Source: Nitrospirales bacterium
Lineage (GTDB): Bacteria > Nitrospirota > Nitrospiria > Nitrospirales > UBA8639
Direction of reading: 5' to 3'
Assembly: GCA_029261355.1 (NCBI GenBank)
Contig: JAJDBM010000010.1
Span: forward strand, 1 to 64,000
Length of the DNA: 64,000 nt
Shown here: positions 1 through 64,000 of the stretch, piece after piece
Position numbering within the stretch: position 1 is the stretch's first letter
Layout of the letters: each line of letters begins with the position of its first letter
The notes under the pieces: model-generated
Databases searched by the model: none
Told to the model about the DNA's origin: nothing
Seen by the model: the letters and a program-made list of their open reading frames with translations, nothing else
Translations under genes and position numbers: made by a program

Positions 1-150
1 CGTCTCCCCTTTGAGAATCCTCAAGACCAGAACCGCACGTCGTTTGGCGGTCCATCGTTCAATCGGGTCTTCGGTCGGTTGTCCCATTTGTCTTCCTCCT
101 TTAAGAATTGAGTTATGTCTTAAAGGTGGTCTCACTTTCAATGGGGGCAG
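1..150 (-). mobile_element. End of an IS3-type insertion sequence, cut by window edge
   Basis: The minus strand holds the start of a transposase OrfA-like protein: ATG at 87, reading MGQPTEDPIERWTAKRRAVL and running off the left edge after 29 codons. It is preceded by a strong Shine-Dalgarno (complement of 91-100). The bases at about 129-150, with a G-run followed by GTGAGACC on the opposite strand, resemble a terminal inverted repeat of IS3-family elements, so the element probably ends near 150. Known: OrfA proteins of this kind are helix-turn-helix DNA-binding subunits of the transposase. Only the beginning is visible, so intactness cannot be judged. The end abuts a broken antitoxin-like gene. 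Confidence 0.6.
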
Positions 151-158
151 TATAATAC

Positions 159-280
159 GATAGAACTATCGTTCTAGACGAACAATTAATCCAAGAGGCG
201 TTTTAGAAATAACAGGGTATGTAACTAGGCGTGAGCTTGTGCAACAAGCTCTTCAAGATGTTATTGCATGCGATCGTTAA
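159..280 (+). pseudogene. VapB-like antitoxin remnant, frameshifted
   Basis: Two reading frames joined by a one-base slip near 202 give RTIVLDEQLIQEA and then LEITGYVTRRELVQQALQDV, ending at TAA 278-280. This layout (a short beta strand, then a helix-turn-helix with a TxRELVxxAL signature) is that of the ribbon-helix-helix VapB family of type II antitoxins, whose members begin MRTTV(T/N)IDDxL. The start codon is missing: an IS end lies immediately upstream (about 150), and the codon before Arg is GAT rather than ATG. No VapC toxin follows; 281-521 shows nothing recognisable. The gene was probably inactivated by the insertion and a later frameshift. Confidence 0.5.
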
Positions 281-521
281 ATAGATGCTCAAGATTTTGA
301 GGTAAAATTAAGACTCGTAAAGGATGCGATCATAAGAAAATTCAAGTAGATGAGCGCTAGCCACGCATTTGATCGATACCTCGTTTTGACTAGAACTTTG
401 GAGGGGCAGGTGATTCGGGGAATGGAATTAAAAGCGGCCTTTTGAGGCAAACAATGTCTAGAACTGATTGATCCTACGATGCTTGGCGAACGAAATCACA
501 TTCGTTATCGATTAAAAAACT

Positions 522-1229
522 TCAAACAGACACATTCACATAACCCGCCAGCAAGCCAATCACCCCACCTAACACCCCACCCCACACAACTAGCCAACCC
601 AAGTGCGTTCTAATCATTGTCTGAATAATATCTTTCACTAACTGAGGAGTTAATTCGTCGAGGCGTTGGTCAATCACTGATGAGATTTTTTCGCGAATGC
701 TGTCATCGCTGTTGGCATTCTTCAGTCCTTCACGAAGCATTGCGTTAAACTCGTCCGTCTTGGATATCTCCTGGAGCGAGAGTTTCATTCGCTGGGTAAA
801 CGGCTCGCGCAGTGGTTGCAAGGCTTCGGTGCCGCCCACCATTGCTAGCATGCCGCCGAACGGTGACTCCTGAATCACGTTCACCAAACCATCAAACGCG
901 GGGGACAAATCTGTTTTTTCAATCACAGGGGACAGATCAATGGCACTGTTACCGTCGCCCGATAAAAAACGCTCGATATGATCTGCCGTAAAAAACTGCT
1001 CCATCATCAGTGTACGTATGCCACCTTTGAATTCTTCAAACCGCGCAGGAATAACCCCGGACCCGTAAAGGCCTGGAATTTTCTCGAACAACATATGGAC
1101 TGCTAGCCAATTAGTGAGTGCACCCGAAAGCGCAAATAATCCCACTGAAAAAATCAGCGCATGCGATTGAACGTAGCCGATGGCAACCAACGTAGCCGCA
1201 ATGAGATTGGTGACGACACTCTTATTCAA
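522..1229 (-). CDS. DUF445 family membrane protein
   Basis: A 235-residue protein that looks like a short member of the DUF445 (YheB-like) family. A hydrophobic N-terminus (about residues 5-45, including the typical GALTNWLAVHMLFEK stretch) is followed by a charged, helical middle and one C-terminal membrane helix (about 213-232). The family is integral to the membrane and its molecular role is unknown. The proposed start is TTG at 1229 without a clear Shine-Dalgarno; no ATG exists nearby in frame, so the exact start is uncertain. It stands alone, with degenerate sequence on both sides. Confidence 0.7.
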   Translation of the reverse strand: MNKSVVTNLIAATLVAIGYVQSHALIFSVGLFALSGALTNWLAVHMLFEKIPGLYGSGVIPARFEEFKGGIRTLMMEQFFTADHIERFLSGDGNSAIDLSPVIEKTDLSPAFDGLVNVIQESPFGGMLAMVGGTEALQPLREPFTQRMKLSLQEISKTDEFNAMLREGLKNANSDDSIREKISSVIDQRLDELTPQLVKDIIQTMIRTHLGWLVVWGGVLGGVIGLLAGYVNVSV

Positions 1230-1661
1230 TGTGGAAGGACTCAGATATAGAAATTGTCAACAGTCTTATTTGTCAAACAGGAACCTACCAAAGACTCTGG
1301 TGGAGAGGCAAACTGTGGATGCCTGCTCGCTGTCCTGCGGAAAATCACTGCAAGGAGGGTCTGTTCGGTGTGGCCGGATTTTGTCCCGGCACCCGAGACA
1401 CTTTGGTTTAGGCCAAAGTGCTAAAACCCCATTCACGCCCAGTCCGTTCTCATAAGATTAAGGGGCTGTAAAGAAGGGTACGGTGGTACATTTCGTTTTA
1501 GAATACGGGAGGGGAAGCCTCGAACCTATAGAATGCTTAAAATTGAAGAAAAAAATGGGAGAAACTTCAACTGAGTCAGATAAGAGAACCTCTGTAGAAA
1601 CCTTAAGTATTTTCTATCGACACCGATACATTTAACGAGAAAGACCCCTATGACGCAATAA
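1230..1661. other. No gene seen
   Basis: This stretch has only short overlapping open frames with unconvincing composition and no Shine-Dalgarno. Since it ends in IS3 transposase remnants, the right part may be decayed IS sequence, but I cannot align it. Confidence 0.4.
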
Positions 1662-2010
1662 CTGATGTGTGATGCCCTGAGCATGGCTTTGTGCCCTCCG
1701 GTCTTCCCAAAGGGCATGATCCACCACTCTGATCGTGGCAGCCAGTATTGCTCAAAACACTATGAGCTATTGCTGGCGACCAATCAGTTGCGTTTGTTGC
1801 ATAGGATGAAGGGCGATCTGCGACGATAAGGCCGTCACAGAAATTTTCTTTCACACGCTGAAAGTTGAACTTGTTCATCGAATGTGATATCCGACGCGAC
1901 GGATGGCGAAAGTCAGTATTTGGAGTTACATTAAAATGTATGACAACCGGCAGAGAAGGCATTCGGTTATAGGACATCACATCCCGATAGTATTTGAACA
2001 GGTAGCTTAA
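1662..2010 (+). pseudogene. IS3-family transposase OrfB, C-terminal remnant
   Basis: Translation in two frames recovers the end of an IS3-family DDE transposase. The first part reads LMCDALSMAL and then GMIHHSDRGSQYCSKHYELL, which contains the second catalytic Asp. After a one-base slip near 1818 it continues CDDKAVTEIFFHTLKVELVH with the catalytic Glu, then an in-frame TGA, then YDNRQRRHSVIGHHIPIVFE and a TAA at 2008-2010. Both the frameshift and the stop show it is dead. Sequence at about 2014-2040 (TGTCCGGT followed by a G-rich tail) resembles the right terminal repeat of such elements, so the IS appears to end about 20 bases before the next gene. Confidence 0.8.
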
Positions 2011-2057
2011 CTCTGTGTCCGGTACCGCGGAGGTAGATCATTCATAGGAGATAGATT

Positions 2058-2801
2058 GTGAGAAAAATTGCAATTTTGGGAATATTGGGTATTTTGCTTG
2101 CTAGTTGCGCCTCTACAGACAAAGTGATTCATGAGACCTTTAACTTCAATTTTAAATTCCCAGAACCATCAGAAAAAGCAACCTATAATGAGATTATTTA
2201 CGTCTCTCCTACTTCTCAAACTGTCCCGAAAATAACTGAACCGACTGACAATAGCCTTGGCCAAGATATACTAAGTGTTGGTCCAATTGTTGAGAGAGGA
2301 GCAATTCTAGAACCAGGGAGTCGCTTAACTATTACTCCCAAAGACTATTCTAAAAAGGGGGTCTGGTATTTAACTTTTTCTTTTCTAAGTAAATCTGATC
2401 TGCAAGAAGTAGCGGAATATTTGCATGTTCATCTCTATGATAAGCCTCTTATTCGTATGCATAGTAATCGTTATTATGTGTTCACAGGTCAACCCGCTAA
2501 TTCAGAGCTAGGCATTTTTCCGGTGAATATAGGAAATTTCAAGAAAAATCAAAAGAATTTTGTAATCATACGTATTGATTATGACAATAACAAAACCTCT
2601 TATTACGCTCGGGGCTCTACTGAAGATGAGAACATAGCGAATTCGGAAATGGGGCTACTGACATTTAATGGAGACCCTGCTGTTGGTCCGGTTGGTTTAG
2701 ATTATTATGAGGATGGCCTCAGTTTTATTACTGGGCCGGAGAGTGAAATCATAATTGATAGTGTGAAAATGACAAGACGTGAATTATTTCGCTTGCAGTA
2801 A
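2058..2801 (+). CDS. Putative lipoprotein, function unknown (first of a pair)
   Basis: A 247-residue protein starting at GTG 2058 with Shine-Dalgarno AGGAG at 2046-2050. The N-terminus is a lipoprotein signal peptide with lipobox LLASC (Cys16), so the mature protein is likely lipid-anchored. The rest is rich in beta-strand-type sequence, and the C-terminal IIIDSVKMTRREL resembles the last strand of jelly-roll ligand-binding domains; no named family was recognised. It is visibly A+T-richer than its surroundings. The next lipoprotein gene follows after 18 bases with a similar layout, so the two probably form an operon and may be distant paralogues (inference). An IS3 end lies directly upstream. 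Confidence 0.75.
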   Translation: MRKIAILGILGILLASCASTDKVIHETFNFNFKFPEPSEKATYNEIIYVSPTSQTVPKITEPTDNSLGQDILSVGPIVERGAILEPGSRLTITPKDYSKKGVWYLTFSFLSKSDLQEVAEYLHVHLYDKPLIRMHSNRYYVFTGQPANSELGIFPVNIGNFKKNQKNFVIIRIDYDNNKTSYYARGSTEDENIANSEMGLLTFNGDPAVGPVGLDYYEDGLSFITGPESEIIIDSVKMTRRELFRLQ

Positions 2802-2819
2802 AAGGGGGAGAGAACAATA

Positions 2820-3653
2820 ATGATAAAGTGGATATATATATTCTTTTTTTTACTGACTATAGGTTGTTCTTCGACTAGCCTTCATCGACCAAATATTCAT
2901 GTAAATTTTAATGATGTACCTGGACCTGGACCTGGACCTGGAGAAGGAATTGGTGTCATAGCAAAAAGCCTTTCCTTTGCAGGACCAACAGGGACAGTTT
3001 TGGGCACGAACAGTTTGAAAGTGGTTGATTCTCCACTGGCAACGGACTTAAGATTTTTCAATACAGGCTCTCTTGTTCCCGATAGAGTTTTGCGCGCCCT
3101 AGGAGGAGGACGACTTCGACTTATACCGGTGCCCTCCATATGGGGGGAAGATGGTGCTTTTATTTTCGACCAAGAAACTGGTTACCAGCTGACATTTCGC
3201 TTTATGGTTCCAGAAGGTGATACCTCGAAAATAGGCATGGTACTTCAAGTGGGGGGACGTGAATTGCTCGCGATTAATGGGGGAAAATATAATATCCCAG
3301 ATCAAAATGGAAATTGGCAGAATATTGGAGAGTTTCGACCTGGGAAAATGGAAACTGTAACTATTGTGATAAGTGATTCACTTCTTCAGCCTCTTATTAC
3401 CACGAAAGAGGGAATATATCGCACGCATGGGATTGTACCTAATATAGCAAGTGATCTTCCTTACGAAGCCGAAAAAGAGCAGATGGTCTTTATATTTTAT
3501 TCTTCAAATTCGTCTAGTTTAGGGAAATTCTATCTGGATGATGTTATTTTAAGTACACGCGCTTCTCATATGCGTCAGGAGCTTTTTTATCCTGAAAATT
3601 ATCTCTATTGTAAAAAAGGTGAGGGCCCTAATGATGTAGAGTTTTGTGAATGA
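2820..3653 (+). CDS. Putative lipoprotein with Pro-Gly repeat (second of a pair)
   Basis: A 277-residue protein starting at ATG 2820, with a purine-rich Shine-Dalgarno GGGGGAGAG just upstream. The signal peptide ends in TIGCSS (lipobox Cys16). Residues about 33-42 are PGPGPGPGEG, encoded by four copies of a six-base repeat, which may be a stiff linker. The remainder looks like a beta-sandwich: a TGYQLTFRFMVPEGD strand region and, near the end, FYLDDVILSTR, typical of the closing strand of carbohydrate-binding-like jelly rolls (inference). It is A+T-rich like its upstream partner and probably co-transcribed with it. Function unknown; a surface binding protein is the most I would suggest. Confidence 0.75.
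   Translation: MIKWIYIFFFLLTIGCSSTSLHRPNIHVNFNDVPGPGPGPGEGIGVIAKSLSFAGPTGTVLGTNSLKVVDSPLATDLRFFNTGSLVPDRVLRALGGGRLRLIPVPSIWGEDGAFIFDQETGYQLTFRFMVPEGDTSKIGMVLQVGGRELLAINGGKYNIPDQNGNWQNIGEFRPGKMETVTIVISDSLLQPLITTKEGIYRTHGIVPNIASDLPYEAEKEQMVFIFYSSNSSSLGKFYLDDVILSTRASHMRQELFYPENYLYCKKGEGPNDVEFCE
2919..2942 (+). repeat. Four tandem copies of CCTGGA inside a lipoprotein gene
   Basis: Four perfect copies of a 6-base unit encode (Pro-Gly)4. Copy-number slippage would add or remove Pro-Gly pairs without changing frame. Confidence 0.9.
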
Positions 3654-3827
3654 GGAATTTACTATAAGCTAAGCACTTAACTTGGCATGGATACTCGAAA
3701 AGATAAAAATTTCTTTTGTAATCGCATGTTCCCGTATCTATAAAAAGAAATACTGCCCTCATCATTTTTATTCCAAAGACTGGCCGCTTTTCCTCTCTCA
3801 TCCCTCTACGAACTTCCCCCAAAAAAT

Positions 3828-4370
3828 GACAGACCAAAAGTAGAGCTTTCTGGCAGAATGTCCCCAGGAGGTTCTCCTGAAAGCGAGTTGATTCAGCGAA
3901 ACTCAAGTCGTCGCCATCTTGAAACAAGGCGATGCGGGCATCAAGGTCAAAGACCTGTGTCGGGAACACGAGATCAGTGATGCGACCTATTACAACTGGA
4001 AAACGAAGTATGGCGGACTGGAGGCGTTGGGTCTCAAGCGACTCAAGGAAGTAGAATGCGAACTGGGGAAACTCAAGCGGATGTATGCAGATCTCGCCTT
4101 AGAGAATCGGGTGCTGAAGGATTTGATCGAAAAAAAGCTTTAAGGCCGTCCGGCAAGCAGGCGGCGATTAAGACGATGCATGACACCCGCGGGGTATAGG
4201 TTAGTCGGAGTTGTGCCGCTGTCGGGTTCGCCCGGTCAGCCTACTACCAAAGTCCAGTTGACAGGCAAGTGCGGGATGCCGAGGCGATTGAGGCGCTCAA
4301 TAAATTGGGTGAAGGCCATCTACGATGGGGTGTCTGGGAACACATTGATCGGTTGAATGTTGGGCTGTAA
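3828..4370 (+). pseudogene. IS3-family element remnant: OrfA and start of OrfB
   Basis: The OrfA frame continues to TAA 4141-4143 with the typical text FSETQVVAILKQGDAGIKVK and a C-terminal leucine-zipper-like ALENRVLKDLIEKKL. Its natural start has been lost: Shine-Dalgarno AGGAGG at 3866-3871 precedes CTG (3877-3879) where ATG is expected, and the fifth codon is TGA (3889-3891) where Arg (CGA) is expected. OrfB follows as TMHDTRGV, a stop, then VSRSCAAVGFARSAYYQSPV and EALNKLGEGHLRWGVWEHID, ending at TAA 4368. The catalytic core is absent. The bases at 3828-3865, with TAGAGCTTTC, look like the left end of the element. Confidence 0.8.
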
Positions 4371-4386
4371 GCTTCCCCGTCAAGCG

Positions 4387-4420
4387 GACAGGTCATAACT
4401 AGAGCTTTCCTGAAATGATC
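4387..4420 (+). repeat. Second copy of the IS left-end motif
   Basis: The string around TAGAGCTTTC at 4399-4408 recurs in the same orientation as at 3838-3848, with similar flanks (GACAG upstream, a TG and AATG-TCC pattern downstream). It may be the left tip of another copy of the same IS family left by rearrangement. From here to 4666 I see no gene. Confidence 0.4.
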
Positions 4421-4666
4421 CCTTTCGGAGCCGTCCACAGGGTTTCATGCTCCCTCATAGGCGACCCTCTATGGCATATCTGAAGTGTGTGGTCGCGCTG
4501 TGCTAGAGATATTTATTCGACTAGAAGGTATTTGGTTTCGCCATAGTCCCAACAGCTTTAGGGCTGACCGCTGCTACGTTGCCTGCCCAATGGCGGCATA
4601 ACTCATGAATAGGTCAAGAGCGTCTCTTAATAACTTAAGTAATTAAAACTAGCTCTCTGAAACCAA

Positions 4667-4707
4667 ACGAGCCCTGGCAATGTGAATTACCAGGGCTCGT
4701 TTTTTTT
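4667..4707. terminator. Hairpin terminator downstream of icd
   Basis: An 11-bp perfect stem (ACGAGCCCTGG / CCAGGGCTCGT) with a 12-base loop lies 43 bases past the icd stop. On the plus strand it is followed by eight T; on the minus strand, where icd is read, the T content is lower (GTTTGGTTTC). It may work in both directions. Confidence 0.75.
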
Positions 4708-4749
4708 AATTTTTTATCCGAAGACCGCCATACTGGCGATTCAGTTCAA

Positions 4750-6987
4750 TTAGCCCAGTGTTGCTAAAATCTTATTCAGCGTGGCGCTTGGTCTCATCCC
4801 AGCTTTTACCTTGTCTGGACAGGGGTGATAGTAGCCGCCAATATCAACTGGCTTGCCTTTGATCGATTTCATCTCCTCGAGAATGGTATCGACATTGGCT
4901 TCAAGCTCTTTGGCGACCGGAGTGAATTTTTCTTTGAGCCCTGAATCGTCATTTTGGGCGGCCAGTTCTTTTGCCCAATAGAGGGCTTCCCACACATGGG
5001 TGCCGGCATTATCCAACTCTCCAAGCACGCGACCTGGGGCTTTTCGGTTGTCCATGAGTTGGCCGGTCGCTTTATCAAGTGTTTCCGCCAGGATCTGGGC
5101 TGACTTATTACTCTTGTAGGTACTTAAGTGGGAGAACGATTCGGCGAGGGCTAAAAACTCTCCAAGCGAATCCCAGCGTAAATGCCCTTCTTTCACGAAC
5201 TGTTGCACATGTTTCGGAGCTGAACCGCCAGCACCAGTCTCAAACAATCCACCACCATTAATCAATGGAACAATGGACAACATCTTCGCACTCGTGCCCA
5301 GTTCAAAAATTGGGAAGAGATCAGTGAGATAATCTCGAAGTACGTTCCCCGTTGCGGAAATCGTGTTTTTGCCATCTTTTGCCCGTTGCAACGAGAGCTT
5401 CATGGCATCAACCGGAGGGAGGGTCTGAATGTCGAGACCGTTGGTGTCATGATCTTTCAGATATCGGTTTAATTTTTCAATCAATTGGGCATCATGAGCT
5501 CGGTCTTTATTCAACCAGAACACAACAGGGGTAGAAGACGATCTGGCGCGTTTGACGGCAAGCTTGACCCAATCTTGAATGGGAATATCTTTGACGGTAC
5601 AACCACGGAAGATATCGCCCTTTTCCACATCAATCTGATGCAAAACATTTCCTGCCCCATCAATCATGCGGACAGATCCGTTTCCAGTGACTTCGAAGGT
5701 CTTATCGTGTGAACCATATTCCTGGGCTTTTTGTGCCATCAGTCCAACGTTGGGTACGCTTCCCATCGTGGCTGGATTGAATTCGCCATTCTCTCGACAA
5801 AAATCAACCACGGCTTGATAAATGCCCGCATAACTACGGTCAGGTATCATGGCTTTCATGTCATGCTCTTTGCCATCTGGACCCCACATTTTACCAGAGG
5901 TTCGAAGAGCCGCCGCCATCGAGGCATCAATAATGACATCACTTGGCACATGAAGGTTCGTAATCCCTTTGTCTGAATCCACCATGGCCATGGTGGGTCC
6001 GTTTGTCTGAGCTGCTTCGACGTCAGCTTTGATTTCTTCTTGCTGGGCGGCCGGCAAGCTCCCAATTTTGGCGTATACATCGCCGATCCCGTTATTTGGA
6101 TTAACGCCGAGGTCACTGAGGACTGTTCCATGCTTCTTGAACACATCTTCATAATAAACCGTGACGCAATGGCCAAAAATGATGGGGTCGGAGACTTTCA
6201 TCATCGTGGCTTTCATGTGTAAGGAAAACAACACATCTGGTTCTTTCTTGGCTTCAGTCATTTGATCCTTAAAGAACTGACGTAATGCACTCACGCTCAT
6301 CTTAGTTGCATCCACCACATCGCCTTTGTCGAAAGTCACGCTGTCTTTCAAGACTTTGGTACTCCCATCGGCACCAACAAATTCAATGCGGCCCTTGCCA
6401 GCGGTTTGCTCGGTGATCGTGGCTGATTTTTCGTTGGCAAAGAAATCTCCGCCAGACATATGCGCCACATGGGTTTTGGAATCCTTCGTCCACTTGCCCA
6501 TTCGGTGAGGATTCTTCTGCGCATATTGTTTCACCGATGATGATGCGCGACGATCAGAGTTGCCTTGGCGCAACACCGGATTGACCGCACTCCCTTTGAC
6601 CTTGTCATATTTGGCTTTAATCGCCTTTTCTTCATCATTTTGTGGATCTTCCGGATACTCAGGAAGGTTATACCCTTGCGATTGTAATTCTTTGATGGCT
6701 CCTTGTATCTGAGGGAGCGACGCACTGATATTGGGAAGCTTAATGACGTTGGCGTCTGGTGTCATAACCATCTCACCGAGTAAGGCCAAATCATCGGGTT
6801 GTTGTTGTTCCGGTGTGAGTCTGTCTGGAAACAGCGAAATGATTCGGCCGGCCAAGGAGATGTCTTTGGTTCCGACATTCACTCCAGCTGTGCTGGCGAA
6901 GGCTTGAATGATAGGAAGGAATGATCCGCTCGCAAGTTCTGGTGCTTCATCAACTTTGGTGTAAATGATATCTGGTTCTGTTGACAT
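4750..6987 (-). CDS. icd: Isocitrate dehydrogenase, monomeric NADP type
   Basis: This 745-residue protein belongs to the monomeric isocitrate dehydrogenase family (IDH-II, usually about 740 residues), which is unrelated in length to the 400-residue dimeric enzymes. The N-terminal [20 protein letters not shown], the [14 protein letters not shown] segment and [20 protein letters not shown] are family signatures that hold substrate-binding residues. In an organism with ATP-citrate lyase it is expected to run as reductive carboxylation of 2-oxoglutarate to isocitrate, though the sequence cannot show direction. ATG at 6987 has GGAG about nine bases upstream. It is transcribed away from the acl operon, with about 750 bases between them, and ends before a hairpin terminator. 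Confidence 0.95.
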
Positions 6988-7645
6988 GGTTATGACTCCA
7001 TAAAAGGTTGCTGAAGGAAGCCCACGTATTTGGAAATATCGTGAGCACTAGAATTATCGAACTTGTGATTTTAATGGGAATTTTTCACAGAGGCAATCAA
7101 CCGAATGGCCCAGGCCAAAGGGAGAGACTAAAGACCTAGGGAAAACGGTATTTCCTATACATTGGCTTACTATCCAAAGGATATCTGCATTCATGAAATC
7201 TCTAAGTCGAGGCTACAATGGTTACGTCTATACATGTGAATATCTGTGATCATCCTTCTTCTAGCCATTCCATGTGTAAAGTATTGCCCTCTATATTAAT
7301 GTCGGGGAACTTTGTCATTACCCAATTCTGCCGAAAAATAGAGCAGTGCCCTATAAATTATCCATAAAAAGTTACCGAATCAGTGCTTGGGGAAGTAAGT
7401 AGATTTTGGTCAAAAGAGGCTACCTTACAGTTAACAAGGGGGATATCACCTGATGGCTGCTAATTTGACATTGGTCTAATATATATCGATACACCTCTCG
7501 GTCATTCCTCTAGGGAACTTATTCCTAACAAATTGTTTTATATAGAATTTTTTCGTACTCTGTGCTTGATTACTTCTTGTTTGGCCATCATGGTTGCTCT
7601 ATCCTCATAGGGCTTCAGGTCTGCATTTTTGGGTCTTTTGATTGG
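6988..7645. other. Long intergenic region between icd and the acl operon
   Basis: No gene is visible in this region between two divergently transcribed rTCA units. It must hold the icd promoter and possibly regulatory sites for both units. I found no clear repeat, hairpin or riboswitch-like block by eye. Confidence 0.5.
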
Positions 7646-7674
7646 TTGCACAGAGAGTTCTATCTCCGTACAAT
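7646..7674 (+). promoter_or_regulatory. Candidate sigma-70 promoter of the rTCA operon
   Basis: TTGCAC at 7646-7651 and TACAAT at 7669-7674 are separated by 17 bases. Transcription would begin near 7681, leaving a leader of about 55 bases before aclB. The -10 box matches 5 of 6 consensus bases and the -35 box is weaker. Confidence 0.4.
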
Positions 7675-7736
7675 TCACAATTCCACGCGATGTGGTTCAC
7701 TCTAGACTTGTCTTTATTTTAAGGTAGGGCAAAACT

Positions 7737-8933
7737 ATGGCTAAAGTACTCGAAGGTCCTGGAATGGGCCTGTTACAAAAGTGGGGTCTGAAGACTCCGA
7801 ATTATGTAGTCGTGAGTTCGGCTGATGAGTTCGATCAATTGGCTTCTGCCAATGATTGGCTGTCTAGCAGTAAGTTAGTGGTGAAGGCTCATGAGGCCTT
7901 GGGTTCGAGGTTTAAGCTTGGTCTCGTAAAGGTAGGCTTGGATTTAGCTGCGGCTAAATCTGCGGTCCGCGACATGTTGGGCAAGCAAGTAGAGTCGGTT
8001 ACGATTAAACAAGTGATTGTTTCCCAGGCGATTGATCACACCGAAGAATATTACGCCGCGGCTCAGTCTACTCGTGACGGGGTCGAAATAATGACGACGA
8101 CCTACGGTGGGGTTGAAGTCGAGGCGAATTGGGATAAGGTTAAACGTATTTTAGTGGATATTGGAGAGACGCCAACCGATTCTGCGCTAGCTGGTTTAGC
8201 GAAAGATGCAGGGTTTACAGGTGACACTGCTTCAAAAATGGCTGAATTTTTAAAGAAGCTGTTTATCTGTTTTGATAATGAAGATGCACAATATTTGGAA
8301 ATTAATCCGGTGGTGAAAGATGGCAATGGCGATCTTATCGCACTTGATGCGGTGACTCTGCTTGATGGAGACGCCAAGTTCCGTCATAAGGATTGGACCT
8401 TCCCCTTTGCAGCCGAATTTGGCCGGGCCTATACAAAGAATGAAGAAGAAGTCATGGCTGTTGATGCGAAAGTGAAGGGATCGGTCAAGTTAATTGAAAT
8501 TCCTGGTGGGAATATCGCCATGTTGCCAGCCGGCGGTGGTGCCAGCGTGTATTATTCCGATGCCGTGGTCGCTCGTGGTGGTAAGTTGGCGAATTACGCC
8601 GAATATTCTGGTGATCCACCAGATTGGGCAGTGGAAGTATTGACCGAAAAGGTCTGCTCCCTTCCCAAACTCAAGCATATTATTGTTGGTGGTGCCATTG
8701 CCAACTTCACGGATGTGAAAAAGACATTTGGTGGAATCATCAATGCCTTTCGCAAAGCGAAGGGCGAGGGCAAACTTGATGGTGTGAAAATCTGGGTGCG
8801 ACGCGGCGGTCCCAATGAAAAGCAGGGGTTAGCTGCGATGAGTGCCTTAAAAGATGAAGGCTTTGATATTCATGTGTTTGATCGTACGACGCCGTTGACA
8901 GATATTGTTGATATGGCGATGGCGGCGAACTAA
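7737..8933 (+). CDS. aclB: ATP-citrate lyase, small subunit (AclB)
   Basis: A 398-residue protein of the bacterial two-subunit ATP-citrate lyase, which in the rTCA cycle cleaves citrate with CoA and ATP to acetyl-CoA, oxaloacetate, ADP and phosphate. It has an ATP-grasp N-terminal half like succinyl-CoA synthetase beta, including the YLEINPVV metal-binding region near residue 184. A CoA-ligase-like domain follows with the glycine-rich AMLPAGGGASVYYSD (about residues 261-275). Length matches the family's small subunit. The large subunit gene follows after 35 bases, the aclB-aclA order known from Chlorobium. Cytoplasmic. Succinyl-CoA synthetase beta is excluded because a separate sucC is present. 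Confidence 0.93.
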   Translation: MAKVLEGPGMGLLQKWGLKTPNYVVVSSADEFDQLASANDWLSSSKLVVKAHEALGSRFKLGLVKVGLDLAAAKSAVRDMLGKQVESVTIKQVIVSQAIDHTEEYYAAAQSTRDGVEIMTTTYGGVEVEANWDKVKRILVDIGETPTDSALAGLAKDAGFTGDTASKMAEFLKKLFICFDNEDAQYLEINPVVKDGNGDLIALDAVTLLDGDAKFRHKDWTFPFAAEFGRAYTKNEEEVMAVDAKVKGSVKLIEIPGGNIAMLPAGGGASVYYSDAVVARGGKLANYAEYSGDPPDWAVEVLTEKVCSLPKLKHIIVGGAIANFTDVKKTFGGIINAFRKAKGEGKLDGVKIWVRRGGPNEKQGLAAMSALKDEGFDIHVFDRTTPLTDIVDMAMAAN

Positions 8934-8968
8934 TAAATTTTGAACTTGAGGCTTAGGAGACTCTTTCG

Positions 8969-10795
8969 ATGAGTATTCTCGCAACAAAAGATACACATGT
9001 CGTAATTCAGGGCGGAGTCGCGGGTGTTAACGCAGCCAAGCGAATGGCCGAGTTTCGGTATATGATTAAGCAACCACTGAACGTGTCGGCATTTGTCTAT
9101 CCGCCCGATGCTGGCAAGACGAATGACATTATCTGTGGAACGGAGTTGGTCGCGGTCCCGATTTATAAAACTGTTGCTGAGGCGACGGCCAACCATCCAG
9201 AAATTAATACAAGTCTTGTTTATGTAGGGGCGAACCGAGCCTATGAAGGGTCCTTGGATGCCTTGAATGATCCAAAAATACATACGGTGTCGATGATTAC
9301 CGAGGGTCTTCCGGAGAAAGACTCCAAGCTGTTAGGCAAACATGCCCGGAAACTTGGGAAAGTTTTTAACGGTCCGTCTTCTATTGGTGTGGTCTCTGCT
9401 GGGGAATGTCGATTAGGCGTGATCGGTGGTGCCTTTGATAATTTAACGGCCTGTAAGTTGTATCGTCCTGGGTCTTTTGGTGTGATCACCAAGTCCGGTG
9501 GTTTGAGCAACGAAATTATCTGGATTTGTTCGCAGTTTGCTGACGGTATTACAACTGCGATCGGTATCGGTGGTGACGCATACCCTGGCACCGACTATGT
9601 TAGTTACTTGGAAATGTTTGAGAACGACCTATCCACTAAAGCTGTGGTGATTGTTGGTGAAATGGGTGGTGACTTAGAAGAGCGTGCTGCAGAATGGTAT
9701 GGGGCCAAGAAACGACGAATTAAACTGTTAGCTGTTGTTTCTGGTTTTTGCCAAGAGAGTCTGCCGAAAGGTATGAAGTTTGGGCATGCTGGTGCAAAGG
9801 AAGGCTTGAAGGGAGAAGGTTCGGCTCGAGCGAAGTCCGAAGCTCTGAAGAAGTCTGGTGCCATTGTTCCAGATACATTTGGGGCATTAGGCCCTGCCAT
9901 TAAAGCCACTCATGAAGAACTTCTCAAGAGTGGTGAAGTGAAAGCCATCCCTGATCTTGCTCCGGCTGATGTTCCTCGACTTCCCAAAACAGTTGCGGAA
10001 GCGAAGAAGGATGGAGAAGTTCTTGTTGCGCCATTAATCAGGTCCACGATTAGTGATGACCGTGGTGATGAGCCATTGTATCAGGGCTATCCCGCCTCTG
10101 AGCTTATCAATAGTGGCTACGATATTCCGCATATTATTGGTTTGCTATGGGACAATAGATTAGTCTCAAAGCAGGAAGCTGAGATCATTAAGCGGATTAT
10201 TATGTTGTCTGCCGATCATGGACCATGTGTGAGTGGTGCTCTGACGACTGTTATTGCCGCTTGTGCAGGCATTGGGCTCTCTCAGGCCGTTGCCGCGGGT
10301 ATGATCATGATTGGGCCTCGGTTTGGTGGGGCCGTGACTGATGCAGGACGCTGGTTTAAATACGCGATCGATAACAAAATGTCGGTTGAAGACTTCCTTG
10401 CGTATATGAAGCAAAATGTGGGTCCTGTTCCTGGGATTGGCCATCGTGTGAAAAGTTTGAAGAATCCTGATAAGCGGGTCAAGGAACTTGTGGGCTATGT
10501 CAAAAGTTTAGGAATGAACACCCCACATTTGGATTTTGCCCTCGAAGTTGAAAAGATAACTTCAGTTAAAAAAGATAACCTTATTTTGAATGTTGATGGT
10601 ACGATGGCTGCGGTGCTGGTTGACATCAAGTTTCCAGTTGATAGTTTAAATGGATTCTTTATTCTTGCGAGAACCATTGGGATGATTGGTCATTGGACGG
10701 ATCAAAAACGCCAGGGCAGCCGACTGATTCGGTTGTTTGATTATCTTGTGAATTACGCTTCGCCAAAACGCCGAGAAGTTCCGCCTCTTAAATAA
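8969..10795 (+). CDS. aclA: ATP-citrate lyase, large subunit (AclA)
   Basis: A 608-residue protein. The first part (to about residue 330) resembles succinyl-CoA synthetase alpha: a CoA-binding Rossmann fold and the phosphohistidine motif FGHAGAKEG, with His273 as the expected phosphorylated residue. The C-terminal part (about 355-600) is citrate-synthase-like, with the SADHGPCVSGALT and GPRFGGAVTDAGRWF segments that bind citrate and CoA and catalyse the lyase step. AclA and AclB act as a hetero-oligomer in the cytoplasm. Its presence is the main evidence for the reductive TCA cycle here. ATG at 8969 lies after a purine-rich stretch (TTAGGAGA) at a suitable distance. Confidence 0.95.
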   Translation: MSILATKDTHVVIQGGVAGVNAAKRMAEFRYMIKQPLNVSAFVYPPDAGKTNDIICGTELVAVPIYKTVAEATANHPEINTSLVYVGANRAYEGSLDALNDPKIHTVSMITEGLPEKDSKLLGKHARKLGKVFNGPSSIGVVSAGECRLGVIGGAFDNLTACKLYRPGSFGVITKSGGLSNEIIWICSQFADGITTAIGIGGDAYPGTDYVSYLEMFENDLSTKAVVIVGEMGGDLEERAAEWYGAKKRRIKLLAVVSGFCQESLPKGMKFGHAGAKEGLKGEGSARAKSEALKKSGAIVPDTFGALGPAIKATHEELLKSGEVKAIPDLAPADVPRLPKTVAEAKKDGEVLVAPLIRSTISDDRGDEPLYQGYPASELINSGYDIPHIIGLLWDNRLVSKQEAEIIKRIIMLSADHGPCVSGALTTVIAACAGIGLSQAVAAGMIMIGPRFGGAVTDAGRWFKYAIDNKMSVEDFLAYMKQNVGPVPGIGHRVKSLKNPDKRVKELVGYVKSLGMNTPHLDFALEVEKITSVKKDNLILNVDGTMAAVLVDIKFPVDSLNGFFILARTIGMIGHWTDQKRQGSRLIRLFDYLVNYASPKRREVPPLK

Positions 10796-10865
10796 CGCGA
10801 TTTTATTGTTGATTTCCAATTGAGGGCTTTATTTCCTGCAATTGGGCAAATATGGAGAGAATGCT

Positions 10866-13112
10866 ATGTCCCTAGAGCTTGTACAAAAACTATATGCCTC
10901 AATGCCTGGTGTCATCGAAAAAGCCAGAAAGAAGTTTGGACGGCCGTTGACATTAGCGGAGAAAATTCTTGTTTCACATGCTGATGATTTTGATGCCCAG
11001 GTTTGGGATCGTGGCAAAGCCATGTTAGCGCTTCGGCCAGATCGTGTGGCCATGCAGGATGCCACTGCGCAAATGGCGATGTTGCAGTTTATCCAAGCAG
11101 GGAAAAAGCAAGCGGCGGTACCGAGCACGATTCATTGCGATCATCTTATTCGTGCTGAGATGGGCTCACAAAAAGATCTGATGATTGCGAATGATGAAAA
11201 TCGGGAAGTCTATAATTTTTTAGCATCGGCAGGGAAGAAATACGGAATTGGGTTTTGGAAGCCAGGAGCTGGGATCATTCATCAGGTCGTGTTAGAAAAT
11301 TACGCGTTTCCTGGTGGTCTCATTATTGGGACTGATTCTCATACCCCCAATGGGGGTGGTTTAGGCATGCTCGCCATTGGTGTCGGTGGAGCCGATGCCG
11401 GAGAAGTGATGGCCGGTCTTCCGTGGGAAGTCTTGCACCCAAAGCTTATTGGTGTGAAGTTGACCGGGAAGCTCAGCGGTTGGGCCTCACCTAAGGATGT
11501 CATCCTTTATATCTGTGGAAAGCTCACGGTCAAAGGCGGAACCAACAAGATTGTTGAGTACTTTGGCCCTGGTGCAGAAACCATCAGTGCCACCGGAAAA
11601 GGAACAATCACGAATATGGGCGCTGAACTTGGCGCGACGACATCAGTGTTTCCATTTGATCAGAAAATGGTGGCCTACCTGAATATTACTGAGCGTGCAG
11701 ATATCGCCAAATTGGCAGAAGCCAATCGGGAACTGTTAGTCGCTGATCCTGAAGTCTATGCCTCACCTGAAAAATATTACGACGAGATTGTGGAAATTGA
11801 TCTGTCGACGCTTGAACCTCATGTTGTGGGTCCGCATTCACCAGATCTAGCGCGACCAATCTCAAAATTAGCCGCAGAGGCGAAGGAAAAAGGCTATCCT
11901 GTCGAACTCAAGGCTACATTGGTGGGGAGTTGTACCAATTCATCATATGAAGATATTGGACGTGCGGCACATATTGCGGAACAGGGATTGAAAGCAGGTC
12001 TGAAAGCCAAAACGGCTTTTCTTGTGAGTCCTGGATCTGAGCGGATCTTCCACACTATGAAGCGTGATGGATTTATGAAAACGTTTGAAGATATGGGTGC
12101 CACGGTTTTAGCCAATGCCTGTGGTCCATGTATTGGTCAATGGAAGCGTCCGGATGGCGTGAAAGGCAAAGCGGATTCGATTGTAAGTACGTTTAATCGG
12201 AATTTCCCTGGCCGAAATGATGGAATTGCTGAGACGCTGTCGTTTTTAGCAAGTCCTGAAGTGGTGACGGCTTATGCGTTTGCTGGTGATTTAGGGTTTG
12301 ACCCCGTTAATCAAACCATCAAGACTGCAGATGGAACAGATCTCAAGTTTGATCCCCCGCAGGGTGAAGAATTACCGGCGAATGGTTTTGCTAAAGGTGA
12401 GGAAGGCTTTGTCCCTCCGGCAGAAAATGGAGAAGGCCTTGAGGTGGATCTTCCACCGACAAGTGAGCGTCTTCAACTTTTACAGCCGTTTCCGAAGTGG
12501 GACGGAAAAGATTTTGAGAAATTACCGCTTCTTTTGAAAACCAAGGGAAAGACCACAACCGATCATATTTCTCCTGCCGGTCCATGGCTCAAGTTTCGTG
12601 GGCATCTCGATAAAATCAGTGACAATATGTTCTTGGGGGCAACCAATTCGTTTTCTAGCGAGCCTGGGAAAGGCACTAATGTTTTGACTGGAGAGTCAGG
12701 TCTTACCATGGCGCAAATTGCGCGAGACTACAAGTCCAAGGGCGTTGGTTCGTTTGTTGTTGGTGATGAAAACTACGGTGAAGGAAGTAGCCGTGAACAT
12801 GCAGCCATGTCTCCACGATTCTTGGGTGTCTTAGCTGTGCTTACCAAGAGCTTTGCTCGCATCCATGAAACCAACTTAAAGAAGCAGGGCGCGTTGCCGA
12901 TGACGTTTGCGAATCCGAGTGATTATGATCAGATTGAGCAGGAAGACCAATTCTCAGTCCATGGATTGAGTGATTTAGCTCCAGATCAGCCTATCGATAT
13001 TACTATTCATAAGAAAGATGGAAAAGAGATCAAGATCAAGGGGAACCATAGTTTTACTGAGCCGCAGATTGCTTGGTTTAAATCGGGTTCAGCCTTAAAT
13101 GCCTTGAACTAA
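10866..13112 (+). CDS. acn: Aconitate hydratase
   Basis: A 748-residue aconitase, interconverting citrate and isocitrate through a 4Fe-4S cluster. The cluster cysteines are visible: Cys356 in LVGSCTNSSYEDI, then Cys419 and Cys422 in ANACGPCIGQW. The C-terminal swivel domain follows (about 560-748), with the GDENYGEGSSREHAA motif. The length suits the AcnA/mitochondrial-type family rather than the roughly 860-residue AcnB. I chose ATG 10866 because GGAGAG at 10854-10859 sits six bases before it; a TTG 24 bases upstream is in frame but poorly placed. Third gene of the rTCA operon, 70 bases after aclA. Confidence 0.95.
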   Translation: MSLELVQKLYASMPGVIEKARKKFGRPLTLAEKILVSHADDFDAQVWDRGKAMLALRPDRVAMQDATAQMAMLQFIQAGKKQAAVPSTIHCDHLIRAEMGSQKDLMIANDENREVYNFLASAGKKYGIGFWKPGAGIIHQVVLENYAFPGGLIIGTDSHTPNGGGLGMLAIGVGGADAGEVMAGLPWEVLHPKLIGVKLTGKLSGWASPKDVILYICGKLTVKGGTNKIVEYFGPGAETISATGKGTITNMGAELGATTSVFPFDQKMVAYLNITERADIAKLAEANRELLVADPEVYASPEKYYDEIVEIDLSTLEPHVVGPHSPDLARPISKLAAEAKEKGYPVELKATLVGSCTNSSYEDIGRAAHIAEQGLKAGLKAKTAFLVSPGSERIFHTMKRDGFMKTFEDMGATVLANACGPCIGQWKRPDGVKGKADSIVSTFNRNFPGRNDGIAETLSFLASPEVVTAYAFAGDLGFDPVNQTIKTADGTDLKFDPPQGEELPANGFAKGEEGFVPPAENGEGLEVDLPPTSERLQLLQPFPKWDGKDFEKLPLLLKTKGKTTTDHISPAGPWLKFRGHLDKISDNMFLGATNSFSSEPGKGTNVLTGESGLTMAQIARDYKSKGVGSFVVGDENYGEGSSREHAAMSPRFLGVLAVLTKSFARIHETNLKKQGALPMTFANPSDYDQIEQEDQFSVHGLSDLAPDQPIDITIHKKDGKEIKIKGNHSFTEPQIAWFKSGSALNALN

Positions 13113-13144
13113 TTATTCATGACAGTTATTCCATTCTATGCATT

Positions 13145-13864
13145 ATGACTACTGAGGCATTTGATAAAAAAGGGACAGTGGAACAAGAGGACGGTCTTCA
13201 ACCGCAGATGGTTACGGTGGAGATTGAGGGCAAGCCTCATCGAGTTCCAGCTGGGATAACCCTAATCAAGGCGCTATGGTATAGCGGTCAAGAAGTGATT
13301 CGTGGCGTTGGATGTCTTGGTGGATTTTGTGGGGCATGTGCGACCTACTACCGGACAAAAGATGATCCAAAGGTCAAAACGTGTTTGGCATGTTCATTTG
13401 CTGTTGAAGACGGAATGTCCTTTTCGTTCATGCCGGCATTTCCGGCCAGAAAAGCGACCTATGATCTAGCGAAGCTCACAGACCCCAAACAAGACCTCTT
13501 TACTCTGTATCCTGAAGCGCCCCTCTGTCGAAATTGTAATGCTTGTACGGAGGCCTGTCCGCAATCGATTGACGTTCGAGAGGGAGTGTGGAAGGCTGTA
13601 TTTGGTGACTTCAAGGCTGTTTCTGAAATGTTTATGGATTGTGTGATGTGCGGAATGTGTGCTCCAGTATGTATTGCCGATATTGCGCCAAACCTTGTGG
13701 CTCTTTATGCGAGCCGTGCCCAAGGTGTACATTTCACTGACAAGCCAGAAGGTTTAGATAAGAGAATTCAGGCGATCGAACAGGGACGTTATCAAGCTGA
13801 CTGGGCAAGAGTGTTGAATATGAATGATGAAGAATTGCAGCAGGCTTCCGCCAAAATTTTGTAG
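13145..13864 (+). CDS. frdB: Fumarate reductase-type iron-sulfur subunit
   Basis: A 239-residue electron-transfer subunit. The N-terminal half is a plant-type 2Fe-2S domain with CLGGFCGAC (about residues 58-66) and a fourth cysteine in CLACSF. The C-terminal half has two cysteine clusters, CRNCNACTEACP and CVMCGMCAPVC, like the dicluster domain of succinate dehydrogenase/fumarate reductase B subunits or TfrB. It should pass electrons to the flavoprotein encoded next. No membrane-anchor subunit is nearby, which suggests a soluble enzyme like the rTCA fumarate reductases of Aquificales (inference). ATG 13145 has no obvious Shine-Dalgarno, 33 bases after acn. Confidence 0.8.
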   Translation: MTTEAFDKKGTVEQEDGLQPQMVTVEIEGKPHRVPAGITLIKALWYSGQEVIRGVGCLGGFCGACATYYRTKDDPKVKTCLACSFAVEDGMSFSFMPAFPARKATYDLAKLTDPKQDLFTLYPEAPLCRNCNACTEACPQSIDVREGVWKAVFGDFKAVSEMFMDCVMCGMCAPVCIADIAPNLVALYASRAQGVHFTDKPEGLDKRIQAIEQGRYQADWARVLNMNDEELQQASAKIL

Positions 13865-14017
13865 GTACGATTGTTTCGAAGCTGCAGTATCCGTTAATGA
13901 AAGATGATATTCGATTCCCTGGAACATGATTGTTCCAATTGTATTTGTGCCTGGTATGCGATGATTGTATAGCTCGTCGGTTATCTACTCAAGACTGTTA
14001 ACTTTATAGGTGTTCTA

Positions 14018-15598
14018 GTGGATCTCACTGCTCTTCATGACATTGTGCACAAGTCTCGCGATGCGCGACGATTGCAGTCCATTCAAAAAAATACTCCTGC
14101 TGAACGCGATACACTCATAAAAAAATATCATCCAGATCATCGAGAGCAAGCCTATCGACCAATTAAATTTGGTCCGAATGCTGGTGATCAGACAGTCAGA
14201 GAGTTGGCGTCTATTTTAGAAGGCGAAAGCCCTATTCCAGCTGACTTACCATTAATTCCTGATTATTCTGTTGATGTGCTCGTCGTTGGCGGTGGCGGCG
14301 CGGGTTGTGCGGCTGCATTGCATGCGCATGCGGAGGGAGCCAATGTATTGTTAGCGACGAAACTTCGTCTCGTCGATTCCAATTCTGTCATGGCACAAGG
14401 TGGGATGCAGATTGCTGTAGCTCCTGATGACTCACCAGTCCAACATTTTCTCGATACCCTCAAGGGCGGTCATATGAAAAACGACCATGCGCTTTTGAAG
14501 GTTATGGTTGAAGAAGGGCCAACGATTGCCAAGTGGTTGATTGAGCTCGGTGTGTTGTTCGATCGCGATGCTGATGGCAATCTTCATGTCAAAAAAGGGG
14601 GGGGCAGTTCAAAGGAGCGCCTGTTGACCTGCTCAGACTATACAGGATTAGAAATAATGCGTGTGCTCAAGGATGAGGTTTTAAATCAAAAAATTCCTCT
14701 TCTTGAATTCGCTGCGGCTTTGGAGCTGTTAAGCGATGAACATGGCAATTGTACTGGTGCGGTATTACAGGATTTGGACAACAAGCGTCTTGTTATTGTG
14801 GCTGCAAAAACGGTCATTCTCGCAACAGGGGGCATTGGTCGTCTCCATATACAAGGGTTTCCGACGAGCAATCATTATGGAGCCACAGGGGATGGTTTGG
14901 CGATGGCCTATCGAATGGGTTCGCCTTTAGTCCAGATCGATACATTTCAATACCATCCGTCTGGTGGTATCTATCCAGAACAACTACTGGGGGCCCTTGT
15001 GACGGAAGGTATTCGCTCAGAAGGTGGGCATCTTGTCAATGGCAAGGGTGAACGGTTCGTCAATGAACTCGATACTCGTGACGTTGTTTCCTCATCCATC
15101 ATTCGTGAATGTGAGGAAGGGCGAGGGGTCCAAGTCGCATCGGGGCGAGTTGGAGTCTGGCTGGATACACCGCTGCTTGACGCAGAACATGGTGAGGGTA
15201 CTCTCGATAAACATTTTCCAGCGATGGTCAAACAATACGAGCGATTCAACGTCGATATTCGCAAGGATCCAGTCCTGATTTACCCCACCCTTCATTATCA
15301 AAATGGTGGCGTGAAAATAGATGAAAACAGTGAATCTCCAGTGAAAAATTTATTTGTGGCTGGTGAAGCCTCTGGCGGGCTTCACGGACGAAACCGGTTA
15401 ATGGGGAATTCGCTCTTAGATCTAATGGTTTTTGGGAAACGCGCAGGTTTGACGGCTGCCGCTCGGGCAAAGTCTGACCCACAAGGATCATTATCACTTG
15501 CCCATTTGAAGGACTTTCGTGCTGAAGCTAAAAAGCACGGGGTCACCGATCAGATCACGTCACCGATGGTGTTGCCAGCCTATACACGAAATCCATAG
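14018..15598 (+). CDS. frdA: Fumarate reductase-type flavoprotein subunit
   Basis: A 526-residue FAD protein of the fumarate reductase/succinate dehydrogenase/L-aspartate oxidase superfamily. It has the dinucleotide-binding VDVLVVGGGGAGCAAALHA near residue 85, preceded by an unusual 80-residue extension. The SNSVMAQGGMQ and TSNHYGATGDGLAMA segments and a TEGIRSEGGHLVN...RDVVS active-site region follow, and then GGLHGRNRLMGNSLLDLMVFG near the end. The helical C-terminal domain of SdhA/FrdA is cut short. Placed after frdB it most likely reduces fumarate to succinate in the rTCA cycle. GTG start at 14018 with a weak AGG upstream. Aspartate oxidase is less likely given the paired iron-sulfur subunit. 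Confidence 0.82.
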   Translation: MDLTALHDIVHKSRDARRLQSIQKNTPAERDTLIKKYHPDHREQAYRPIKFGPNAGDQTVRELASILEGESPIPADLPLIPDYSVDVLVVGGGGAGCAAALHAHAEGANVLLATKLRLVDSNSVMAQGGMQIAVAPDDSPVQHFLDTLKGGHMKNDHALLKVMVEEGPTIAKWLIELGVLFDRDADGNLHVKKGGGSSKERLLTCSDYTGLEIMRVLKDEVLNQKIPLLEFAAALELLSDEHGNCTGAVLQDLDNKRLVIVAAKTVILATGGIGRLHIQGFPTSNHYGATGDGLAMAYRMGSPLVQIDTFQYHPSGGIYPEQLLGALVTEGIRSEGGHLVNGKGERFVNELDTRDVVSSSIIRECEEGRGVQVASGRVGVWLDTPLLDAEHGEGTLDKHFPAMVKQYERFNVDIRKDPVLIYPTLHYQNGGVKIDENSESPVKNLFVAGEASGGLHGRNRLMGNSLLDLMVFGKRAGLTAAARAKSDPQGSLSLAHLKDFRAEAKKHGVTDQITSPMVLPAYTRNP

Positions 15599-15660
15599 TT
15601 CTTTGTGACAATGGGTGAGAGGCGAGAATCATAATCGCCTAATAGGGAAAAGGATTAGAT

Positions 15661-16845
15661 ATGAACATTCATGAATTTCAAGCAAAGCAACTTTTCGCCC
15701 AATTTGGCGTACCCGTGCCGAAAGGGAAGGAAGTTAAGAATGCGCGTGCTGCTGAAAAATGGGTAGCTACTTTGGATACGCCTGTCTATGTCGTGAAAGC
15801 CCAAATTCATGCAGGCGGCCGTGGAAAAGCTGGTGGCGTCAAAATCACAAAGAATCAAGATGAAGTTCCAGGGTTAGTGACAGAACTAATTGGCAAAACA
15901 CTCGTGACCCATCAGACCGGTCCAAGCGGACGTAAAGTGAGACGATTACTTGTCGAAGAAGGAGCGGGCATTGATAAAGAACTCTATCTCAGTCTGTTAG
16001 TGGATCGTGATACAGGATGTCCGACATTCATTGCGAGCACAGAAGGTGGGATGGAAATTGAAGAAGTGGCTGAGAAGACGCCTGAAAAAGTGCTCAAGGA
16101 AGCCATTGATCCTGCGGTGGGATTTCAAGCACATAATGGAAGAAACTTAGCCTTTGGGCTTGGGTTGCCGACGTTGGAACCTGCCGTTGTGAAACCGTTT
16201 TTTCAGATGCTGGAAAATCTCTATCGCTTATTTATGGAGAAAAATGCAGCTCTTGTCGAAATCAACCCCTTGGTGATTACCACTGATAAGAAGCTCATAG
16301 CTTTAGATGGCAAAGTTTCTTTTGATGATAACGCATTATATAAACATCCTGATATTCTAAAATTGCGTGATCTTCACGAAGAAGAGCCCATGGAGGTTGA
16401 GGCGGGTAAGCACAATCTCAACTACGTCAAACTCGATGGCAATATTGGATGCATGGTCAATGGTGCTGGATTAGCAATGGCCACGATGGATGTGATTAAG
16501 TTAGCCGGTTCTGAACCAGCCAATTTTCTTGATGTCGGTGGTGGAGCCACGAAGGAAACTGTGGCGGCTGGATTTAGAATTCTCTTGAAGGATAAAAAAG
16601 TTAAAGGCATATTTGTCAATATTTTTGGTGGCATTGTGCGATGTGAGCGAATAGCCAATGGGGTGATTGATGCCGCGAAAGAGGTTGGCATTAAACTGCC
16701 GGTCGTTGTGCGACTGCAAGGAACGAACGCAGAAGAGGGCAGAAAGCTGCTTGCGGAGTCAGGACTGAAAGTTGAGGTGGCGACGGATCTTTGGGAAGCG
16801 GCACAGAAAATCGTCGCACTTTGTAGTAAAAACAAGAAGTCCTGA
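15661..16845 (+). CDS. sucC: Succinyl-CoA synthetase, beta subunit
   Basis: A 394-residue ADP/GDP-forming succinyl-CoA ligase beta subunit of usual length. It begins with MNIHEFQAKQLFAQFGVPVP, contains KAQIHAGGRGKAGGVK (nucleotide-binding ATP-grasp region, about residues 46-61) and the metal-binding ALVEINPLV near residue 199, and ends in a CoA-ligase domain with IFVNIFGGIVRCE. In this pathway it would activate succinate to succinyl-CoA for carboxylation to 2-oxoglutarate. ATG 15661 follows AAAAGGA. It lies 62 bases after frdA and 38 before sucD, in one transcription direction. Confidence 0.96.
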   Translation: MNIHEFQAKQLFAQFGVPVPKGKEVKNARAAEKWVATLDTPVYVVKAQIHAGGRGKAGGVKITKNQDEVPGLVTELIGKTLVTHQTGPSGRKVRRLLVEEGAGIDKELYLSLLVDRDTGCPTFIASTEGGMEIEEVAEKTPEKVLKEAIDPAVGFQAHNGRNLAFGLGLPTLEPAVVKPFFQMLENLYRLFMEKNAALVEINPLVITTDKKLIALDGKVSFDDNALYKHPDILKLRDLHEEEPMEVEAGKHNLNYVKLDGNIGCMVNGAGLAMATMDVIKLAGSEPANFLDVGGGATKETVAAGFRILLKDKKVKGIFVNIFGGIVRCERIANGVIDAAKEVGIKLPVVVRLQGTNAEEGRKLLAESGLKVEVATDLWEAAQKIVALCSKNKKS

Positions 16846-16883
16846 TTAGCTATTGCGTTTTCAATTATTGAAAGGTTCTACAC

Positions 16884-17756
16884 ATGAGTATTTTGGTCGA
16901 TAAAAACACACGAGTGGTGGTGCAGGGCATTACAGGAAAAGAAGGTTCATTCCATGCGACTCAATGCAAGGCTTATGGCACACAAGTTGTGGCAGGCGTG
17001 ACTCCTGGAAAGGCTGGTCAAGAAGTTGAGGGCATTCCGGTGTTTAATACTGTTCGTGATGCCGTTAAAAAAACTGATGCGACCACCTCATTGATTTTTG
17101 TCCCTCCACCATTTGCCGCTGATGCTATTTTAGAAGCCATTGAAGCGGGAGTCTGGCTCATTATCTGTATTTCCGAAGGTATTCCTGTCAATGATATGGT
17201 CAAGGTTAAGAGGGCATTGAGCGGACATGCCACACGTTTGATTGGCCCGAATTGCCCAGGAATTATTACAGCTGATGAATGTAAAATCGGTATTATGCCA
17301 GGCTTCATTCACAAAAAAGGAAAAGTTGGTGTTATCTCTCGGAGTGGCACTCTGACATACGAAGCAGTAAATCAACTCACAAATCTTGGGTTGGGTGAAA
17401 CCACTTGCGTTGGAATCGGAGGCGATCCAATTATTGGGACTGGATATATCGATCTTTTACAAATGTTTGAAGAAGATGATGAAACTGAAGCTGTCGTGAT
17501 GATTGGCGAAATTGGCGGTGATGCTGAAGACAAGGCTGCTGAGTTCATCAAAGGCAATGTGAGCAAGCCCGTGGTGAGTTTTATTGCAGGCATTACGGCC
17601 CCTCCTGGTCGACGTATGGGGCATGCCGGAGCAATTATTACAGGGGGGAAGGGCACTGCTGCTGAGAAAATGGCGACACTTGAAGCGGCTGGAGTGCATG
17701 TAGTGAATAATCCTGCAGAGATCGGCAATGCAGTAAAGAGTGCATTGGGTGTATGA
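16884..17756 (+). CDS. sucD: Succinyl-CoA synthetase, alpha subunit
   Basis: A 290-residue alpha subunit, the usual length. Start [20 protein letters not shown] includes the CoA-binding Rossmann motif; [20 protein letters not shown] is a family signature, and [18 protein letters not shown] carries the phosphorylated histidine (about residue 249). ATG 16884 has AAAGG suitably placed. It is the last gene of the aclB-aclA-acn-frdB-frdA-sucC-sucD run. No clear hairpin terminator follows. Confidence 0.96.
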
Positions 17757-18159
17757 GAAACACATATTTCGCATGTTTGGGACATTGAGTTCCTGGATTA
17801 TTTAATATCATCGTTGTCTTACTTCCCCTAGATAGCACTGCTACGCTACGCACTGCGTCGTTGCCTGTCGTCTCAGGTACTCATGTTCTTATCCCCTTTC
17901 GTCAAACCCAGAGTCTGTTTCCTGTAACGACCCATCTTTCGTTCGACTAACCTCTCTGCTCAATATCGCCCCTTCTGAAAAGTTGAGATTCTATTCGTAC
18001 TTTTTACCGTAGGTTAGAGCTAATTGTATTCTGTTCAATTATTTTCGTGAGTCTTGAGCTATAGTTATCAATATTGAGTTGCCTTAATCTCCTGATGAGG
18101 CAATATTTACGTAAGTATTTGATAAAGATGCCGATAAAGAACAATGTAGAGGTGAAATT
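17757..18159. other. No gene seen
   Basis: A 403-base gap after sucD without a convincing open frame. The short string GCTACGCTACGCACTGCG near 17840 is mildly repetitive. The promoter of the STAS gene presumably lies in the A+T-rich right end; GAGGTGAAATT just before 18160 is its Shine-Dalgarno region. Confidence 0.4.
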
Positions 18160-18516
18160 ATGCAAGTTATGGAACGTTTAGAAGGCGATGTTTTAGTGTT
18201 AATGATCTCTGGTCGTCTGAGTTTTTATTCGAGAAAGGTATTCCAGGCGGTTATTAACAATGCCAGCGCCACAAGAGCCCATCATATTATTGTGAATATG
18301 AGAAATGTGACGGGTATTGATAGTGCGGCGTTAGGATTCCTCGCCTTAGCCCAGCTCAATCTTGATGGAAAAAATGTTGGGATGAGTCTGGTTGCTCCTC
18401 CGAAGCATATTAAAGATATGTTAGAGAAGGTAAATTTCACTAAATTAATTCCTACCTATGCAACCGAAAAGCAGGTCTTATCCGAACGAGCTTTTATTCT
18501 TGGGCAATCTGCCTAA
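18160..18516 (+). CDS. STAS-domain protein (anti-sigma factor antagonist type)
   Basis: A 118-residue single STAS domain, like SpoIIAA/RsbV proteins that bind anti-sigma kinases and are regulated by phosphorylation. The conserved strand-turn region reads VNMRNVTGIDSAALGFLALA (about residues 47-66), in which Ser57 in the IDSAAL motif is the expected phosphorylation site. ATG 18160 with Shine-Dalgarno GAGGTG. No anti-sigma kinase gene is adjacent, so its partner is unknown. Confidence 0.85.
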   Translation: MQVMERLEGDVLVLMISGRLSFYSRKVFQAVINNASATRAHHIIVNMRNVTGIDSAALGFLALAQLNLDGKNVGMSLVAPPKHIKDMLEKVNFTKLIPTYATEKQVLSERAFILGQSA

Positions 18517-18748
18517 TTCAAGTTTCCTCGTTTTTTATCCTCCATTCACTGTACAGTAGGTTACGCACCCATCTTTTTTGCAAGAGAGGTAAACGCAACT
18601 ATGCCTCAGGTGTCGTGGCATAGCCTTTTATCTTTAGGCAGGGTATATGGCTGAAATCATCATGCCTTTTCTCTGTAATGTTTTGCTACAATCAATCCGT
18701 TGTCATTATGACCTCGGTTATAGGTTACTTTTCCCGAAGGTACGCTAG

Positions 18749-20545
18749 ATGAAAAATCGGTCTGAACAAATCCAACGAGTGTCTGCTTTGCGTGCGGAAC
18801 TAATGAGGCAAAATTTGTCTGGTTTCATTATTCCACATGCTGATGAGTATCAGAATGAATATACACCTGCCTCATCAGAACGTTTACGATGGCTAACTGG
18901 GTTTACGGGTTCGGCTGGAACGGCTGTTATTCTTGGAGAGCAAGCTGCGATTTTTGTCGATGGTCGGTATGTCTTGCAGGTGAAAACTGAAGTGTCTGCA
19001 GAATGTTTTGCGGTGTATCATAGTGCTGAGATTTCCGTTACTCAGTGGTTAACGTCTACTCTTACACCCGGGCTTCAATTAGGCTATGATCCATGGCTGC
19101 ATTCTCATCAAGAAATTGAGCGATTTCGATCGATTTGTCAGCAGTCTGATGTTGAGCTCCTCGCCTGCAATAACAATCCCGTCGATACCGTGTGGATGAC
19201 TCGTCCCGAAGCTCCCTGTTCAGTCATGGTTTCACATCCTCTCGAGTTTACAGGAAAAGATTCAGCAGCCAAGCGTGCAGAACTTGCGAAGCATCTTCAA
19301 AATGAACAGCTTGAGGCAGTCATTCTGACATCCCCAGATTCTCTTGCGTGGTTATTGAATGTTCGAGGACGGGATGTGGACTATACGCCCTTGTCTTTGT
19401 GTATGGGGATTGTGTTTGGAGATGGATCGGTCAAGCTTTTCATCGATCAAAAAAAGTTAACACAGCAGACGGTTAGCCATTTAGGTCCAGCAGTTTCTAC
19501 GTATCCTCCCAATGACTTTGAAGGTGAACTGAAGAAGTTAGCCCAGCAACCCATTCGGATTTTATGTGATCCGAAAAAATCCTCGTCTTGGGTTGTTGAT
19601 TGCCTGAATCAAGGTGAAGCGACGATGGTCTATGGTGATGATCCCTGTGCGCTTCCTAAAGCTTGCAAAAATAAGATTGAAGCAAAGGGGGCTCGAGATG
19701 CGCATGTGAGAGATGGTGCCGCTCTTTGTCGATTTCTTGCATGGCTGTCCTGGAAAAGTCCAAGTGGAAATATCTCAGAGCTAGAGGCTGCCGAGTATTT
19801 AGATACCTGTCGTCAACAGAATAACCTTTGGCAGGATATGAGTTTCCCGACCATTTCTGGCGCTGGCGCCAATGGTGCGATAGTTCATTATCGTTCTACC
19901 CAAGAGACCAATGCTCGCCTTGAACCGGGAGCGCTATATTTGGTGGATTCAGGTGCACAATATCTTGATGGAACTACTGATGTGACTAGAACCGTCGGAA
20001 TAGGAACGCCCACGGAGGAACATCGCGATCGCTACACGCGTGTGCTACAGGGGCACATTGCCTTAGCTACGGCTCGTTTTCCTAAAGGAACGACTGGCTC
20101 TCAATTAGACGTTCTTGCGCGAATACCACTCTGGGAGGTGGGCTTAGATTATGATCATGGCACGGGGCATGGTGTTGGCAGTTATCTTGGTGTGCATGAA
20201 GGGCCGCAGCGTATTTCCAAGGCCGGAGGATCTGTTGCTTTGCATCCCGGTATGATTGTCTCTAACGAACCTGGATATTATAAGACCGGAGAATATGGCA
20301 TTCGCATCGAAAACTTAGTTCTCGTTGTTGCGTGTTCAGATGTGGAAGAATCCGAGCGTGAACTCTATTCTTTTGAAACGTTGACTCTCGCCCCGTTTGA
20401 TCGACATCTTATTCAGCGATCGTTGCTATGCGAAAAAGAGATTGCTTGGGTGAATGCCTATCATACACAAGTATACGATGCTGTCCACTCCTTGATTGAT
20501 TCCGAGACTGATGAGTGGTTGCATCAAGCGACGCGTCCCTTGTAA
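18749..20545 (+). CDS. pepP: Xaa-Pro aminopeptidase (M24B family)
   Basis: A 598-residue aminopeptidase P of the long type: two creatinase-like N-terminal domains (about 1-310), then an M24 pita-bread catalytic domain. Expected metal ligands are visible: an Asp in YLVDSGAQYLDGTTDVTRTV near 400 and another near 411, a His in GHGVGSYLGVHEGP near 474, a Glu in SNEPGYY near 507 and a Glu in IRIENL near 521. It removes N-terminal residues that precede proline, in the cytoplasm (no signal peptide). ATG 18749 with GAAGG upstream. The symbol is by family; the long form resembles eukaryotic APP1 and bacterial homologues. Confidence 0.88.
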   Translation: MKNRSEQIQRVSALRAELMRQNLSGFIIPHADEYQNEYTPASSERLRWLTGFTGSAGTAVILGEQAAIFVDGRYVLQVKTEVSAECFAVYHSAEISVTQWLTSTLTPGLQLGYDPWLHSHQEIERFRSICQQSDVELLACNNNPVDTVWMTRPEAPCSVMVSHPLEFTGKDSAAKRAELAKHLQNEQLEAVILTSPDSLAWLLNVRGRDVDYTPLSLCMGIVFGDGSVKLFIDQKKLTQQTVSHLGPAVSTYPPNDFEGELKKLAQQPIRILCDPKKSSSWVVDCLNQGEATMVYGDDPCALPKACKNKIEAKGARDAHVRDGAALCRFLAWLSWKSPSGNISELEAAEYLDTCRQQNNLWQDMSFPTISGAGANGAIVHYRSTQETNARLEPGALYLVDSGAQYLDGTTDVTRTVGIGTPTEEHRDRYTRVLQGHIALATARFPKGTTGSQLDVLARIPLWEVGLDYDHGTGHGVGSYLGVHEGPQRISKAGGSVALHPGMIVSNEPGYYKTGEYGIRIENLVLVVACSDVEESERELYSFETLTLAPFDRHLIQRSLLCEKEIAWVNAYHTQVYDAVHSLIDSETDEWLHQATRPL

Positions 20546-20595
20546 AACGTATGAAATGATGTTGTTGTCCGAAAATTTGTTGAGGTGGAGGGCTT

Positions 20596-20907
20596 GTGAG
20601 TACTGAACTGAGTGACATAGACGTAGCCGAGCAGATAAAAAGTCAATTGAAAAATAATCCTGAAGTTGAGGCGGTGATCGTGAAAGGCCACTTACTTCAA
20701 CTTCATATCACTCAATCTCTCTACAATCGATTAGCCACTGATCGTGAGCGAGGAAGAAAGATTGTCCTGACGCTCATGCAATCCATGAAACAGCTAACCG
20801 GATCATCTGATGTGACGGTCTGGGTGTATACAGAAAAAGAAAAGATGATCGAAGGACGTGTGAAAGACTGGGGTGGCGATAATGTCCAGTACTTTTTTGA
20901 TTTATAG
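20596..20907 (+). CDS. Conserved-looking small protein, function unknown
   Basis: A 103-residue soluble protein starting at GTG 20596 after the strong Shine-Dalgarno GGTGGAGGG. It has an acidic N-terminus, a central basic segment TDRERGRKIVL and an aromatic C-terminus (WGGDNVQYFFDL). It lies 50 bases after pepP in the same direction, so it may be co-transcribed. I do not recognise a family. Confidence 0.6.
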   Translation: MSTELSDIDVAEQIKSQLKNNPEVEAVIVKGHLLQLHITQSLYNRLATDRERGRKIVLTLMQSMKQLTGSSDVTVWVYTEKEKMIEGRVKDWGGDNVQYFFDL

Positions 20908-21022
20908 AAAGACTGACAATCGGATCAGGAACGTTGAGCAAAGAGGAGAGATGAGGTGGGCACGTGGTTCTGGCTTAGCTATAGAGTTTTTTTAGGCAAA
21001 CCCCTGTTGATTAGGGACTTGA

Positions 21023-21214
21023 TTAAAGAGTCTCAAAACCTTCGGGCAACGGTCCGAGTCCTGGTGGGAACCCCGGTTCCCATCCCGCTAAGCGTTTCCC
21101 GCCTAACCCGAGCGCACAATGCCAATATCCATCCTTTGTTTTCGCAACTTGCCAACGAGTGCCATCGCCACTAAACCACACCCAAACTCGAAGCGCTTCA
21201 GTTCGTTTAGTCAT
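21023..21214 (-). CDS. Possible 63-residue protein
   Basis: A short minus-strand frame begins MTKRTEALRVWVWFSGDGTR and continues with a Trp/Gly/Pro-rich sequence (KDGYWHCALGLGG, GWEPGFPPGLGPLPEGF). The composition looks like protein rather than chance, but there is no clear Shine-Dalgarno. A plus-strand frame over the same bases (about 20957-21174) has a Shine-Dalgarno-like AGAGGAGAGATGAGG before a GTG, so which strand, if any, is coding is undecided. The region is otherwise empty from 20908 to 21366. Confidence 0.35.
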   Translation of the reverse strand: MTKRTEALRVWVWFSGDGTRWQVAKTKDGYWHCALGLGGKRLAGWEPGFPPGLGPLPEGFETL

Positions 21215-21366
21215 ATGAATTCTTTTTATTCTTCATTTGTTAAGCCTCTTACATGTCGCACATAAGCTCACAGGATGCGACATATTCTAACATGAAATCA
21301 TACGATTTTGCTGCTAGGATATTCTAGGCTTGACAAGCTCCTGTTCCAATATGCAAAGGTGTGAAT

Positions 21367-22593
21367 ATGGATGAATCAATGAATGAACCATTAGAACAAC
21401 CCCCGGCTAGTTCTGGACTTCGTGGGCAATATCCTGAGGATGTTCAAGTCGTTTCCATACTAGATAAATCTATTATCTTGATAGGGACAGCTCATGTGTC
21501 CCAAGAATCAGCTGACCTGGTTCGGGAGGTCATAGAGCAAGAACAACCAGATTGTGTTTGTGTAGAGTTAGATGCCAAGCGGATGGAGGTGCTCTCTCAA
21601 CCCAAGCGATGGGAGTCACTCGATCTCAAAGAAATTATTCGAAAACAGCAACTCAGTACATTGCTGGTGAACCTTTTATTAGCATCCTATCAAAAGCGTC
21701 TTGGCGATCAATTGGGGGTATTGCCAGGCACTGAGATGATTGAAGCGACAAGGACCGCTGAAAAATATGGAATTCCTGTCGCATTGTGTGATCGCGATGT
21801 GCGCGTCACCATGCGGCGTGCATGGAGGACCACCCCATTTTGGCGAAAAAGTATGTTGGTGTCCTCCCTCCTTTTGAGTGTTTTTGATACCACTCAAGTC
21901 TCAGAACAAGAAATTCGAGATCTTAAAAAACAGGATGCTCTCTCAGATATGATGGAGGAGCTAGGAAAAGAAGTACCTACCCTGAAAGCCGTCTTGATTG
22001 ATGAGCGAGATCGCTATCTTGCCCAAAAAATCCATGAAGCGAAGGGACAAAAAATAGTTGCGGTTGTTGGGGCTGGTCATATGCCAGGTATTCAACGGAC
22101 GTTGAAAGCTCAGGAGTCTGTCAATTTAGAAGAACTCGATGTGATTCCACCTGTTTCAGGTGCGTGGAAATGGGTAGGATGGAGTATTCCGGCTATCATT
22201 GTTGGATCGATCATCTATATTGGATTTCAAAAAGGCGCAGTGGCTGCAGGTGAGAATGCGCTCTTTTGGGTATTGGCCAATGGGATCCCAAGTGCCATTG
22301 GAGGAGTGCTTGCGTTGGCCCACCCATTGACGATTCTCGCAGCCTTTGCTTCAGCACCTTTTACGAGTTTAACTCCGGTCATTGGGGTTGGGTATGTGAC
22401 CGCCTTTGTTCAGGCCTACGTTCAACCACCACTCGTTCGAGAATTTCAAAGTGTGGCTGAAGATATCGCGATTCCAAAACGATGGTGGCAAAGCCGCCTA
22501 CTTCGGGTGTTTTTAGCCTTCCTTCTCACGACTATCGGCAGCATTATCGGCACCTATGTCGGAGGAGCAAAAATTGTGTCGAATTTGTTCTAA
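21367..22593 (+). CDS. TraB/PrgY family membrane protein
   Basis: A 408-residue protein with a soluble N-terminal TraB domain and hydrophobic C-terminal helices (about 265-405). The family motifs are IILIGTAHVSQES near residue 39 (with its GTAHVS), a conserved VCVELDAKR, and VAVVGAGHMPGI near 238. Family members (TraB of Enterococcus plasmids, eukaryotic TRABD) are linked to peptide shut-down of pheromone or signalling and resemble Tiki/EreA-fold metalloenzymes; the exact role here is unknown. I chose ATG 21367, since AAGG upstream is too close to the GTG at 21361. Confidence 0.85.
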   Translation: MDESMNEPLEQPPASSGLRGQYPEDVQVVSILDKSIILIGTAHVSQESADLVREVIEQEQPDCVCVELDAKRMEVLSQPKRWESLDLKEIIRKQQLSTLLVNLLLASYQKRLGDQLGVLPGTEMIEATRTAEKYGIPVALCDRDVRVTMRRAWRTTPFWRKSMLVSSLLLSVFDTTQVSEQEIRDLKKQDALSDMMEELGKEVPTLKAVLIDERDRYLAQKIHEAKGQKIVAVVGAGHMPGIQRTLKAQESVNLEELDVIPPVSGAWKWVGWSIPAIIVGSIIYIGFQKGAVAAGENALFWVLANGIPSAIGGVLALAHPLTILAAFASAPFTSLTPVIGVGYVTAFVQAYVQPPLVREFQSVAEDIAIPKRWWQSRLLRVFLAFLLTTIGSIIGTYVGGAKIVSNLF

Positions 22594-22751
22594 CTCCTCT
22601 CGAAATCAAATCATTGCTGTCCCTATTAGGCAGCTACTTTGGCCTATATCGCTCCCTTTGCAAGGACGCGTTTAACTAATACATGTAGTCCGATAAATCA
22701 GAATATTAAGATCGAGATATTCAAAGGGTTCTATTAATAACCTGATCTCTT

Positions 22752-22964
22752 TTATTCTGAATCGAGGACGCGTTTAGACGTATGTTGGAAAATGCATTTG
22801 GGACAGGTATAGTGAATGAAGCGACCGTCGCCAACAAGTCGTTTGGTCATTGATGTTTGGCACCAGGTACATTGGCGGTCAGGAATAGCGGTGGGTTCTT
22901 GAGTTGTACTGTTTGCGCTTGAGGTCATGACCGCATTCTCATGAAGTGTAAGGGTATTTGTCAA
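22752..22964 (-). CDS. Small zinc-ribbon-like protein
   Basis: A protein of at most 70 residues with two CxxC pairs, CTWCQTS and CPKCIF, separated by about 17 residues with basic and aromatic residues (RFIHYTC). This pattern is that of a small treble-clef or zinc ribbon. The start is unsure: TTG at 22964, or ATG at 22928 giving 58 residues; neither has a strong Shine-Dalgarno. It is divergent from, and may overlap, the start of the SIMPL gene. Function unknown. Confidence 0.6.
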   Translation of the reverse strand: MTNTLTLHENAVMTSSANSTTQEPTAIPDRQCTWCQTSMTKRLVGDGRFIHYTCPKCIFQHTSKRVLDSE

Positions 22965-23731
22965 TGCTAGAAATTAATAGACTCCTTATTGTATTTGGGC
23001 TACTCCTGGCAGTCCTGTCTATTCAGGACGTTAACCGAGCCTGGGGAGTTGAGGCTCAGCATAATCCGCCAACGTTATCGGTTACTGGGGAAGGACGTGT
23101 GCAGTTAGCTCCAGATAAGGCGATCGTGAACCTCTCTGTTGAAACTGCAGGGGAATCATTGGAAGAAGTGCAAGATGAAAATCGTAAACGAATGAAGCGA
23201 GTGATGACTCGCTTGGAAGAGCTTGGAATCAAGAGTGAACGTGTTCAAACCTCTTCGTTATCTGTGAGTCCTCAATATTCTCCGAGGCCTCGGCGTCAGA
23301 CTAATCAGCCTGTAGTACCTCAAATACCAAAAATAATTGGATATACGGTGAGTCATGCTTTGGCTATTGAGGTCTTGGATCTTCCCCTCGTTGGTCGTGT
23401 TGTGGATAGTGCATTGCAAGCGGGGGCTAATCAATTTTCTCATATTAGTTGGACGTTGCAAGACAACCGTCCAGCAAGGCTCAGTGCTCTTAAGGGTGCT
23501 GCCCAAAAAGCTCGTGAAAAAGCTTCAGCTTTGGCTCGGGCACTTGATGTTCAATTGCTCCAACTCTTAGTTGTCACAGAAGGGGGAAGTACTCTGGTTC
23601 CACAGCGCAGCATGAGGGGAAGGGCCATGATGAGCATGGCGATGGACGACGTCGCATCAGTGCCAGTGGCATCTGGAGAACTTACCGTACGAGCTTCAGT
23701 AACGTTGATGTATGAGATCGGGAACCCTTAA
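22964..23731 (+). CDS. Secreted SIMPL-domain (DUF541) protein
   Basis: A 255-residue protein with an N-terminal signal peptide (hydrophobic LLIVFGLLLAVLS) and a SIMPL/DUF541 domain. The domain opening PTLSVTGEGRVQLAPDKAIV (about 34-53) is typical, followed by ESLEEVQDENRKRMKRVMTR and a QPVVPQIPKIIGYTVSHAL segment. Relatives such as BP26 of Brucella form periplasmic rings; the cell function is poorly known. I chose ATG 22964 because TAAGGG sits nine bases upstream. Met/Arg-rich SMRGRAMMSMAM near the C-terminus is variable in the family. Confidence 0.85.
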   Translation: MLEINRLLIVFGLLLAVLSIQDVNRAWGVEAQHNPPTLSVTGEGRVQLAPDKAIVNLSVETAGESLEEVQDENRKRMKRVMTRLEELGIKSERVQTSSLSVSPQYSPRPRRQTNQPVVPQIPKIIGYTVSHALAIEVLDLPLVGRVVDSALQAGANQFSHISWTLQDNRPARLSALKGAAQKAREKASALARALDVQLLQLLVVTEGGSTLVPQRSMRGRAMMSMAMDDVASVPVASGELTVRASVTLMYEIGNP

Positions 23732-23850
23732 TTCCGTCTTATTTCCATATACAGCCCAGTTCATTACCCTTCAGACCCGGCGCAAGCCTTCTATTGTAAG
23801 GACTCTCATCAAATTTCTTACTGGCAACATCAGATAAAGGATTCAATGGG

Positions 23851-24750
23851 TTGGATACTATTCGTCAAGTAAACGATAAAGTACCTGCACTGGTGGTCTC
23901 TGGATTTCTTGGAGCTGGAAAAACCACCCTAGTGCGTGGACTACTCAAAGAAGCTCAATTAACAGGTCATCGCCTTGCTGTGGTATCGAATGAGTTTGGA
24001 GCACTTGGTATTGATGAAACACTATTAAGTAGTGAAAGCCCTGGCGGGTACGTTGAGTTAGAGGGGGGATGTGTTTGTTGTCAGTTGTCAAATGAGTTGT
24101 TGACGACGCTTCAAGATCTTTGGGAACGGGTCAAGCCAGACCGTGTGATTATTGAGACATCAGGTGTCGCCCTTCCGTTTGATACCTTAACGACTTTTGG
24201 GAGGGAACCGGTCAATGCCTGGGCCGGTGAAAGTTTGGCTGTCGTGGTCGTGAATGCAGAGCAGATGGTTGAAGGGCGAGATTTAGAAGGAACCTTTGAC
24301 CAGCAAGTATCTTCAGCCGATATTTTAGTCTTGAATAAAATTGAGTTAATTGCTGAACATCATATAGAGCCTATCAAAATAATACTTCAGGAACTGGCTC
24401 CAGGTACCCCGGTTGTAGAGAGTACGAATGGGATCGTGGATTCAGCACTGGTATTTCCTCCGAATCCTGATGAGGTAAGAATGCGTCGCTCACCATCTCA
24501 TGAATGTGGCGAGAGCCATATACATGAAGCATTTGTCAGTGAGGTCCTTTCGATTCAGTCAGGATTAGAAGAGTCAGCCCTGGTGGAGCAGTTTAGGTCG
24601 TTGAAGGCATTACGAGTGAAGGGTGTTGTCCAATCGGCTTCAGGGCTTCGTGTGGTCCAAGGTGTTGGGTCTCGAATTGATCTCATTGTCCCCCCTCCTA
24701 CATTTCCCTCTCACCTTACCGGACAAGTCGTGGTGATCCGTCGAGGATAA
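23851..24750 (+). CDS. CobW/COG0523 family GTPase
   Basis: A 299-residue G3E P-loop GTPase. The Walker A motif VVSGFLGAGKTTLVRGLL is near residue 16 and the metal-binding CxCC motif is in ELEGGCVCCQLS near residue 74. A guanine-specificity NKIEL is at about 163, and a short C-terminal CobW_C domain ends the protein. Such proteins act as metal chaperones or insertases, using zinc, cobalt or other metals. TTG start at 23851 after AAAGGA; a shifted ATG nearby is in another frame. No metal-responsive partner gene is adjacent, so its metal is unknown. Confidence 0.87.
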   Translation: MDTIRQVNDKVPALVVSGFLGAGKTTLVRGLLKEAQLTGHRLAVVSNEFGALGIDETLLSSESPGGYVELEGGCVCCQLSNELLTTLQDLWERVKPDRVIIETSGVALPFDTLTTFGREPVNAWAGESLAVVVVNAEQMVEGRDLEGTFDQQVSSADILVLNKIELIAEHHIEPIKIILQELAPGTPVVESTNGIVDSALVFPPNPDEVRMRRSPSHECGESHIHEAFVSEVLSIQSGLEESALVEQFRSLKALRVKGVVQSASGLRVVQGVGSRIDLIVPPPTFPSHLTGQVVVIRRG

Positions 24751-25006
24751 GCACAGCAGGTCATTGTTTCCTTTCTTAAAGCAACAGTCATAGTGGCATG
24801 GTATTTTTTGACCCAGACGCGGTATCTACTATTATGTCATTGTAGATGTCTCGGACTTAGGGATGTATTGAGGGAAGATTAAGTGAGTGACTGCGCCAGA
24901 TTAGGGTGATCCAGCCTCCTTATTGATATACGTTGGCAATCGTTTTATCATCCTTGTGGCCATGCGAATGATTGTTGCCGTTCATAATTTTGACGGAGAG
25001 GTAATC

Positions 25007-27487
25007 ATGAAAATGTTGAAAATTCAATTTGTTCTTGTATTGAGTTTTTGGGGCCTCAGTTTTAGCCTTATGGCACAAGCCAATGAAGTGTTGACGAAAA
25101 ATTCGCAGACGCACGACCAAGTTGAGATTCTTCATTATGAAAAATTGCCTCCCATGGCTCTGGAGAGTTGGACAGGTGACCGTGCACAGCATGGTTCTAC
25201 AACGTCAGGATGGACGTGGTCATTTGAGAGTTTTGGGAAATCATTCGATCTTCTTCTTGAGTCTAATGACCGTTTAATAGCGAAGTTGCCAGCAAGGCAG
25301 CTTAAAAAAATACGGGAATCTCATCAGCTTTATCGAGGGAAGATTGACGGAATAGATCACTCGTGGGTTCGACTGACCCGTAATGGAAAGAACTGGTATG
25401 GGATGATCTGGGATGGTCATGAAGTCTACATTATCGATCCAATGTCAGTTATGGAGTCAGCTCTTCCTGGGTTTTCGTTGAGCAGTTCTTCTTCCCATGG
25501 TATTTATCGCTTGTCAGATACTCGAGAGGTTGAGGGCGCGGTATGCGGGAGTGGTCGTTCCGATGTCTCTTCGAATCCTATTCATAATTATGAAGCGCTT
25601 GTCGAGGAATTGCAGGAACGAGTGACTTCGAATGCAATTGGGGCATCGCTCAATCTAGATATGGCGGTTGTCGCAGATGTCGAATTTTCTACGTCCCAGC
25701 AAAATAGCTACAATATCTCAGCAAATGCGGCGGTTATTGCACGGATGAATGTTGTGGATGGGGTTTTCTCAGAACAAGTCGGAGTACAAATAAATTTGGT
25801 AGATATTCAGGAGTTATCCAATAACGGGTCGTTAACCTCAACGGTTCCTCTCACCCTTCTTCAACAATTTGGAGGGTTTATGAGCTCTGGTACAAGGAGC
25901 AATCCTGGCGTGGCTCACCTATTTACGGGGCGAGAACTTGATGGCAGTGTCATTGGCATTGCCTATATCAGCACGTTATGTAGTGAAAGGTTTGGTGTTG
26001 GTGTCAATGAGGTAAAAGGTGGAGGAACAGCTCGTGCTCTCCTTGTCGCTCATGAACTCGGTCATAACTTTGGAGCTCCTCACGATAATCAAGGTGGTTC
26101 AGCCTGTGCGAGTACACCGAATGGCTTTATTATGAACCCTATCATTAATGGGTCTGATCAATTTTCTCAATGTTCGATTGCCCAAATGCAGACGGAGATT
26201 AATCGTGCGTCATGTATCACCGTCTTAAACTTGAATGAAAGTGATCTGCAGGTCACCTTTCCCAATAACTCACTAGAGTCTCTTGTCGGCGCCTCTTTTG
26301 GGTATAGCATTCATATACAGAATAATGGTCCTGACGTTGCCACAAACGCGAGGACTGTTGTTACCGCACCATCGGGAATAAGCGTGCAAAGTATTTCTGC
26401 GAATATTGGAAGCTGTACTTCCAGTGGGGCCGGACAATTCAATTGTGACCTGGGGAATATTTCAACTGGAGAAACGAGAACGATTGCCTTGACCTTACTT
26501 GGACAAACATCTGGACAGTTTTCAATGCAAGCCTTCGCGTCAGCATCGAATGATCCCGGTACTAGCAATAATACCGGACAGGGCATCATCAATATTCTGA
26601 ATGTGCCTGTGACTGCTCCGAAGGTGACGAGTCCTATTTCTCTTTCCCAATTAACCAGCGCCACCATGGCTTTGCAGTGGACGGCTCATAATACGCCAGT
26701 GTTGGAGTGGTGGCTCTATGTGGGGAGTTCGCAGGGTAGTGATAATGTGTTGTCTAGTGGGAGTATCCCTGCGAGTACGTTGTCCCGTACGGTGACCGGG
26801 ATTCCAACGGATGGAAGTTTGGTGTGGGTCCGGCTTTGGTGGCGCACCTCAAGTAATGATTGGCAGTCAGTCGATGTTCAGTATACTGCCGTGACTCAAA
26901 GTAGTGGGACGATTCCACAGATTGTGAGTCCTACGCCAGGCTCTCTCTTGCCTGGAGCAACGGTTGCATTTAGTTGGATTCCGAATGGTCTTACGATTAC
27001 CAAGTGGTGGTTGTATCTGGGGGGAAGCCAAGGCTCGTTGGATTTAGCAGATAGCGGGTCACTAGGCACTCAACTTTCTCATACCGTGACCGGACTGCCG
27101 ACAGACGGGCGAACTATCTGGGTTCGGCTGTGGTATCAGACTTCTACAGGATGGAAAAGTATGGATCGGCAATATACGGCTGCGACGCAAAGTGGAGGGA
27201 CGATTCCTGAGATCATAAGTCCAACGACAGACTCTCAATTCGCAGGCTCAACGGTTGTGTTTCGTTGGCGTTCGAATGGTCTCCCTGTCACCAAGTGGTG
27301 GCTACATGTGGGAGGAAGCAAAGGTGAGTTGGATTTAGCGGATAGTGGGTCGCTAGGTGGCGAGCTTTCCTATACGGCAACAGGATTGCCAACAGATGGA
27401 CGTGCTATCTGGGTGCGGCTGTGGTATCAAACTCTCGCAGGTTGGCAAAGTGTGGATCGTCTATATACCGCAGATGGAGCCTCTTAA
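25007..27487 (+). CDS. Secreted reprolysin-like metalloprotease with C-terminal repeats
   Basis: An 826-residue exported protein. ATG 25007 follows GGAGAGG and begins a signal peptide ending near AQANEV. A propeptide-like region precedes a metzincin catalytic domain with LLVAHELGHNFGAPHD: His349, Glu350, His353 and His359 form the HExxHxxGxxH zinc site, with a Met turn in NGFIMNPI. Next comes a DUF11-like cell-surface domain (about residues 410-530, with NNGPDVATNARTVV). Three repeats of about 91-99 residues each then run to the end, with signatures WWLYVG, GLPTDGR and WVRLWYQT. Probably a secreted or surface protease; substrate unknown. No operon partner is evident. Confidence 0.88.
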   Translation: MKMLKIQFVLVLSFWGLSFSLMAQANEVLTKNSQTHDQVEILHYEKLPPMALESWTGDRAQHGSTTSGWTWSFESFGKSFDLLLESNDRLIAKLPARQLKKIRESHQLYRGKIDGIDHSWVRLTRNGKNWYGMIWDGHEVYIIDPMSVMESALPGFSLSSSSSHGIYRLSDTREVEGAVCGSGRSDVSSNPIHNYEALVEELQERVTSNAIGASLNLDMAVVADVEFSTSQQNSYNISANAAVIARMNVVDGVFSEQVGVQINLVDIQELSNNGSLTSTVPLTLLQQFGGFMSSGTRSNPGVAHLFTGRELDGSVIGIAYISTLCSERFGVGVNEVKGGGTARALLVAHELGHNFGAPHDNQGGSACASTPNGFIMNPIINGSDQFSQCSIAQMQTEINRASCITVLNLNESDLQVTFPNNSLESLVGASFGYSIHIQNNGPDVATNARTVVTAPSGISVQSISANIGSCTSSGAGQFNCDLGNISTGETRTIALTLLGQTSGQFSMQAFASASNDPGTSNNTGQGIINILNVPVTAPKVTSPISLSQLTSATMALQWTAHNTPVLEWWLYVGSSQGSDNVLSSGSIPASTLSRTVTGIPTDGSLVWVRLWWRTSSNDWQSVDVQYTAVTQSSGTIPQIVSPTPGSLLPGATVAFSWIPNGLTITKWWLYLGGSQGSLDLADSGSLGTQLSHTVTGLPTDGRTIWVRLWYQTSTGWKSMDRQYTAATQSGGTIPEIISPTTDSQFAGSTVVFRWRSNGLPVTKWWLHVGGSKGELDLADSGSLGGELSYTATGLPTDGRAIWVRLWYQTLAGWQSVDRLYTADGAS
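26623..27484 (+). repeat. Three tandem repeats in the metalloprotease gene
   Basis: Units at about 26623-26920, 26921-27211 and 27212-27484 encode homologous domains; units 2 and 3 are the most alike, including at the DNA level. Each has the order SP-hydrophobic strand-W, WWLxVGxSxGxxxLxxSG, TGxPTDGxxxWVRLW, then a Trp and QYTA. Likely a beta-sandwich fold of the Fn3 type (inference). Confidence 0.85.
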
Positions 27488-27527
27488 ATGGGTATTTCGT
27501 ACTTCTTGTCAGATAACGTTGAGGGAC

Positions 27528-28196
27528 TTAAGGTGTCTTGAGGAGTAAAGGGGCTTTCAGCTCAACTTCTTTTTTGAGGTCTTCATCAAGCTGAGCTAGA
27601 TGGAGTGATTTGGCTTTAATCAGAAGGTCTATGGACACATTGTTGATGCCAAGCAAGTTGGCCTTGGCCAAATCTGTTCCTGTGAGAGAGGCGTCTTGAA
27701 GCGAGGCATGTTGTAGGTCGGCCTGAGATAAAAGAGCTTCTCGTAAGTCAGTGAGATGCAATTTGGTCCGAATGAGTTTCGCTTTTGTGAGGTTAGCCCA
27801 AGGAAGCGAGGTACGAGTTAAATTTGAATCCGTAAGGTCTACTTCAGTCATGTCGGCTCGAATCAGTCCAGATCCACTGAGGTCAACCATGACCATGATG
27901 GCTCTTGTCAGTGATGCCTTGATAAGGTTAGCTTCGATAATATCGGCCTCGGTAAAGTTCACCTCATGTAATATGGCCTCGGTGAAGTCTGCTCTCATCA
28001 AGTAGGCATCTGATAGGTCTGCTCCAGTAAGATTCGCATGGCTGAGGTCTATGCGTGTAAAGTCATACCCAGATAAATCAGCTTCTCGAAAGTCAGGTTG
28101 AACAGACGGATTTGTTCGTCTGAATTTGTTCCATTCTTCCACCCCTCCGTCAATGAGTAACTTAAAATGATCAGGATTGGCCATAGCAGGGTTCAT
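27528..28196 (-). CDS. Pentapeptide-repeat protein
   Basis: A 222-residue protein, most of which (about 37-195) is a continuous run of A(D/N)Lxx pentapeptides such as DLSHANLTGADLSDA. These form a right-handed four-sided beta helix. Functions in the family vary, including gyrase protection as well as structural roles, and no specific role can be assigned. There are no gyrase-protection partner genes nearby. It converges on the metalloprotease gene with 40 bases between the stops. Confidence 0.85.
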   Translation of the reverse strand: MNPAMANPDHFKLLIDGGVEEWNKFRRTNPSVQPDFREADLSGYDFTRIDLSHANLTGADLSDAYLMRADFTEAILHEVNFTEADIIEANLIKASLTRAIMVMVDLSGSGLIRADMTEVDLTDSNLTRTSLPWANLTKAKLIRTKLHLTDLREALLSQADLQHASLQDASLTGTDLAKANLLGINNVSIDLLIKAKSLHLAQLDEDLKKEVELKAPLLLKTP

Positions 28197-28252
28197 GCAG
28201 TGGACGTAAGGGGTTACGTACTAATGCAGAATAGAAGTGTGGTGGGTAGGCG

Positions 28253-29116
28253 TTATCGTTTCTGTAAATATTTGAGAAATTCTGAATCAGGACTTAACAC
28301 CATGGTGGTGTTGTCATTGGCGAAGGTTTTTTTGTAGGCCTCCATGGATCGAATAAACTCAAAAAACTTTGGGTCCTGTCCGTAGGCATCAGCATAAATC
28401 TTAAAGGCTTGAGCATCGCCGTCACCTTGAAATTCCTGAGCTGTTTTGTAGGCGTCAGCTAAAATGATTGCTTTGTCTTTTTCTGCCTCTGAGCGAATTT
28501 TTTGTGCCTCTTCTTCTCCTTCTGCTCGATATTGTTTCGCCTGTCGCTCCCGTTCGGCTTGCATACGTTGAAAAATAGCTTTTTCATTTTGTTCAGGAAG
28601 GTCAGCACGTTTGATCCGAACATCTGAAACTTCAAGCCCATATGTTGATGCGATGCTATTGGCTCGCTCGGAGACGACTTTCATGATGAGTGCACGGTTC
28701 GCAGAGACGATTTCCGTGAGTTGGTGCTTCCCGAGTTCCACTCGTAGTTCAGAATAAATGATATCGTCTAATCTCTGGAGAGCACCGCGCTGAGTTTGAA
28801 ACGCTTGGTATACACGTAATGGATCGATTATTCGCCATTTAGCAAAATTGTCGATCACAATGGTTTTTTTATCTTCAGTAATGACGTCGCGAGAAGGTGC
28901 GTCATAATCCAGGAGGCGTTTGTCAAAGTAGGTGACTTCTTGAATGAAGGGGACCTTGAATTGTAGTCCTGGTTCTGTCACCGTTTTGACGGGTTTTCCT
29001 AACTGGACCACAATAGCTGTTTGGGTCAAGTCGACAACAAAGATTGGTGAAACCCCGAGTGCGATGAGGAGACCGATAACACCAACGATGACAAAAAGAA
29101 TGTTTTGCTTACTCAT
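28253..29116 (-). CDS. hflC: HflC, FtsH-modulating SPFH protein
   Basis: A 287-residue SPFH/prohibitin-domain protein with one N-terminal membrane helix (LFVIVGVIGLLIALGVSPIF). Family text includes TAIVVQLGKPVKTVTEPGLQ and FDKRLLDYDA, and a charged coiled coil (residues about 170-230) follows. HflC partners HflK in a large membrane ring that modulates the FtsH protease. Its start overlaps the hflK stop by four bases, showing translational coupling. Confidence 0.92.
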   Translation of the reverse strand: MSKQNILFVIVGVIGLLIALGVSPIFVVDLTQTAIVVQLGKPVKTVTEPGLQFKVPFIQEVTYFDKRLLDYDAPSRDVITEDKKTIVIDNFAKWRIIDPLRVYQAFQTQRGALQRLDDIIYSELRVELGKHQLTEIVSANRALIMKVVSERANSIASTYGLEVSDVRIKRADLPEQNEKAIFQRMQAERERQAKQYRAEGEEEAQKIRSEAEKDKAIILADAYKTAQEFQGDGDAQAFKIYADAYGQDPKFFEFIRSMEAYKKTFANDNTTMVLSPDSEFLKYLQKR

Positions 29117-30150
29117 GATCCGGCCCTCCCACTTTCCGTGCGTGATTTCTGTAAACGGTCAAGCGGAAGATAGGGGAGTACCTTATTCCCGACCTTGGAG
29201 TCGATAATAATTTTATTCGTATTGGCCAGAACCTCTTCCATTGTTTCTATGTAGACGCGTTTACTGATCACGTCTTTTGATTGAGTGTATTCTTTTAGAG
29301 TTTTCAAGAAGTGGTTGGCTTCACCTTCTGCCTTCGTGATTCGGGCTTGGGCATAGGCTTTGGATTTATTAACGTCTTGTGCCGCTTCACCTTTGGCCCG
29401 CGGGAGTAAGTCATTTCTATACCCATGAGCCTGATTGATCAATTTCTCACGATCTTCTTTTGCACTGGCCACATCTTTAAAGGCTGCTGCTACAGCTTCT
29501 GGTGGGTTCACGTCTTGTAATTGGATCGTGGCAATTTGTACGCCTGCTTGGTATTGATCCAGAATGCCTTGTAATAGGTCTTGAGTACTTTGTTGGATCA
29601 CGGCTTTTCCAACGGTCAATGCTTCGTCTATTTTGTTCTTGCCAATCACCTCGCGCATGGAGGCTTCAGCTGCATTATGGATCGTGGTCTCGACGTTGGT
29701 GATTTTATAAAGATAGTTTAGTGGGTCACTGATTTTGTATTGCACAATAAATTCCACAGATAAAATATTCATATCACCGGTGAGCATCAAGGCCTCACGA
29801 GGCACGGACCGAGCACGTCCACGAGGATCTGTACGGAACCCGACCTCGACACGATGGAGCTTTTCTACTTTTGGCATGAGCACAGTTTCTAGGAGAGGAA
29901 TTTTCATATGTGGGCCAGGTTCAGTTGTGCGAACCACATCGCCAAAGCGTTTCACCAATCCTTGTTCATCTGGTGCCACAATAAAGAAGGCTTGTGAGAG
30001 TACAAACACAGCGACCACAATGAAAATGACGGATGTAAATCCACCACCGCTTGGCACGAATCGCTTCATTTGTTCTTGAGCTTTTTTTAGCGCTTCGTCA
30101 AGCGGATCATCTCCACCACGACCCCAGGGGTCTTTGGGTTCCCATGCCAT
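29113..30150 (-). CDS. hflK: HflK, FtsH-modulating SPFH protein
   Basis: A 345-residue protein starting with the glycine/tryptophan-rich MAWEPKDPWGRGGDDPLDEA typical of HflK, then one membrane helix (about 42-60). The SPFH domain (VAPDEQGLVKRFGDVVRTTE) and a helical C-terminal part follow. It forms the HflKC complex with the downstream hflC product on the periplasmic face around FtsH. First gene of the pair. No ftsH lies in this window. Confidence 0.92.
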   Translation of the reverse strand: MAWEPKDPWGRGGDDPLDEALKKAQEQMKRFVPSGGGFTSVIFIVVAVFVLSQAFFIVAPDEQGLVKRFGDVVRTTEPGPHMKIPLLETVLMPKVEKLHRVEVGFRTDPRGRARSVPREALMLTGDMNILSVEFIVQYKISDPLNYLYKITNVETTIHNAAEASMREVIGKNKIDEALTVGKAVIQQSTQDLLQGILDQYQAGVQIATIQLQDVNPPEAVAAAFKDVASAKEDREKLINQAHGYRNDLLPRAKGEAAQDVNKSKAYAQARITKAEGEANHFLKTLKEYTQSKDVISKRVYIETMEEVLANTNKIIIDSKVGNKVLPYLPLDRLQKSRTESGRAGS

Positions 30151-30377
30151 GCACGACTCCTTATCAGAAGAATTGAATGTCTATTGAGTTGAAGGACGAT
30201 TGAACTGTAACCTTCCCCACGTTATCAGAAAAGCAACGAGTGGGCAATAATGATTTGTATCACGTATGCTGCAGAAGCACGATCTAGGACTGTTTGCGAC
30301 GAATGGGCATTCTCATGGGCATCACATATGTTGCACCCCCAGTACCTGCAAGCTAATAAGTTTTGAGTCATAGAGTT

Positions 30378-30974
30378 ATGAACGTCTCTGGTACATCCCC
30401 CCATCCCTATCTTATTTTGAATAAGCCCTATGACGTTCTTTCATCGTTTACCGATGCAGATGGACGACCAACGCTTGCGAAGTATATTCAGAAGCCATCG
30501 GTGTATTCAGCGGGACGATTGGACCGAGATAGTGAGGGGTTATTGTTCTTAACCTCTGATGCATATTTCCTTCATCGCATCACTGATCCACGATATAAGT
30601 TGTGGAAAGAATATTGGGCTCAGGTGGAGCGGCATCCTTCTGAGCAGGCCTTGACTCGTTTGCGTCAGGGGGTTTATGTCAAAGGGAAGATGACTCAACC
30701 GGCTAAAGTTGATCTCCTTTCCCCAGAGCCGGAGCTGTGGCCGAGGACAGTTCCCATTCGATTTCGGAAGAATATTCCCACGATATGGCTTCGAATACAA
30801 ATTCAAGAAGGGTTGAACCGACAAATTCGAAGGATGACCGCCGCAGTTGGGCATCCAACATTGCGCTTGGTCCGCGTGGGCATTGGTCCTCTCATGCTTG
30901 GGAATCTGCAGCCAGGTGAGTGGCGTGATTTGACAAGGCAAGAAGTGAATGCACTTCGGTCCGCCTGTGTTTGA
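30378..30974 (+). CDS. rluE: rRNA pseudouridine synthase, RluE/RsuA family
   Basis: A 198-residue enzyme of the RsuA/RluB/E/F family, lacking the N-terminal S4 domain as RluE does. Catalytic motif: SAGRLDRDSEGLLFLTSD, whose first Asp is the nucleophile. The conserved C-terminal GLNRQIRRMTAAVGHPTLRL is also present. In E. coli RluE modifies U2457 of 23S rRNA; I infer the same class of target. ATG 30378 is preferred over an in-frame TTG 15 bases upstream, but neither has a good Shine-Dalgarno. Confidence 0.83.
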   Translation: MNVSGTSPHPYLILNKPYDVLSSFTDADGRPTLAKYIQKPSVYSAGRLDRDSEGLLFLTSDAYFLHRITDPRYKLWKEYWAQVERHPSEQALTRLRQGVYVKGKMTQPAKVDLLSPEPELWPRTVPIRFRKNIPTIWLRIQIQEGLNRQIRRMTAAVGHPTLRLVRVGIGPLMLGNLQPGEWRDLTRQEVNALRSACV

Positions 30975-31354
30975 CCCTCTTGGTACTGAAGGAGTTGATG
31001 TGCCGGCTTTGCCTTTGGGAAGCCTGGAAACGGGAGAGGCGAACGTTATCCATTGTATTACTTGAACATTTTCTGATCTACCGGTACAATACGCTGCTTT
31101 ATATTAAATATGTCATGTTTCTATTCTTGACACATTCGTTTATTCGCTCACGTGTTTTGGTCAGGACGTGTTGACGAGCGGAACAACGACATGCCAGCTG
31201 TTTGGCCACCCATACCATTATGAAAGCCATTGATAAGCAGTCGCCTGCTGTGAAATAGGGATATAGGTATGGGTCTTGTGTCACGAAAGGGTTTGATCAT
31301 CATTAAAAGGCCAATCGATACTTTTCACTTACATTATATGGAGATGAATTTAAC
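30975..31354. other. Intergenic region upstream of hppA, no gene seen
   Basis: A 380-base stretch without a supported gene. TTGACA at about 31127 lacks a matching -10 box at the proper distance. The hppA promoter should lie here but I cannot place it. Confidence 0.4.
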
Positions 31355-33496
31355 ATGGCGGTAACGATTATTTTGTCCCTCTCGCTTCTGGGATTGGTCA
31401 TGGCGTTTTATTACTCTTCAGCGGTCAATAAGATTCCTATTGATATGGGTGTCGAGGATAAGGACACCAAGCTGCGTTTGGCGAAAATCCATTCGGCAAT
31501 TGCTAATGGGGCCATGGCCTTCCTCAAGCAAGAATATAAAATTATGGCCATTTTCATGGTGGTCTTTGCGGCGATCATTGCCGTATTAATTGATGATCAT
31601 CATACGGATTATGTGAATGAAGGGTTGTATACAGCCATCGCCTTTATCTTTGGCTCCGTTATTTCCATTGCCTCGGGTTTTATTGGAATGAAGATCGCGA
31701 CACAGGGGAATGTGCGTACAACCGTTTCGGCAAATCAATCGATTTCTTCCGCATTTAATGTAGCGGTGAATTCAGGGGCAGTCATGGGTTTTGGTCTGGT
31801 AAGTTTAGCAGCCTTAGGTCTGCTCTTGGTCTATCTAGTGTTGAAGGCCATCATGCCAGAACAATTGCCGACACATGTGTTAATGGAGGTCATTGCTGGA
31901 TTCGGGTTGGGTGGATCTTCCATTGCTTTATTTGCCCGCGTGGGTGGGGGTATTTTCACTAAAGCGGCGGATGTGGGCGCTGACCTTGTGGGAAAAGTTG
32001 AAGCTGGAATTCCGGAAGATGATCCGCGGAACCCTGCAGTCATTGCGGATAACGTGGGTGATAACGTGGGTGACGTGGCTGGAATGGGGGCGGACTTATT
32101 TGGCTCTTGTGCTGAAAGCACATGCGCCGCCATGGTTATTAGTGCTGTGGCGTTCTCAGGAATGGTTGATGCGTTGTTGTACCCAATTGTTATCTCTGCC
32201 ATTGGAATTCCCGTGAGCTTGCTGACTCTCATGATGGTCAAGGTCACCTCAGAAGACCAAGTAGCCCCAGCATTGAAAAGGATGCTGATTATTTCTAGTG
32301 CGATGATGGCTGTGGTGATGTTTTTTGTGACCACAGCTATGCTTCCAGATACGTTTGAAATCGGTGGTGTGGCCTATACGGATCTTGGGGTGTATTTTTG
32401 TTTTCTGACCGGGTTGATTGCTGGTCTGGTCGTGGGGTTGATGACGGAGTACTACACCTCTCATGATTATGCGCCGGTGCGAGAAGTCGCAAAATCTTGT
32501 GAAACCGGTTCAGCGACAAATATTATCTTTGGTTTGGCCCTTGGCTATCAGAGTGCGGTTGGTCCATATCTCGCGATCGGTCTTGCTATCTATATCCCCT
32601 GGATATTGGCTGGGATGTATGGAGTCGCAATTGCCTCACTGGGCATGCTGGGTACCTTAGTCATTGCCTTGACGATTGATGCTTATGGTCCGGTTTCTGA
32701 TAATGCGGGTGGAATTGCCGAAATGGCTGGTATGCCAGAGCATGTACGTGAACGGACAGATGTATTAGATGCCGCAGGCAATACCACCGCAGCTATTGGA
32801 AAGGGGTTTGCGATTGGGGCAGCTATTCTGACATCGTTAGCGCTCTTTGCCGCCTTTCTTACGCGAGCCGATTTATTGCTCAAAGAACAGAATGGGCCAG
32901 AATATGATCTTTTAGGCAGTATTAATTTGCTTGACCCATTGGTCTTTACCAGTCTCTTTATTGGTGCAGTCTTGCCATCATACTTTTCCGCCATGACCAT
33001 GAAATCTGTGGGGTCTGCAGCCTATGAGATGATTGAAGAGGTCCGTCGCCAGTTCCGTACGATTCCCGGACTGATGGAAGGCAAAGCTGAAGCAGATCAT
33101 GAACAATGTGTCGCTATTTCGACTCAAGCAGCTCTGAGGGAAATGATTGCCCCAGGTATCCTGATCATGGGGACGCCTTTGGTCGTAGGGTTCCTATTTG
33201 GCATTCAAGCTGTCGCTGGAATGCTCGCTGGCTCTCTTGTCGCTGGTGGTGTCATTGCTATTTCATCGTCGAATAGTGGTGGGGCTTGGGATAACGCCAA
33301 AAAATATATAGAGAAGGGAAATCTTGGTGGGAAGGGTACCGACACACATAAAGCCGCTGTTGTGGGCGATACTGTTGGAGACCCGCTTAAGGATACTTCA
33401 GGGCCTTCACTTAATATCTTGATTAAGCTTTCGGCTATTTTATCATTAGTGTTCGTCCCGTTTTTTGTGCAATACGGAGGATTGTTGGTTAAATAA
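31355..33496 (+). CDS. hppA: Membrane pyrophosphatase, ion-pumping, K+-dependent type
   Basis: A 713-residue membrane-bound pyrophosphatase with about 16 membrane helices. The substrate site includes [20 protein letters not shown] (near residue 210) with [19 protein letters not shown] following, and [20 protein letters not shown] near the end. It couples PPi hydrolysis to H+ or Na+ transport. The [12 protein letters not shown] segment has Ala where K+-independent enzymes carry Lys (GNTTKA), which marks the K+-dependent subfamily (established for the family). Whether H+ or Na+ is pumped I cannot decide by eye. ATG with GGAG upstream. It probably recovers energy from biosynthetic PPi. Confidence 0.95.
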
Positions 33497-33904
33497 TTTT
33501 TAGGATTTTGGTCAAAAGCATTCCAGAAATTCATGCCCAATTACTAGTTTTCTGGTAGGGAAGGTATGAGTTTTGCTTATATGCATGAAAATTGTTTCTA
33601 TGTTTCTTATTCTTCTTCTCCTGTTGTAGAATACGCAGAAGTTATATCGTTATTTTTTAAGTGAAAGTGTGCCATGGTTTTATATTGTTTTTTATAGTCA
33701 TTGAACTCCTCTTTATGCTTCCGTAATTTTCATCTCGTTTTTTTCTACTTCTTTTCTCCATTGCAAACAGTGTGAGTGGCATAGGGCCATTGCGGTGCCG
33801 TCTCTGTGACGTTGTGCCACTATTCTCTTACCGATAAGGATAGTTGCATAAGTTTTGGCTACATAACAGCTGTCTTGTTTCACAAGGTGGCGTTGGAGGT
33901 AGGC
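33497..33904. other. Intergenic region between hppA and kinase gene
   Basis: T-rich sequence with no supported gene and no clear hairpin. Its right end has GGAGG at 33895-33899, the Shine-Dalgarno of the histidine kinase. Confidence 0.4.
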
Positions 33905-35212
33905 ATGGGAAGTATGAAGAAGTCTACGGTTCAAGCGGTTAAGCCTACAGTAGTTTCATATGAACAGTCATTGACTTCAGCAAAATATCCAAGCGCAAAG
34001 GTCGCGGACAACATCCGAGGGATTGGTCTTTGTGTGGGCCTCGGCTTAGGGGTCTTTGCTCTTGACCTTGTCCTTTTAGAGGGTGTCATGATTGTGGTGT
34101 TGTATGCTGTCGTTGTCTTGTTCGCCTCAAGACTTTCGTTTTCCTATTCAGCTTATGTGGCAGCCGCTATGTGTTCGGGGTTAACCTTGATTAGCCTTGG
34201 GGTTTCAGAAGTAGGGAGTCTGGCAACTGGAGAATTCGGGAATCGACTGTTAGTGATTTTTGGCATTTGGGTCATCGCGTTTCTCTCTCTATTGTGGGAC
34301 AAACCTCAATCAAATGGGTCCGTGCTTTGGCTCACGCTGTTGAGGCAAGGAGAATCAATCAAGGAGAAGCACAACGTTGATGAGCATGTAGTGTGCAAAG
34401 GCATGAATTCAAGCGGTGATGATCTCAGTGAACTCAATCGTGCGTTGTTGAATAAAAATCAAGAGATGGAAACATTAATTAATGTGGTGTCTCATGATCT
34501 TCGCTCTCCTTTAGTCAATATTCAGGGGTTTAGCAAAGAGCTGTCAGATTCGTGCAATCGTCTTCGTCATACACTGAGGCAGAGTGGCACTGGAGGAGAT
34601 TCTCTGGGAGACGCCGCTCACTTATTAGATGAGGAAATTCCTGAAGCCCTGCACTATATTCGTGCCGGTGCGGAAAAGATTAATTGTGTGCTTTCTGGAA
34701 TATTACGATTTTCTCGATTAGATCGGATCTCTCTCAACACTGAACGATTGAACGTCAACTCTATGGTTTCAGGTATTGCGACCGTCATGGAATTTCAGCT
34801 AAAGGAAAAAGGGGTGTTACTTAAAGTTGATGATCTTCCCCACTGTATGGGTGATGAAATCTTGTTGAATCAGGTATTTTCAAACTTAATTGAGAACGCT
34901 TATAAGTATTTGGACCCTCACAGGTTAGGAGTGATTCACATTTCTGGAAAAATCAAAGATGAAATGTCAATTTATGCCGTGCAAGATAATGGAATTGGTA
35001 TTCAAGAGGAGTATCAAGGGAAAATTTTTGAAATGTTCCATCGCTTGAACCCCCACGAAGGATCTGGTGAAGGGCTTGGGCTCACTATTGTTCGAAGAAT
35101 TGTTGAACGTCACAAAGGAGAAGTGTGTGTCGAGTCAGAATTCGGTGTGGGAACAACATTTTTTCTCAGTCTGCCCTGTGCCGCCACCGCATTAAAGGAG
35201 AAGGACGATTGA
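33905..35212 (+). CDS. Sensor histidine kinase, membrane-bound
   Basis: A 435-residue kinase. The N-terminal half has hydrophobic segments (about 38-115 and 122-140) without an extracytoplasmic loop of any size, so a membrane-embedded sensor is likely. A coiled linker leads to the dimerisation/phosphotransfer region NVVSHDLRSPLVNIQGF (phospho-His near residue 198) and an ATPase domain with N box NLIENAYKYL, G1 DNGIGI and G2 GEGLGLTIV. ATG 33905 was chosen for GGAGG five bases upstream rather than an earlier in-frame start. The stop overlaps the start of the response regulator. Confidence 0.88.
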   Translation: MGSMKKSTVQAVKPTVVSYEQSLTSAKYPSAKVADNIRGIGLCVGLGLGVFALDLVLLEGVMIVVLYAVVVLFASRLSFSYSAYVAAAMCSGLTLISLGVSEVGSLATGEFGNRLLVIFGIWVIAFLSLLWDKPQSNGSVLWLTLLRQGESIKEKHNVDEHVVCKGMNSSGDDLSELNRALLNKNQEMETLINVVSHDLRSPLVNIQGFSKELSDSCNRLRHTLRQSGTGGDSLGDAAHLLDEEIPEALHYIRAGAEKINCVLSGILRFSRLDRISLNTERLNVNSMVSGIATVMEFQLKEKGVLLKVDDLPHCMGDEILLNQVFSNLIENAYKYLDPHRLGVIHISGKIKDEMSIYAVQDNGIGIQEEYQGKIFEMFHRLNPHEGSGEGLGLTIVRRIVERHKGEVCVESEFGVGTTFFLSLPCAATALKEKDD

Positions 35213-35652
35213 GTCAGCAACCGACGATTCTCATTGCTGAGGACGATGATGGACATGCAGCGCTCATTGAGCGACATCTCCAACGATCTGGCGCGAGTGG
35301 AACATATTTACGGTTAAAAGACGGTCAAGAAATTTTGGATTTTTTATTTCAACGGGGAGACGGTGAAACTAGAATTCAGAATTGTTCTTATATCCTTCTT
35401 TTAGATATTAATCTTCCCAAAGTAAGTGGCCTAGAGGTGTTACGACAAATAAAAGAGAATACAGAGTTACGGAAAATTCCTGTAACGGTACTCTCAACCA
35501 CCGATGATCCACGAGATATTGAACAATGTCATGCCTTGGGGTGTAGTCATTATATTACAAAGCCAACGGAACCTGAGGTGTTTATGAATGTCATTGCTCG
35601 CTTAGGGCAGCTATTAGATGTTGTGAAAGTCCCTAACATTCAGGAATGTTAG
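35209..35652 (+). CDS. Single-domain response regulator
   Basis: A 147-residue receiver domain without an output domain, similar to Rcp1-type regulators that follow phytochrome-like kinases. The acidic pocket is ILIAEDDDG, the phospho-acceptor is in YILLLDINLPKVSG (Asp near 63), and the conserved Thr/Lys are in VLSTTDD and YITKPTEPE. TTG start at 35209 overlaps the kinase stop by four bases, with AAAGGAGAAGG upstream, so the two are translationally coupled. Its downstream partner is not in the window. Confidence 0.87.
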   Translation: MSQQPTILIAEDDDGHAALIERHLQRSGASGTYLRLKDGQEILDFLFQRGDGETRIQNCSYILLLDINLPKVSGLEVLRQIKENTELRKIPVTVLSTTDDPRDIEQCHALGCSHYITKPTEPEVFMNVIARLGQLLDVVKVPNIQEC

Positions 35653-35764
35653 CGAATTCCTGCCTGCCGGAATTTCCTCTATGGTTCTGAGCCTCACGAG
35701 AAAACCTTGGGCCCTAATCTATATTGAATTGAAAAGTGAATGCTTGGAGGGAGTGAAGGAAATC

Positions 35765-36220
35765 TTAGGAATTGACCCACTGACGACGAAGAGAACCTGT
35801 TTGCTTTGAGGTTGACGGTGTTTTCGTTTTTGCCTTTCGGTACTTCCATCCCAGTGCACGGAGAATGCGGCTGACATGATCTGGATGATACCGTACGCCA
35901 AAGTTTCGACGAATAAGTTTTCCGACATGCCCGCAAGTCCAATACTCAGTGCGCAGATTCGCGGCACGAGGTCCCTTTCGTAACAACTTGTCCAACTTCA
36001 GTCGTTGCGGCCGAGTAAGACGCGGAGGACGTCCAGTGTGTGGTTTAGCATTGAGTGCCTCTGACCCTCCACTTTCCAGTGCATCCTTCCAACGCTTCAC
36101 TGAAGACGGAGCCGCACTAATCTGTCTCGCGACTTCACGAATGCCTTTTCCTTTAAGCAACATTTTCGCTGCAAGGCGTCTTCGGGTTTCAAGTTTTTTG
36201 GGACTACCTTTTGGTCGCAT
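35765..36220 (-). pseudogene. IS630-type transposase N-terminal part, truncated
   Basis: A 151-residue frame with a helix-turn-helix domain (KGIREVARQISAAPSSVKRW, about 28-47) and a winged-helix segment (YWTCGHVGKLIRRNFGVRYH). These are the DNA-binding domains of IS630/Tc1-like transposases. The expected DDE catalytic domain is missing: the frame ends in an unrelated tail KTPSTSKQTGSLRRQWVNS, and 35653-35764 has no matching sequence. It may also be an OrfA that needs a frameshift, but no second half was found. Confidence 0.65.
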
Positions 36221-36463
36221 ACAGACTATGTCGGAGCGGTGAGGTGGATTCTTTAGAGAAAAATCACATTGTGGAGAGTGAAAAATTAAGGAACGAGGAA
36301 TTGTTTGTCTGGCCTGTAGATATCACGTATTTGACGAGCAGATGGATATGCTCCAGGTTGCGTGAATCAGCAAGCCTGTCGCGCGAAAGTGGGATACGAT
36401 TTTCACAGGAAAAAATTAAGAAATTTGACGGTTACTCGTGCGGGGACAAGAAGTGTAGTGGAG

Positions 36464-36500
36464 GAGGAACGCCACGGGTCTTGGCCCGTAGCCGTTCCTC
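36464..36500. other. Two-part hairpin downstream of the cytochrome b-c gene
   Basis: GAGGAACG at 36464-36471 pairs with CGTTCCTC at 36493-36500, enclosing a second stem ACGGG/CCCGT (36474-36478 with 36485-36489) and a six-base loop. It lies 43 bases past the cytochrome b-c stop on the minus strand. There is no T-run, so it may stabilise the 3' end rather than act as an intrinsic terminator. The rest of 36221-36542 shows no gene. Confidence 0.6.
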
Positions 36501-36542
36501 AAAAAGAAGGAGTTGGAGGTTTGAGCGAATTACTTGATATGG

Positions 36543-37871
36543 TTAGTGCTTCCCACTCTTCAGGGTCAAGACATAACTTGTGAGATTGTTCAATTGAGTA
36601 TCAGACAGAGGAAATTTAGGCATAAATGAACCGGGAGAAACGGATTGTGGGTCTTTGAAATGTCGAATATGCCATTCACGTTCAGGATGGCGGTCGGCCA
36701 CATAGGAAAGATCTGGAGCGACATTCGCGCCATCACCATGAATACGATGGCAGGTTTTACAGGCGAATTTTTGAACGAGAGCCTCGCCCTTGGCGATCAC
36801 TGGGTCAGTTCTTGGTACAGCGTAGAGGTCCCGTAAGGAAATGCCAAGTAAGACAAACATGGTGACTAAGAATGCCATGCCACCTGCCATGACCATTGGA
36901 CGGGATGAGGGTACCCGTTCTGTGTTTCGATCGAGAAAGGGAAGGGCGAAGAGACAGAAGATAAAGGCAGCTGGTAATGCCCATGATGCGTAACCAACTA
37001 AAGGACCTGGTGCCCATTTGAGTAATTGGTAATGGAACAGAAAATACCATTCAGGCACGGGGATGAACGAATGATCTGATGGGTCAGCTTTATCAGCAAG
37101 AGGAAATTGCACGGTATAGGCCAGTACAGCCAGGATACAAAACACAAAAAGCATGACCACGGCATCCATATAGACTTGACGTGGGTAAAAAGTTTCGCTG
37201 CCCTGCATGGCTTGTGCTTTGTCGTGAGGGCCAGCAGGACCAACTCGTCGTAGGATAAAGATGTGGAGCATGACTCCCACCATCATGATGGCAGGGAGAA
37301 TCATCACATGAATTGCAAAAAAACGCGAAAGTGTAAGAGCGCCAAGGGTCTCACCCCCTCGCATGAGACGGACGATGAAATCGCCGATGATGGGTGTGGT
37401 TCCTGCCATATTAATACCAACCTGTGTGGCCCAATAGGCATTTTGATCCCATGGTAGGAGATACCCAGTAAACCCAAAACCCAGCATGAGTAACAACAAC
37501 ACCACACCCACCATCCACATCATTTCACGTGGTCGTTTATAGGCCCCGTCAAAGAAGACTTGAAGCATATGCAGTCCTACTGCCATGATAACCGCCGATG
37601 CCCCCCAATGGTGAAGTCCTCGAATAAACCACCCAAACCACACTTCGTTTTCGATGTACTGAACCGTATCATACGCATGATCTGGAGAGGGTACATAGTA
37701 AATCGAGAGGCACATACCTGTAATGGCCTGGAGCACAAAGAGGAATAACGTGGCCGACCCAAACACGTAATTCCAACTGGCTCCACCCGGTATGGGTTCG
37801 TCGAGCAGTGTTTGTTCTATCGGCTTAAGTTTGAGGCGTTCATCAACCCAATCATATAGTGGAGCAAGCAT
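36543..37871 (-). CDS. Cytochrome b with fused subunit IV and cytochrome c domain
   Basis: A 442-residue bc-complex protein. Residues about 1-205 are the four-helix haem b part, with His pairs in RGLHHWGAS/VGLHMLQVF and RFFAIHV/GVMLHIFI. Residues about 240-350 resemble b6f subunit IV with the quinol-site PVPEWYFLF. The C-terminal 75 residues form a c-type haem domain: Cys371, Cys374 and His375 in FACKTCH, with a likely Met axial ligand in SFMPKFPLS. It works with the Rieske protein encoded three bases upstream in electron transfer from quinol (or, with reverse electron flow, to it). Fusions like this are known in nitrite-oxidising Nitrospira (established knowledge). Confidence 0.9.
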   Translation of the reverse strand: MLAPLYDWVDERLKLKPIEQTLLDEPIPGGASWNYVFGSATLFLFVLQAITGMCLSIYYVPSPDHAYDTVQYIENEVWFGWFIRGLHHWGASAVIMAVGLHMLQVFFDGAYKRPREMMWMVGVVLLLLMLGFGFTGYLLPWDQNAYWATQVGINMAGTTPIIGDFIVRLMRGGETLGALTLSRFFAIHVMILPAIMMVGVMLHIFILRRVGPAGPHDKAQAMQGSETFYPRQVYMDAVVMLFVFCILAVLAYTVQFPLADKADPSDHSFIPVPEWYFLFHYQLLKWAPGPLVGYASWALPAAFIFCLFALPFLDRNTERVPSSRPMVMAGGMAFLVTMFVLLGISLRDLYAVPRTDPVIAKGEALVQKFACKTCHRIHGDGANVAPDLSYVADRHPEREWHIRHFKDPQSVSPGSFMPKFPLSDTQLNNLTSYVLTLKSGKH

Positions 37872-37874
37872 GGT

Positions 37875-38444
37875 TTATATCTCCGTTTGGTCTGCGAGGC
37901 CTGATTTAAATTCTTTGTAAATGACGAGCAATTCACCATTTTCGACTTTAACCGGTAAGGTATCTAATGGACGAGGAGCTGGACCTGCTTGAACGACTCC
38001 CTTGAGATTGTAAACGCTTCCATGGCATGGACATTTAAAGAGGCGATCTTGTCCGTCCCATTTATAGCCACACCCGAGGTGTGGGCAAATAGGAGAGAAT
38101 ACGGTGACCTCATCGTTGGAATGCTTGATCGCCCAGATGCCTTTTGTCGCCTTTGTTTCGAGCCAGCCATCTTTCTCGGCCACGGTATAATCTAAGGCTT
38201 TCGGTTGCTCCACAGGCAAATCATCTATTTTCGCGATCGGCACCCACTCTTGCTTTTTTCTTTGAAATGCAGGGAATACGACATATCCCACTATAGGAAT
38301 AGTGAGTGAGAGACCAATGACGGTAGAAATTGCCGCCGTCACTCTTGCAAAAAATGAACGACGAGTTCCCACAGGTGTTGAAACCCCGGACTCAGCCTCA
38401 TCAGATGAAACAGGTGTTTCCACTTCCATTCTAGAAGCCTCCAC
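37875..38444 (-). CDS. Rieske 2Fe-2S protein of a bc-type complex
   Basis: A 189-residue protein with an N-terminal twin-arginine-free anchor helix (about 38-60, VIGLSLTIPIVGYVVFP) and a C-terminal Rieske domain. Cluster ligands are in CPHLGCGYKW and CPCHGSVYN (two Cys, two His). The proline region AGPAPRPLDTLPVK follows, as usual. Gene order Rieske then cytochrome b-c, three bases apart, indicates one operon. Confidence 0.92.
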   Translation of the reverse strand: MEASRMEVETPVSSDEAESGVSTPVGTRRSFFARVTAAISTVIGLSLTIPIVGYVVFPAFQRKKQEWVPIAKIDDLPVEQPKALDYTVAEKDGWLETKATKGIWAIKHSNDEVTVFSPICPHLGCGYKWDGQDRLFKCPCHGSVYNLKGVVQAGPAPRPLDTLPVKVENGELLVIYKEFKSGLADQTEI

Positions 38445-38474
38445 TATTCAATTGTTGATGACGATATGGTTACT

Positions 38475-38981
38475 CTAATGCCGAATACGAGTTAGGGTAA
38501 CCTGCTGAACATAGGGATTTTTCATGCCATAGGTAGGTTGTGGGTGGTTCAAATCGAAGGAAGGACGACCGTCGTTCTCGCTTCCTTGAACTTGAAATCG
38601 AGAAACGGTTAGCCCGTCCACGATGCCCCCTTGGGAAAAACTTATAGCAAAAGGTTCTTGGCTCGTCGAAGTATTGATGGCCAAGGACCCCAAAAAAGGA
38701 AGATACTGGAGTGGTTGACGAGCAGCATGAGTAGACACATAAGACCATGATTCAGATGTGACATGGCCTGCTGAAGAGACTTGAATGTCAGTAGGCTTAC
38801 CAAAAAGACTTCGTACTTCATCTTGAGTTGTGACACCTATATGTATGTCGTTCCAAGGTGAAGAAGAGTCGAAGCTCAATTCATTCATGGTGCCAGGTCC
38901 TGACAACGTCTCGCTTGCTGCAACACATCCAGATAAGGAACTGAGAAGAATAATGGCGGGAAAAAATGTAGTAGTCCTCAT
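38475..38981 (-). CDS. Putative lipoprotein, SmpA/BamE-like
   Basis: A 168-residue protein. ATG at 38981 (or an in-frame GTG nine bases earlier) begins a lipoprotein signal peptide with lipobox LSGC (Cys about 19). The segment WNDIHIGVTTQDEVRSLFGKPTDI resembles the helix of SmpA/OmlA (BamE-like) domains, which open with a G-x-T-xxEV motif. It lies 30 bases upstream of the Rieske gene in the same direction, so it may share its transcript. Function unknown; BamE itself is usually shorter. Confidence 0.7.
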   Translation of the reverse strand: MRTTTFFPAIILLSSLSGCVAASETLSGPGTMNELSFDSSSPWNDIHIGVTTQDEVRSLFGKPTDIQVSSAGHVTSESWSYVSTHAARQPLQYLPFLGSLAINTSTSQEPFAISFSQGGIVDGLTVSRFQVQGSENDGRPSFDLNHPQPTYGMKNPYVQQVTLTRIRH

Positions 38982-39138
38982 AGAAATCACTATATCACAG
39001 AGTCGAATTAGTGCAAATTAGAGAAGGGAACGGTGGCTGTGCACGTGATAGACTTGTCCTCTCACCACCTCTGCTGTAGACTGAAAATCAATCCCTCAAT
39101 ACTGCGATAACTGTAATATTTTCTTTGCGAGAAGTGCG

Positions 39139-39912
39139 ATGGCTGAACCGCGATCCTACCCACAAGAACTCCTGATTGATGATAAGCTGTATCATTATGC
39201 GCGTGTATTAAAAGACGATTTTTTTTCGATTAATCTGTTGTATCAAAATGTAGAGGGCGAAGGGTATGTGTTAAAGCTCAGTGACTTTCGATTTGTGGGA
39301 GGATGGATCTTCAGACCCTTAGCCTGTCTCATTTCACATCATGAATATAGGGTGTATCAGCGAGTCGCAAATCTAGAAGGTATTCCAACTCTTGGGCCTC
39401 GGTGGGGGTGGCGAGGATATTTCCATCGCTATATTGAAGGAAAAACGCTTCATGAAGTGACGCCTCATGGAGAGTTGCCTGAAAACTTTTTTGATCGGTT
39501 GAAGAACGTGATTCAAGCTGTACATGCCCGAAAGGTGTTCTACGTAGATTTGAATAAACAAGGGAATGTGATTTGTTCAACAGAAGGAGATCCTTATTTA
39601 ATTGATTTCCAAATCTCCCTGGCATTTCCGATTGGTGCTGGATGGTGGGAACGCCGATTGAATCCGATATTCAATCGACTTATTCAAGAAGACCTCTATC
39701 ACCTCTATAAACACAAAAAATCTTTCCAACTGCAGCAGATGACAGAAGAAGAACTACAATTAGCGAAGCGTTCTAAACTTAACGAACGATATTCTCGGTA
39801 TTTTTCGAGACCGTATTTACGCGTGAAACGACTCCTCTATCCCCACGGCAGCAATGAAATAATTTGGTACAAGTGGAAGAAAATGAAAGATAAGTCCATC
39901 CAGATGCCCTAG
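39139..39912 (+). CDS. Protein kinase-fold protein, possibly sugar/LPS kinase
   Basis: A 257-residue protein that looks like the RIO/LPS-core kinase superfamily. A Lys in YVLKLS (Lys46) and a possible Glu69 could bind ATP. The catalytic loop reads FYVDLNKQGNV (Asp137, Asn143), with Tyr-Val in place of the usual His-Arg, and the metal motif is LIDFQIS (Asp156) in place of DFG. The basic, aromatic C-terminus (RVKRLLYPHGSNE) may lie on membranes. WaaP/InaA-like kinases phosphorylate lipopolysaccharide sugars; the envelope-related neighbours agree but do not prove this. Confidence 0.6.
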   Translation: MAEPRSYPQELLIDDKLYHYARVLKDDFFSINLLYQNVEGEGYVLKLSDFRFVGGWIFRPLACLISHHEYRVYQRVANLEGIPTLGPRWGWRGYFHRYIEGKTLHEVTPHGELPENFFDRLKNVIQAVHARKVFYVDLNKQGNVICSTEGDPYLIDFQISLAFPIGAGWWERRLNPIFNRLIQEDLYHLYKHKKSFQLQQMTEEELQLAKRSKLNERYSRYFSRPYLRVKRLLYPHGSNEIIWYKWKKMKDKSIQMP

Positions 39913-39975
39913 CTTGAAAGAGGGTGATTCTATCTTTCCCCAATTGAGAAACCCTTCTCGTCTCGCTACGAAATA

Positions 39976-40017
39976 AAAAAAGAGCCTCCTATCATCACTG
40001 ATAAGAGGCTTTTTTTA
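39976..40017. terminator. Bidirectional terminator
   Basis: AGCCTC and GAGGCT (39983-39988 with 40005-40010) enclose an inner stem TATCA/TGATA. There is an A-run on the left and seven T on the right, so it can end both the kinase-fold gene and the convergent PEP-CTERM gene. Confidence 0.85.
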
Positions 40018-40043
40018 TGGTTGATACGAGAGCGAAGTATATT

Positions 40044-40844
40044 CTACGACTTCTTAGATTTCCGATAATTCCAGCCTATCAGACCTAATAAGCCAGTTCC
40101 CATCAAGAGCATGGCCGATGGAACCGGGACGGGTGGCCCCACGATTACTTGGATGTTCGTGTTGGCAAGTTCTCCACTATTGTCAGACGCGGAGAGGATA
40201 AAGTCGTAGGTGCCTTGCGTTGTTGGGTCGAAATTGTCGAATGGTGCACTGTTGAAGAAATCCATTCTCCAGGAGTTTTGGGCAACGTTATTGGTGTCTA
40301 GTAGTCCAACATAGTTTGCTAATGTTCCCTTGGTGCCACCACCATTGTCTGTGCTGTTGTTCCCAATGGCGTGATCAAAAAATGGAACAGGTATGGGGGT
40401 TGTCCATGGAATTACGGAGCCCGGTGTGATCAGATCGAAACTCAGGAAATTGGTGCCGGCACCGGGGTCGAAGTCAATCTGAAGGAGATAGGTGAGGTCA
40501 TTAAGTTGCCGTGATACTGAATTGCTAAAATCAGTGTTGATCGACCATTCAAAACTCCAGAGAGGAGTTGGCGAGCCAGAGCCACCTGCACCAGCTGAGA
40601 AACTATAAGTGCCATCTCTATTGCTGTTAAAGGTGTTCGCCTTGGGAAATCGCTGCTTGGCCCTCAGGCCGAGCTCGACTCCATTATTCTGATCAACTGT
40701 AAAATTGCCGTTGGCATTGCCCGAGCCGAAGATGACGTCTGGTGTCACGTTCTGATCAAACATGATAGAGGCGTTTGCAGAAGTAGTCATGCCGATCAAA
40801 ATGACTCCAACTGCAACATACATCAGTTTTTTTCTGAAATTCAT
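40044..40844 (-). CDS. PEP-CTERM sorting-signal protein
   Basis: A 266-residue exported protein. ATG 40844 follows GAGGAAG; a signal peptide ends near SANAS. The mature part is Ser/Gly/Asn-rich beta-type sequence without a recognised domain. The C-terminus has the tripartite sorting signal: VPVPSAMLLMGTG, a hydrophobic helix, and the basic tail RKSKKS, i.e. the PEP-CTERM class with PSA/VP replacing PEP. Such proteins are processed by exosortase and placed at the cell surface with exopolysaccharide. No exosortase gene is in the window. Confidence 0.85.
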   Translation of the reverse strand: MNFRKKLMYVAVGVILIGMTTSANASIMFDQNVTPDVIFGSGNANGNFTVDQNNGVELGLRAKQRFPKANTFNSNRDGTYSFSAGAGGSGSPTPLWSFEWSINTDFSNSVSRQLNDLTYLLQIDFDPGAGTNFLSFDLITPGSVIPWTTPIPVPFFDHAIGNNSTDNGGGTKGTLANYVGLLDTNNVAQNSWRMDFFNSAPFDNFDPTTQGTYDFILSASDNSGELANTNIQVIVGPPVPVPSAMLLMGTGLLGLIGWNYRKSKKS

Positions 40845-41190
40845 ACGCTTCCTCTTTTCTACATGCTCCATGCTCTGACCTAGACATTTCAACCTTGTAT
40901 TGTAAGTAAGGTGAGTCAGTGCCATCGGCAGTGTTTTACAGAGTGGTTAGTAAATCTCTATCCATGGGAATTTTTGATGGGTCGCCAATGCTATCACTTT
41001 ATGCATTAGTAGGCAATTTCTTGTAGTGGCAAGAGAGGTGAACTGTCAGAATGATCTCACGCTAATTATTTTTTGAAGGAAGGATGTCAGGCTGATGAAG
41101 GGTAGCGAGGGGTAAGTAGAAATAGCGGGAGAGGTCAAGCACCGACGGTCAGATGCGATTGAACATGATAACTAATGGAACATCTGGTAG

Positions 41191-41784
41191 TCATGAGTTG
41201 GGTTTGGAAAAGAAGTCATCAACTTTGGCCTTTGGATTGTCTGTTCCCCAACTAATGGACTTATTTAGTTTCTGGAGTCGCGGGACATGTTTTGAGCAAT
41301 GAATGTAGGCTTCCTCTATTTTCACAAGGATCCAGCGTTCAATAAGACTGTGTGAACGATCAGTGCTGTGACGTAGGGCGACAACCGCGAGAGCTGCAGG
41401 AATCTGATCAACTTCAAACAGTTGTGCTTGACCATTGACATGGAGGCCAATGGTTGTATCAAGAAAGTCGACAAAGACTAATCCGATGTGCGGGTTTTCA
41501 ATAATATTTCCCATGCTGGCAAAAATACCGTTGCCTCTAAACTCAGGGTATGCCAGAGTTTTGTCATTCATGACGACGACAAACCCCGGTTGACCAAATC
41601 GAGGAGAACAGTCACAGTGGCCATTCGCGTCAGCTGTGGCAATGAACATCATTTCCTGGCGAAGAATAAAGGCTTTCATCCCCTCAGTTAGATGATCATG
41701 CATTTGTCGGTCATAAAAACGTGTTGCTCTTTCTTGGCTTTTGAATTCATCCTGTAACTGTCGTTCACCCTCTGTTCCAATCAT
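41191..41784 (-). CDS. Pyridoxamine 5'-phosphate oxidase-family protein
   Basis: A 197-residue split-barrel flavin-binding family protein. The core runs from MKAFILRQEMMFIATADANG (about 39-58) through CSPRFGQPGFVVVMNDKTLA to FVDFLDTTIGLHVNGQAQLF. Members include FMN- and F420-binding oxidoreductases of unknown substrate; true PdxH is less likely. I chose ATG 41784 because AAAAGGA precedes it. It stands alone. Confidence 0.8.
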   Translation of the reverse strand: MIGTEGERQLQDEFKSQERATRFYDRQMHDHLTEGMKAFILRQEMMFIATADANGHCDCSPRFGQPGFVVVMNDKTLAYPEFRGNGIFASMGNIIENPHIGLVFVDFLDTTIGLHVNGQAQLFEVDQIPAALAVVALRHSTDRSHSLIERWILVKIEEAYIHCSKHVPRLQKLNKSISWGTDNPKAKVDDFFSKPNS

Positions 41785-42120
41785 GATGGAGTCCTTTTGA
41801 AGTTTGCCTGGGGCCACATTTTTGATGGTAAATCGTCTGAATAGATTACTACAAAATGGAATAACTATGCACCCACTCATAAGGAGGGCCAATCGTGGGG
41901 AAGCGATAACGCGAGAATGTGAAGATGGGTTTTATTCTATTGAAGCGGCATTCTCAAGAAATGAGCTTGAGGGGGGATAGCATTTTTCTGGTAAAGATTC
42001 CTCAATATGGAGGTGATCAAGGGGCAGGTAGCTTTTGATATGAAGCGTCCAAAGGAGAATGTCCAGATAACCCTCAGAGCTTTAGTTCATGGATAAACGT
42101 GCCTAGGGGTTGGACGATTT
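41785..42120. other. No gene seen
   Basis: A 336-base gap between two minus-strand genes, without a convincing open frame or hairpin. It probably holds the promoter of the gene at 41191-41784. Confidence 0.4.
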
Positions 42121-42777
42121 TTATCCGCTTTCGAAGGAGTAACTGATTTCAAGCATGTGGAAATCAACTCCGCGGCTCTTCCCGTAGATGGTGGCATCTG
42201 ACATGTGATGAAAGCGGTATCCTGTTACTAAATTTCCGGGAAGATGAATGCTGACTCCTCCATGTGCAGTAAATTGAAATGGACCTCCAATGTCTTGGCG
42301 CCCATATTTCCAATCACTAATCAGTGCTCCGCCGGCACCAGCATCAAATGTTAAATTCCAACTTTTTTTGGTAAAAGCGAGGCCAGGTGTGACTGTTGTG
42401 ATAAAGCCGAGATCTCCTGCCCCTCGCAACACACCTGCTGAGCCATAGAGCCTCAATCGTGTTTCCCAGCCTGACCGGGACTCCCAGACTCCTGGTAAGC
42501 CGACAACACTGAACACCTCAAATTGTTCAAAGTCTTCCTTTTCTCCTGGGGGCAATCCTGCGTCATGGAAATTCATTCCTCCTCGAATGCCAATCGAGAT
42601 GACCTCTAGCTCTTTGGCCCAGCCAAGTCCTGAGACGCTTATCAGTAGGACAAACCCAAGGAGAGCTCCAGTGGTTATTGGGGCATTCCTGAATAGGCTA
42701 TTCAGGGAAGGGTATTGATGATAGGTTTGGATGAAATGTGATTTGTTGGATGAGGCCATTATTTCCGTGCCATTCAT
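42121..42777 (-). CDS. PagL-like lipid A 3-O-deacylase, outer membrane
   Basis: A protein of up to 218 residues. A hydrophobic segment (GALLGFVLLISVSGLGWA) is the signal peptide, preceded by a long N-terminal extension, so a later start is possible. The rest has amphipathic beta strands of an eight-stranded barrel and ends in Phe-containing ISYSFESG. Near the C-terminus GYRFHHMSDATIYG and FHMLEISYSF give the His, Ser and Glu of the PagL triad (established for Pseudomonas PagL). It would remove the 3-O-acyl chain of lipid A. Divergent from the Mla-type operon. Confidence 0.75.
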   Translation of the reverse strand: MNGTEIMASSNKSHFIQTYHQYPSLNSLFRNAPITTGALLGFVLLISVSGLGWAKELEVISIGIRGGMNFHDAGLPPGEKEDFEQFEVFSVVGLPGVWESRSGWETRLRLYGSAGVLRGAGDLGFITTVTPGLAFTKKSWNLTFDAGAGGALISDWKYGRQDIGGPFQFTAHGGVSIHLPGNLVTGYRFHHMSDATIYGKSRGVDFHMLEISYSFESG

Positions 42778-42980
42778 TTCTCAGGTCATGCGAAAACACG
42801 ACTTGTCTATTCTAAGATTAATTATTACTCATGAAGTCTGTTGTCCCGTAAAAATGTTACATATAAGAGCCATCCTATCATGCGTATTTGACATCGATTT
42901 GTCTGTAATGAAGGTGACAATTTTGAGAATAGGCAGTGGAAAATTTTTCTGAAGATGCCGACAAGAAGTCCTCGAAGGCA

Positions 42981-43009
42981 TTGACTTTTCACAGGGATGT
43001 GCCTACAAC
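42981..43009 (+). promoter_or_regulatory. Candidate promoter of the Mla-type operon
   Basis: TTGACT at 42981-42986 and TACAAC at 43004-43009, 17 bases apart. Transcription would start near 43017, about 45 bases before the first gene. The -10 box is weak. Confidence 0.35.
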
Positions 43010-43061
43010 CAAAAATGGAAAATCAATCCACCAATGAAAGTCTCAGTGATGTCATGATCTT

Positions 43062-44201
43062 ATGAGAAAGTCTGAAGAGGCTCAGGTGCATGTGAGTCAT
43101 GCAACTTCCGATACGCTTCTCCTCACATTAAAGGGAAGCTGGAAACTTCAATCTGGGATTCCACCGTTTACTGAAATTGAAAAAACTATCGAGTCGAGTA
43201 CTGGAATTCAGCAACTGACCTTTGACTCCCAGCACGTCACGAGTTGGGACAGTGGTCTGGTCACATTCGTGCTCAGAGTTCTGACTTATTGCACACAGCA
43301 TCGAATCGAAGTTGACCGAACAGACCTTCCTGAAGGTGTTCAACGTCTTGTGAGTCTGGCCTTAGCCGTTCCTGAACAGCAGGGTACGAGACGATTGATT
43401 CCTTCAGAGTCCTGGCTTGCTCGATTTGGAAAAGAGGTGATGGTGACGCTAGAAGGGGCGAACGCCATGATTGCGTTTGTCGGGGACGCGTCACTGGCAT
43501 TTTGGGCGTTATTGGCGGGTAAGGCTCGTTTTCGTCGGTCAGACCTGTCGTTGACTATTCAAGAATGCGGGATACAGGCGCTTCCCATTGTTTCATTGAT
43601 CAGTTTCCTCGTTGGATTAATCTTGGCCTTTGTTGGGGCTGTTCAGCTTCAGCAGTTTGGCGCACACATTTATGTTGCTGACCTAGTTGGATTAGGTATG
43701 GCCAGAGAAATGGGTGCAATGATGACGGGAATTATTATGGGAGGTCGAACCGGAGCGGCTTTTGCCGCGCAACTGGGGACGATGCGAGTGAATCAAGAGA
43801 TTGATGCGATGATCACCTTAGGGCTTTCTCCAATGGAATTTCTGGTCCTGCCACGCATGCTCGCATTATCATTGATGATGCCATTACTCTGTCTTTATGC
43901 TGATCTCATGGGAATACTTGGTGGAATGGTCGTGGGAGTCACTATGTTGGACTTGGGATTTCTTCAATATTTTAATCAGACGCAGGCTTCGCTCAGTCTC
44001 ATGGATTTCTTTCTCGGTTTGGTGAAAAGCATGGTCTTTGGTGTCCTAGTGGCGATGGCTGGTTGTCTACGAGGTATGCAATGCGGGAATAGTTCTGCCG
44101 CTGTAGGGATTGCGGCAACTTCAGCCGTGGTCACGAGTATTGTATTTATCGTAGTGTCAGATTCAATCTTAACTGTTATTTACAATGCGATCGGTGTGTA
44201 A
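43062..44201 (+). CDS. mlaE: MlaE-type ABC permease with N-terminal STAS domain
   Basis: A 379-residue protein. Residues about 8-110 look like a STAS domain (QQLTFDSQHVTSWDSGLVTF), here fused to the permease. From about 130 on there is the MlaE fold: IQECGIQALPIVSLISFLVG and the conserved GLGMAREMGAMMTGIIMGGR (about residues 210-229), then five hydrophobic segments. It is the membrane subunit of a lipid transporter between inner and outer membranes. In E. coli the STAS domain is a separate protein, MlaB. First of four genes; the ATPase follows after 9 bases. Confidence 0.85.
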   Translation: MRKSEEAQVHVSHATSDTLLLTLKGSWKLQSGIPPFTEIEKTIESSTGIQQLTFDSQHVTSWDSGLVTFVLRVLTYCTQHRIEVDRTDLPEGVQRLVSLALAVPEQQGTRRLIPSESWLARFGKEVMVTLEGANAMIAFVGDASLAFWALLAGKARFRRSDLSLTIQECGIQALPIVSLISFLVGLILAFVGAVQLQQFGAHIYVADLVGLGMAREMGAMMTGIIMGGRTGAAFAAQLGTMRVNQEIDAMITLGLSPMEFLVLPRMLALSLMMPLLCLYADLMGILGGMVVGVTMLDLGFLQYFNQTQASLSLMDFFLGLVKSMVFGVLVAMAGCLRGMQCGNSSAAVGIAATSAVVTSIVFIVVSDSILTVIYNAIGV

Positions 44202-44210
44202 GGTCTGGTG

Positions 44211-44990
44211 ATGGTTATGAATGCAACGCCTCATATCTCTATTGAAAATCTGACCATGGCCTATGGTGATTTCCTCATTCAGCGTGATCTCACTTTTACC
44301 ATCAATCGTGGAGATATATTTATTATTATGGGTGGGAGCGGGTGCGGGAAAAGTACGCTCTTACGACATTTAGTTGGATTGAAACGACCAGCTAAAGGGG
44401 ATGTTCGGTATGAGGGGGAAAGCTTTTGGAATGCCCAGCCCGAAAGTCGAGCAGGAAGAATGAAGCAATTTGGGGTTCTTTTCCAAAGTGGGGCATTGTG
44501 GAGTTCCATGACCTTAGCTGAAAATGTTGAATTACCATTGGCAGAATATACGAACTTGACGCCTGATGAAATTCGGGAGATTGTATCGTTCAAACTTGCG
44601 TTGGTGGGGCTTGCAGGATTTGAAGAATTTTATCCGAACGAAATTAGTGGAGGAATGCAGAAGCGGGCAGGATTAGCTCGGGCGATGGCCCTTGATCCAG
44701 AAATTCTTTTTTTTGACGAACCGTCTGCGGGTTTAGATCCTATCAGCTCAAGGCGGCTTGATGAATTAATTCTTGAACTTCGTGACAGTCTTGGAGCAAC
44801 CGTGGTGATTGTGACACATGAGTTGGCCAGTATTTTTGCGATAGGGACCAATTCAGTATTTCTTGATGCAGAAACGAAAACGATGTTAGCCGTCGGGTCG
44901 CCTCGCATGCTATTGGAAGAATCAGCCGATCACAAAATTCAGACATTCCTGACACGGGGAGATGGGAAAACTGAGAAAGCTGACACTTGA
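44211..44990 (+). CDS. mlaF: MlaF-type ABC transporter ATPase
   Basis: A 259-residue ATPase with Walker A GGSGCGKSTLLRHL (about residue 41), Q-loop FQSGALWSSMT, signature EISGGMQKRAGLAR, Walker B ILFFDEPSAGLDP and switch His in VTHE. This is the MlaF/Ttg2A set. I chose ATG 44211 with AAGG seven bases upstream; GTG 44208 or ATG 44217 are possible. Powers the permease encoded upstream. Confidence 0.9.
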   Translation: MVMNATPHISIENLTMAYGDFLIQRDLTFTINRGDIFIIMGGSGCGKSTLLRHLVGLKRPAKGDVRYEGESFWNAQPESRAGRMKQFGVLFQSGALWSSMTLAENVELPLAEYTNLTPDEIREIVSFKLALVGLAGFEEFYPNEISGGMQKRAGLARAMALDPEILFFDEPSAGLDPISSRRLDELILELRDSLGATVVIVTHELASIFAIGTNSVFLDAETKTMLAVGSPRMLLEESADHKIQTFLTRGDGKTEKADT

Positions 44991-45061
44991 AATGAAAGAG
45001 ACGACTCTTTCTTTCATATTCTCCTTCATCTTGTTGCCAATAAAACTTTCAGCAGCCTTCT

Positions 45062-46069
45062 ATGAGTAAACAAGCCAATCCAACGCTTATCGGAGCTTTT
45101 GTCCTTGGTGCCATTGTATTGGTGATCACGGGCGTTGTGGTGTTTGGTAGTGGGAAGCTCTTACAGGACAAGCTTGCGTACGTGCTCTATTTTGATGATG
45201 ATCTGAAAGGATTGGATGTGGGGGCAGCCGTCACATTTCGTGGGACGAGAGTGGGCACGGTCTCAGATATTAAAGTGGTCATTGATGCTCAGGGCGAATC
45301 GATTCGAATTCCAGTGACCATAGAAATAGAAGAAGGGACAGTCGAAGTGACCAATACGACCCCAGATACCATCCAGTCTGGAAGTCTTGATCAAATGAAG
45401 GACCGAGAATTCATCCAAAAGTTAATTGATCATCGAGGGTTTCGAGCGCAATTACAAATGCAAAGTCTTGTGACAGGGAAACTGATCGTCCAACTTGATT
45501 TTTTCCCAAATAGTCCGATCAAATTGCACACTGGGCTTGCAGATTCCTATCCAGAATTCCCAACGACTTCATCGAGCTTAAGCCAATTGGCTCATAAATT
45601 GGAAGATATTCCTTTCAAGGACCTTGTTAATGCCGCGTTACGAGCAATCCAGGGGTTTGATCAACTGATTCATTCGCCTGATGTGAAAGGACTTGGTGCT
45701 GAGACACGAGTCCTTTTGAAAGACTTGCGTGCATTGACGCAAGACGTGAAGAGGGAATTGGGTCCGCTTGTGTCAGATGTCGATGATACGATTCGGGACA
45801 CGCAGGACTTGGTTCGGCATATTGATGGTCAAGTGAATCCGCTCAGTTCCAGTTTGAAAGAGATGGCAGATTCTGCACGGCTGAGTCTGCAACAAACGAA
45901 TCACACGCTTTCAACGATCAAAGGGGTGGCGGGGAAGAGCGTGGCACTGCCGTATCAGCTTTCCCAAACGCTCAAAGAATTCTCTGCGGCTTCAAGAGCT
46001 ATTAGGACACTTGCAGAATATTTAGAGCGTCATCCCGAAGCGCTCATCCAGGGGAAGGGTGATTCATGA
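45062..46069 (+). CDS. mlaD: MCE/MlaD-domain protein
   Basis: A 335-residue protein with one N-terminal membrane helix (LIGAFVLGAIVLVITGVVVF). It has an MCE domain (YFDDDLKGLDVGAAVTFRGTRVGTV near 42-66) and a second part with LQMQSLVTGKLIVQLDF. A long helical tail follows, rich in TQDVKRELGP-like heptads, that may form a tunnel or needle as in PqiB/LetB relatives. It is anchored in the inner membrane and binds lipid substrates. Its stop overlaps the next gene by four bases. Single MCE domain, hence closer to MlaD than to PqiB. Confidence 0.85.
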   Translation: MSKQANPTLIGAFVLGAIVLVITGVVVFGSGKLLQDKLAYVLYFDDDLKGLDVGAAVTFRGTRVGTVSDIKVVIDAQGESIRIPVTIEIEEGTVEVTNTTPDTIQSGSLDQMKDREFIQKLIDHRGFRAQLQMQSLVTGKLIVQLDFFPNSPIKLHTGLADSYPEFPTTSSSLSQLAHKLEDIPFKDLVNAALRAIQGFDQLIHSPDVKGLGAETRVLLKDLRALTQDVKRELGPLVSDVDDTIRDTQDLVRHIDGQVNPLSSSLKEMADSARLSLQQTNHTLSTIKGVAGKSVALPYQLSQTLKEFSAASRAIRTLAEYLERHPEALIQGKGDS

Positions 46070-46677
46070 ACAGGCTTCGACGTGGTCTACGAAATTGGGG
46101 GTTGGGTTTTTGTGGGCTCGTTTTTTTAGTAGGTTGCGGCAGTACTGCCCCTATACATTATTACCAATTGAGTGCGATGCCTTATTCGGCGACTGAAGAG
46201 ACGCCATCTCGAGTAGAGGACGGAACCGTGGTGGGGATTGGTCCGGTAGATATTCCCTCCTATGTGGATCGAGCCCATCTCGTCATTCGTGCCGGCGAAA
46301 CCGAACTTGAGTTGCTGGAGTCAGATCGTTGGGTGGAACCCTTGCAGCGCAATTTGACAAGAGTTTTGATCGATAATCTTTCACAAGAATTAGCGAGTGA
46401 CGGCATAAATGCCTTGCGCTGGGACGAAGGGTTTTCCCTTGATTATCGTATTCGCATTGAATTTACCCAATTAGATTTTTCAAAGACTGGCGAGGTGTCT
46501 CTTGGTGCCCGCTGGATCATTTCCTGGCAAGATAGCCAGGAAACGCTGGTTATTAAGACATCACGGTTTCACACCTCTAGCATTCCTGGGGACTATCGTT
46601 CTCTGGTTTCTGAAATGAGCCGCCACGTAGAATCACTCAGCCGAGAAATTGCCCAGGCCGTCAGGTCACATATTTGA
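46066..46677 (+). CDS. ABC-type transport auxiliary lipoprotein (PqiC/DUF330 type)
   Basis: A 203-residue lipoprotein; signal peptide with lipobox LVGC (Cys24). The mature part starts GSTAPIHYYQLSAMPYS and includes VGIGPVDIPSYVDRAHLVIR, a signature of the PqiC/YmbA family that works with MCE proteins at the outer membrane. ATG overlaps the MCE gene stop by four bases, so it is the fourth gene of the lipid-transport operon. Confidence 0.85.
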   Translation: MNRLRRGLRNWGLGFCGLVFLVGCGSTAPIHYYQLSAMPYSATEETPSRVEDGTVVGIGPVDIPSYVDRAHLVIRAGETELELLESDRWVEPLQRNLTRVLIDNLSQELASDGINALRWDEGFSLDYRIRIEFTQLDFSKTGEVSLGARWIISWQDSQETLVIKTSRFHTSSIPGDYRSLVSEMSRHVESLSREIAQAVRSHI

Positions 46678-46750
46678 AAAATTGGTTTATCGTGTGACTA
46701 GATCATCCTTGCTAGATTCCTTCTAGAAGACATAGTGCTGCTATAGATGA

Positions 46751-47248
46751 CCTCAAGGCCTAGAATTTGTGACTGGATCGGTGATCCAGAGGTCACTGAC
46801 TCCCCAAGTGGTAAGCATGGTTTCATGTAGCCCACCAATCTGCACCACCGGTACCCCTGGAACCCGAGATCCAGACACAAATACTTATTCATTCAGTGGT
46901 GGCCTTGACTCAACGCCACACATCATCAATCCAATAGGGTTACCTTCTTTTCTCGATCCCAACTTTCCGTGGTTTTCCGTGGGTTCTTTTATCTGGACTG
47001 GTACGGGGAGTCCGTTATTTGGCGTCACCGCTGAGGGAAATATTATGAATCCTGCAATCCCCTTCTCGCCGTTTAGCCCTATTTTCACCACTATTGGTAG
47101 GGCAAATAATAGCTCTGTATCGGTAATCTATACCTATGAAGCGGCCCCGGTTGTGGCTTCTGTCCCGATTTCCTCAGCCTTGCCGTTATTCCTGACCGGC
47201 CTCATTGGCCTCGGCCTTGTTGTGCGCCGTCAGAACCGAACCTCCTAA
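46751..47248 (+). pseudogene. PEP-CTERM-like protein gene, missing its 5' part
   Basis: The frame opens at 46751 after a stop and runs PQGLEFVTGSV..., without an ATG, Shine-Dalgarno or signal peptide. The C-terminus has a sorting-signal form: VPISSALPLFLTG, a hydrophobic stretch, then RRQNRTS, as in VPLPAALPLFLTG-type exosortase substrates. Since an exosortase target needs a signal peptide, the gene is probably truncated. A GTG at 46769 would give a 159-residue product without export signal. Confidence 0.6.
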
Positions 47249-47271
47249 TCCCAAGAGCACATGTGGGATCG

Positions 47272-47302
47272 AGACAGCCGCCTTACAGGGTGGCTGTTTT
47301 CG
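47272..47302 (+). terminator. Terminator after the PEP-CTERM-like remnant
   Basis: ACAGCC and GGCTGT (47274-47279 with 47292-47297) with further inner pairs around a short loop, followed by TTTTCGTTT. It lies 24 bases past the stop. Confidence 0.7.
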
Positions 47303-47432
47303 TTTGCCGACGTGCAATATCCGAAGATTTCCTATAATAGTAACGAGAGATCAGTTGAGATCGGCCCATGGCAGCACAGATTGACGTTGCCCAATTATTC
47401 ATATTGTGACGAGCAAGAATGGAGAAGTCTCT

Positions 47433-47861
47433 ATGAATAAATTGATTTTCCTTCTGACCCTGTTCTCGGCCATCGTGTATGCCGAGAGTCATCAAGGGAT
47501 GCCACCGAATAAGGCCATGGACAAGGAACTCATGCAGCACATGCAGGGAAGTATGCAGCAGATGGACCTGAAACAGCTGGAGAAGGCTGCAGCTTGTATG
47601 GATAACCTTGATCTCTCGATGATGGATGGGTTGGAAAAGGAAGGAACGAAGATGGAGGCGAAAATTGGAGCCTTATGCCAATCGGGAAAGCGTAGGCAAG
47701 CCCAGGATCGAGCCATGCACTACGCCACGGAAATGATGAGTCGACCTGGTATGAAGAAAATCCAGCAAAATGGTTGCTGGCATGATGCCAAAATGCCCTG
47801 CGAGAAAATGGGCAAAGGTCAACATGTTTCTGATGATGACAATTTAGTCACGACGTATTGA
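47433..47861 (+). CDS. Small Met-rich secreted protein, unknown
   Basis: A 142-residue protein from ATG 47433 with GGAGAAG upstream. A short signal peptide MNKLIFLLTLFSAIVYA is followed by a mature part very rich in Met, Lys and Gln (MDKELMQHMQGSMQQMDL) plus four cysteines. Met-rich periplasmic proteins sometimes bind copper, but no copper genes are near, so this is only a suggestion. Family not recognised. Confidence 0.65.
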   Translation: MNKLIFLLTLFSAIVYAESHQGMPPNKAMDKELMQHMQGSMQQMDLKQLEKAAACMDNLDLSMMDGLEKEGTKMEAKIGALCQSGKRRQAQDRAMHYATEMMSRPGMKKIQQNGCWHDAKMPCEKMGKGQHVSDDDNLVTTY

Positions 47862-47963
47862 CGTTGCTAAGAGGATAGACGAGGGAAACAGATAGATAGA
47901 GATATTAATCTCTTGGTGGGATATTGGCAGATTGTTGGTCGTTCTTCTTTAGTCTTCTTATCC

Positions 47964-48413
47964 CTATTCCGTGCAATTACTCATGCCGTTTCTGCAAACG
48001 CGAAACTGGCTGTATTTTATTTCTTTGTTTTTTAAGGTATAACACTTGTCTTTTCCATTCCGTACAATTTCCCTTGAAGCTCCTATGCCACATGGCAACG
48101 GAGGGCCGGAAAACCCACCAACCGTGCACCGATCTTTCCCTCTTGACCTCCCAGACGATGTTTCATCTCCCACCTTGTAGCGTCCCGGTGATTTACAGGG
48201 AGTGTAGGATTTATAATTCCTAATGGGCTTCTTCGGGGTGATCCACCGCCAGCATTCAATGATGTTCCCACTATTGGATTTCGTGATATGAACCTCGTAT
48301 GGCTTGGGACAAATAACTCGCTGAACATTATCGGCCCACGCTGTTGATCCCATAAAAAGTGAGACCATGAACATCAAGAACAAAGCACGAGCAATAGTCC
48401 TATGGCATATCAT
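47964..48413 (-). CDS. Small Cys-rich secreted protein, unknown
   Basis: A 149-residue protein. ATG 48413 has GGAGG eight bases upstream; a signal peptide (LFLMFMVSLFMGSTAWA) ends near residue 27. The mature part has about eight cysteines (VICPK, IIECWRW, YTPCKS, DRCTVGG, LPCGIG, DKCYTL, FRVCRNG, SNCTE), suggesting several disulfides. No family recognised. It converges with the Met-rich gene at 47433-47861. Confidence 0.65.
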   Translation of the reverse strand: MICHRTIARALFLMFMVSLFMGSTAWADNVQRVICPKPYEVHITKSNSGNIIECWRWITPKKPIRNYKSYTPCKSPGRYKVGDETSSGRSRGKDRCTVGGFSGPPLPCGIGASREIVRNGKDKCYTLKNKEIKYSQFRVCRNGMSNCTE

Positions 48414-48718
48414 CAATTAAACCTCCAGATTTCAAACTATTCAGCATACTCCATATATGTCAGCCGCCATCCCTAAGCGATGAGCCATGTTAGCATCTGG
48501 AAATTTAAGCGGTCTACTTAGAAGTTTATAGATGTGTTGAGCCGGAGTTCTTTGATCTCGAGTAGTCTCAATATTCATAATAATGATAAAAGGGACTGTT
48601 CGCAAAATATTTGGTCGTGTATTGGGGAGGGTGCAGCAGAGAGGTTAGGTGTCACAGCTCTTGAGGTGACATGATTGTGATGGTTGGTAGGGAATGTCGT
48701 TATTGAGGAATGAATGAC
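48414..48718. other. No gene seen
   Basis: A 305-base spacer between two minus-strand genes. I see no terminator or repeat. Confidence 0.4.
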
Positions 48719-49363
48719 TTACTCGCGAGTAAACTGAGCGCCTATATCTATTGCTGTTGCTCGAATAGTTCCTGCGGCAACCATTTCTTGAAGTGCCTGT
48801 TCTGAATCATCTGGTTTAAGGTTGACTCCGCATATGGCATCTTCAAGCACCACCATACGTAAGCCTAGTTTCATTCCATCTAACACCGTTTGATTAATCC
48901 AATACTCTGTGGCAAGTCCAACGATATATACCGTTGAGGCATGTCGGTCTTCGAGGTAGTCTGCGAGGGATGTTCCGTCAAATCCTGAATGTATATCCTT
49001 TTTAGGGTTGGTTGCTCCAGAAATAATCAGGCTGCCGTTTGGGAGGTGGAGGTTTGCATGGAACTGTGCGCCTCGTGATCCCTGCACGCAATGCGGAGGC
49101 CATGGCCCTCCTTGTTCTTGAAAGGAGCAGTGGTTTTGTGGATGCCAGTCACGCGTCGCCATGATGGCGGAGAGTTGATGCTGGAAGTATCCGATGTATT
49201 GATTGATTTGAGGGATAATGTGATCGCCTTCTGGTATTGCTAGTGATCCGCCAGGGAAAAAATCATTTTGCAGATGCACAAGAACAAGGGCAGATTGTTT
49301 GTCTGGTACCAGACTGTCTTGCGCTGTAGCGGTAGGCTCTGTCGATTTTTTGACGAGTTTCAT
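48719..49363 (-). CDS. Isochorismatase-family protein, nicotinamidase-like without catalytic residues
   Basis: A 214-residue protein of the cysteine-hydrolase superfamily that aligns with nicotinamidase PncA over its full length. The metal ligands are kept: Asp72 and His74 in ATRDWHPQNH, His78, and His91 in PPHCVQGS. The catalytic triad is gone: VHLQNDFF has His30 for the Asp nucleophile-activating residue, IISGATNP has Gly116 for the Lys, and GLATEYWINQ has Trp155 for the Cys. Deamidase activity is therefore not expected; a binding or regulatory role is possible. The gene starts two bases after the argB stop and probably depends on its translation. Confidence 0.8.
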   Translation of the reverse strand: MKLVKKSTEPTATAQDSLVPDKQSALVLVHLQNDFFPGGSLAIPEGDHIIPQINQYIGYFQHQLSAIMATRDWHPQNHCSFQEQGGPWPPHCVQGSRGAQFHANLHLPNGSLIISGATNPKKDIHSGFDGTSLADYLEDRHASTVYIVGLATEYWINQTVLDGMKLGLRMVVLEDAICGVNLKPDDSEQALQEMVAAGTIRATAIDIGAQFTRE

Positions 49364-49367
49364 TAGG

Positions 49368-50261
49368 TTATGCCACGATTTCTGTTCCGATACCTTTATC
49401 GGTAAATATCTCTAACAAGATGGCATGGGGAACTCGTCCATCAATGATGTGTGCTTTATTCACCCCTCCATGTATGGCGGCTAGGCACGCATGGACTTTC
49501 GGTAGCATCCCTTCGCTAATGATCTTTTTCTTGACCATGCGTTCCGTGTCTTTCCGTGACAACGTAGGGACGTGATGGTTGTCCGCATCGCGAATGCCTT
49601 TGACGTCGCTGAGTACTAATAATTTCTCAGCTCCCAATGCGCCTGCCACACTTCCCGCAACCAGGTCGGCATTGATGTTATGAGTTTTCCCTTTTTTGTC
49701 CACTCCAATGGGTGCGATGACGGGAATGAAGTTTTCTTCGAGTAGTTTGACGAGCAAGTGGTCATCGACTTTGTCGACTTCCCCAACCAATCCGTAGTCA
49801 TGATCTTCTGAAACGTCTGTTCCACCAGAAAGGCTCTGCACTAATGCCTTAGCATTAAATGGTTTGGTTAAAAACAAACCTCCATCTTTTCCTGTAAGTC
49901 CAACAGCTTTGCCGCCATGTTGATTGAGTAGGCTGACAATTTCTTTGTTGATTTTTCCTCCGAGCACCATCTCGACGACGTCCATCGTGGCTTGGTCAGT
50001 AATTCGAACACCATTGATGAATTTTGGTTTGATCCCTAACCTATCAAGCATGGTATTAATTTGAGGGCCCCCTCCATGAATTACCACGGGATTGAGCCCC
50101 ACGTATTTGAGCAGTACGACGTCTTCGGCAAATCCTTCTTTCAGGTCATCCTGCGTCATGGCTGCTCCTCCGTACTTTATTACGATCGTTTTGCCCGCAA
50201 AGGTACGAATGTACGGAAGTGCTTCAACGAGAATATCGGCTTTTTTGATAAGTTTGTCCAT
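49368..50261 (-). CDS. argB: Acetylglutamate kinase
   Basis: A 297-residue enzyme of arginine synthesis that phosphorylates N-acetyl-L-glutamate. Motifs: IVIKYGGAAM (nucleotide/phosphate binding near residue 27), VVIHGGGPQIN, INADLVAGSVAGALGAEKLL and the C-terminal KVHACLAAIHGGVNKAHIID. An N-terminal helix (KKADILVEALPYIRTF) is present, as in arginine-inhibited forms, which is suggestive only. It lies between hslU and the isochorismatase-like gene on the minus strand. Confidence 0.95.
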   Translation of the reverse strand: MDKLIKKADILVEALPYIRTFAGKTIVIKYGGAAMTQDDLKEGFAEDVVLLKYVGLNPVVIHGGGPQINTMLDRLGIKPKFINGVRITDQATMDVVEMVLGGKINKEIVSLLNQHGGKAVGLTGKDGGLFLTKPFNAKALVQSLSGGTDVSEDHDYGLVGEVDKVDDHLLVKLLEENFIPVIAPIGVDKKGKTHNINADLVAGSVAGALGAEKLLVLSDVKGIRDADNHHVPTLSRKDTERMVKKKIISEGMLPKVHACLAAIHGGVNKAHIIDGRVPHAILLEIFTDKGIGTEIVA

Positions 50262-50327
50262 TTTTTCTTGTTATGCGGGAATGGAGTGCGAGCTAACCCT
50301 CTCGTGGATACTCCAGTAATTTTGATT

Positions 50328-51731
50328 TTAGAGAATAAAGCGACTCAAGTCTTCATCTTTGACGATGTTGTGGAGATGTTTTTTGACATAGGGCGCATCA
50401 ATAACGACTTTTTTCTCAGTGAGTTCTTGCGCTTCAAACGATACTTCTTCCAACATTCGTTCAACAATAGTGAAGAGTCTGCGTGCTCCAATATTTTCCG
50501 TTCGATCATTGACTTCCACGGCAGTAGCTGCGATCTCTTGAATACCATCTTTTGTAAAATCAAGTAAAACTCCCTCAGTTTCAAGAAGGGCTTGGTATTG
50601 TTTGACCAGCGCGTTTTTGGGCTCGGTTAAAATTCGTACCAAATCCTCTTTCGTGAGGGCTTCAAGTTCAACGCGGATAGGGAAGCGTCCTTGTAGCTCT
50701 GGTATGAGGTCTGATGGCTTGGACACATGAAATGCCCCAGCCGCGATAAATAAGATATGGTCTGTGCGAACGGGACCATACTTAGTATTGACGGTTGATC
50801 CTTCTACGATTGGGAGCAAGTCGCGTTGGACGCCCTCACGGGAAATGTCAGGTCCTGTGCTTTTTTCACGTCCAGCAATTTTGTCAATTTCATCTAAGAA
50901 GACGATGCCGGATTGTTCTGTTTTTTCGATGGCCTCTTTTGTGACTTCATCCATATCAATAAGCTTTTGAGCTTCTTCTTGGGCAAGGACCTTCATGGCT
51001 TCGGGGACCTTCATCCGGCGATTTTTACTTTTCCCTGGCATGATCCCACCCAGCATATCCCGCAAATTATTTTCTAAGTCTTCCATGCCTCCGACATTAG
51101 AAATGATTCCGACAGGGAGTCCTCGCTCTTTTACCTCAAGTTCCACATGCCTATTTTCAAGCTTTCCTTCTCGTAATTGTTTCCGAAGTTTCTGTCGCGT
51201 ATCGTCTGCAGTGTCATATCGGTCTGCTTGATCGTTGTCACGGTCTTTTGGTTGTTGAGCAGATGATGGTGGTGAAGAGCTGGGCGGAAGCAGGAGGTCC
51301 AGAATTCGATCCTCTGCCAAATCTTCAGCTTTTTTTTCTACCATCTCGAGGTAGCGAGTCTTGACCATGTTCACCGATAGTTCGGTTAAATCTCGGATGA
51401 GCGACTCCACATCTCGTCCGACGTACCCAACTTCTGTAAATTTCGAAGCTTCTATTTTAATGAACGGGGCATCATCTAGCTTTGCTAGGCGACGGGAGAT
51501 TTCTGTTTTCCCAACGCCTGTGGGTCCAATCATGATGATGTTTTTTGGGTAAATTTCTTCACGTAACTCAGGGCTCAACTGTTGTCGACGCCACCGGTTT
51601 CTCAGTGCGATCGCTACCATGCGTTTCGCGTCGCGTTGTCCAATAATATATCGATCGAGCTCATCAACGATTTGTCGTGGCGTGAGGCCGTCGAGTCGGC
51701 TTGGAGTTTGTGTTGTGTCGTGGTCCATCAT
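50328..51731 (-). CDS. hslU: HslU, ATPase of the HslUV protease
   Basis: A 467-residue AAA+ unfoldase. Start text [20 protein letters not shown] is typical; Walker [15 protein letters not shown], pore loop [11 protein letters not shown], an I-domain (about 130-230), Walker [12 protein letters not shown] and the C-terminal DLSRFIL that inserts into HslV are all seen. I start at ATG 51731, two bases past the hslV stop; GAGGAG lies in the end of hslV. Works with HslV in cytoplasmic protein degradation. Confidence 0.95.
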
Positions 51732-51732
51732 C

Positions 51733-52275
51733 TTAGCTTGGCAACTCCTCAATAATGATATTTTGATTGGTATAGATATCTATTGCTGCAGCAATATTCA
51801 TAGCATGTCCGACGATGTCTTTCGGTTCAAGCGATGTCTGAGTGATGAGTGCTCGCGCCGCCGCTAATGCATAGGGACCGCCTGAGCCAATCGCCATGAT
51901 ACCATCTTCTGGTTCGACGACGTCACCCGTGCCAGAGATAATAAAGGAATGTTCTTGATTCGCGACGGTGAGTAACGCTTCCAACCGTCGAAGCACCCGA
52001 TCGGTACGCCAGTCCTTGGCCAATTCAACAGCCGCTCGCGTCAGATTGCCTCGATACTCCTCCAGTTTGGCATCAAACTTTTCAAATAATGTAAATGCGT
52101 CAGCTGTTGCTCCAGCAAACCCTGCGAGGACTTCGTTATTGTGCATCTTCCTCAATTTTTTGGCATTGGCCTTCATGACGGTTGTTCCGACCGTGACCTG
52201 CCCGTCACAGCCCATGGCCACGTGATTGTCTTTTCGAACACAAAGTATCGTCGTGGATCGAATTTTTATAGTCAT
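51733..52275 (-). CDS. hslV: HslV, proteolytic subunit of HslUV
   Basis: A 180-residue threonine protease. The propeptide MTIKIRS precedes the mature N-terminus [20 protein letters not shown], with Thr as nucleophile. [15 protein letters not shown] is another family signature. Gene order xerC-hslV-hslU with minimal gaps matches the operon known from Bacillus-type genomes, although codY is replaced here by argB. Confidence 0.95.
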
Positions 52276-52303
52276 TGATATTCCTACCTACAAGTCTTCT
52301 TTG

Positions 52304-53248
52304 TTAACTCTTACGCATCCGTTGCGCTCGAGGGTGAGAGCGATCATATACTTCCATTAAACGATCAGTTGCAACATGAGTATACTTTTGAGTGGTGGCA
52401 AGCGAGCGATGCCCTAATATTTCTTGGATAACTCTAAGGTCTGCCCCTTCATCGAGAAGATGTGTGGCAAAGGAGTGACGCAGCGCGTGGGGTGCTACGG
52501 CACCATTAGGTAGTAGCTGTGAAAACTTCTTGACGATTCGTTCCACGCTGCGCGTGGTGAGACGGCCTCCACGAATATTTAGAAAGAGAGGATTTTCCTT
52601 TCCTCGCAGACCTTCCTTTTTTTCATTTTTTTGTGAGGCTTGTATCTTTGGTGTCCCATCGTTTCGGTAATCTAGAATGGCTTGAATAGCTACATCGCCA
52701 ATTGGGACGATTCGTTCTTTTTTGCCTTTGCCTTGTAGCCGAGCTATCCCAGATTGAAGGTTGAGGTCATCCCAATTTAATCCAACTAACTCACTGACCC
52801 GTGCGCCAGTGGAGTACAAGGTTTCAAGGATAGCCCGGTCTCGTGCTGATGTAGCCTGTTTTCCTTGAGGTGCTTCCATGAGGGTTGCAGCCTCATCTTT
52901 TGTGAGGACAATAGGTAAGCGTTGGCTTTGTCGAGGCGATCGGACTTGTGTGGCTGGGTTTGTCTCTGCTCTGCCCTCCCGAATTAAGAAACGGTAAAAG
53001 CTTTTAAGAGTCGAGAGTTTTCTGGCCAACGATGACTTTTTCTCATCTTGTTCATCGAGCCACCTTAGATAGGTTCGAATGGTCAAGGCATCAACTGTTG
53101 ATGGATGTGGTGCTGAGTCAGGGGTTGACAGGGTTGTAAGAAAGACTGAAAACTGTCGTAGGTCAGAGTGGTAGCTACGAATGGTTTCTTGGGAGGCCCC
53201 TTGTTCTAGGTCTAAGTAGACTATGAAAGCCCTGATTGCGTCATCCAT
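52304..53248 (-). CDS. xerC: Tyrosine recombinase XerC
   Basis: A 314-residue site-specific recombinase, close to the usual 300, with an N-terminal SAM-like core-binding domain. The catalytic residues are Arg in LYSTGARVSELVGL, Lys in LQGKGKKERIVPIG, His-x-x-Arg in HALRHSFATHLL, His in LGHRSL and Tyr in TTQKYTHV. It acts with a partner at dif to resolve chromosome dimers. Its ATG overlaps the trmFO 3' end by 28 bases. It is placed as a housekeeping gene, not an integrase of a mobile element. Confidence 0.9.
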   Translation of the reverse strand: MDDAIRAFIVYLDLEQGASQETIRSYHSDLRQFSVFLTTLSTPDSAPHPSTVDALTIRTYLRWLDEQDEKKSSLARKLSTLKSFYRFLIREGRAETNPATQVRSPRQSQRLPIVLTKDEAATLMEAPQGKQATSARDRAILETLYSTGARVSELVGLNWDDLNLQSGIARLQGKGKKERIVPIGDVAIQAILDYRNDGTPKIQASQKNEKKEGLRGKENPLFLNIRGGRLTTRSVERIVKKFSQLLPNGAVAPHALRHSFATHLLDEGADLRVIQEILGHRSLATTQKYTHVATDRLMEVYDRSHPRAQRMRKS

Positions 53249-54537
53249 CCGTTGAAGTCTTCTCCCGCTCGCTGTTGAATTTTTTTTCGCTTTTCTTGTT
53301 TATCTCGAATTGGTACAGGGAGAGGCGGGAATAGACCAAAGTTCGTATTAATGGGCTGAAAGTACTTTGCGTCGGATGTTGTGATGTAATTGAGTAATGC
53401 ACCATGGGCTGTCGTGTTTGGAGGGATGGCAATAGTTTGCCCAGCTAGGGCTTTGGCAGCATTGATTCCTGCAAGTCCTCCACTGGCGGCAGCTTCAACG
53501 TAGCCTTCTACCCCGATGAGTTGTCCAGCAAAAAATGTTCGTTCATGAGTTTTGAGCTGCAACGTATTTTTTAGGAGGTCTGGTGAGTTCATGAAGGTGT
53601 TGCGATGAATACTTCCACAGCGCAAAAACTCAGCCTCTTCTAGGCCAGGGATCATTCGAAATATCTTTTTTTGTTCAGGATAGGTGAGCTTTGTTTGAAA
53701 GCCTACCATATTATAGCAGGTATCGTGGAGATTCTCTGAGCGTAGCTGGAGCACGGCATAGGGACGTGTCCCAGTTTTCGGATCGATGAGTCCAACGGGC
53801 TTAAGCGGGCCAAATAACAATGTTTGCTGCCCACGTTCGGCCATTACCTCAATGGGAAGGCAGCCTTCAAAGTAAGGGATTTTTTCAAATTCTTTGGATT
53901 TCACTCGATCAGCCTGTGTTAAGGCATCATAAAAACGATCGTAGGTCTCTTGGTCCATGGGGCAATTCAAGTAGTCAGCTGTGCCTTTGTCGTATCGCGA
54001 GGCTCGAAAGACTTTAGACATATCGATAGAGTCGGTATCAATGATGGGTGCGATTGCATCGAAGAAATAGAGGTTTTTTGACTGTGTGAGTGCACTAATC
54101 GAAGTCGATAGATTCTGCGATGTGAGTGGACCGGTTGCGATAATACTGATCGAATCCTCAGGTATATTTTTGATTTCCTCTCTCAATATGCGAACGTTCG
54201 GATGAGCTTCTAGGGCTCGTGTGACTCCTAGGGCAAATTGATCGCGATCAACGGCTAGTGCTGAACCTGCTGGAACTCGTGCCTCATCAGCCATGCGAAT
54301 AATTAGGGAGTTAAGCCTCCGCATTTCATCCTTGAGGATGCCTGGAGCACTTAGGGAGTCATTTGATCCGAGAGAATTGGAGCAGACAATTTCTGCTAGA
54401 TAGTCAGTTTTATGAGCAGCGGTTTCTTCTTTGGGACGCATTTCGTAGAGTGTGACTTTGGCGCCTTGGTTTGCTGCTTGCCACGCCGCTTCAGAGCCGG
54501 CTAGTCCTCCACCTATGATTGTAATATCGTCGCGCAT
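53221..54537 (-). CDS. trmFO: TrmFO, tRNA U54 methyltransferase (folate/FAD)
   Basis: A 438-residue FAD- and methylenetetrahydrofolate-dependent enzyme that makes 5-methyluridine at position 54 of tRNA. Start MRDDITIIGGGLAGSEAAWQ holds the FAD Rossmann motif; EIVCSNSLGSNDSLSAPG has a catalytic-type Cys, and the GVEGYVEAAASGGLAGINAA motif is near the end. I use ATG 54537 because it fits the family start, although an upstream in-frame codon would add ten residues. Usual length about 435-450. It is the first gene of the trmFO-xerC-hslVU run. Confidence 0.94.
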   Translation of the reverse strand: MRDDITIIGGGLAGSEAAWQAANQGAKVTLYEMRPKEETAAHKTDYLAEIVCSNSLGSNDSLSAPGILKDEMRRLNSLIIRMADEARVPAGSALAVDRDQFALGVTRALEAHPNVRILREEIKNIPEDSISIIATGPLTSQNLSTSISALTQSKNLYFFDAIAPIIDTDSIDMSKVFRASRYDKGTADYLNCPMDQETYDRFYDALTQADRVKSKEFEKIPYFEGCLPIEVMAERGQQTLLFGPLKPVGLIDPKTGTRPYAVLQLRSENLHDTCYNMVGFQTKLTYPEQKKIFRMIPGLEEAEFLRCGSIHRNTFMNSPDLLKNTLQLKTHERTFFAGQLIGVEGYVEAAASGGLAGINAAKALAGQTIAIPPNTTAHGALLNYITTSDAKYFQPINTNFGLFPPLPVPIRDKQEKRKKIQQRAGEDFNGWMTQSGLS

Positions 54538-54605
54538 GTTTGTTCTCAAGAATGTTGATGTAGGCAAAAAGAGAAGTGAATTCTAAGTATCCAACGAAAA
54601 ATCTG

Positions 54606-55430
54606 TCAACTGCGAATTTGTTCGGTGATAGAGCTGATGGATTGAATGACATGATCGTGGCAAGCCCCATTTGTCGCAACGAGACCTTTGGTATTTTTTA
54701 GGGTATCATAACCGTAGAGGATGGGTTTGCCGTAAATGTCGCTAAATTGTCCGCCGGCGCCTTTCATGATGGCGTCGGGTGCACAGGCATCCCATAGGCT
54801 AGTGTATGGGCCAGGTTCGATGTAGACATCGGCATCATGTCTAGCGATAGCCCCAATTTTCAAGCCTACACTGCCACAAGGGAACTCTTTAGTGAGACCT
54901 ATCTGGTTCTTCACCTTATCAAGGTGAGGGTTTCTGTGGGAGCGGGATACAATTAACGTCAAGGAATCTGGTTGCTCTATGGTGGAAGCTTTAAGTTCTG
55001 TTCGTCCAGAAGGGGTCTCCATCCATGTGTTCTGGTTAGATAATCCAGCGTATAGGATGTCCTGGGCTGGTCGATACACAACGCCAAGTTCGGCGTGGCC
55101 ATCAATGGCCAGTCCAATCATCACTGAGAACTCTCCATTTTTGTTAATAAACTCTTTTGTTCCATCGAGTGGGTCTACATACCAGACTTTTCCCGTGGGA
55201 GAAAGGTTTGCTGGCTGCGGACTTTCTTCTGCAACTATGCCATCTTGGGGGAATTCTTCTCGTAGTCCCTCAACAATGAGGGCATTAGCTAGCTGATCGG
55301 CCTCAGTGACGGGGTCTGAAGGGCCTTTATAGGACACTGAAAAGTTTGATGTATAGATTTTCATAATGAGTGCTCCAGCTTCTCGAGCTAAACGAGTTGC
55401 TATGGTCAGTTCCTTGGAAAAATCTTTCAT
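54606..55430 (-). CDS. cysQ: 3'(2'),5'-bisphosphate nucleotidase (CysQ type)
   Basis: A 274-residue inositol monophosphatase-superfamily enzyme that hydrolyses PAP to AMP. Motifs: PSDPVTEADQLAN, VAEES and VWYVDPLDGTKEFINKNGEF (metal-binding DPLDGT), and LWDACAPDAIMKGAGG near the C-terminus. I chose the second of two ATG codons (55430), because AAAGGGG lies too close to the first. It may recycle PAP from sulfate assimilation. Confidence 0.88.
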   Translation of the reverse strand: MKDFSKELTIATRLAREAGALIMKIYTSNFSVSYKGPSDPVTEADQLANALIVEGLREEFPQDGIVAEESPQPANLSPTGKVWYVDPLDGTKEFINKNGEFSVMIGLAIDGHAELGVVYRPAQDILYAGLSNQNTWMETPSGRTELKASTIEQPDSLTLIVSRSHRNPHLDKVKNQIGLTKEFPCGSVGLKIGAIARHDADVYIEPGPYTSLWDACAPDAIMKGAGGQFSDIYGKPILYGYDTLKNTKGLVATNGACHDHVIQSISSITEQIRS

Positions 55431-55552
55431 CATGCCCCTTTCTGTTTTAATATGTACAAGTAAAAGACCAAGATACATACGAATTTCACGCTGGTGTATT
55501 CCTGGTGCTGATGAGAAATCCATTTGGTCTTTTTAGAATATAGAATATTCCA

Positions 55553-56032
55553 ATGCTGCGTATCATTATCATCGTCACAATTCTTGTTTTACTCTTGTCT
55601 GCCTTCTTTCTTCCAAGGTTTCGCCGAGCCCTATGGGCAACCTTAGGCGTTGTGCTAAGTATTATTGCGGTAATTATTTGGCTCGATAACCGTGAAAGAG
55701 AGCTTGCCCATTTGAGTTTTCCGTTGACTCAAGTTGAACTAAGCAATATGGTGGCTGCGCCTGGGTTAAATGCTAGGTCATATGTTGTGAATGGAAGAAT
55801 TTTCAATCATTCACCAACCGAACCTTTGAAGCAAGTGCTGTTTGAAGTCATGGTGAATGATTGTGAGGGAGCTCATTGCCAGGTGGTTGCACAAGAAGAG
55901 GGAAGAGTCTCCATGGTTATTCCTCCAGGACAGGTGAGAGACTTTAAAGTTTCTGTTCCATTTTCCTCATTGATAACATTACAGGGTACAGCTGAATGGG
56001 TCTTCAAGGTAATTGATGTGAATGACCGTTAA
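55553..56032 (+). CDS. Membrane-anchored protein, FxLYD-like, unknown
   Basis: A 159-residue protein with two N-terminal hydrophobic helices (IIIIVTILVLLLSAFFL and LWATLGVVLSIIAVIIWL). A small beta-sandwich-like domain follows, in which ARSYVVNGRIFNHSPTEPLKQV resembles the FxLYD type found in envelope proteins; ends FKVSVPFSSL and WVFKVIDV. Two cysteines, DCEGAHC, may be disulfide-linked. Divergent from cysQ. Confidence 0.65.
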   Translation: MLRIIIIVTILVLLLSAFFLPRFRRALWATLGVVLSIIAVIIWLDNRERELAHLSFPLTQVELSNMVAAPGLNARSYVVNGRIFNHSPTEPLKQVLFEVMVNDCEGAHCQVVAQEEGRVSMVIPPGQVRDFKVSVPFSSLITLQGTAEWVFKVIDVNDR

Positions 56033-56082
56033 TATCAAAGGGGAAATGGCGCTATTTAGAGAAAATATGGCCATTCATGAAT

Positions 56083-56112
56083 TTGACAAGGTATGAAATG
56101 TGTCCCTATACT
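56083..56112 (+). promoter_or_regulatory. Candidate sigma-70 promoter of the oxidoreductase operon
   Basis: A perfect TTGACA at 56083-56088 and TATACT at 56107-56112 with an 18-base spacer. Transcription would begin near 56119, leaving a leader of about 190 bases before the first gene of the operon. Confidence 0.5.
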
Positions 56113-56307
56113 GGCTTCTACTGATAGGAGTAGTAGGGCAAAAGGCTCATGTTTCTGTTGTACTTTTGTCTAATATTCAAGTGACTTGGGCCTTTTTCGA
56201 GGTTGCAGACTTGCCTCTATTCCCATAGAGTATACCTGCATAAGGTGGATCTGTAATGTATCAGATGCTTAGGCACAATTTATAACTCATTTGGAGATTT
56301 TAAGGAA

Positions 56308-56919
56308 ATGATAACGCAATATAAGGTGATGCCGGGGCCTGAGCATTTTCTTCCTCCCTCTGCTGCTAGCATGGGCAATGCTCTGCCAGACCCGGGACAG
56401 GGGCATATACATGGAACAATAGTTCAAGAAGAGCAAGCGATGGAAGAAGCTGCACGACAATTTCTTTCTGCAAAGGTCCCTACTCTTTTTCCGGGCCCAC
56501 TTGTTCTTTGGGCATGGAATGATAAAGCCGCTAAAAAAGCCAAGGCCGTACGACATCTTTATGAAACTATTAAAGATTCTGTGACTTCGACCCAAACAGC
56601 CATGCTCATTCCAATGCCGGATTACAGACCAAAGTACCCTAAAATTAACCCTGAAGTTGAAATAAACCCCAATCATCCAAATTTGACGATTTGGCATAAT
56701 AAAATTGATGCTTGCATGTTTGTTGGAGTTCACTGTCATCAAGCTAATTTATCTCTTAAGATTATTCGTGGTGGAACAAGTTGCTATACTGTCGCTATGT
56801 GTGCACAGGCTGGGCATGAGGATGCCATGCTTTCCTTTAGAGATGCGACAGCCGATAAAATAATACGATTGGCAGACTGGGTTAAGAAATTAAAGGGATC
56901 CGTTGAGCCTCCCAAGTAA
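56308..56919 (+). CDS. 2-Oxoacid:ferredoxin oxidoreductase, accessory (E-type) subunit
   Basis: A 203-residue protein of the family often labelled CO dehydrogenase beta subunit-like, found with five-subunit 2-oxoacid:ferredoxin oxidoreductases (ForE of Hydrogenobacter; established for that family). The core is NKIDACMFVGVHCHQANLSL and SCYTVAMCAQAGHEDAMLSF, with Cys and His residues that could bind a metal or cluster. N-terminal segment LFPGPLVLWAWND is also conserved-looking. It is the first gene in the operon here. The exact role in catalysis is not settled. Confidence 0.65.
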   Translation: MITQYKVMPGPEHFLPPSAASMGNALPDPGQGHIHGTIVQEEQAMEEAARQFLSAKVPTLFPGPLVLWAWNDKAAKKAKAVRHLYETIKDSVTSTQTAMLIPMPDYRPKYPKINPEVEINPNHPNLTIWHNKIDACMFVGVHCHQANLSLKIIRGGTSCYTVAMCAQAGHEDAMLSFRDATADKIIRLADWVKKLKGSVEPPK

Positions 56920-57052
56920 AGGATTAGTAAGAAATCATAAATAGCTTTAACGTGAATATCAGTCACATATAAAAGCAATAGTTGCGTAGCGTGTTGTCAG
57001 ATATTTGCTTCCGCACCTAAGTGTTCCTCAATCCAAAAAGGAGGTCGTACTC

Positions 57053-58261
57053 ATGGCCACTCAATCAGTTATCGGACAGAAGAATAATAAAGGACAAGCC
57101 TTCACAGACCCTAGGCACATGATGTTTGAGGCGCCAAGAACGCCCTCGTTTTTTACAGGAAGTGAGGTCATTAAAGAAGCTGTACGTCGAGCTTCCTGTG
57201 ACATGATGGTTGCTTATCCCATTACACCTCAAAGTGAGGCCGCCGCTTTATGTGGTGAACTCTTTGCTGAAGGATATATTGGTGATTATTTTAGGGGAGA
57301 GAGTGAGTTTGCCGTGATGTCCCAATGTGCCGGTGCTGCTTTTGGGGGTGCTCGCGTTTTTACCACTACCGCTGGCCCTGGTACGATGCGGGCAATGGAA
57401 AATTTCCCAATGTGGGCTGGAGCTCGGTTGCCTATTCAGATGATTGTGACTTGCCGTGGTATCAATTCTCCACTCTCAATTCAGCCAGATACACTAGAAA
57501 TATCCTATTTAATGCAAACCGGTATGTTGGTCTGGCATGCGGAAACTGCGCAAGATTTCTATGACTGGATCCTCTTGGGTTATATGGTGTCGGAAGAACC
57601 TGATGTTCATTTACCTTTAGCGTTATGTTGTGATGGATTTTTTGTGACTCATACCAAAGACATGGTAGACCTGACTCCTGTCGATATGTGTCTCCCTCCT
57701 TATGATCCCTATCGATCCCCGGTTCCATGTATGGATATGGAATGCCCGCCGGTTCGTATGATGCGAGATCCGTTTGTGATGAAAAGTAACTATATTAGTT
57801 ATGCCACTCACGCGAGTTGGCAACAAGAGGTATGGGCAGCTGTTGAGCGATCGAGAAAGCACACGATCGGGTGGATGAATGGATTAATTGACACAGAGAA
57901 TACAGATGCAGATATTATCGTGGTTGCCTCGGGGACAGCGGTTTCCCAAAGTCGAGAAGCGATTGATATTTTGGCTGATGAAGGAATAAGCGTTGGACTT
58001 GTGAAGGTCAAAACCTTACGTCCATGGCCAGGAGAAGAGATTAAAGAGGCTACGAAGAATGCTAAGCATATAATTGTCCCAGAGTTTAATGTAACAGGTT
58101 GGTTGGGTCGTGAGGTCAAGGCCACTGTGCCGAATAATGAACGTGTTCATTCAGGGCCCCATGTGTGTGGTGGAATGACAATGCCTCCGGAGATTATTGC
58201 TTCTGAAATTAAAACTATTTTGGGTATAAAAGTAGAGACCTTATCGGGTCGAGGAAGCTGA
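57053..58261 (+). CDS. 2-Oxoacid:ferredoxin oxidoreductase, alpha subunit
   Basis: A 402-residue alpha subunit. The pyrimidine-binding domain includes MVAYPITPQSEAAALCGELF (about 48-67), then ESEFAVMSQCAGAAFGGARV and TTTAGPGTM. A C-terminal Rossmann-like domain (about 280-400) has ADIIVVASGTAVSQ and VKTLRPWPGEEI. ATG 57053 sits ten bases after AAAGGAGG. It carries the CoA- and substrate-side residues of an enzyme that fixes CO2 on to succinyl-CoA or acetyl-CoA with reduced ferredoxin. Which 2-oxoacid cannot be told by eye; 2-oxoglutarate would complete the rTCA set. Confidence 0.88.
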   Translation: MATQSVIGQKNNKGQAFTDPRHMMFEAPRTPSFFTGSEVIKEAVRRASCDMMVAYPITPQSEAAALCGELFAEGYIGDYFRGESEFAVMSQCAGAAFGGARVFTTTAGPGTMRAMENFPMWAGARLPIQMIVTCRGINSPLSIQPDTLEISYLMQTGMLVWHAETAQDFYDWILLGYMVSEEPDVHLPLALCCDGFFVTHTKDMVDLTPVDMCLPPYDPYRSPVPCMDMECPPVRMMRDPFVMKSNYISYATHASWQQEVWAAVERSRKHTIGWMNGLIDTENTDADIIVVASGTAVSQSREAIDILADEGISVGLVKVKTLRPWPGEEIKEATKNAKHIIVPEFNVTGWLGREVKATVPNNERVHSGPHVCGGMTMPPEIIASEIKTILGIKVETLSGRGS

Positions 58262-58324
58262 CTTACTCCGCAAATTGAGCAATCGCAATCGATTGATAAC
58301 GATACACTTTAAAGGAGAAAATAA

Positions 58325-59233
58325 ATGAGTAAAGAACGCATCAAAATAGCTCCTGAACTATTTGATATTATGCCTCCTGAATATCAAGATTTAGTCGAGA
58401 AAGCCACGTATGGAAATGAGACTCGTGGCTGGAAAGATATCGGAAGTGCCAAAGAATTAATCGAAGAACATTCCCTCTGTGCAGGCTGCCCAGAGTCAAT
58501 GGCTTTTCGATATATTCTGGCATCTCTCCCCAATCCAGAAGATACCGTAATGGTCGGTTCGACTGGGTGTACGAGTCTTGTATTTCCACATGTCGCTGTT
58601 CATAATATTCACTCCCTCTTTGGCAATCAGAATGCTATTGCATCGGGTTTAAAGCGTGCTTTAAGTGTACGTTTCCCTGATCGTCATAAGGATGTCGTGG
58701 TTTTGGCTGGTGACGGTGCCACTGTAGACATTGGTCTGGATATGACGTTGCAAGCCTGGTTCCGTCAAGAGAAGTTCACCACCATTTGTTTTGATAATGA
58801 GTTGTATGCCAATACCGGTGGACAGGAAAGTGGCCTTATGCAAAAAGGCTTTGTTGCAAAAATGGCTCCTGTTGGAAAGACGTTTGAAAAGGTCCGTCTT
58901 CCAGAAATCGCACGCGAGTCGGGATGTCATTATGTTGTGAATTGCACGGTTAGTAAGCCAAACTTGGTTGAAAAAGTTATTAAAAATGCGATTCATATTG
59001 CCAGAGAGATTGGACCAACGTACCTTCAGCTTTATACTCCTTGCATCCTTGAAATTGGGAAAAATAGTATGGAAGGTCTTCAGGAAATGCGGGATTCTGA
59101 AAAACCAAGTGAGCGGTTTGCCTATAAAGAATATGTGAGTGAGCCAGCAAAAGAGTTATTGACGGAGATGGCTGCTAAAGAAAAAGAAAGAAAAGCAGAA
59201 GCTAAAAGGCAACTCGCGAGCCAAACGGTATAA
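58325..59233 (+). CDS. 2-Oxoacid:ferredoxin oxidoreductase, beta subunit
   Basis: A 302-residue thiamine diphosphate-binding subunit. HSLCAGCPESMAFRYIL has cluster cysteines at about residues 52-55, and VLAGDGATVDIGLDMTLQAW plus CFDNELYANTGGQESG make the TPP/Mg site. The shorter N-terminus and SLFGNQNAIASGLKRAL agree with this family. C-terminal Lys/Glu-rich tail KEKERKAEAKRQLA is unusual. It starts 64 bases after the alpha gene with a good AAAGGAG. Confidence 0.88.
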   Translation: MSKERIKIAPELFDIMPPEYQDLVEKATYGNETRGWKDIGSAKELIEEHSLCAGCPESMAFRYILASLPNPEDTVMVGSTGCTSLVFPHVAVHNIHSLFGNQNAIASGLKRALSVRFPDRHKDVVVLAGDGATVDIGLDMTLQAWFRQEKFTTICFDNELYANTGGQESGLMQKGFVAKMAPVGKTFEKVRLPEIARESGCHYVVNCTVSKPNLVEKVIKNAIHIAREIGPTYLQLYTPCILEIGKNSMEGLQEMRDSEKPSERFAYKEYVSEPAKELLTEMAAKEKERKAEAKRQLASQTV

Positions 59234-59262
59234 GCCACAGGACATGTGAGAGGAGTTATTCC

Positions 59263-59967
59263 ATGATATTACGTCGAATCAATATTCGAATGTCAGGATT
59301 AGGGGGACAGGGGGCCGTGACGGCAGCCCATGTCATGGCCATGGCTGCATCAAAAGATGGTAAGTATGCCATTTCGAATCCATTTTTTGGAGCTGAAAAA
59401 AGAATGGCGCCAGCCGAGAGCTACTGTCGAATAGGACTGAGAAAAATTTATGACCGAGGGGAACTTGTTTTTCCTGATGTAATTCAAGTGTTTCATCCTC
59501 AAGTCATTACGATGGGAAAGAGTTACACGATGCCTTTTTATTCAGGTATTAAAGAGGGTGGTCTCGTAATCATTAATACCGATATGCCGCTCTTAACGGA
59601 TGAAGATGTGGCGCGACTCAAGGATCTGAATGTGGCGGTTTTTAATATTCCTGGTACAAATATCGCCCTTGATGTTGCAGGAACTGAATTGGCAACGAAT
59701 ATGACCATGATTGGTTCAGTCGCAGGAATTACTAAGTGTGTAACCATGAACGGATTGGATTTAGCCTTACAAGAGCGATTTGGTAAAAAGTTCGTAGCGT
59801 CTGGTGGTACGGCAACTCTAGATGAAGCCATCAAAAAGAAGTTTGCAAAGAAGGAAATGTTGTTAAAAAAGAATCTTGAAACGGTTCAAAAAGCTTATGA
59901 AATCGGCGCGGAATGGGCGGAGAAAAACCACGTGGAGATCATGGTTGGAGAAGCCGCTGCTGCATAA
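59263..59967 (+). CDS. 2-Oxoacid:ferredoxin oxidoreductase, gamma subunit
   Basis: A 234-residue gamma subunit with the typical start RINIRMSGLGGQGAVTAAHV and NPFFGAEKRMAPAESYCRIG. These segments bind CoA or the 2-oxoacid side in the catalytic domain. A longer C-terminal helical tail follows (KKFAKKEMLLKKNLETVQKA). Gap to the beta gene is 30 bases, with GAGAGGAG before ATG 59263. Confidence 0.87.
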   Translation: MILRRINIRMSGLGGQGAVTAAHVMAMAASKDGKYAISNPFFGAEKRMAPAESYCRIGLRKIYDRGELVFPDVIQVFHPQVITMGKSYTMPFYSGIKEGGLVIINTDMPLLTDEDVARLKDLNVAVFNIPGTNIALDVAGTELATNMTMIGSVAGITKCVTMNGLDLALQERFGKKFVASGGTATLDEAIKKKFAKKEMLLKKNLETVQKAYEIGAEWAEKNHVEIMVGEAAAA

Positions 59968-59998
59968 TACCGAGAACCTGAGTGAAGGAAAGAGATAG

Positions 59999-60277
59999 AT
60001 GTATAATGTTGCCCTAGTGACAGATGAAAAATGTGTAGCCAAAAAAGGCTGTAGGCTTTGCATTATGTATTGTCCTGAAGCCAACTGCCTTGATTTAAAT
60101 GCGGAGAAGATGGTTGCAGAGGTAGTCATCAATCGGTGTAAGGGGTGTGAGCTTTGTAAAGTGGTCTGTGACGCTGCAAAACATCAAGCGATTGATATGG
60201 TAGCCGTGAATTCAGATGGAACATTGATGGATCAAGCGGGTGAGGCTGCGGAGCTTGGCCAAGCCTATCAAGGCTGA
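59999..60277 (+). CDS. 2-Oxoacid:ferredoxin oxidoreductase, delta (ferredoxin) subunit
   Basis: A 92-residue 2[4Fe-4S] ferredoxin-type subunit. Two cysteine sets are seen: KCVAKKGCRLCIMYCPEANC and RCKGCELCKVVCDAAKH. The first is wider than standard CxxCxxCxxxC. It carries electrons in or out of the catalytic subunits. Last gene of the five, with AAGGAAAG before ATG 59999; a strong terminator follows the stop. Confidence 0.87.
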   Translation: MYNVALVTDEKCVAKKGCRLCIMYCPEANCLDLNAEKMVAEVVINRCKGCELCKVVCDAAKHQAIDMVAVNSDGTLMDQAGEAAELGQAYQG

Positions 60278-60293
60278 ATGAGCAACGATTAAC

Positions 60294-60334
60294 AAAAGCC
60301 TCGCGATTTCATTTGATTGTCGCGAGGCTTTTTT
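60294..60334 (+). terminator. Terminator of the oxidoreductase operon
   Basis: A 13-bp stem AAAAGCCTCGCGA/TCGCGAGGCTTTT (60294-60306 with 60320-60332) followed by a short T-run. It lies 17 bases after the delta subunit gene. Confidence 0.9.
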
Positions 60335-60420
60335 ACGTTTCGCGTCAAGGCAAACCTATTAACACTGAAAACCTGCAATTGAATTTTTCGTAATGTTAGA
60401 TTTCAGTGAAAGGTCGGATC

Positions 60421-60684
60421 ATGAGTGATGAATTGAGAGCGAAAGTTTCAGGTATTGGGGCTCAGATGGAACAGTTTCATAGTATGCTTCAAATACGAGC
60501 AATAGAAATGGATAAGACAGGTGGTGATTCTGAAGTCGTCACCAAATTGATTAATGGTGCTGATGCAATGAAAGATAGTGCAAATATTTACTTATCATGG
60601 GCTCGGCATTTTGTGGCTCTTTCTGATGGAGGAGCTTCAGAGGCGGAAGATGGTGAGGAGGATTCTGCCGACTTTCAATTTTGA
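60421..60684 (+). CDS. Small acidic helical protein, unknown
   Basis: An 87-residue protein from ATG 60421, about eight bases after AAAGG. The first 60 residues look helical (LRAKVSGIGAQMEQFHSML), and the C-terminus is strongly acidic (SEAEDGEEDSADFQF). It has no cysteines and no signal peptide. It lies just past the terminator of the oxidoreductase operon and before tRNA-Asn. Not recognised. Confidence 0.6.
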   Translation: MSDELRAKVSGIGAQMEQFHSMLQIRAIEMDKTGGDSEVVTKLINGADAMKDSANIYLSWARHFVALSDGGASEAEDGEEDSADFQF

Positions 60685-60823
60685 GTCTAACTTCCTAATG
60701 TCATACAACTCTTGGTTTTGTTCCCTCAGGATATTGATCATAGGTTAAATCTAGTTTGATCCAGATAATAAGTATGGTATAATTCTTTCGTTAAATGTGG
60801 GTCTGTAGTATTTCTCGACATAT

Positions 60824-60899
60824 TCCTCGGTAGCTCAGCTGGTAGAGCGTTCGGCTGTTAACCGAATGGTCGCAGGTTCGAGTCCTGCCCGGGGAGCCA
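60824..60899 (+). tRNA. tRNA-Asn (anticodon GTT)
   Basis: A 76-base cloverleaf with encoded CCA. Acceptor stem TCCTCGG/CCGGGGA, D arm with GCTCAGCTGGTAGAGC, anticodon stem TTCGG/CCGAA around CTGTTAA (GTT at the middle), T arm GCAGG-TTCGAGT-CCTGC. All stems pair, with one T-G pair in the acceptor. Confidence 0.97.
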
Positions 60900-60902
60900 A
60901 AT

Positions 60903-60943
60903 AAAGAGGCCAGCGAATTATTGTTTCGCTGGCCTCTTTTTTT
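60903..60943. terminator. Terminator after tRNA-Asn
   Basis: A 15-bp stem AAAGAGGCCAGCGAA/TTCGCTGGCCTCTTT (60903-60917 with 60925-60939) followed by T-rich sequence on the plus strand. The A-run side may also serve the minus-strand ferredoxin gene beginning at 61414. Confidence 0.9.
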
Positions 60944-61000
60944 ATTTGCAAGTAGGGCTGTCATGTGTATTCTTACCCCACCAAAATCATTAGCCTTTGT

Positions 61001-61414
61001 TTAGTGTGCTTCCTTAACTAAATTCTTATTCCATTCCGGAATTTCAACGACTAAATTCTTTATTCCATTTGGCACGCATTGGCAGGCTAATCGAGACTGA
61101 AGTGTTAAGCCCGGTGCTTCTTCAATTTGATCATCCTCGTCCTCAGTTGGCTCAGGGCAAGTGTTTAGTCCCTCTTTCACAATGACATGGCAGGTTGAAC
61201 AGGCGCAAACACCTCCACATGCATGCTCTAAGTCGATTCCTGCACCTAATGCAATGTCTAGGACGCTTCCTGGTAATCCAGTTTCGCCGTACGGTATTTT
61301 CTTCGGATCAACTTGTATTTCAAGTGTTTTATCAGGCGTTATGAAAGTGATGGTAAATGGTTTGGTTGCAGACGGGGTATCAACTTTTTCGATATACGGA
61401 TTACTGCCTCCCAT
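61001..61414 (-). CDS. fdx: 2Fe-2S ferredoxin, adrenodoxin/Isc type
   Basis: A 137-residue ferredoxin, longer than usual (about 110) owing to an N-terminal extension of about 20 residues. Ligands are Cys in HACGGVCACSTCHVIV (three Cys) and a fourth in RLACQCVP. The acidic TEDEDDQIEEAPGL is typical of adrenodoxin/Isc ferredoxins that donate electrons to IscS/IscU. It is divergent from iscR, and the neighbouring isc operon supports the assignment. Confidence 0.88.
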   Translation of the reverse strand: MGGSNPYIEKVDTPSATKPFTITFITPDKTLEIQVDPKKIPYGETGLPGSVLDIALGAGIDLEHACGGVCACSTCHVIVKEGLNTCPEPTEDEDDQIEEAPGLTLQSRLACQCVPNGIKNLVVEIPEWNKNLVKEAH

Positions 61415-61558
61415 GGGTTCTCCTTATTAAATCCATTAAGTATTGATGACTTGTGTTGTTAAGGTGTGAAAGTCCTGAATTGGTGGATATTTGTATCATA
61501 AAACCCTTAATAAGACCGATTTTATCTCCGATAATATACATCTCCGACCATTTTAGTC

Positions 61559-61588
61559 TTGACTAGGTCTGAAGGTCAATGATAGCAT
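61559..61588 (+). promoter_or_regulatory. Candidate iscR promoter with overlapping inverted repeat
   Basis: TTGACT at 61559-61564 and TAGCAT at 61583-61588 are 18 bases apart. The -35 box begins a symmetrical sequence, TTGAC then 11 bases then GTCAA (61559-61579), in a position like the autoregulatory IscR site of E. coli. Binding here would repress iscR transcription; this is inferred from symmetry and position only. Confidence 0.35.
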
Positions 61589-61654
61589 TAATACGATAAT
61601 ATTTGTCGGACTTATGATGGCTAACAAGTATTTAAAAGCATAAGAAACTTATAT

Positions 61655-62128
61655 ATGTTAAAGCTCTCCAAAAAAGCTGACTATGCTCTCATGGCTTTGC
61701 ATTATATGGCTTCGGTCCAGTTTGGGGACCTGACCGAAGCGCGCGTTGTGAACACAAAGGAAGTGGCAGAAGAATATCATATTCCCGTTGAACTTTTAGC
61801 GAAAGTACTTCAGACATTAGCAAAGCAAGATATTATTGAAAGCCACAATGGCCCCAAAGGTGGATATATTTTGGCTCGTGAGCCAAAGCTTATAAGCATT
61901 GCTCAGGTACTAGAAGCCATTGAGGGACCGTTGGGAATTGCTGATTGTTATCATGAAAAAGAAGATTCGCTGTGTGATCAGATGGATCGTTGTAATATTC
62001 GTACTCCGCTCCTAAGGGTCCAGGAAAGTATTTCACAATTACTGAATGGTATGTCGATTGAAGATATGATGTCGGGTTCTCCCTTAATTATTGTTGAGTC
62101 GCGAAAAGAAGAAGGAGTGCAATTATGA
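61655..62128 (+). CDS. iscR: IscR-type Rrf2 family regulator
   Basis: A 157-residue Rrf2 protein: winged helix-turn-helix ([20 protein letters not shown], about 30-49), wing GGYILAREP, and the cluster-binding region [20 protein letters not shown] with three cysteines at about residues 100, 108 and 114. It should sense 2Fe-2S status and regulate the isc genes. Its stop overlaps the iscS start by four bases. Confidence 0.9.
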
Positions 62129-63339
62129 AGTTGCCAATATATTTGGATAATCATTCCACAACTCCGTGTGATCCAAGAGTCGTGGAGGCTATGCTTCCGT
62201 ATTTTACAGAAAAGTTTGGAAATTCTGCGAGTCGGAATCATAGTTTTGGATGGGCAAGTGAAGAAGGAGTTGATACTGCGAGAAAGCAAATTGCGAAGTT
62301 AATTCATGCAGATCCAAAGGAAATCGTGTTCACGAGTGGAGCAACTGAATCAGATAATTTGGCCATTAAAGGTGTGTTGGAGATGTATCGTGAAAAGGGT
62401 GACCATATTATCACCAGTTCCACCGAACATCGAGCCGTGATTGACACCACGAAGGCACTTGAGAAGAAAGGTGTAAAGGTCACCTATCTTGATGTGGGCA
62501 AGGATGGCATGGTTAATCCAGAAGATGTTCGGAATGCGATTACCGAGAAGACCATACTCATCTCGATCATGCTCGCAAATAATGAAATCGGGACAATTAA
62601 TCCAATTAAGGAAATCGGGAAAATCGCCAAAGAAAAAGGCATTCTTTTTCACTGTGATGCGACTCAAGGGGTTGGGAAAATTCCTGTTGATGTTCAGGAA
62701 CTTGGAGTCGATCTGATGGCTTTTACCAGTCACAAAATCTATGGTCCTAAAGGTATTGGTGCTCTCTACGTTCGTCGGAAAGGTCCTCGTGTTCGATTAG
62801 AGCCTATGATTCATGGTGGTGGTCATGAACGGGGAATGCGGTCAGGTACAATTCCGGTCCCTCTTGTCGTTGGGTTTGGAAAAGCCTGTGAACTCTGTGA
62901 ACAAGAAATGGATGCAGAAGCGGAACGTCTTATTAAGCTACGTGACCGTCTCGAGGAAGGCATTACCAAGGAACTCGAAGAGGTCTATCTCAATGGACAT
63001 CGCACAGAGCGTTTGCCTGGAAATTTGAACCTCAGTTTTGCGTATGTTGAAGGTGAAGCGCTATTGATGGGTGTCAAGGAAATCGCACTGTCCTCTGGGT
63101 CTGCTTGTACATCGGCGACGCTTGAGCCTTCGTATGTATTACGAGCCTTGGGGGTTGGATCAGATCTTGCCCATTCTTCAATTCGTTTTGGATTAGGTCG
63201 CTTCAATACGGCAGAAGAAGTGGAATATACTATTGATCGTATGGTGAAAGCGGTCAATCACCTTCGTGCCATGTCGCCGCTCTATGAAATGGCCAAAGAT
63301 GGTGTCGATTTGAGTACAGTCCAATGGGCTGCACATTAA
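62125..63339 (+). CDS. iscS: Cysteine desulfurase IscS
   Basis: A 404-residue PLP enzyme that takes sulfur from cysteine for cluster assembly. The start [20 protein letters not shown] and [15 protein letters not shown] match; PLP lysine is in [13 protein letters not shown], and the catalytic Cys is in [20 protein letters not shown]. These are signatures of the IscS group with the long active loop. ATG overlaps iscR by four bases (translational coupling). Confidence 0.96.
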
Positions 63340-63384
63340 CAAACGCGAGTGTTCATTTTTTGTCAATAACGGGAGGTTCAGATC

Positions 63385-63798
63385 ATGGCATATAGCGAAA
63401 AAGTGATTGACCACTATAATAATCCACGTAATATGGGAAGCTTTAAGAAGGAAGAAGAAGGGGTGGGAACTGGAATTGTCGGTGCCCCAGAATGTGGTGA
63501 CGTCATGAAGCTTCAAATTAAAGTTGAAAACGATACGATTGTGGATGCAAAGTTTAAGACCTTTGGATGTGGCTCTGCTATTGCTAGCTCAAGTTTAGCG
63601 ACGGAATGGTTAAAGGGAAAAACAGTCGAAGAAGCTGGCAATATTAAGAATACGGAAATCGTTCAAGAGCTAAATTTACCACCAGTCAAAATTCACTGTT
63701 CTGTGTTAGCTGAGGATGCAATTAAGTCAGCCCTAAATGATTATAAGAAAAAGGCAGAGGAAAGTCCGAAGGTTGAGAGTGTTGCCACTTCATCGTAG
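63385..63798 (+). CDS. iscU: Iron-sulfur scaffold IscU
   Basis: A 137-residue scaffold. The three cluster cysteines are in GAPECGDVMK, FKTFGCGSAIASSS and LPPVKIHCSVLAEDA. The LPPVK tract, the HscA/HscB docking site, is kept. Asp-rich C-terminal tail. ATG 63385 after GGGAGG. No hscBA is yet visible at the window edge. Confidence 0.95.
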   Translation: MAYSEKVIDHYNNPRNMGSFKKEEEGVGTGIVGAPECGDVMKLQIKVENDTIVDAKFKTFGCGSAIASSSLATEWLKGKTVEEAGNIKNTEIVQELNLPPVKIHCSVLAEDAIKSALNDYKKKAEESPKVESVATSS

Positions 63799-63838
63799 AG
63801 GGTGAACAAGAAAACTCGAAAGGGAAGGAGGTCTGGGA

Positions 63839-64000
63839 ATGGAAACAACAGAGACAACAACAAATACCCCAATCGTGAACTTGACTGAAGTGGCATTAAA
63901 GGAAGTGAAGCGTCTGCTTGACTTGCAGGGGATTACTGAGGGCGGGCTTCGTCTTGGAGTAAAAGGGGGCGGATGTTCAGGCCTTAGCTATACCACCAAC
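63839..64000 (+). CDS. iscA: A-type iron-sulfur carrier, partial (window edge)
   Basis: The first 54 codons of an A-type carrier: METTETTTNTPIVNLTEVAL, then LRLGVKGGGCSGLSYTTN with the first cluster cysteine in GGCSG. ATG 63839 follows AAGGAGG. The last two cysteines should lie past the window. Position after iscU supports IscA; ErpA cannot be fully ruled out from the N-terminus. Confidence 0.85.
   Translation, partial: METTETTTNTPIVNLTEVALKEVKRLLDLQGITEGGLRLGVKGGGCSGLSYTTN

Follow-up and report, generated by a model that had tools for sequence, protein, structure and literature searches.

A putative pseudo-nicotinamidase encoded behind argB in a genus of Nitrospirales

The window, a 64,000-nt stretch of DNA from a Nitrospirales bacterium, contains directly behind argB a gene for a protein with the predicted fold of the nicotinamidase PncA, in which none of the three residues of the Asp-Lys-Cys catalytic triad is present. 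We consider it reasonably probable that this protein is a pseudo-nicotinamidase, derived from bacterial PncA and kept as a ligand- or partner-binding protein. The evolutionary part of the pseudoenzyme reading, drawn from sequence comparisons, is well supported; the function is a prediction.

The gene and its neighbourhood

The gene, its upstream neighbours and the codons of interest are as follows (positions in the window, all on the minus strand).

48719..49363, minus: putative pseudo-nicotinamidase open reading frame, 214 aa, ATG start, stop included
49364..49367, minus: 4-bp spacer CCTA from the argB stop to the ATG; equal distance in all five members of the genus
49368..50261, minus: argB, directly upstream; linkage seen in all family orthologues checked
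50328..52275, minus: hslU and hslV, further upstream in the gene run; hslU adjoins argB also in argB-linked outgroups
49274..49276, minus: codon of His30, which stands where PncA has its catalytic Asp (general base), from alignment to PncA structures
49142..49150, minus: codons 72-74 (DWH), which include metal residues Asp72 and His74; conserved throughout g1 and in all g4/g7 orthologues but one
49100..49102, minus: codon of Trp88, a pocket residue equivalent to the ring-stacking Trp68 of the M. tuberculosis enzyme, from alignment and PMC3025910
49091..49093, minus: codon of His91, third metal residue, invariant in the alignments
49016..49018, minus: codon of Gly116, at the position of the catalytic Lys of PncA, from PncA and family alignments
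48899..48901, minus: codon of Trp155, at the position of the nucleophilic Cys of PncA, from PncA and family alignments

A first-pass annotation, made from the sequence alone, had described a frame intact over 214 codons and a location behind argB in a housekeeping operon. Both descriptions hold. The frame is confirmed on the minus strand with its ATG, and the plus strand of 48719-49363 has stops throughout; trmFO, xerC, hslV, hslU and argB precede the gene on the same strand, in that order, and the gene comes last. In every family orthologue where argB is visible, argB lies upstream on the same strand. Since the linkage is common to the family and to three genera outside it (L075-L077), it is old. 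The gap to argB stays short in g1, g5, g8, g10 and most g9 genomes and is wider in most g4/g7 genomes (genus labels, see below). Elsewhere in the window, a 150-aa ORF without a Pfam match lies downstream of the gene (47964-48416, minus strand), and genes for an MlaE permease, an ABC ATPase, MlaD and an auxiliary lipoprotein form a cluster of the lipid-transport type (43062-46677, plus strand).

A nicotinamidase fold without the triad

By profile and predicted fold, the protein is a member of the isochorismatase-like superfamily PF00857 (99.2 bits against a cut-off of 27, E 3.8e-28, for the isochorismatase domain). Its best profile is the PRK11609 nicotinamidase model, at 157.9 bits, which falls short of the NCBIfam equivalog cut-off of 174 bits. 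Among solved structures, P. horikoshii PncA comes closest in sequence (1ilw/1im5, phmmer E 8e-57), and an AlphaFold2 model built with 57 relatives (mean pLDDT 92.9) has 1ilw as its closest PDB structure in a fold search (TM 0.97 by target length, 1.1 A). A search of genome contigs gave only six Bartonella nicotinamidases, all with the normal triad, and one of plasmids only nicotinamidase-like matches of <60% identity.

The initial reading of the triad, with His30, Gly116 and Trp155 at the places of Asp, Lys and Cys, is upheld by gap-free alignment: in both the phmmer and the family alignments these residues correspond to Asp10, Lys94 and Cys133 of P. horikoshii PncA, with no indel nearby. Substitutions of the Asp and of the Lys abolish activity in characterised nicotinamidases (PMC3025910), and all three residues changed here are required in such enzymes; the K104A variant of the O. 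iheyensis nicotinamidase retains 1.45% of wild type, although its authors suspect misfolding (PMC3581539). As characterised nicotinamidases need all three residues, the window protein is probably not an amidase of the usual kind. By analogy with them, a protein devoid of nucleophile, general base and Lys would be incapable of hydrolysing nicotinamide.

Metal site and ring-binding pocket

The alignments predict a PncA-type Asp-His-His metal site formed by Asp72, His74 and His91. Four metal ligands had been proposed at first, and three of them stand. The fourth, His78, is the last His of the DWHPxxH motif and is invariant in nearly all relatives, but in the P. horikoshii type of this motif the last His is not placed to reach the metal, and only the M. 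tuberculosis form, with its two-residue insertion, uses it as a ligand (PMC3025910). Three ligands are therefore supported, and His78 is probably not one of them.

In the M. tuberculosis enzyme, the ring-stacking residues are Phe13 and Trp68 (PMC3025910); the window protein keeps both, as Phe35 and Trp88. All five members of the genus have F35, W88, L150, A151 and T152 together with the metal residues. Among proteins with the His/Gly type of active site, 9 of 12 pocket and metal sites are at least 90% conserved (hypergeometric p 0.046); in g1 alone the excess of pocket-site conservation is not significant (p 0.21). Pocket conservation in the His/Gly carriers faintly suggests ligand binding, without proving it.

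The orthologues of genus g9 (L040-L043, L045, L046 and others) mostly keep the triad and have lost pocket residues, one subgroup through Trp88 to His/Tyr and Leu150 to Pro, another through Ala151 to Pro. The two genera have thus taken opposite routes, g9 mostly keeping the triad and altering Trp88, Leu150 or Ala151, g1 keeping those residues and losing the triad. As read from the alignments, the g9 changes may represent a second, opposite departure from nicotinamidase function. Separately, in one g7 protein (L028, genome G010, without PncB) with an intact frame, C155F, D72A and W88S occur together, the metal site and the pocket eroding.

A series of active-site forms

The comparison set comprised 49 genomes of the family, in which the genus of the window, labelled g1, is represented by five species. 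Their proteins are 72-76% identical, have intact frames and all carry the His/Gly/Trp combination, one with Val for Gly. In the 11 g4 and 3 g7 proteins, His is paired with Gly, Val or Cys at the Lys position, and 13 of these 14 keep the nucleophilic Cys. The single g10 protein (G013) is of the His/Ser type; its residue 155, on which the dating of the Cys loss depends, falls inside a run of N (L044 2468-2567). At the three positions taken one by one, His30 occurs in 20/20 His/Gly-type orthologues and Asp in all others aligned across that site; position 116 is Gly in four of the five g1 proteins and Val in the fifth, Gly, Val or Cys in g4/g7 and Ser in g10; position 155 is Trp in 5/5 g1 proteins and Cys in 13/14 g4/g7 orthologues.

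Genera g3, g5, g6, g8 and g9 have Asp/Lys/Cys, except for Ser at residue 155 in G037 and Ala in G042. These two proteins (L021 and L042, respectively), with Asp and Lys kept, are further independent losses of the nucleophile. Nearly all distant relatives aligned have the full triad, the argB-linked outgroups included, with Thr for Cys in L094. The full triad in the other genera and in the outgroups makes the normal triad the ancestral state, and these alignments establish a normal-triad nicotinamidase as the product of the ancestral argB-linked gene. Because Cys is mostly kept in the other two His/Gly genera and the full triad is found elsewhere, the three changes differ in age.

Conservation of the three replacements in orthologues, the check proposed by the first-pass annotation, therefore gave a divided answer: His, Gly or Val, and Trp recur in all five species of the genus, but Trp155 is fixed only there. 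A lone mutation is excluded by the triad-less state of five genus genomes with intact frames. The gene is unmatched in the g4 genomes G030 and G040 and is a fragment in G036 (L066); missing or truncated in these three small genomes, its role is dispensable there.

Purifying selection on the altered form

Median pairwise dN/dS is 0.09 in g1, 0.10 in g4, 0.13-0.17 in the triad-bearing g9 and 0.03-0.06 for argB of the same genomes; these Nei-Gojobori values are approximate, the synonymous distance being >1 for most g1 pairs. The altered form is firmly constrained, in g1 no less than in triad-bearing g9. Every member of g1 keeps 42 of 52 ancestrally conserved sites, against 26 in g9, a rough comparison since g9 has more sequences. 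The early suggestion that selection keeps the gene is borne out by a dN/dS of ∼0.09 in five species, with five intact frames. Catalytic residues lost within a fold predicted to be intact, and an altered state held by purifying selection, are the marks of a pseudoenzyme. The proposal of a distinct triad-less form holds for the genus, where this form is selectively maintained, but the His/Gly carriers do not form one organismal clade.

Origin of the His/Gly form

In a gene tree that includes the catalytic columns, all His/Gly carriers group together. A single His/Gly clade as a simple one-origin story was dropped, because the grouping is circular with the catalytic columns and fails without them and on organism markers. 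ArgB alone rejects the carriers as one clade (AU p 1.3e-5). An organism tree from six proteins (ArgB, HslU, HslV, XerC, TrmFO and RpoB; 3013 columns) does so far more strongly, with a log-likelihood 284 lower and AU p 1e-66, and places g4 and g7 with g2, g3 and g6, and g1 and g10 with g5, g8 and g9. For the gene itself, stripped of its catalytic columns and analysed under a mixture model, the test rejects neither a single clade of His/Gly proteins (AU p 0.376) nor the union of g1 with g8 and g9 (AU p 0.277); a simpler model applied to all columns leaves the organism arrangement at the border of rejection (AU p 0.046). Besides His30, the sites that most favour one His/Gly group are largely residues 113-123 around the lost Lys, and several of these have states common to the outgroups too.

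As the organism tree rejects one clade and the gene tree permits it, two histories remain. The paired change may have arisen twice, with local co-adaptation. Alternatively, one variant may have spread by replacement at the locus, or by hidden duplication and loss, and we lean slightly to this second history. A stronger form of the first, in which two branches of the family each acquired the Asp-to-His and Lys-to-Gly switch on their own at the argB-linked gene and made a new protein class, with the metal pocket as a ligand sensor or a new metallo-hydrolase site, seems unlikely.

NAD metabolism and the loss of the nucleophile

Nicotinate phosphoribosyltransferase (PncB), which acts directly after nicotinamidase, is absent from all five genus genomes (PF04095 and TIGR01513). 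The TIGR01513 separation is clear-cut, with every PncB carrier at E about 1e-108 or better, down to 1e-153. Without PncB, nicotinamide hydrolysis could not feed NAD salvage in these five genomes. For de novo synthesis, NadA turns up in four of the five, the miss being G004 (86% complete), and in nearly all genomes of the family; PncB is patchy outside g1. A second pncA paralogue with the full triad occurs in six g9 genomes (L056, L058-L062); it adjoins pncB on the same contig in 6/6 and looks like half of a true salvage pair there. PncB loss as a full account of triad loss was rejected, as many g9 orthologues keep Asp/Lys/Cys in genomes without PncB.

Loss of the Cys has been seen so far only in genomes without PncB or with a second pncA copy. 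This pattern brings in an explanation that we hold improbable, in which the His/Gly/Cys proteins of g4/g7 are working nicotinamidases with a Cys-His dyad, the Cys being lost later only where nicotinate salvage was lost, as in g1. Thirteen His/Gly proteins retain the Cys, and 8 of these come from genomes that have PncB; the seven that have lost it (five g1, G010 and the G036 fragment) all come from genomes lacking PncB (Fisher p 0.015, uncorrected for kinship and with few independent losses). The Cys losses among triad-type orthologues fit as well, G037 having a second pncA beside pncB and G042 no PncB. Against a dyad stand the few independent losses on which these counts rest and the fact that substitutions of Asp or Lys kill characterised nicotinamidases (PMC3025910; 1.45% for K104A, PMC3581539). 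Moreover, the g4 genome G040 has PncB and not one isochorismatase-family gene, so PncB there needs no nicotinamidase. The dyad in g4/g7 and a pseudo-nicotinamidase in g1 could both hold.

A binding protein or a new enzyme

The comparisons show the following course. Starting from a normal-triad nicotinamidase gene behind argB, some lineages changed Asp to His and Lys to Gly; g1 in addition replaced the nucleophilic Cys by Trp, which was fixed. Purifying selection meanwhile held the frame, the fold, the metal residues and the pocket for the ring. The His/Gly/Cys proteins of g4/g7 may represent a step on the way. Together, the metal and the aromatic cage of Phe35 and Trp88 may still accommodate a small ligand, either a nicotinamide-like ring or something else able to coordinate the metal. 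The room vacated where the nucleophile and the Lys used to be is probably taken up by Trp155. Since a metal site beside an aromatic cage is what remains, we think a binding role most likely, in agreement with the non-hydrolytic role suggested by the first-pass annotation; the protein probably binds or senses in a ligand-dependent way, and a protein partner may be involved. It is tempting to propose ArgB as the candidate partner, a guess from tight coupling and position alone.

The invariance of His30 (20/20 His/Gly orthologues) would fit new chemistry equally well and counts against the reading as a pure binder. The protein could still be an enzyme in which a metal-bound water is the nucleophile, His30 the base and the substrate something other than nicotinamide. 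The kept metal site and strong purifying selection agree with this, and loss of the Lys, together with the lack of Trp outside g1, would open the pocket. However, the bulky Trp155 probably occupies that very space in g1, position 116 tolerates Gly, Val, Ser and Cys, and a metal-water amidase of the same fold was not found in the literature searched, which makes such an enzyme an outside prospect.

Against retention as a pseudo-nicotinamidase, the gene could be a decaying remnant preserved merely by riding behind argB. Neutral first steps are plausible after PncB loss, and some orthologues are eroding (C155F, D72A and W88S in L028; truncation in G036). Decay is nevertheless very unlikely in g1: dN/dS is ∼0.09, with synonymous distances >1 between most pairs of species, all five frames are intact, Trp155 is fixed and 42/52 ancestrally conserved sites are kept; moreover, the gene closes the run, and from the map no polar effect would be expected if it were lost. 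A sequencing or assembly artefact, favoured by nothing except the draft status of the genomes, is refuted by the recurrence of His/Gly-or-Val/Trp in five separate genomes, in one of which two contigs show it.

Comparison with known systems

A true pseudo-nicotinamidase would add a non-catalytic branch to a well-studied enzyme family. The full-triad, His/Gly/Cys and His/Gly/Trp stages all occur at one conserved locus in living relatives, so that one can test directly in which order the catalytic residues were lost and how a new role was gained. Annotation calls for caution, as a pncA label assigned by a pipeline would imply a salvage route without counterpart in the genus genomes. No paper with both 'nicotinamidase' and 'pseudoenzyme' was found in the open-licence literature, which is not proof that none exists.

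The closest known system is PncA (P. horikoshii PH999, 1ilw/1im5; PRK11609). The window protein resembles it in fold (TM 0.97), metal residues, ring-binding Phe and Trp, and the sequence of the cis-peptide/oxyanion segment. It differs in the replacement of all three catalytic residues, in a score below the PRK11609 cut-off and in genomes without PncB, whose presence is a matter of genomic context and no strict part of the definition of a nicotinamidase. The Cys-less isochorismatases PhzD and EntB belong to the same superfamily; they keep an acidic residue and the Lys, and in their case losing the Cys alone need not end catalysis, whereas in the window protein the catalytic Asp and Lys are both replaced. 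PhzD has Gly at the place of the Cys (PMC10213629). A superfamily precedent for a protein-binding role is the isochorismatase-like CrcA (PA1677) of Pseudomonas aeruginosa, whose reported role is binding of the Crc protein (PMC10213629); the likeness is one of description, not of sequence comparison. In CrcA the Cys is changed to Ser and the other two active-site residues are kept (PMC10213629), whereas the window protein keeps none of the three. With pseudoenzymes in general (PMC5106787, PMC10211241), the window protein shares a conserved predicted fold, lost catalytic residues and retention under selection.
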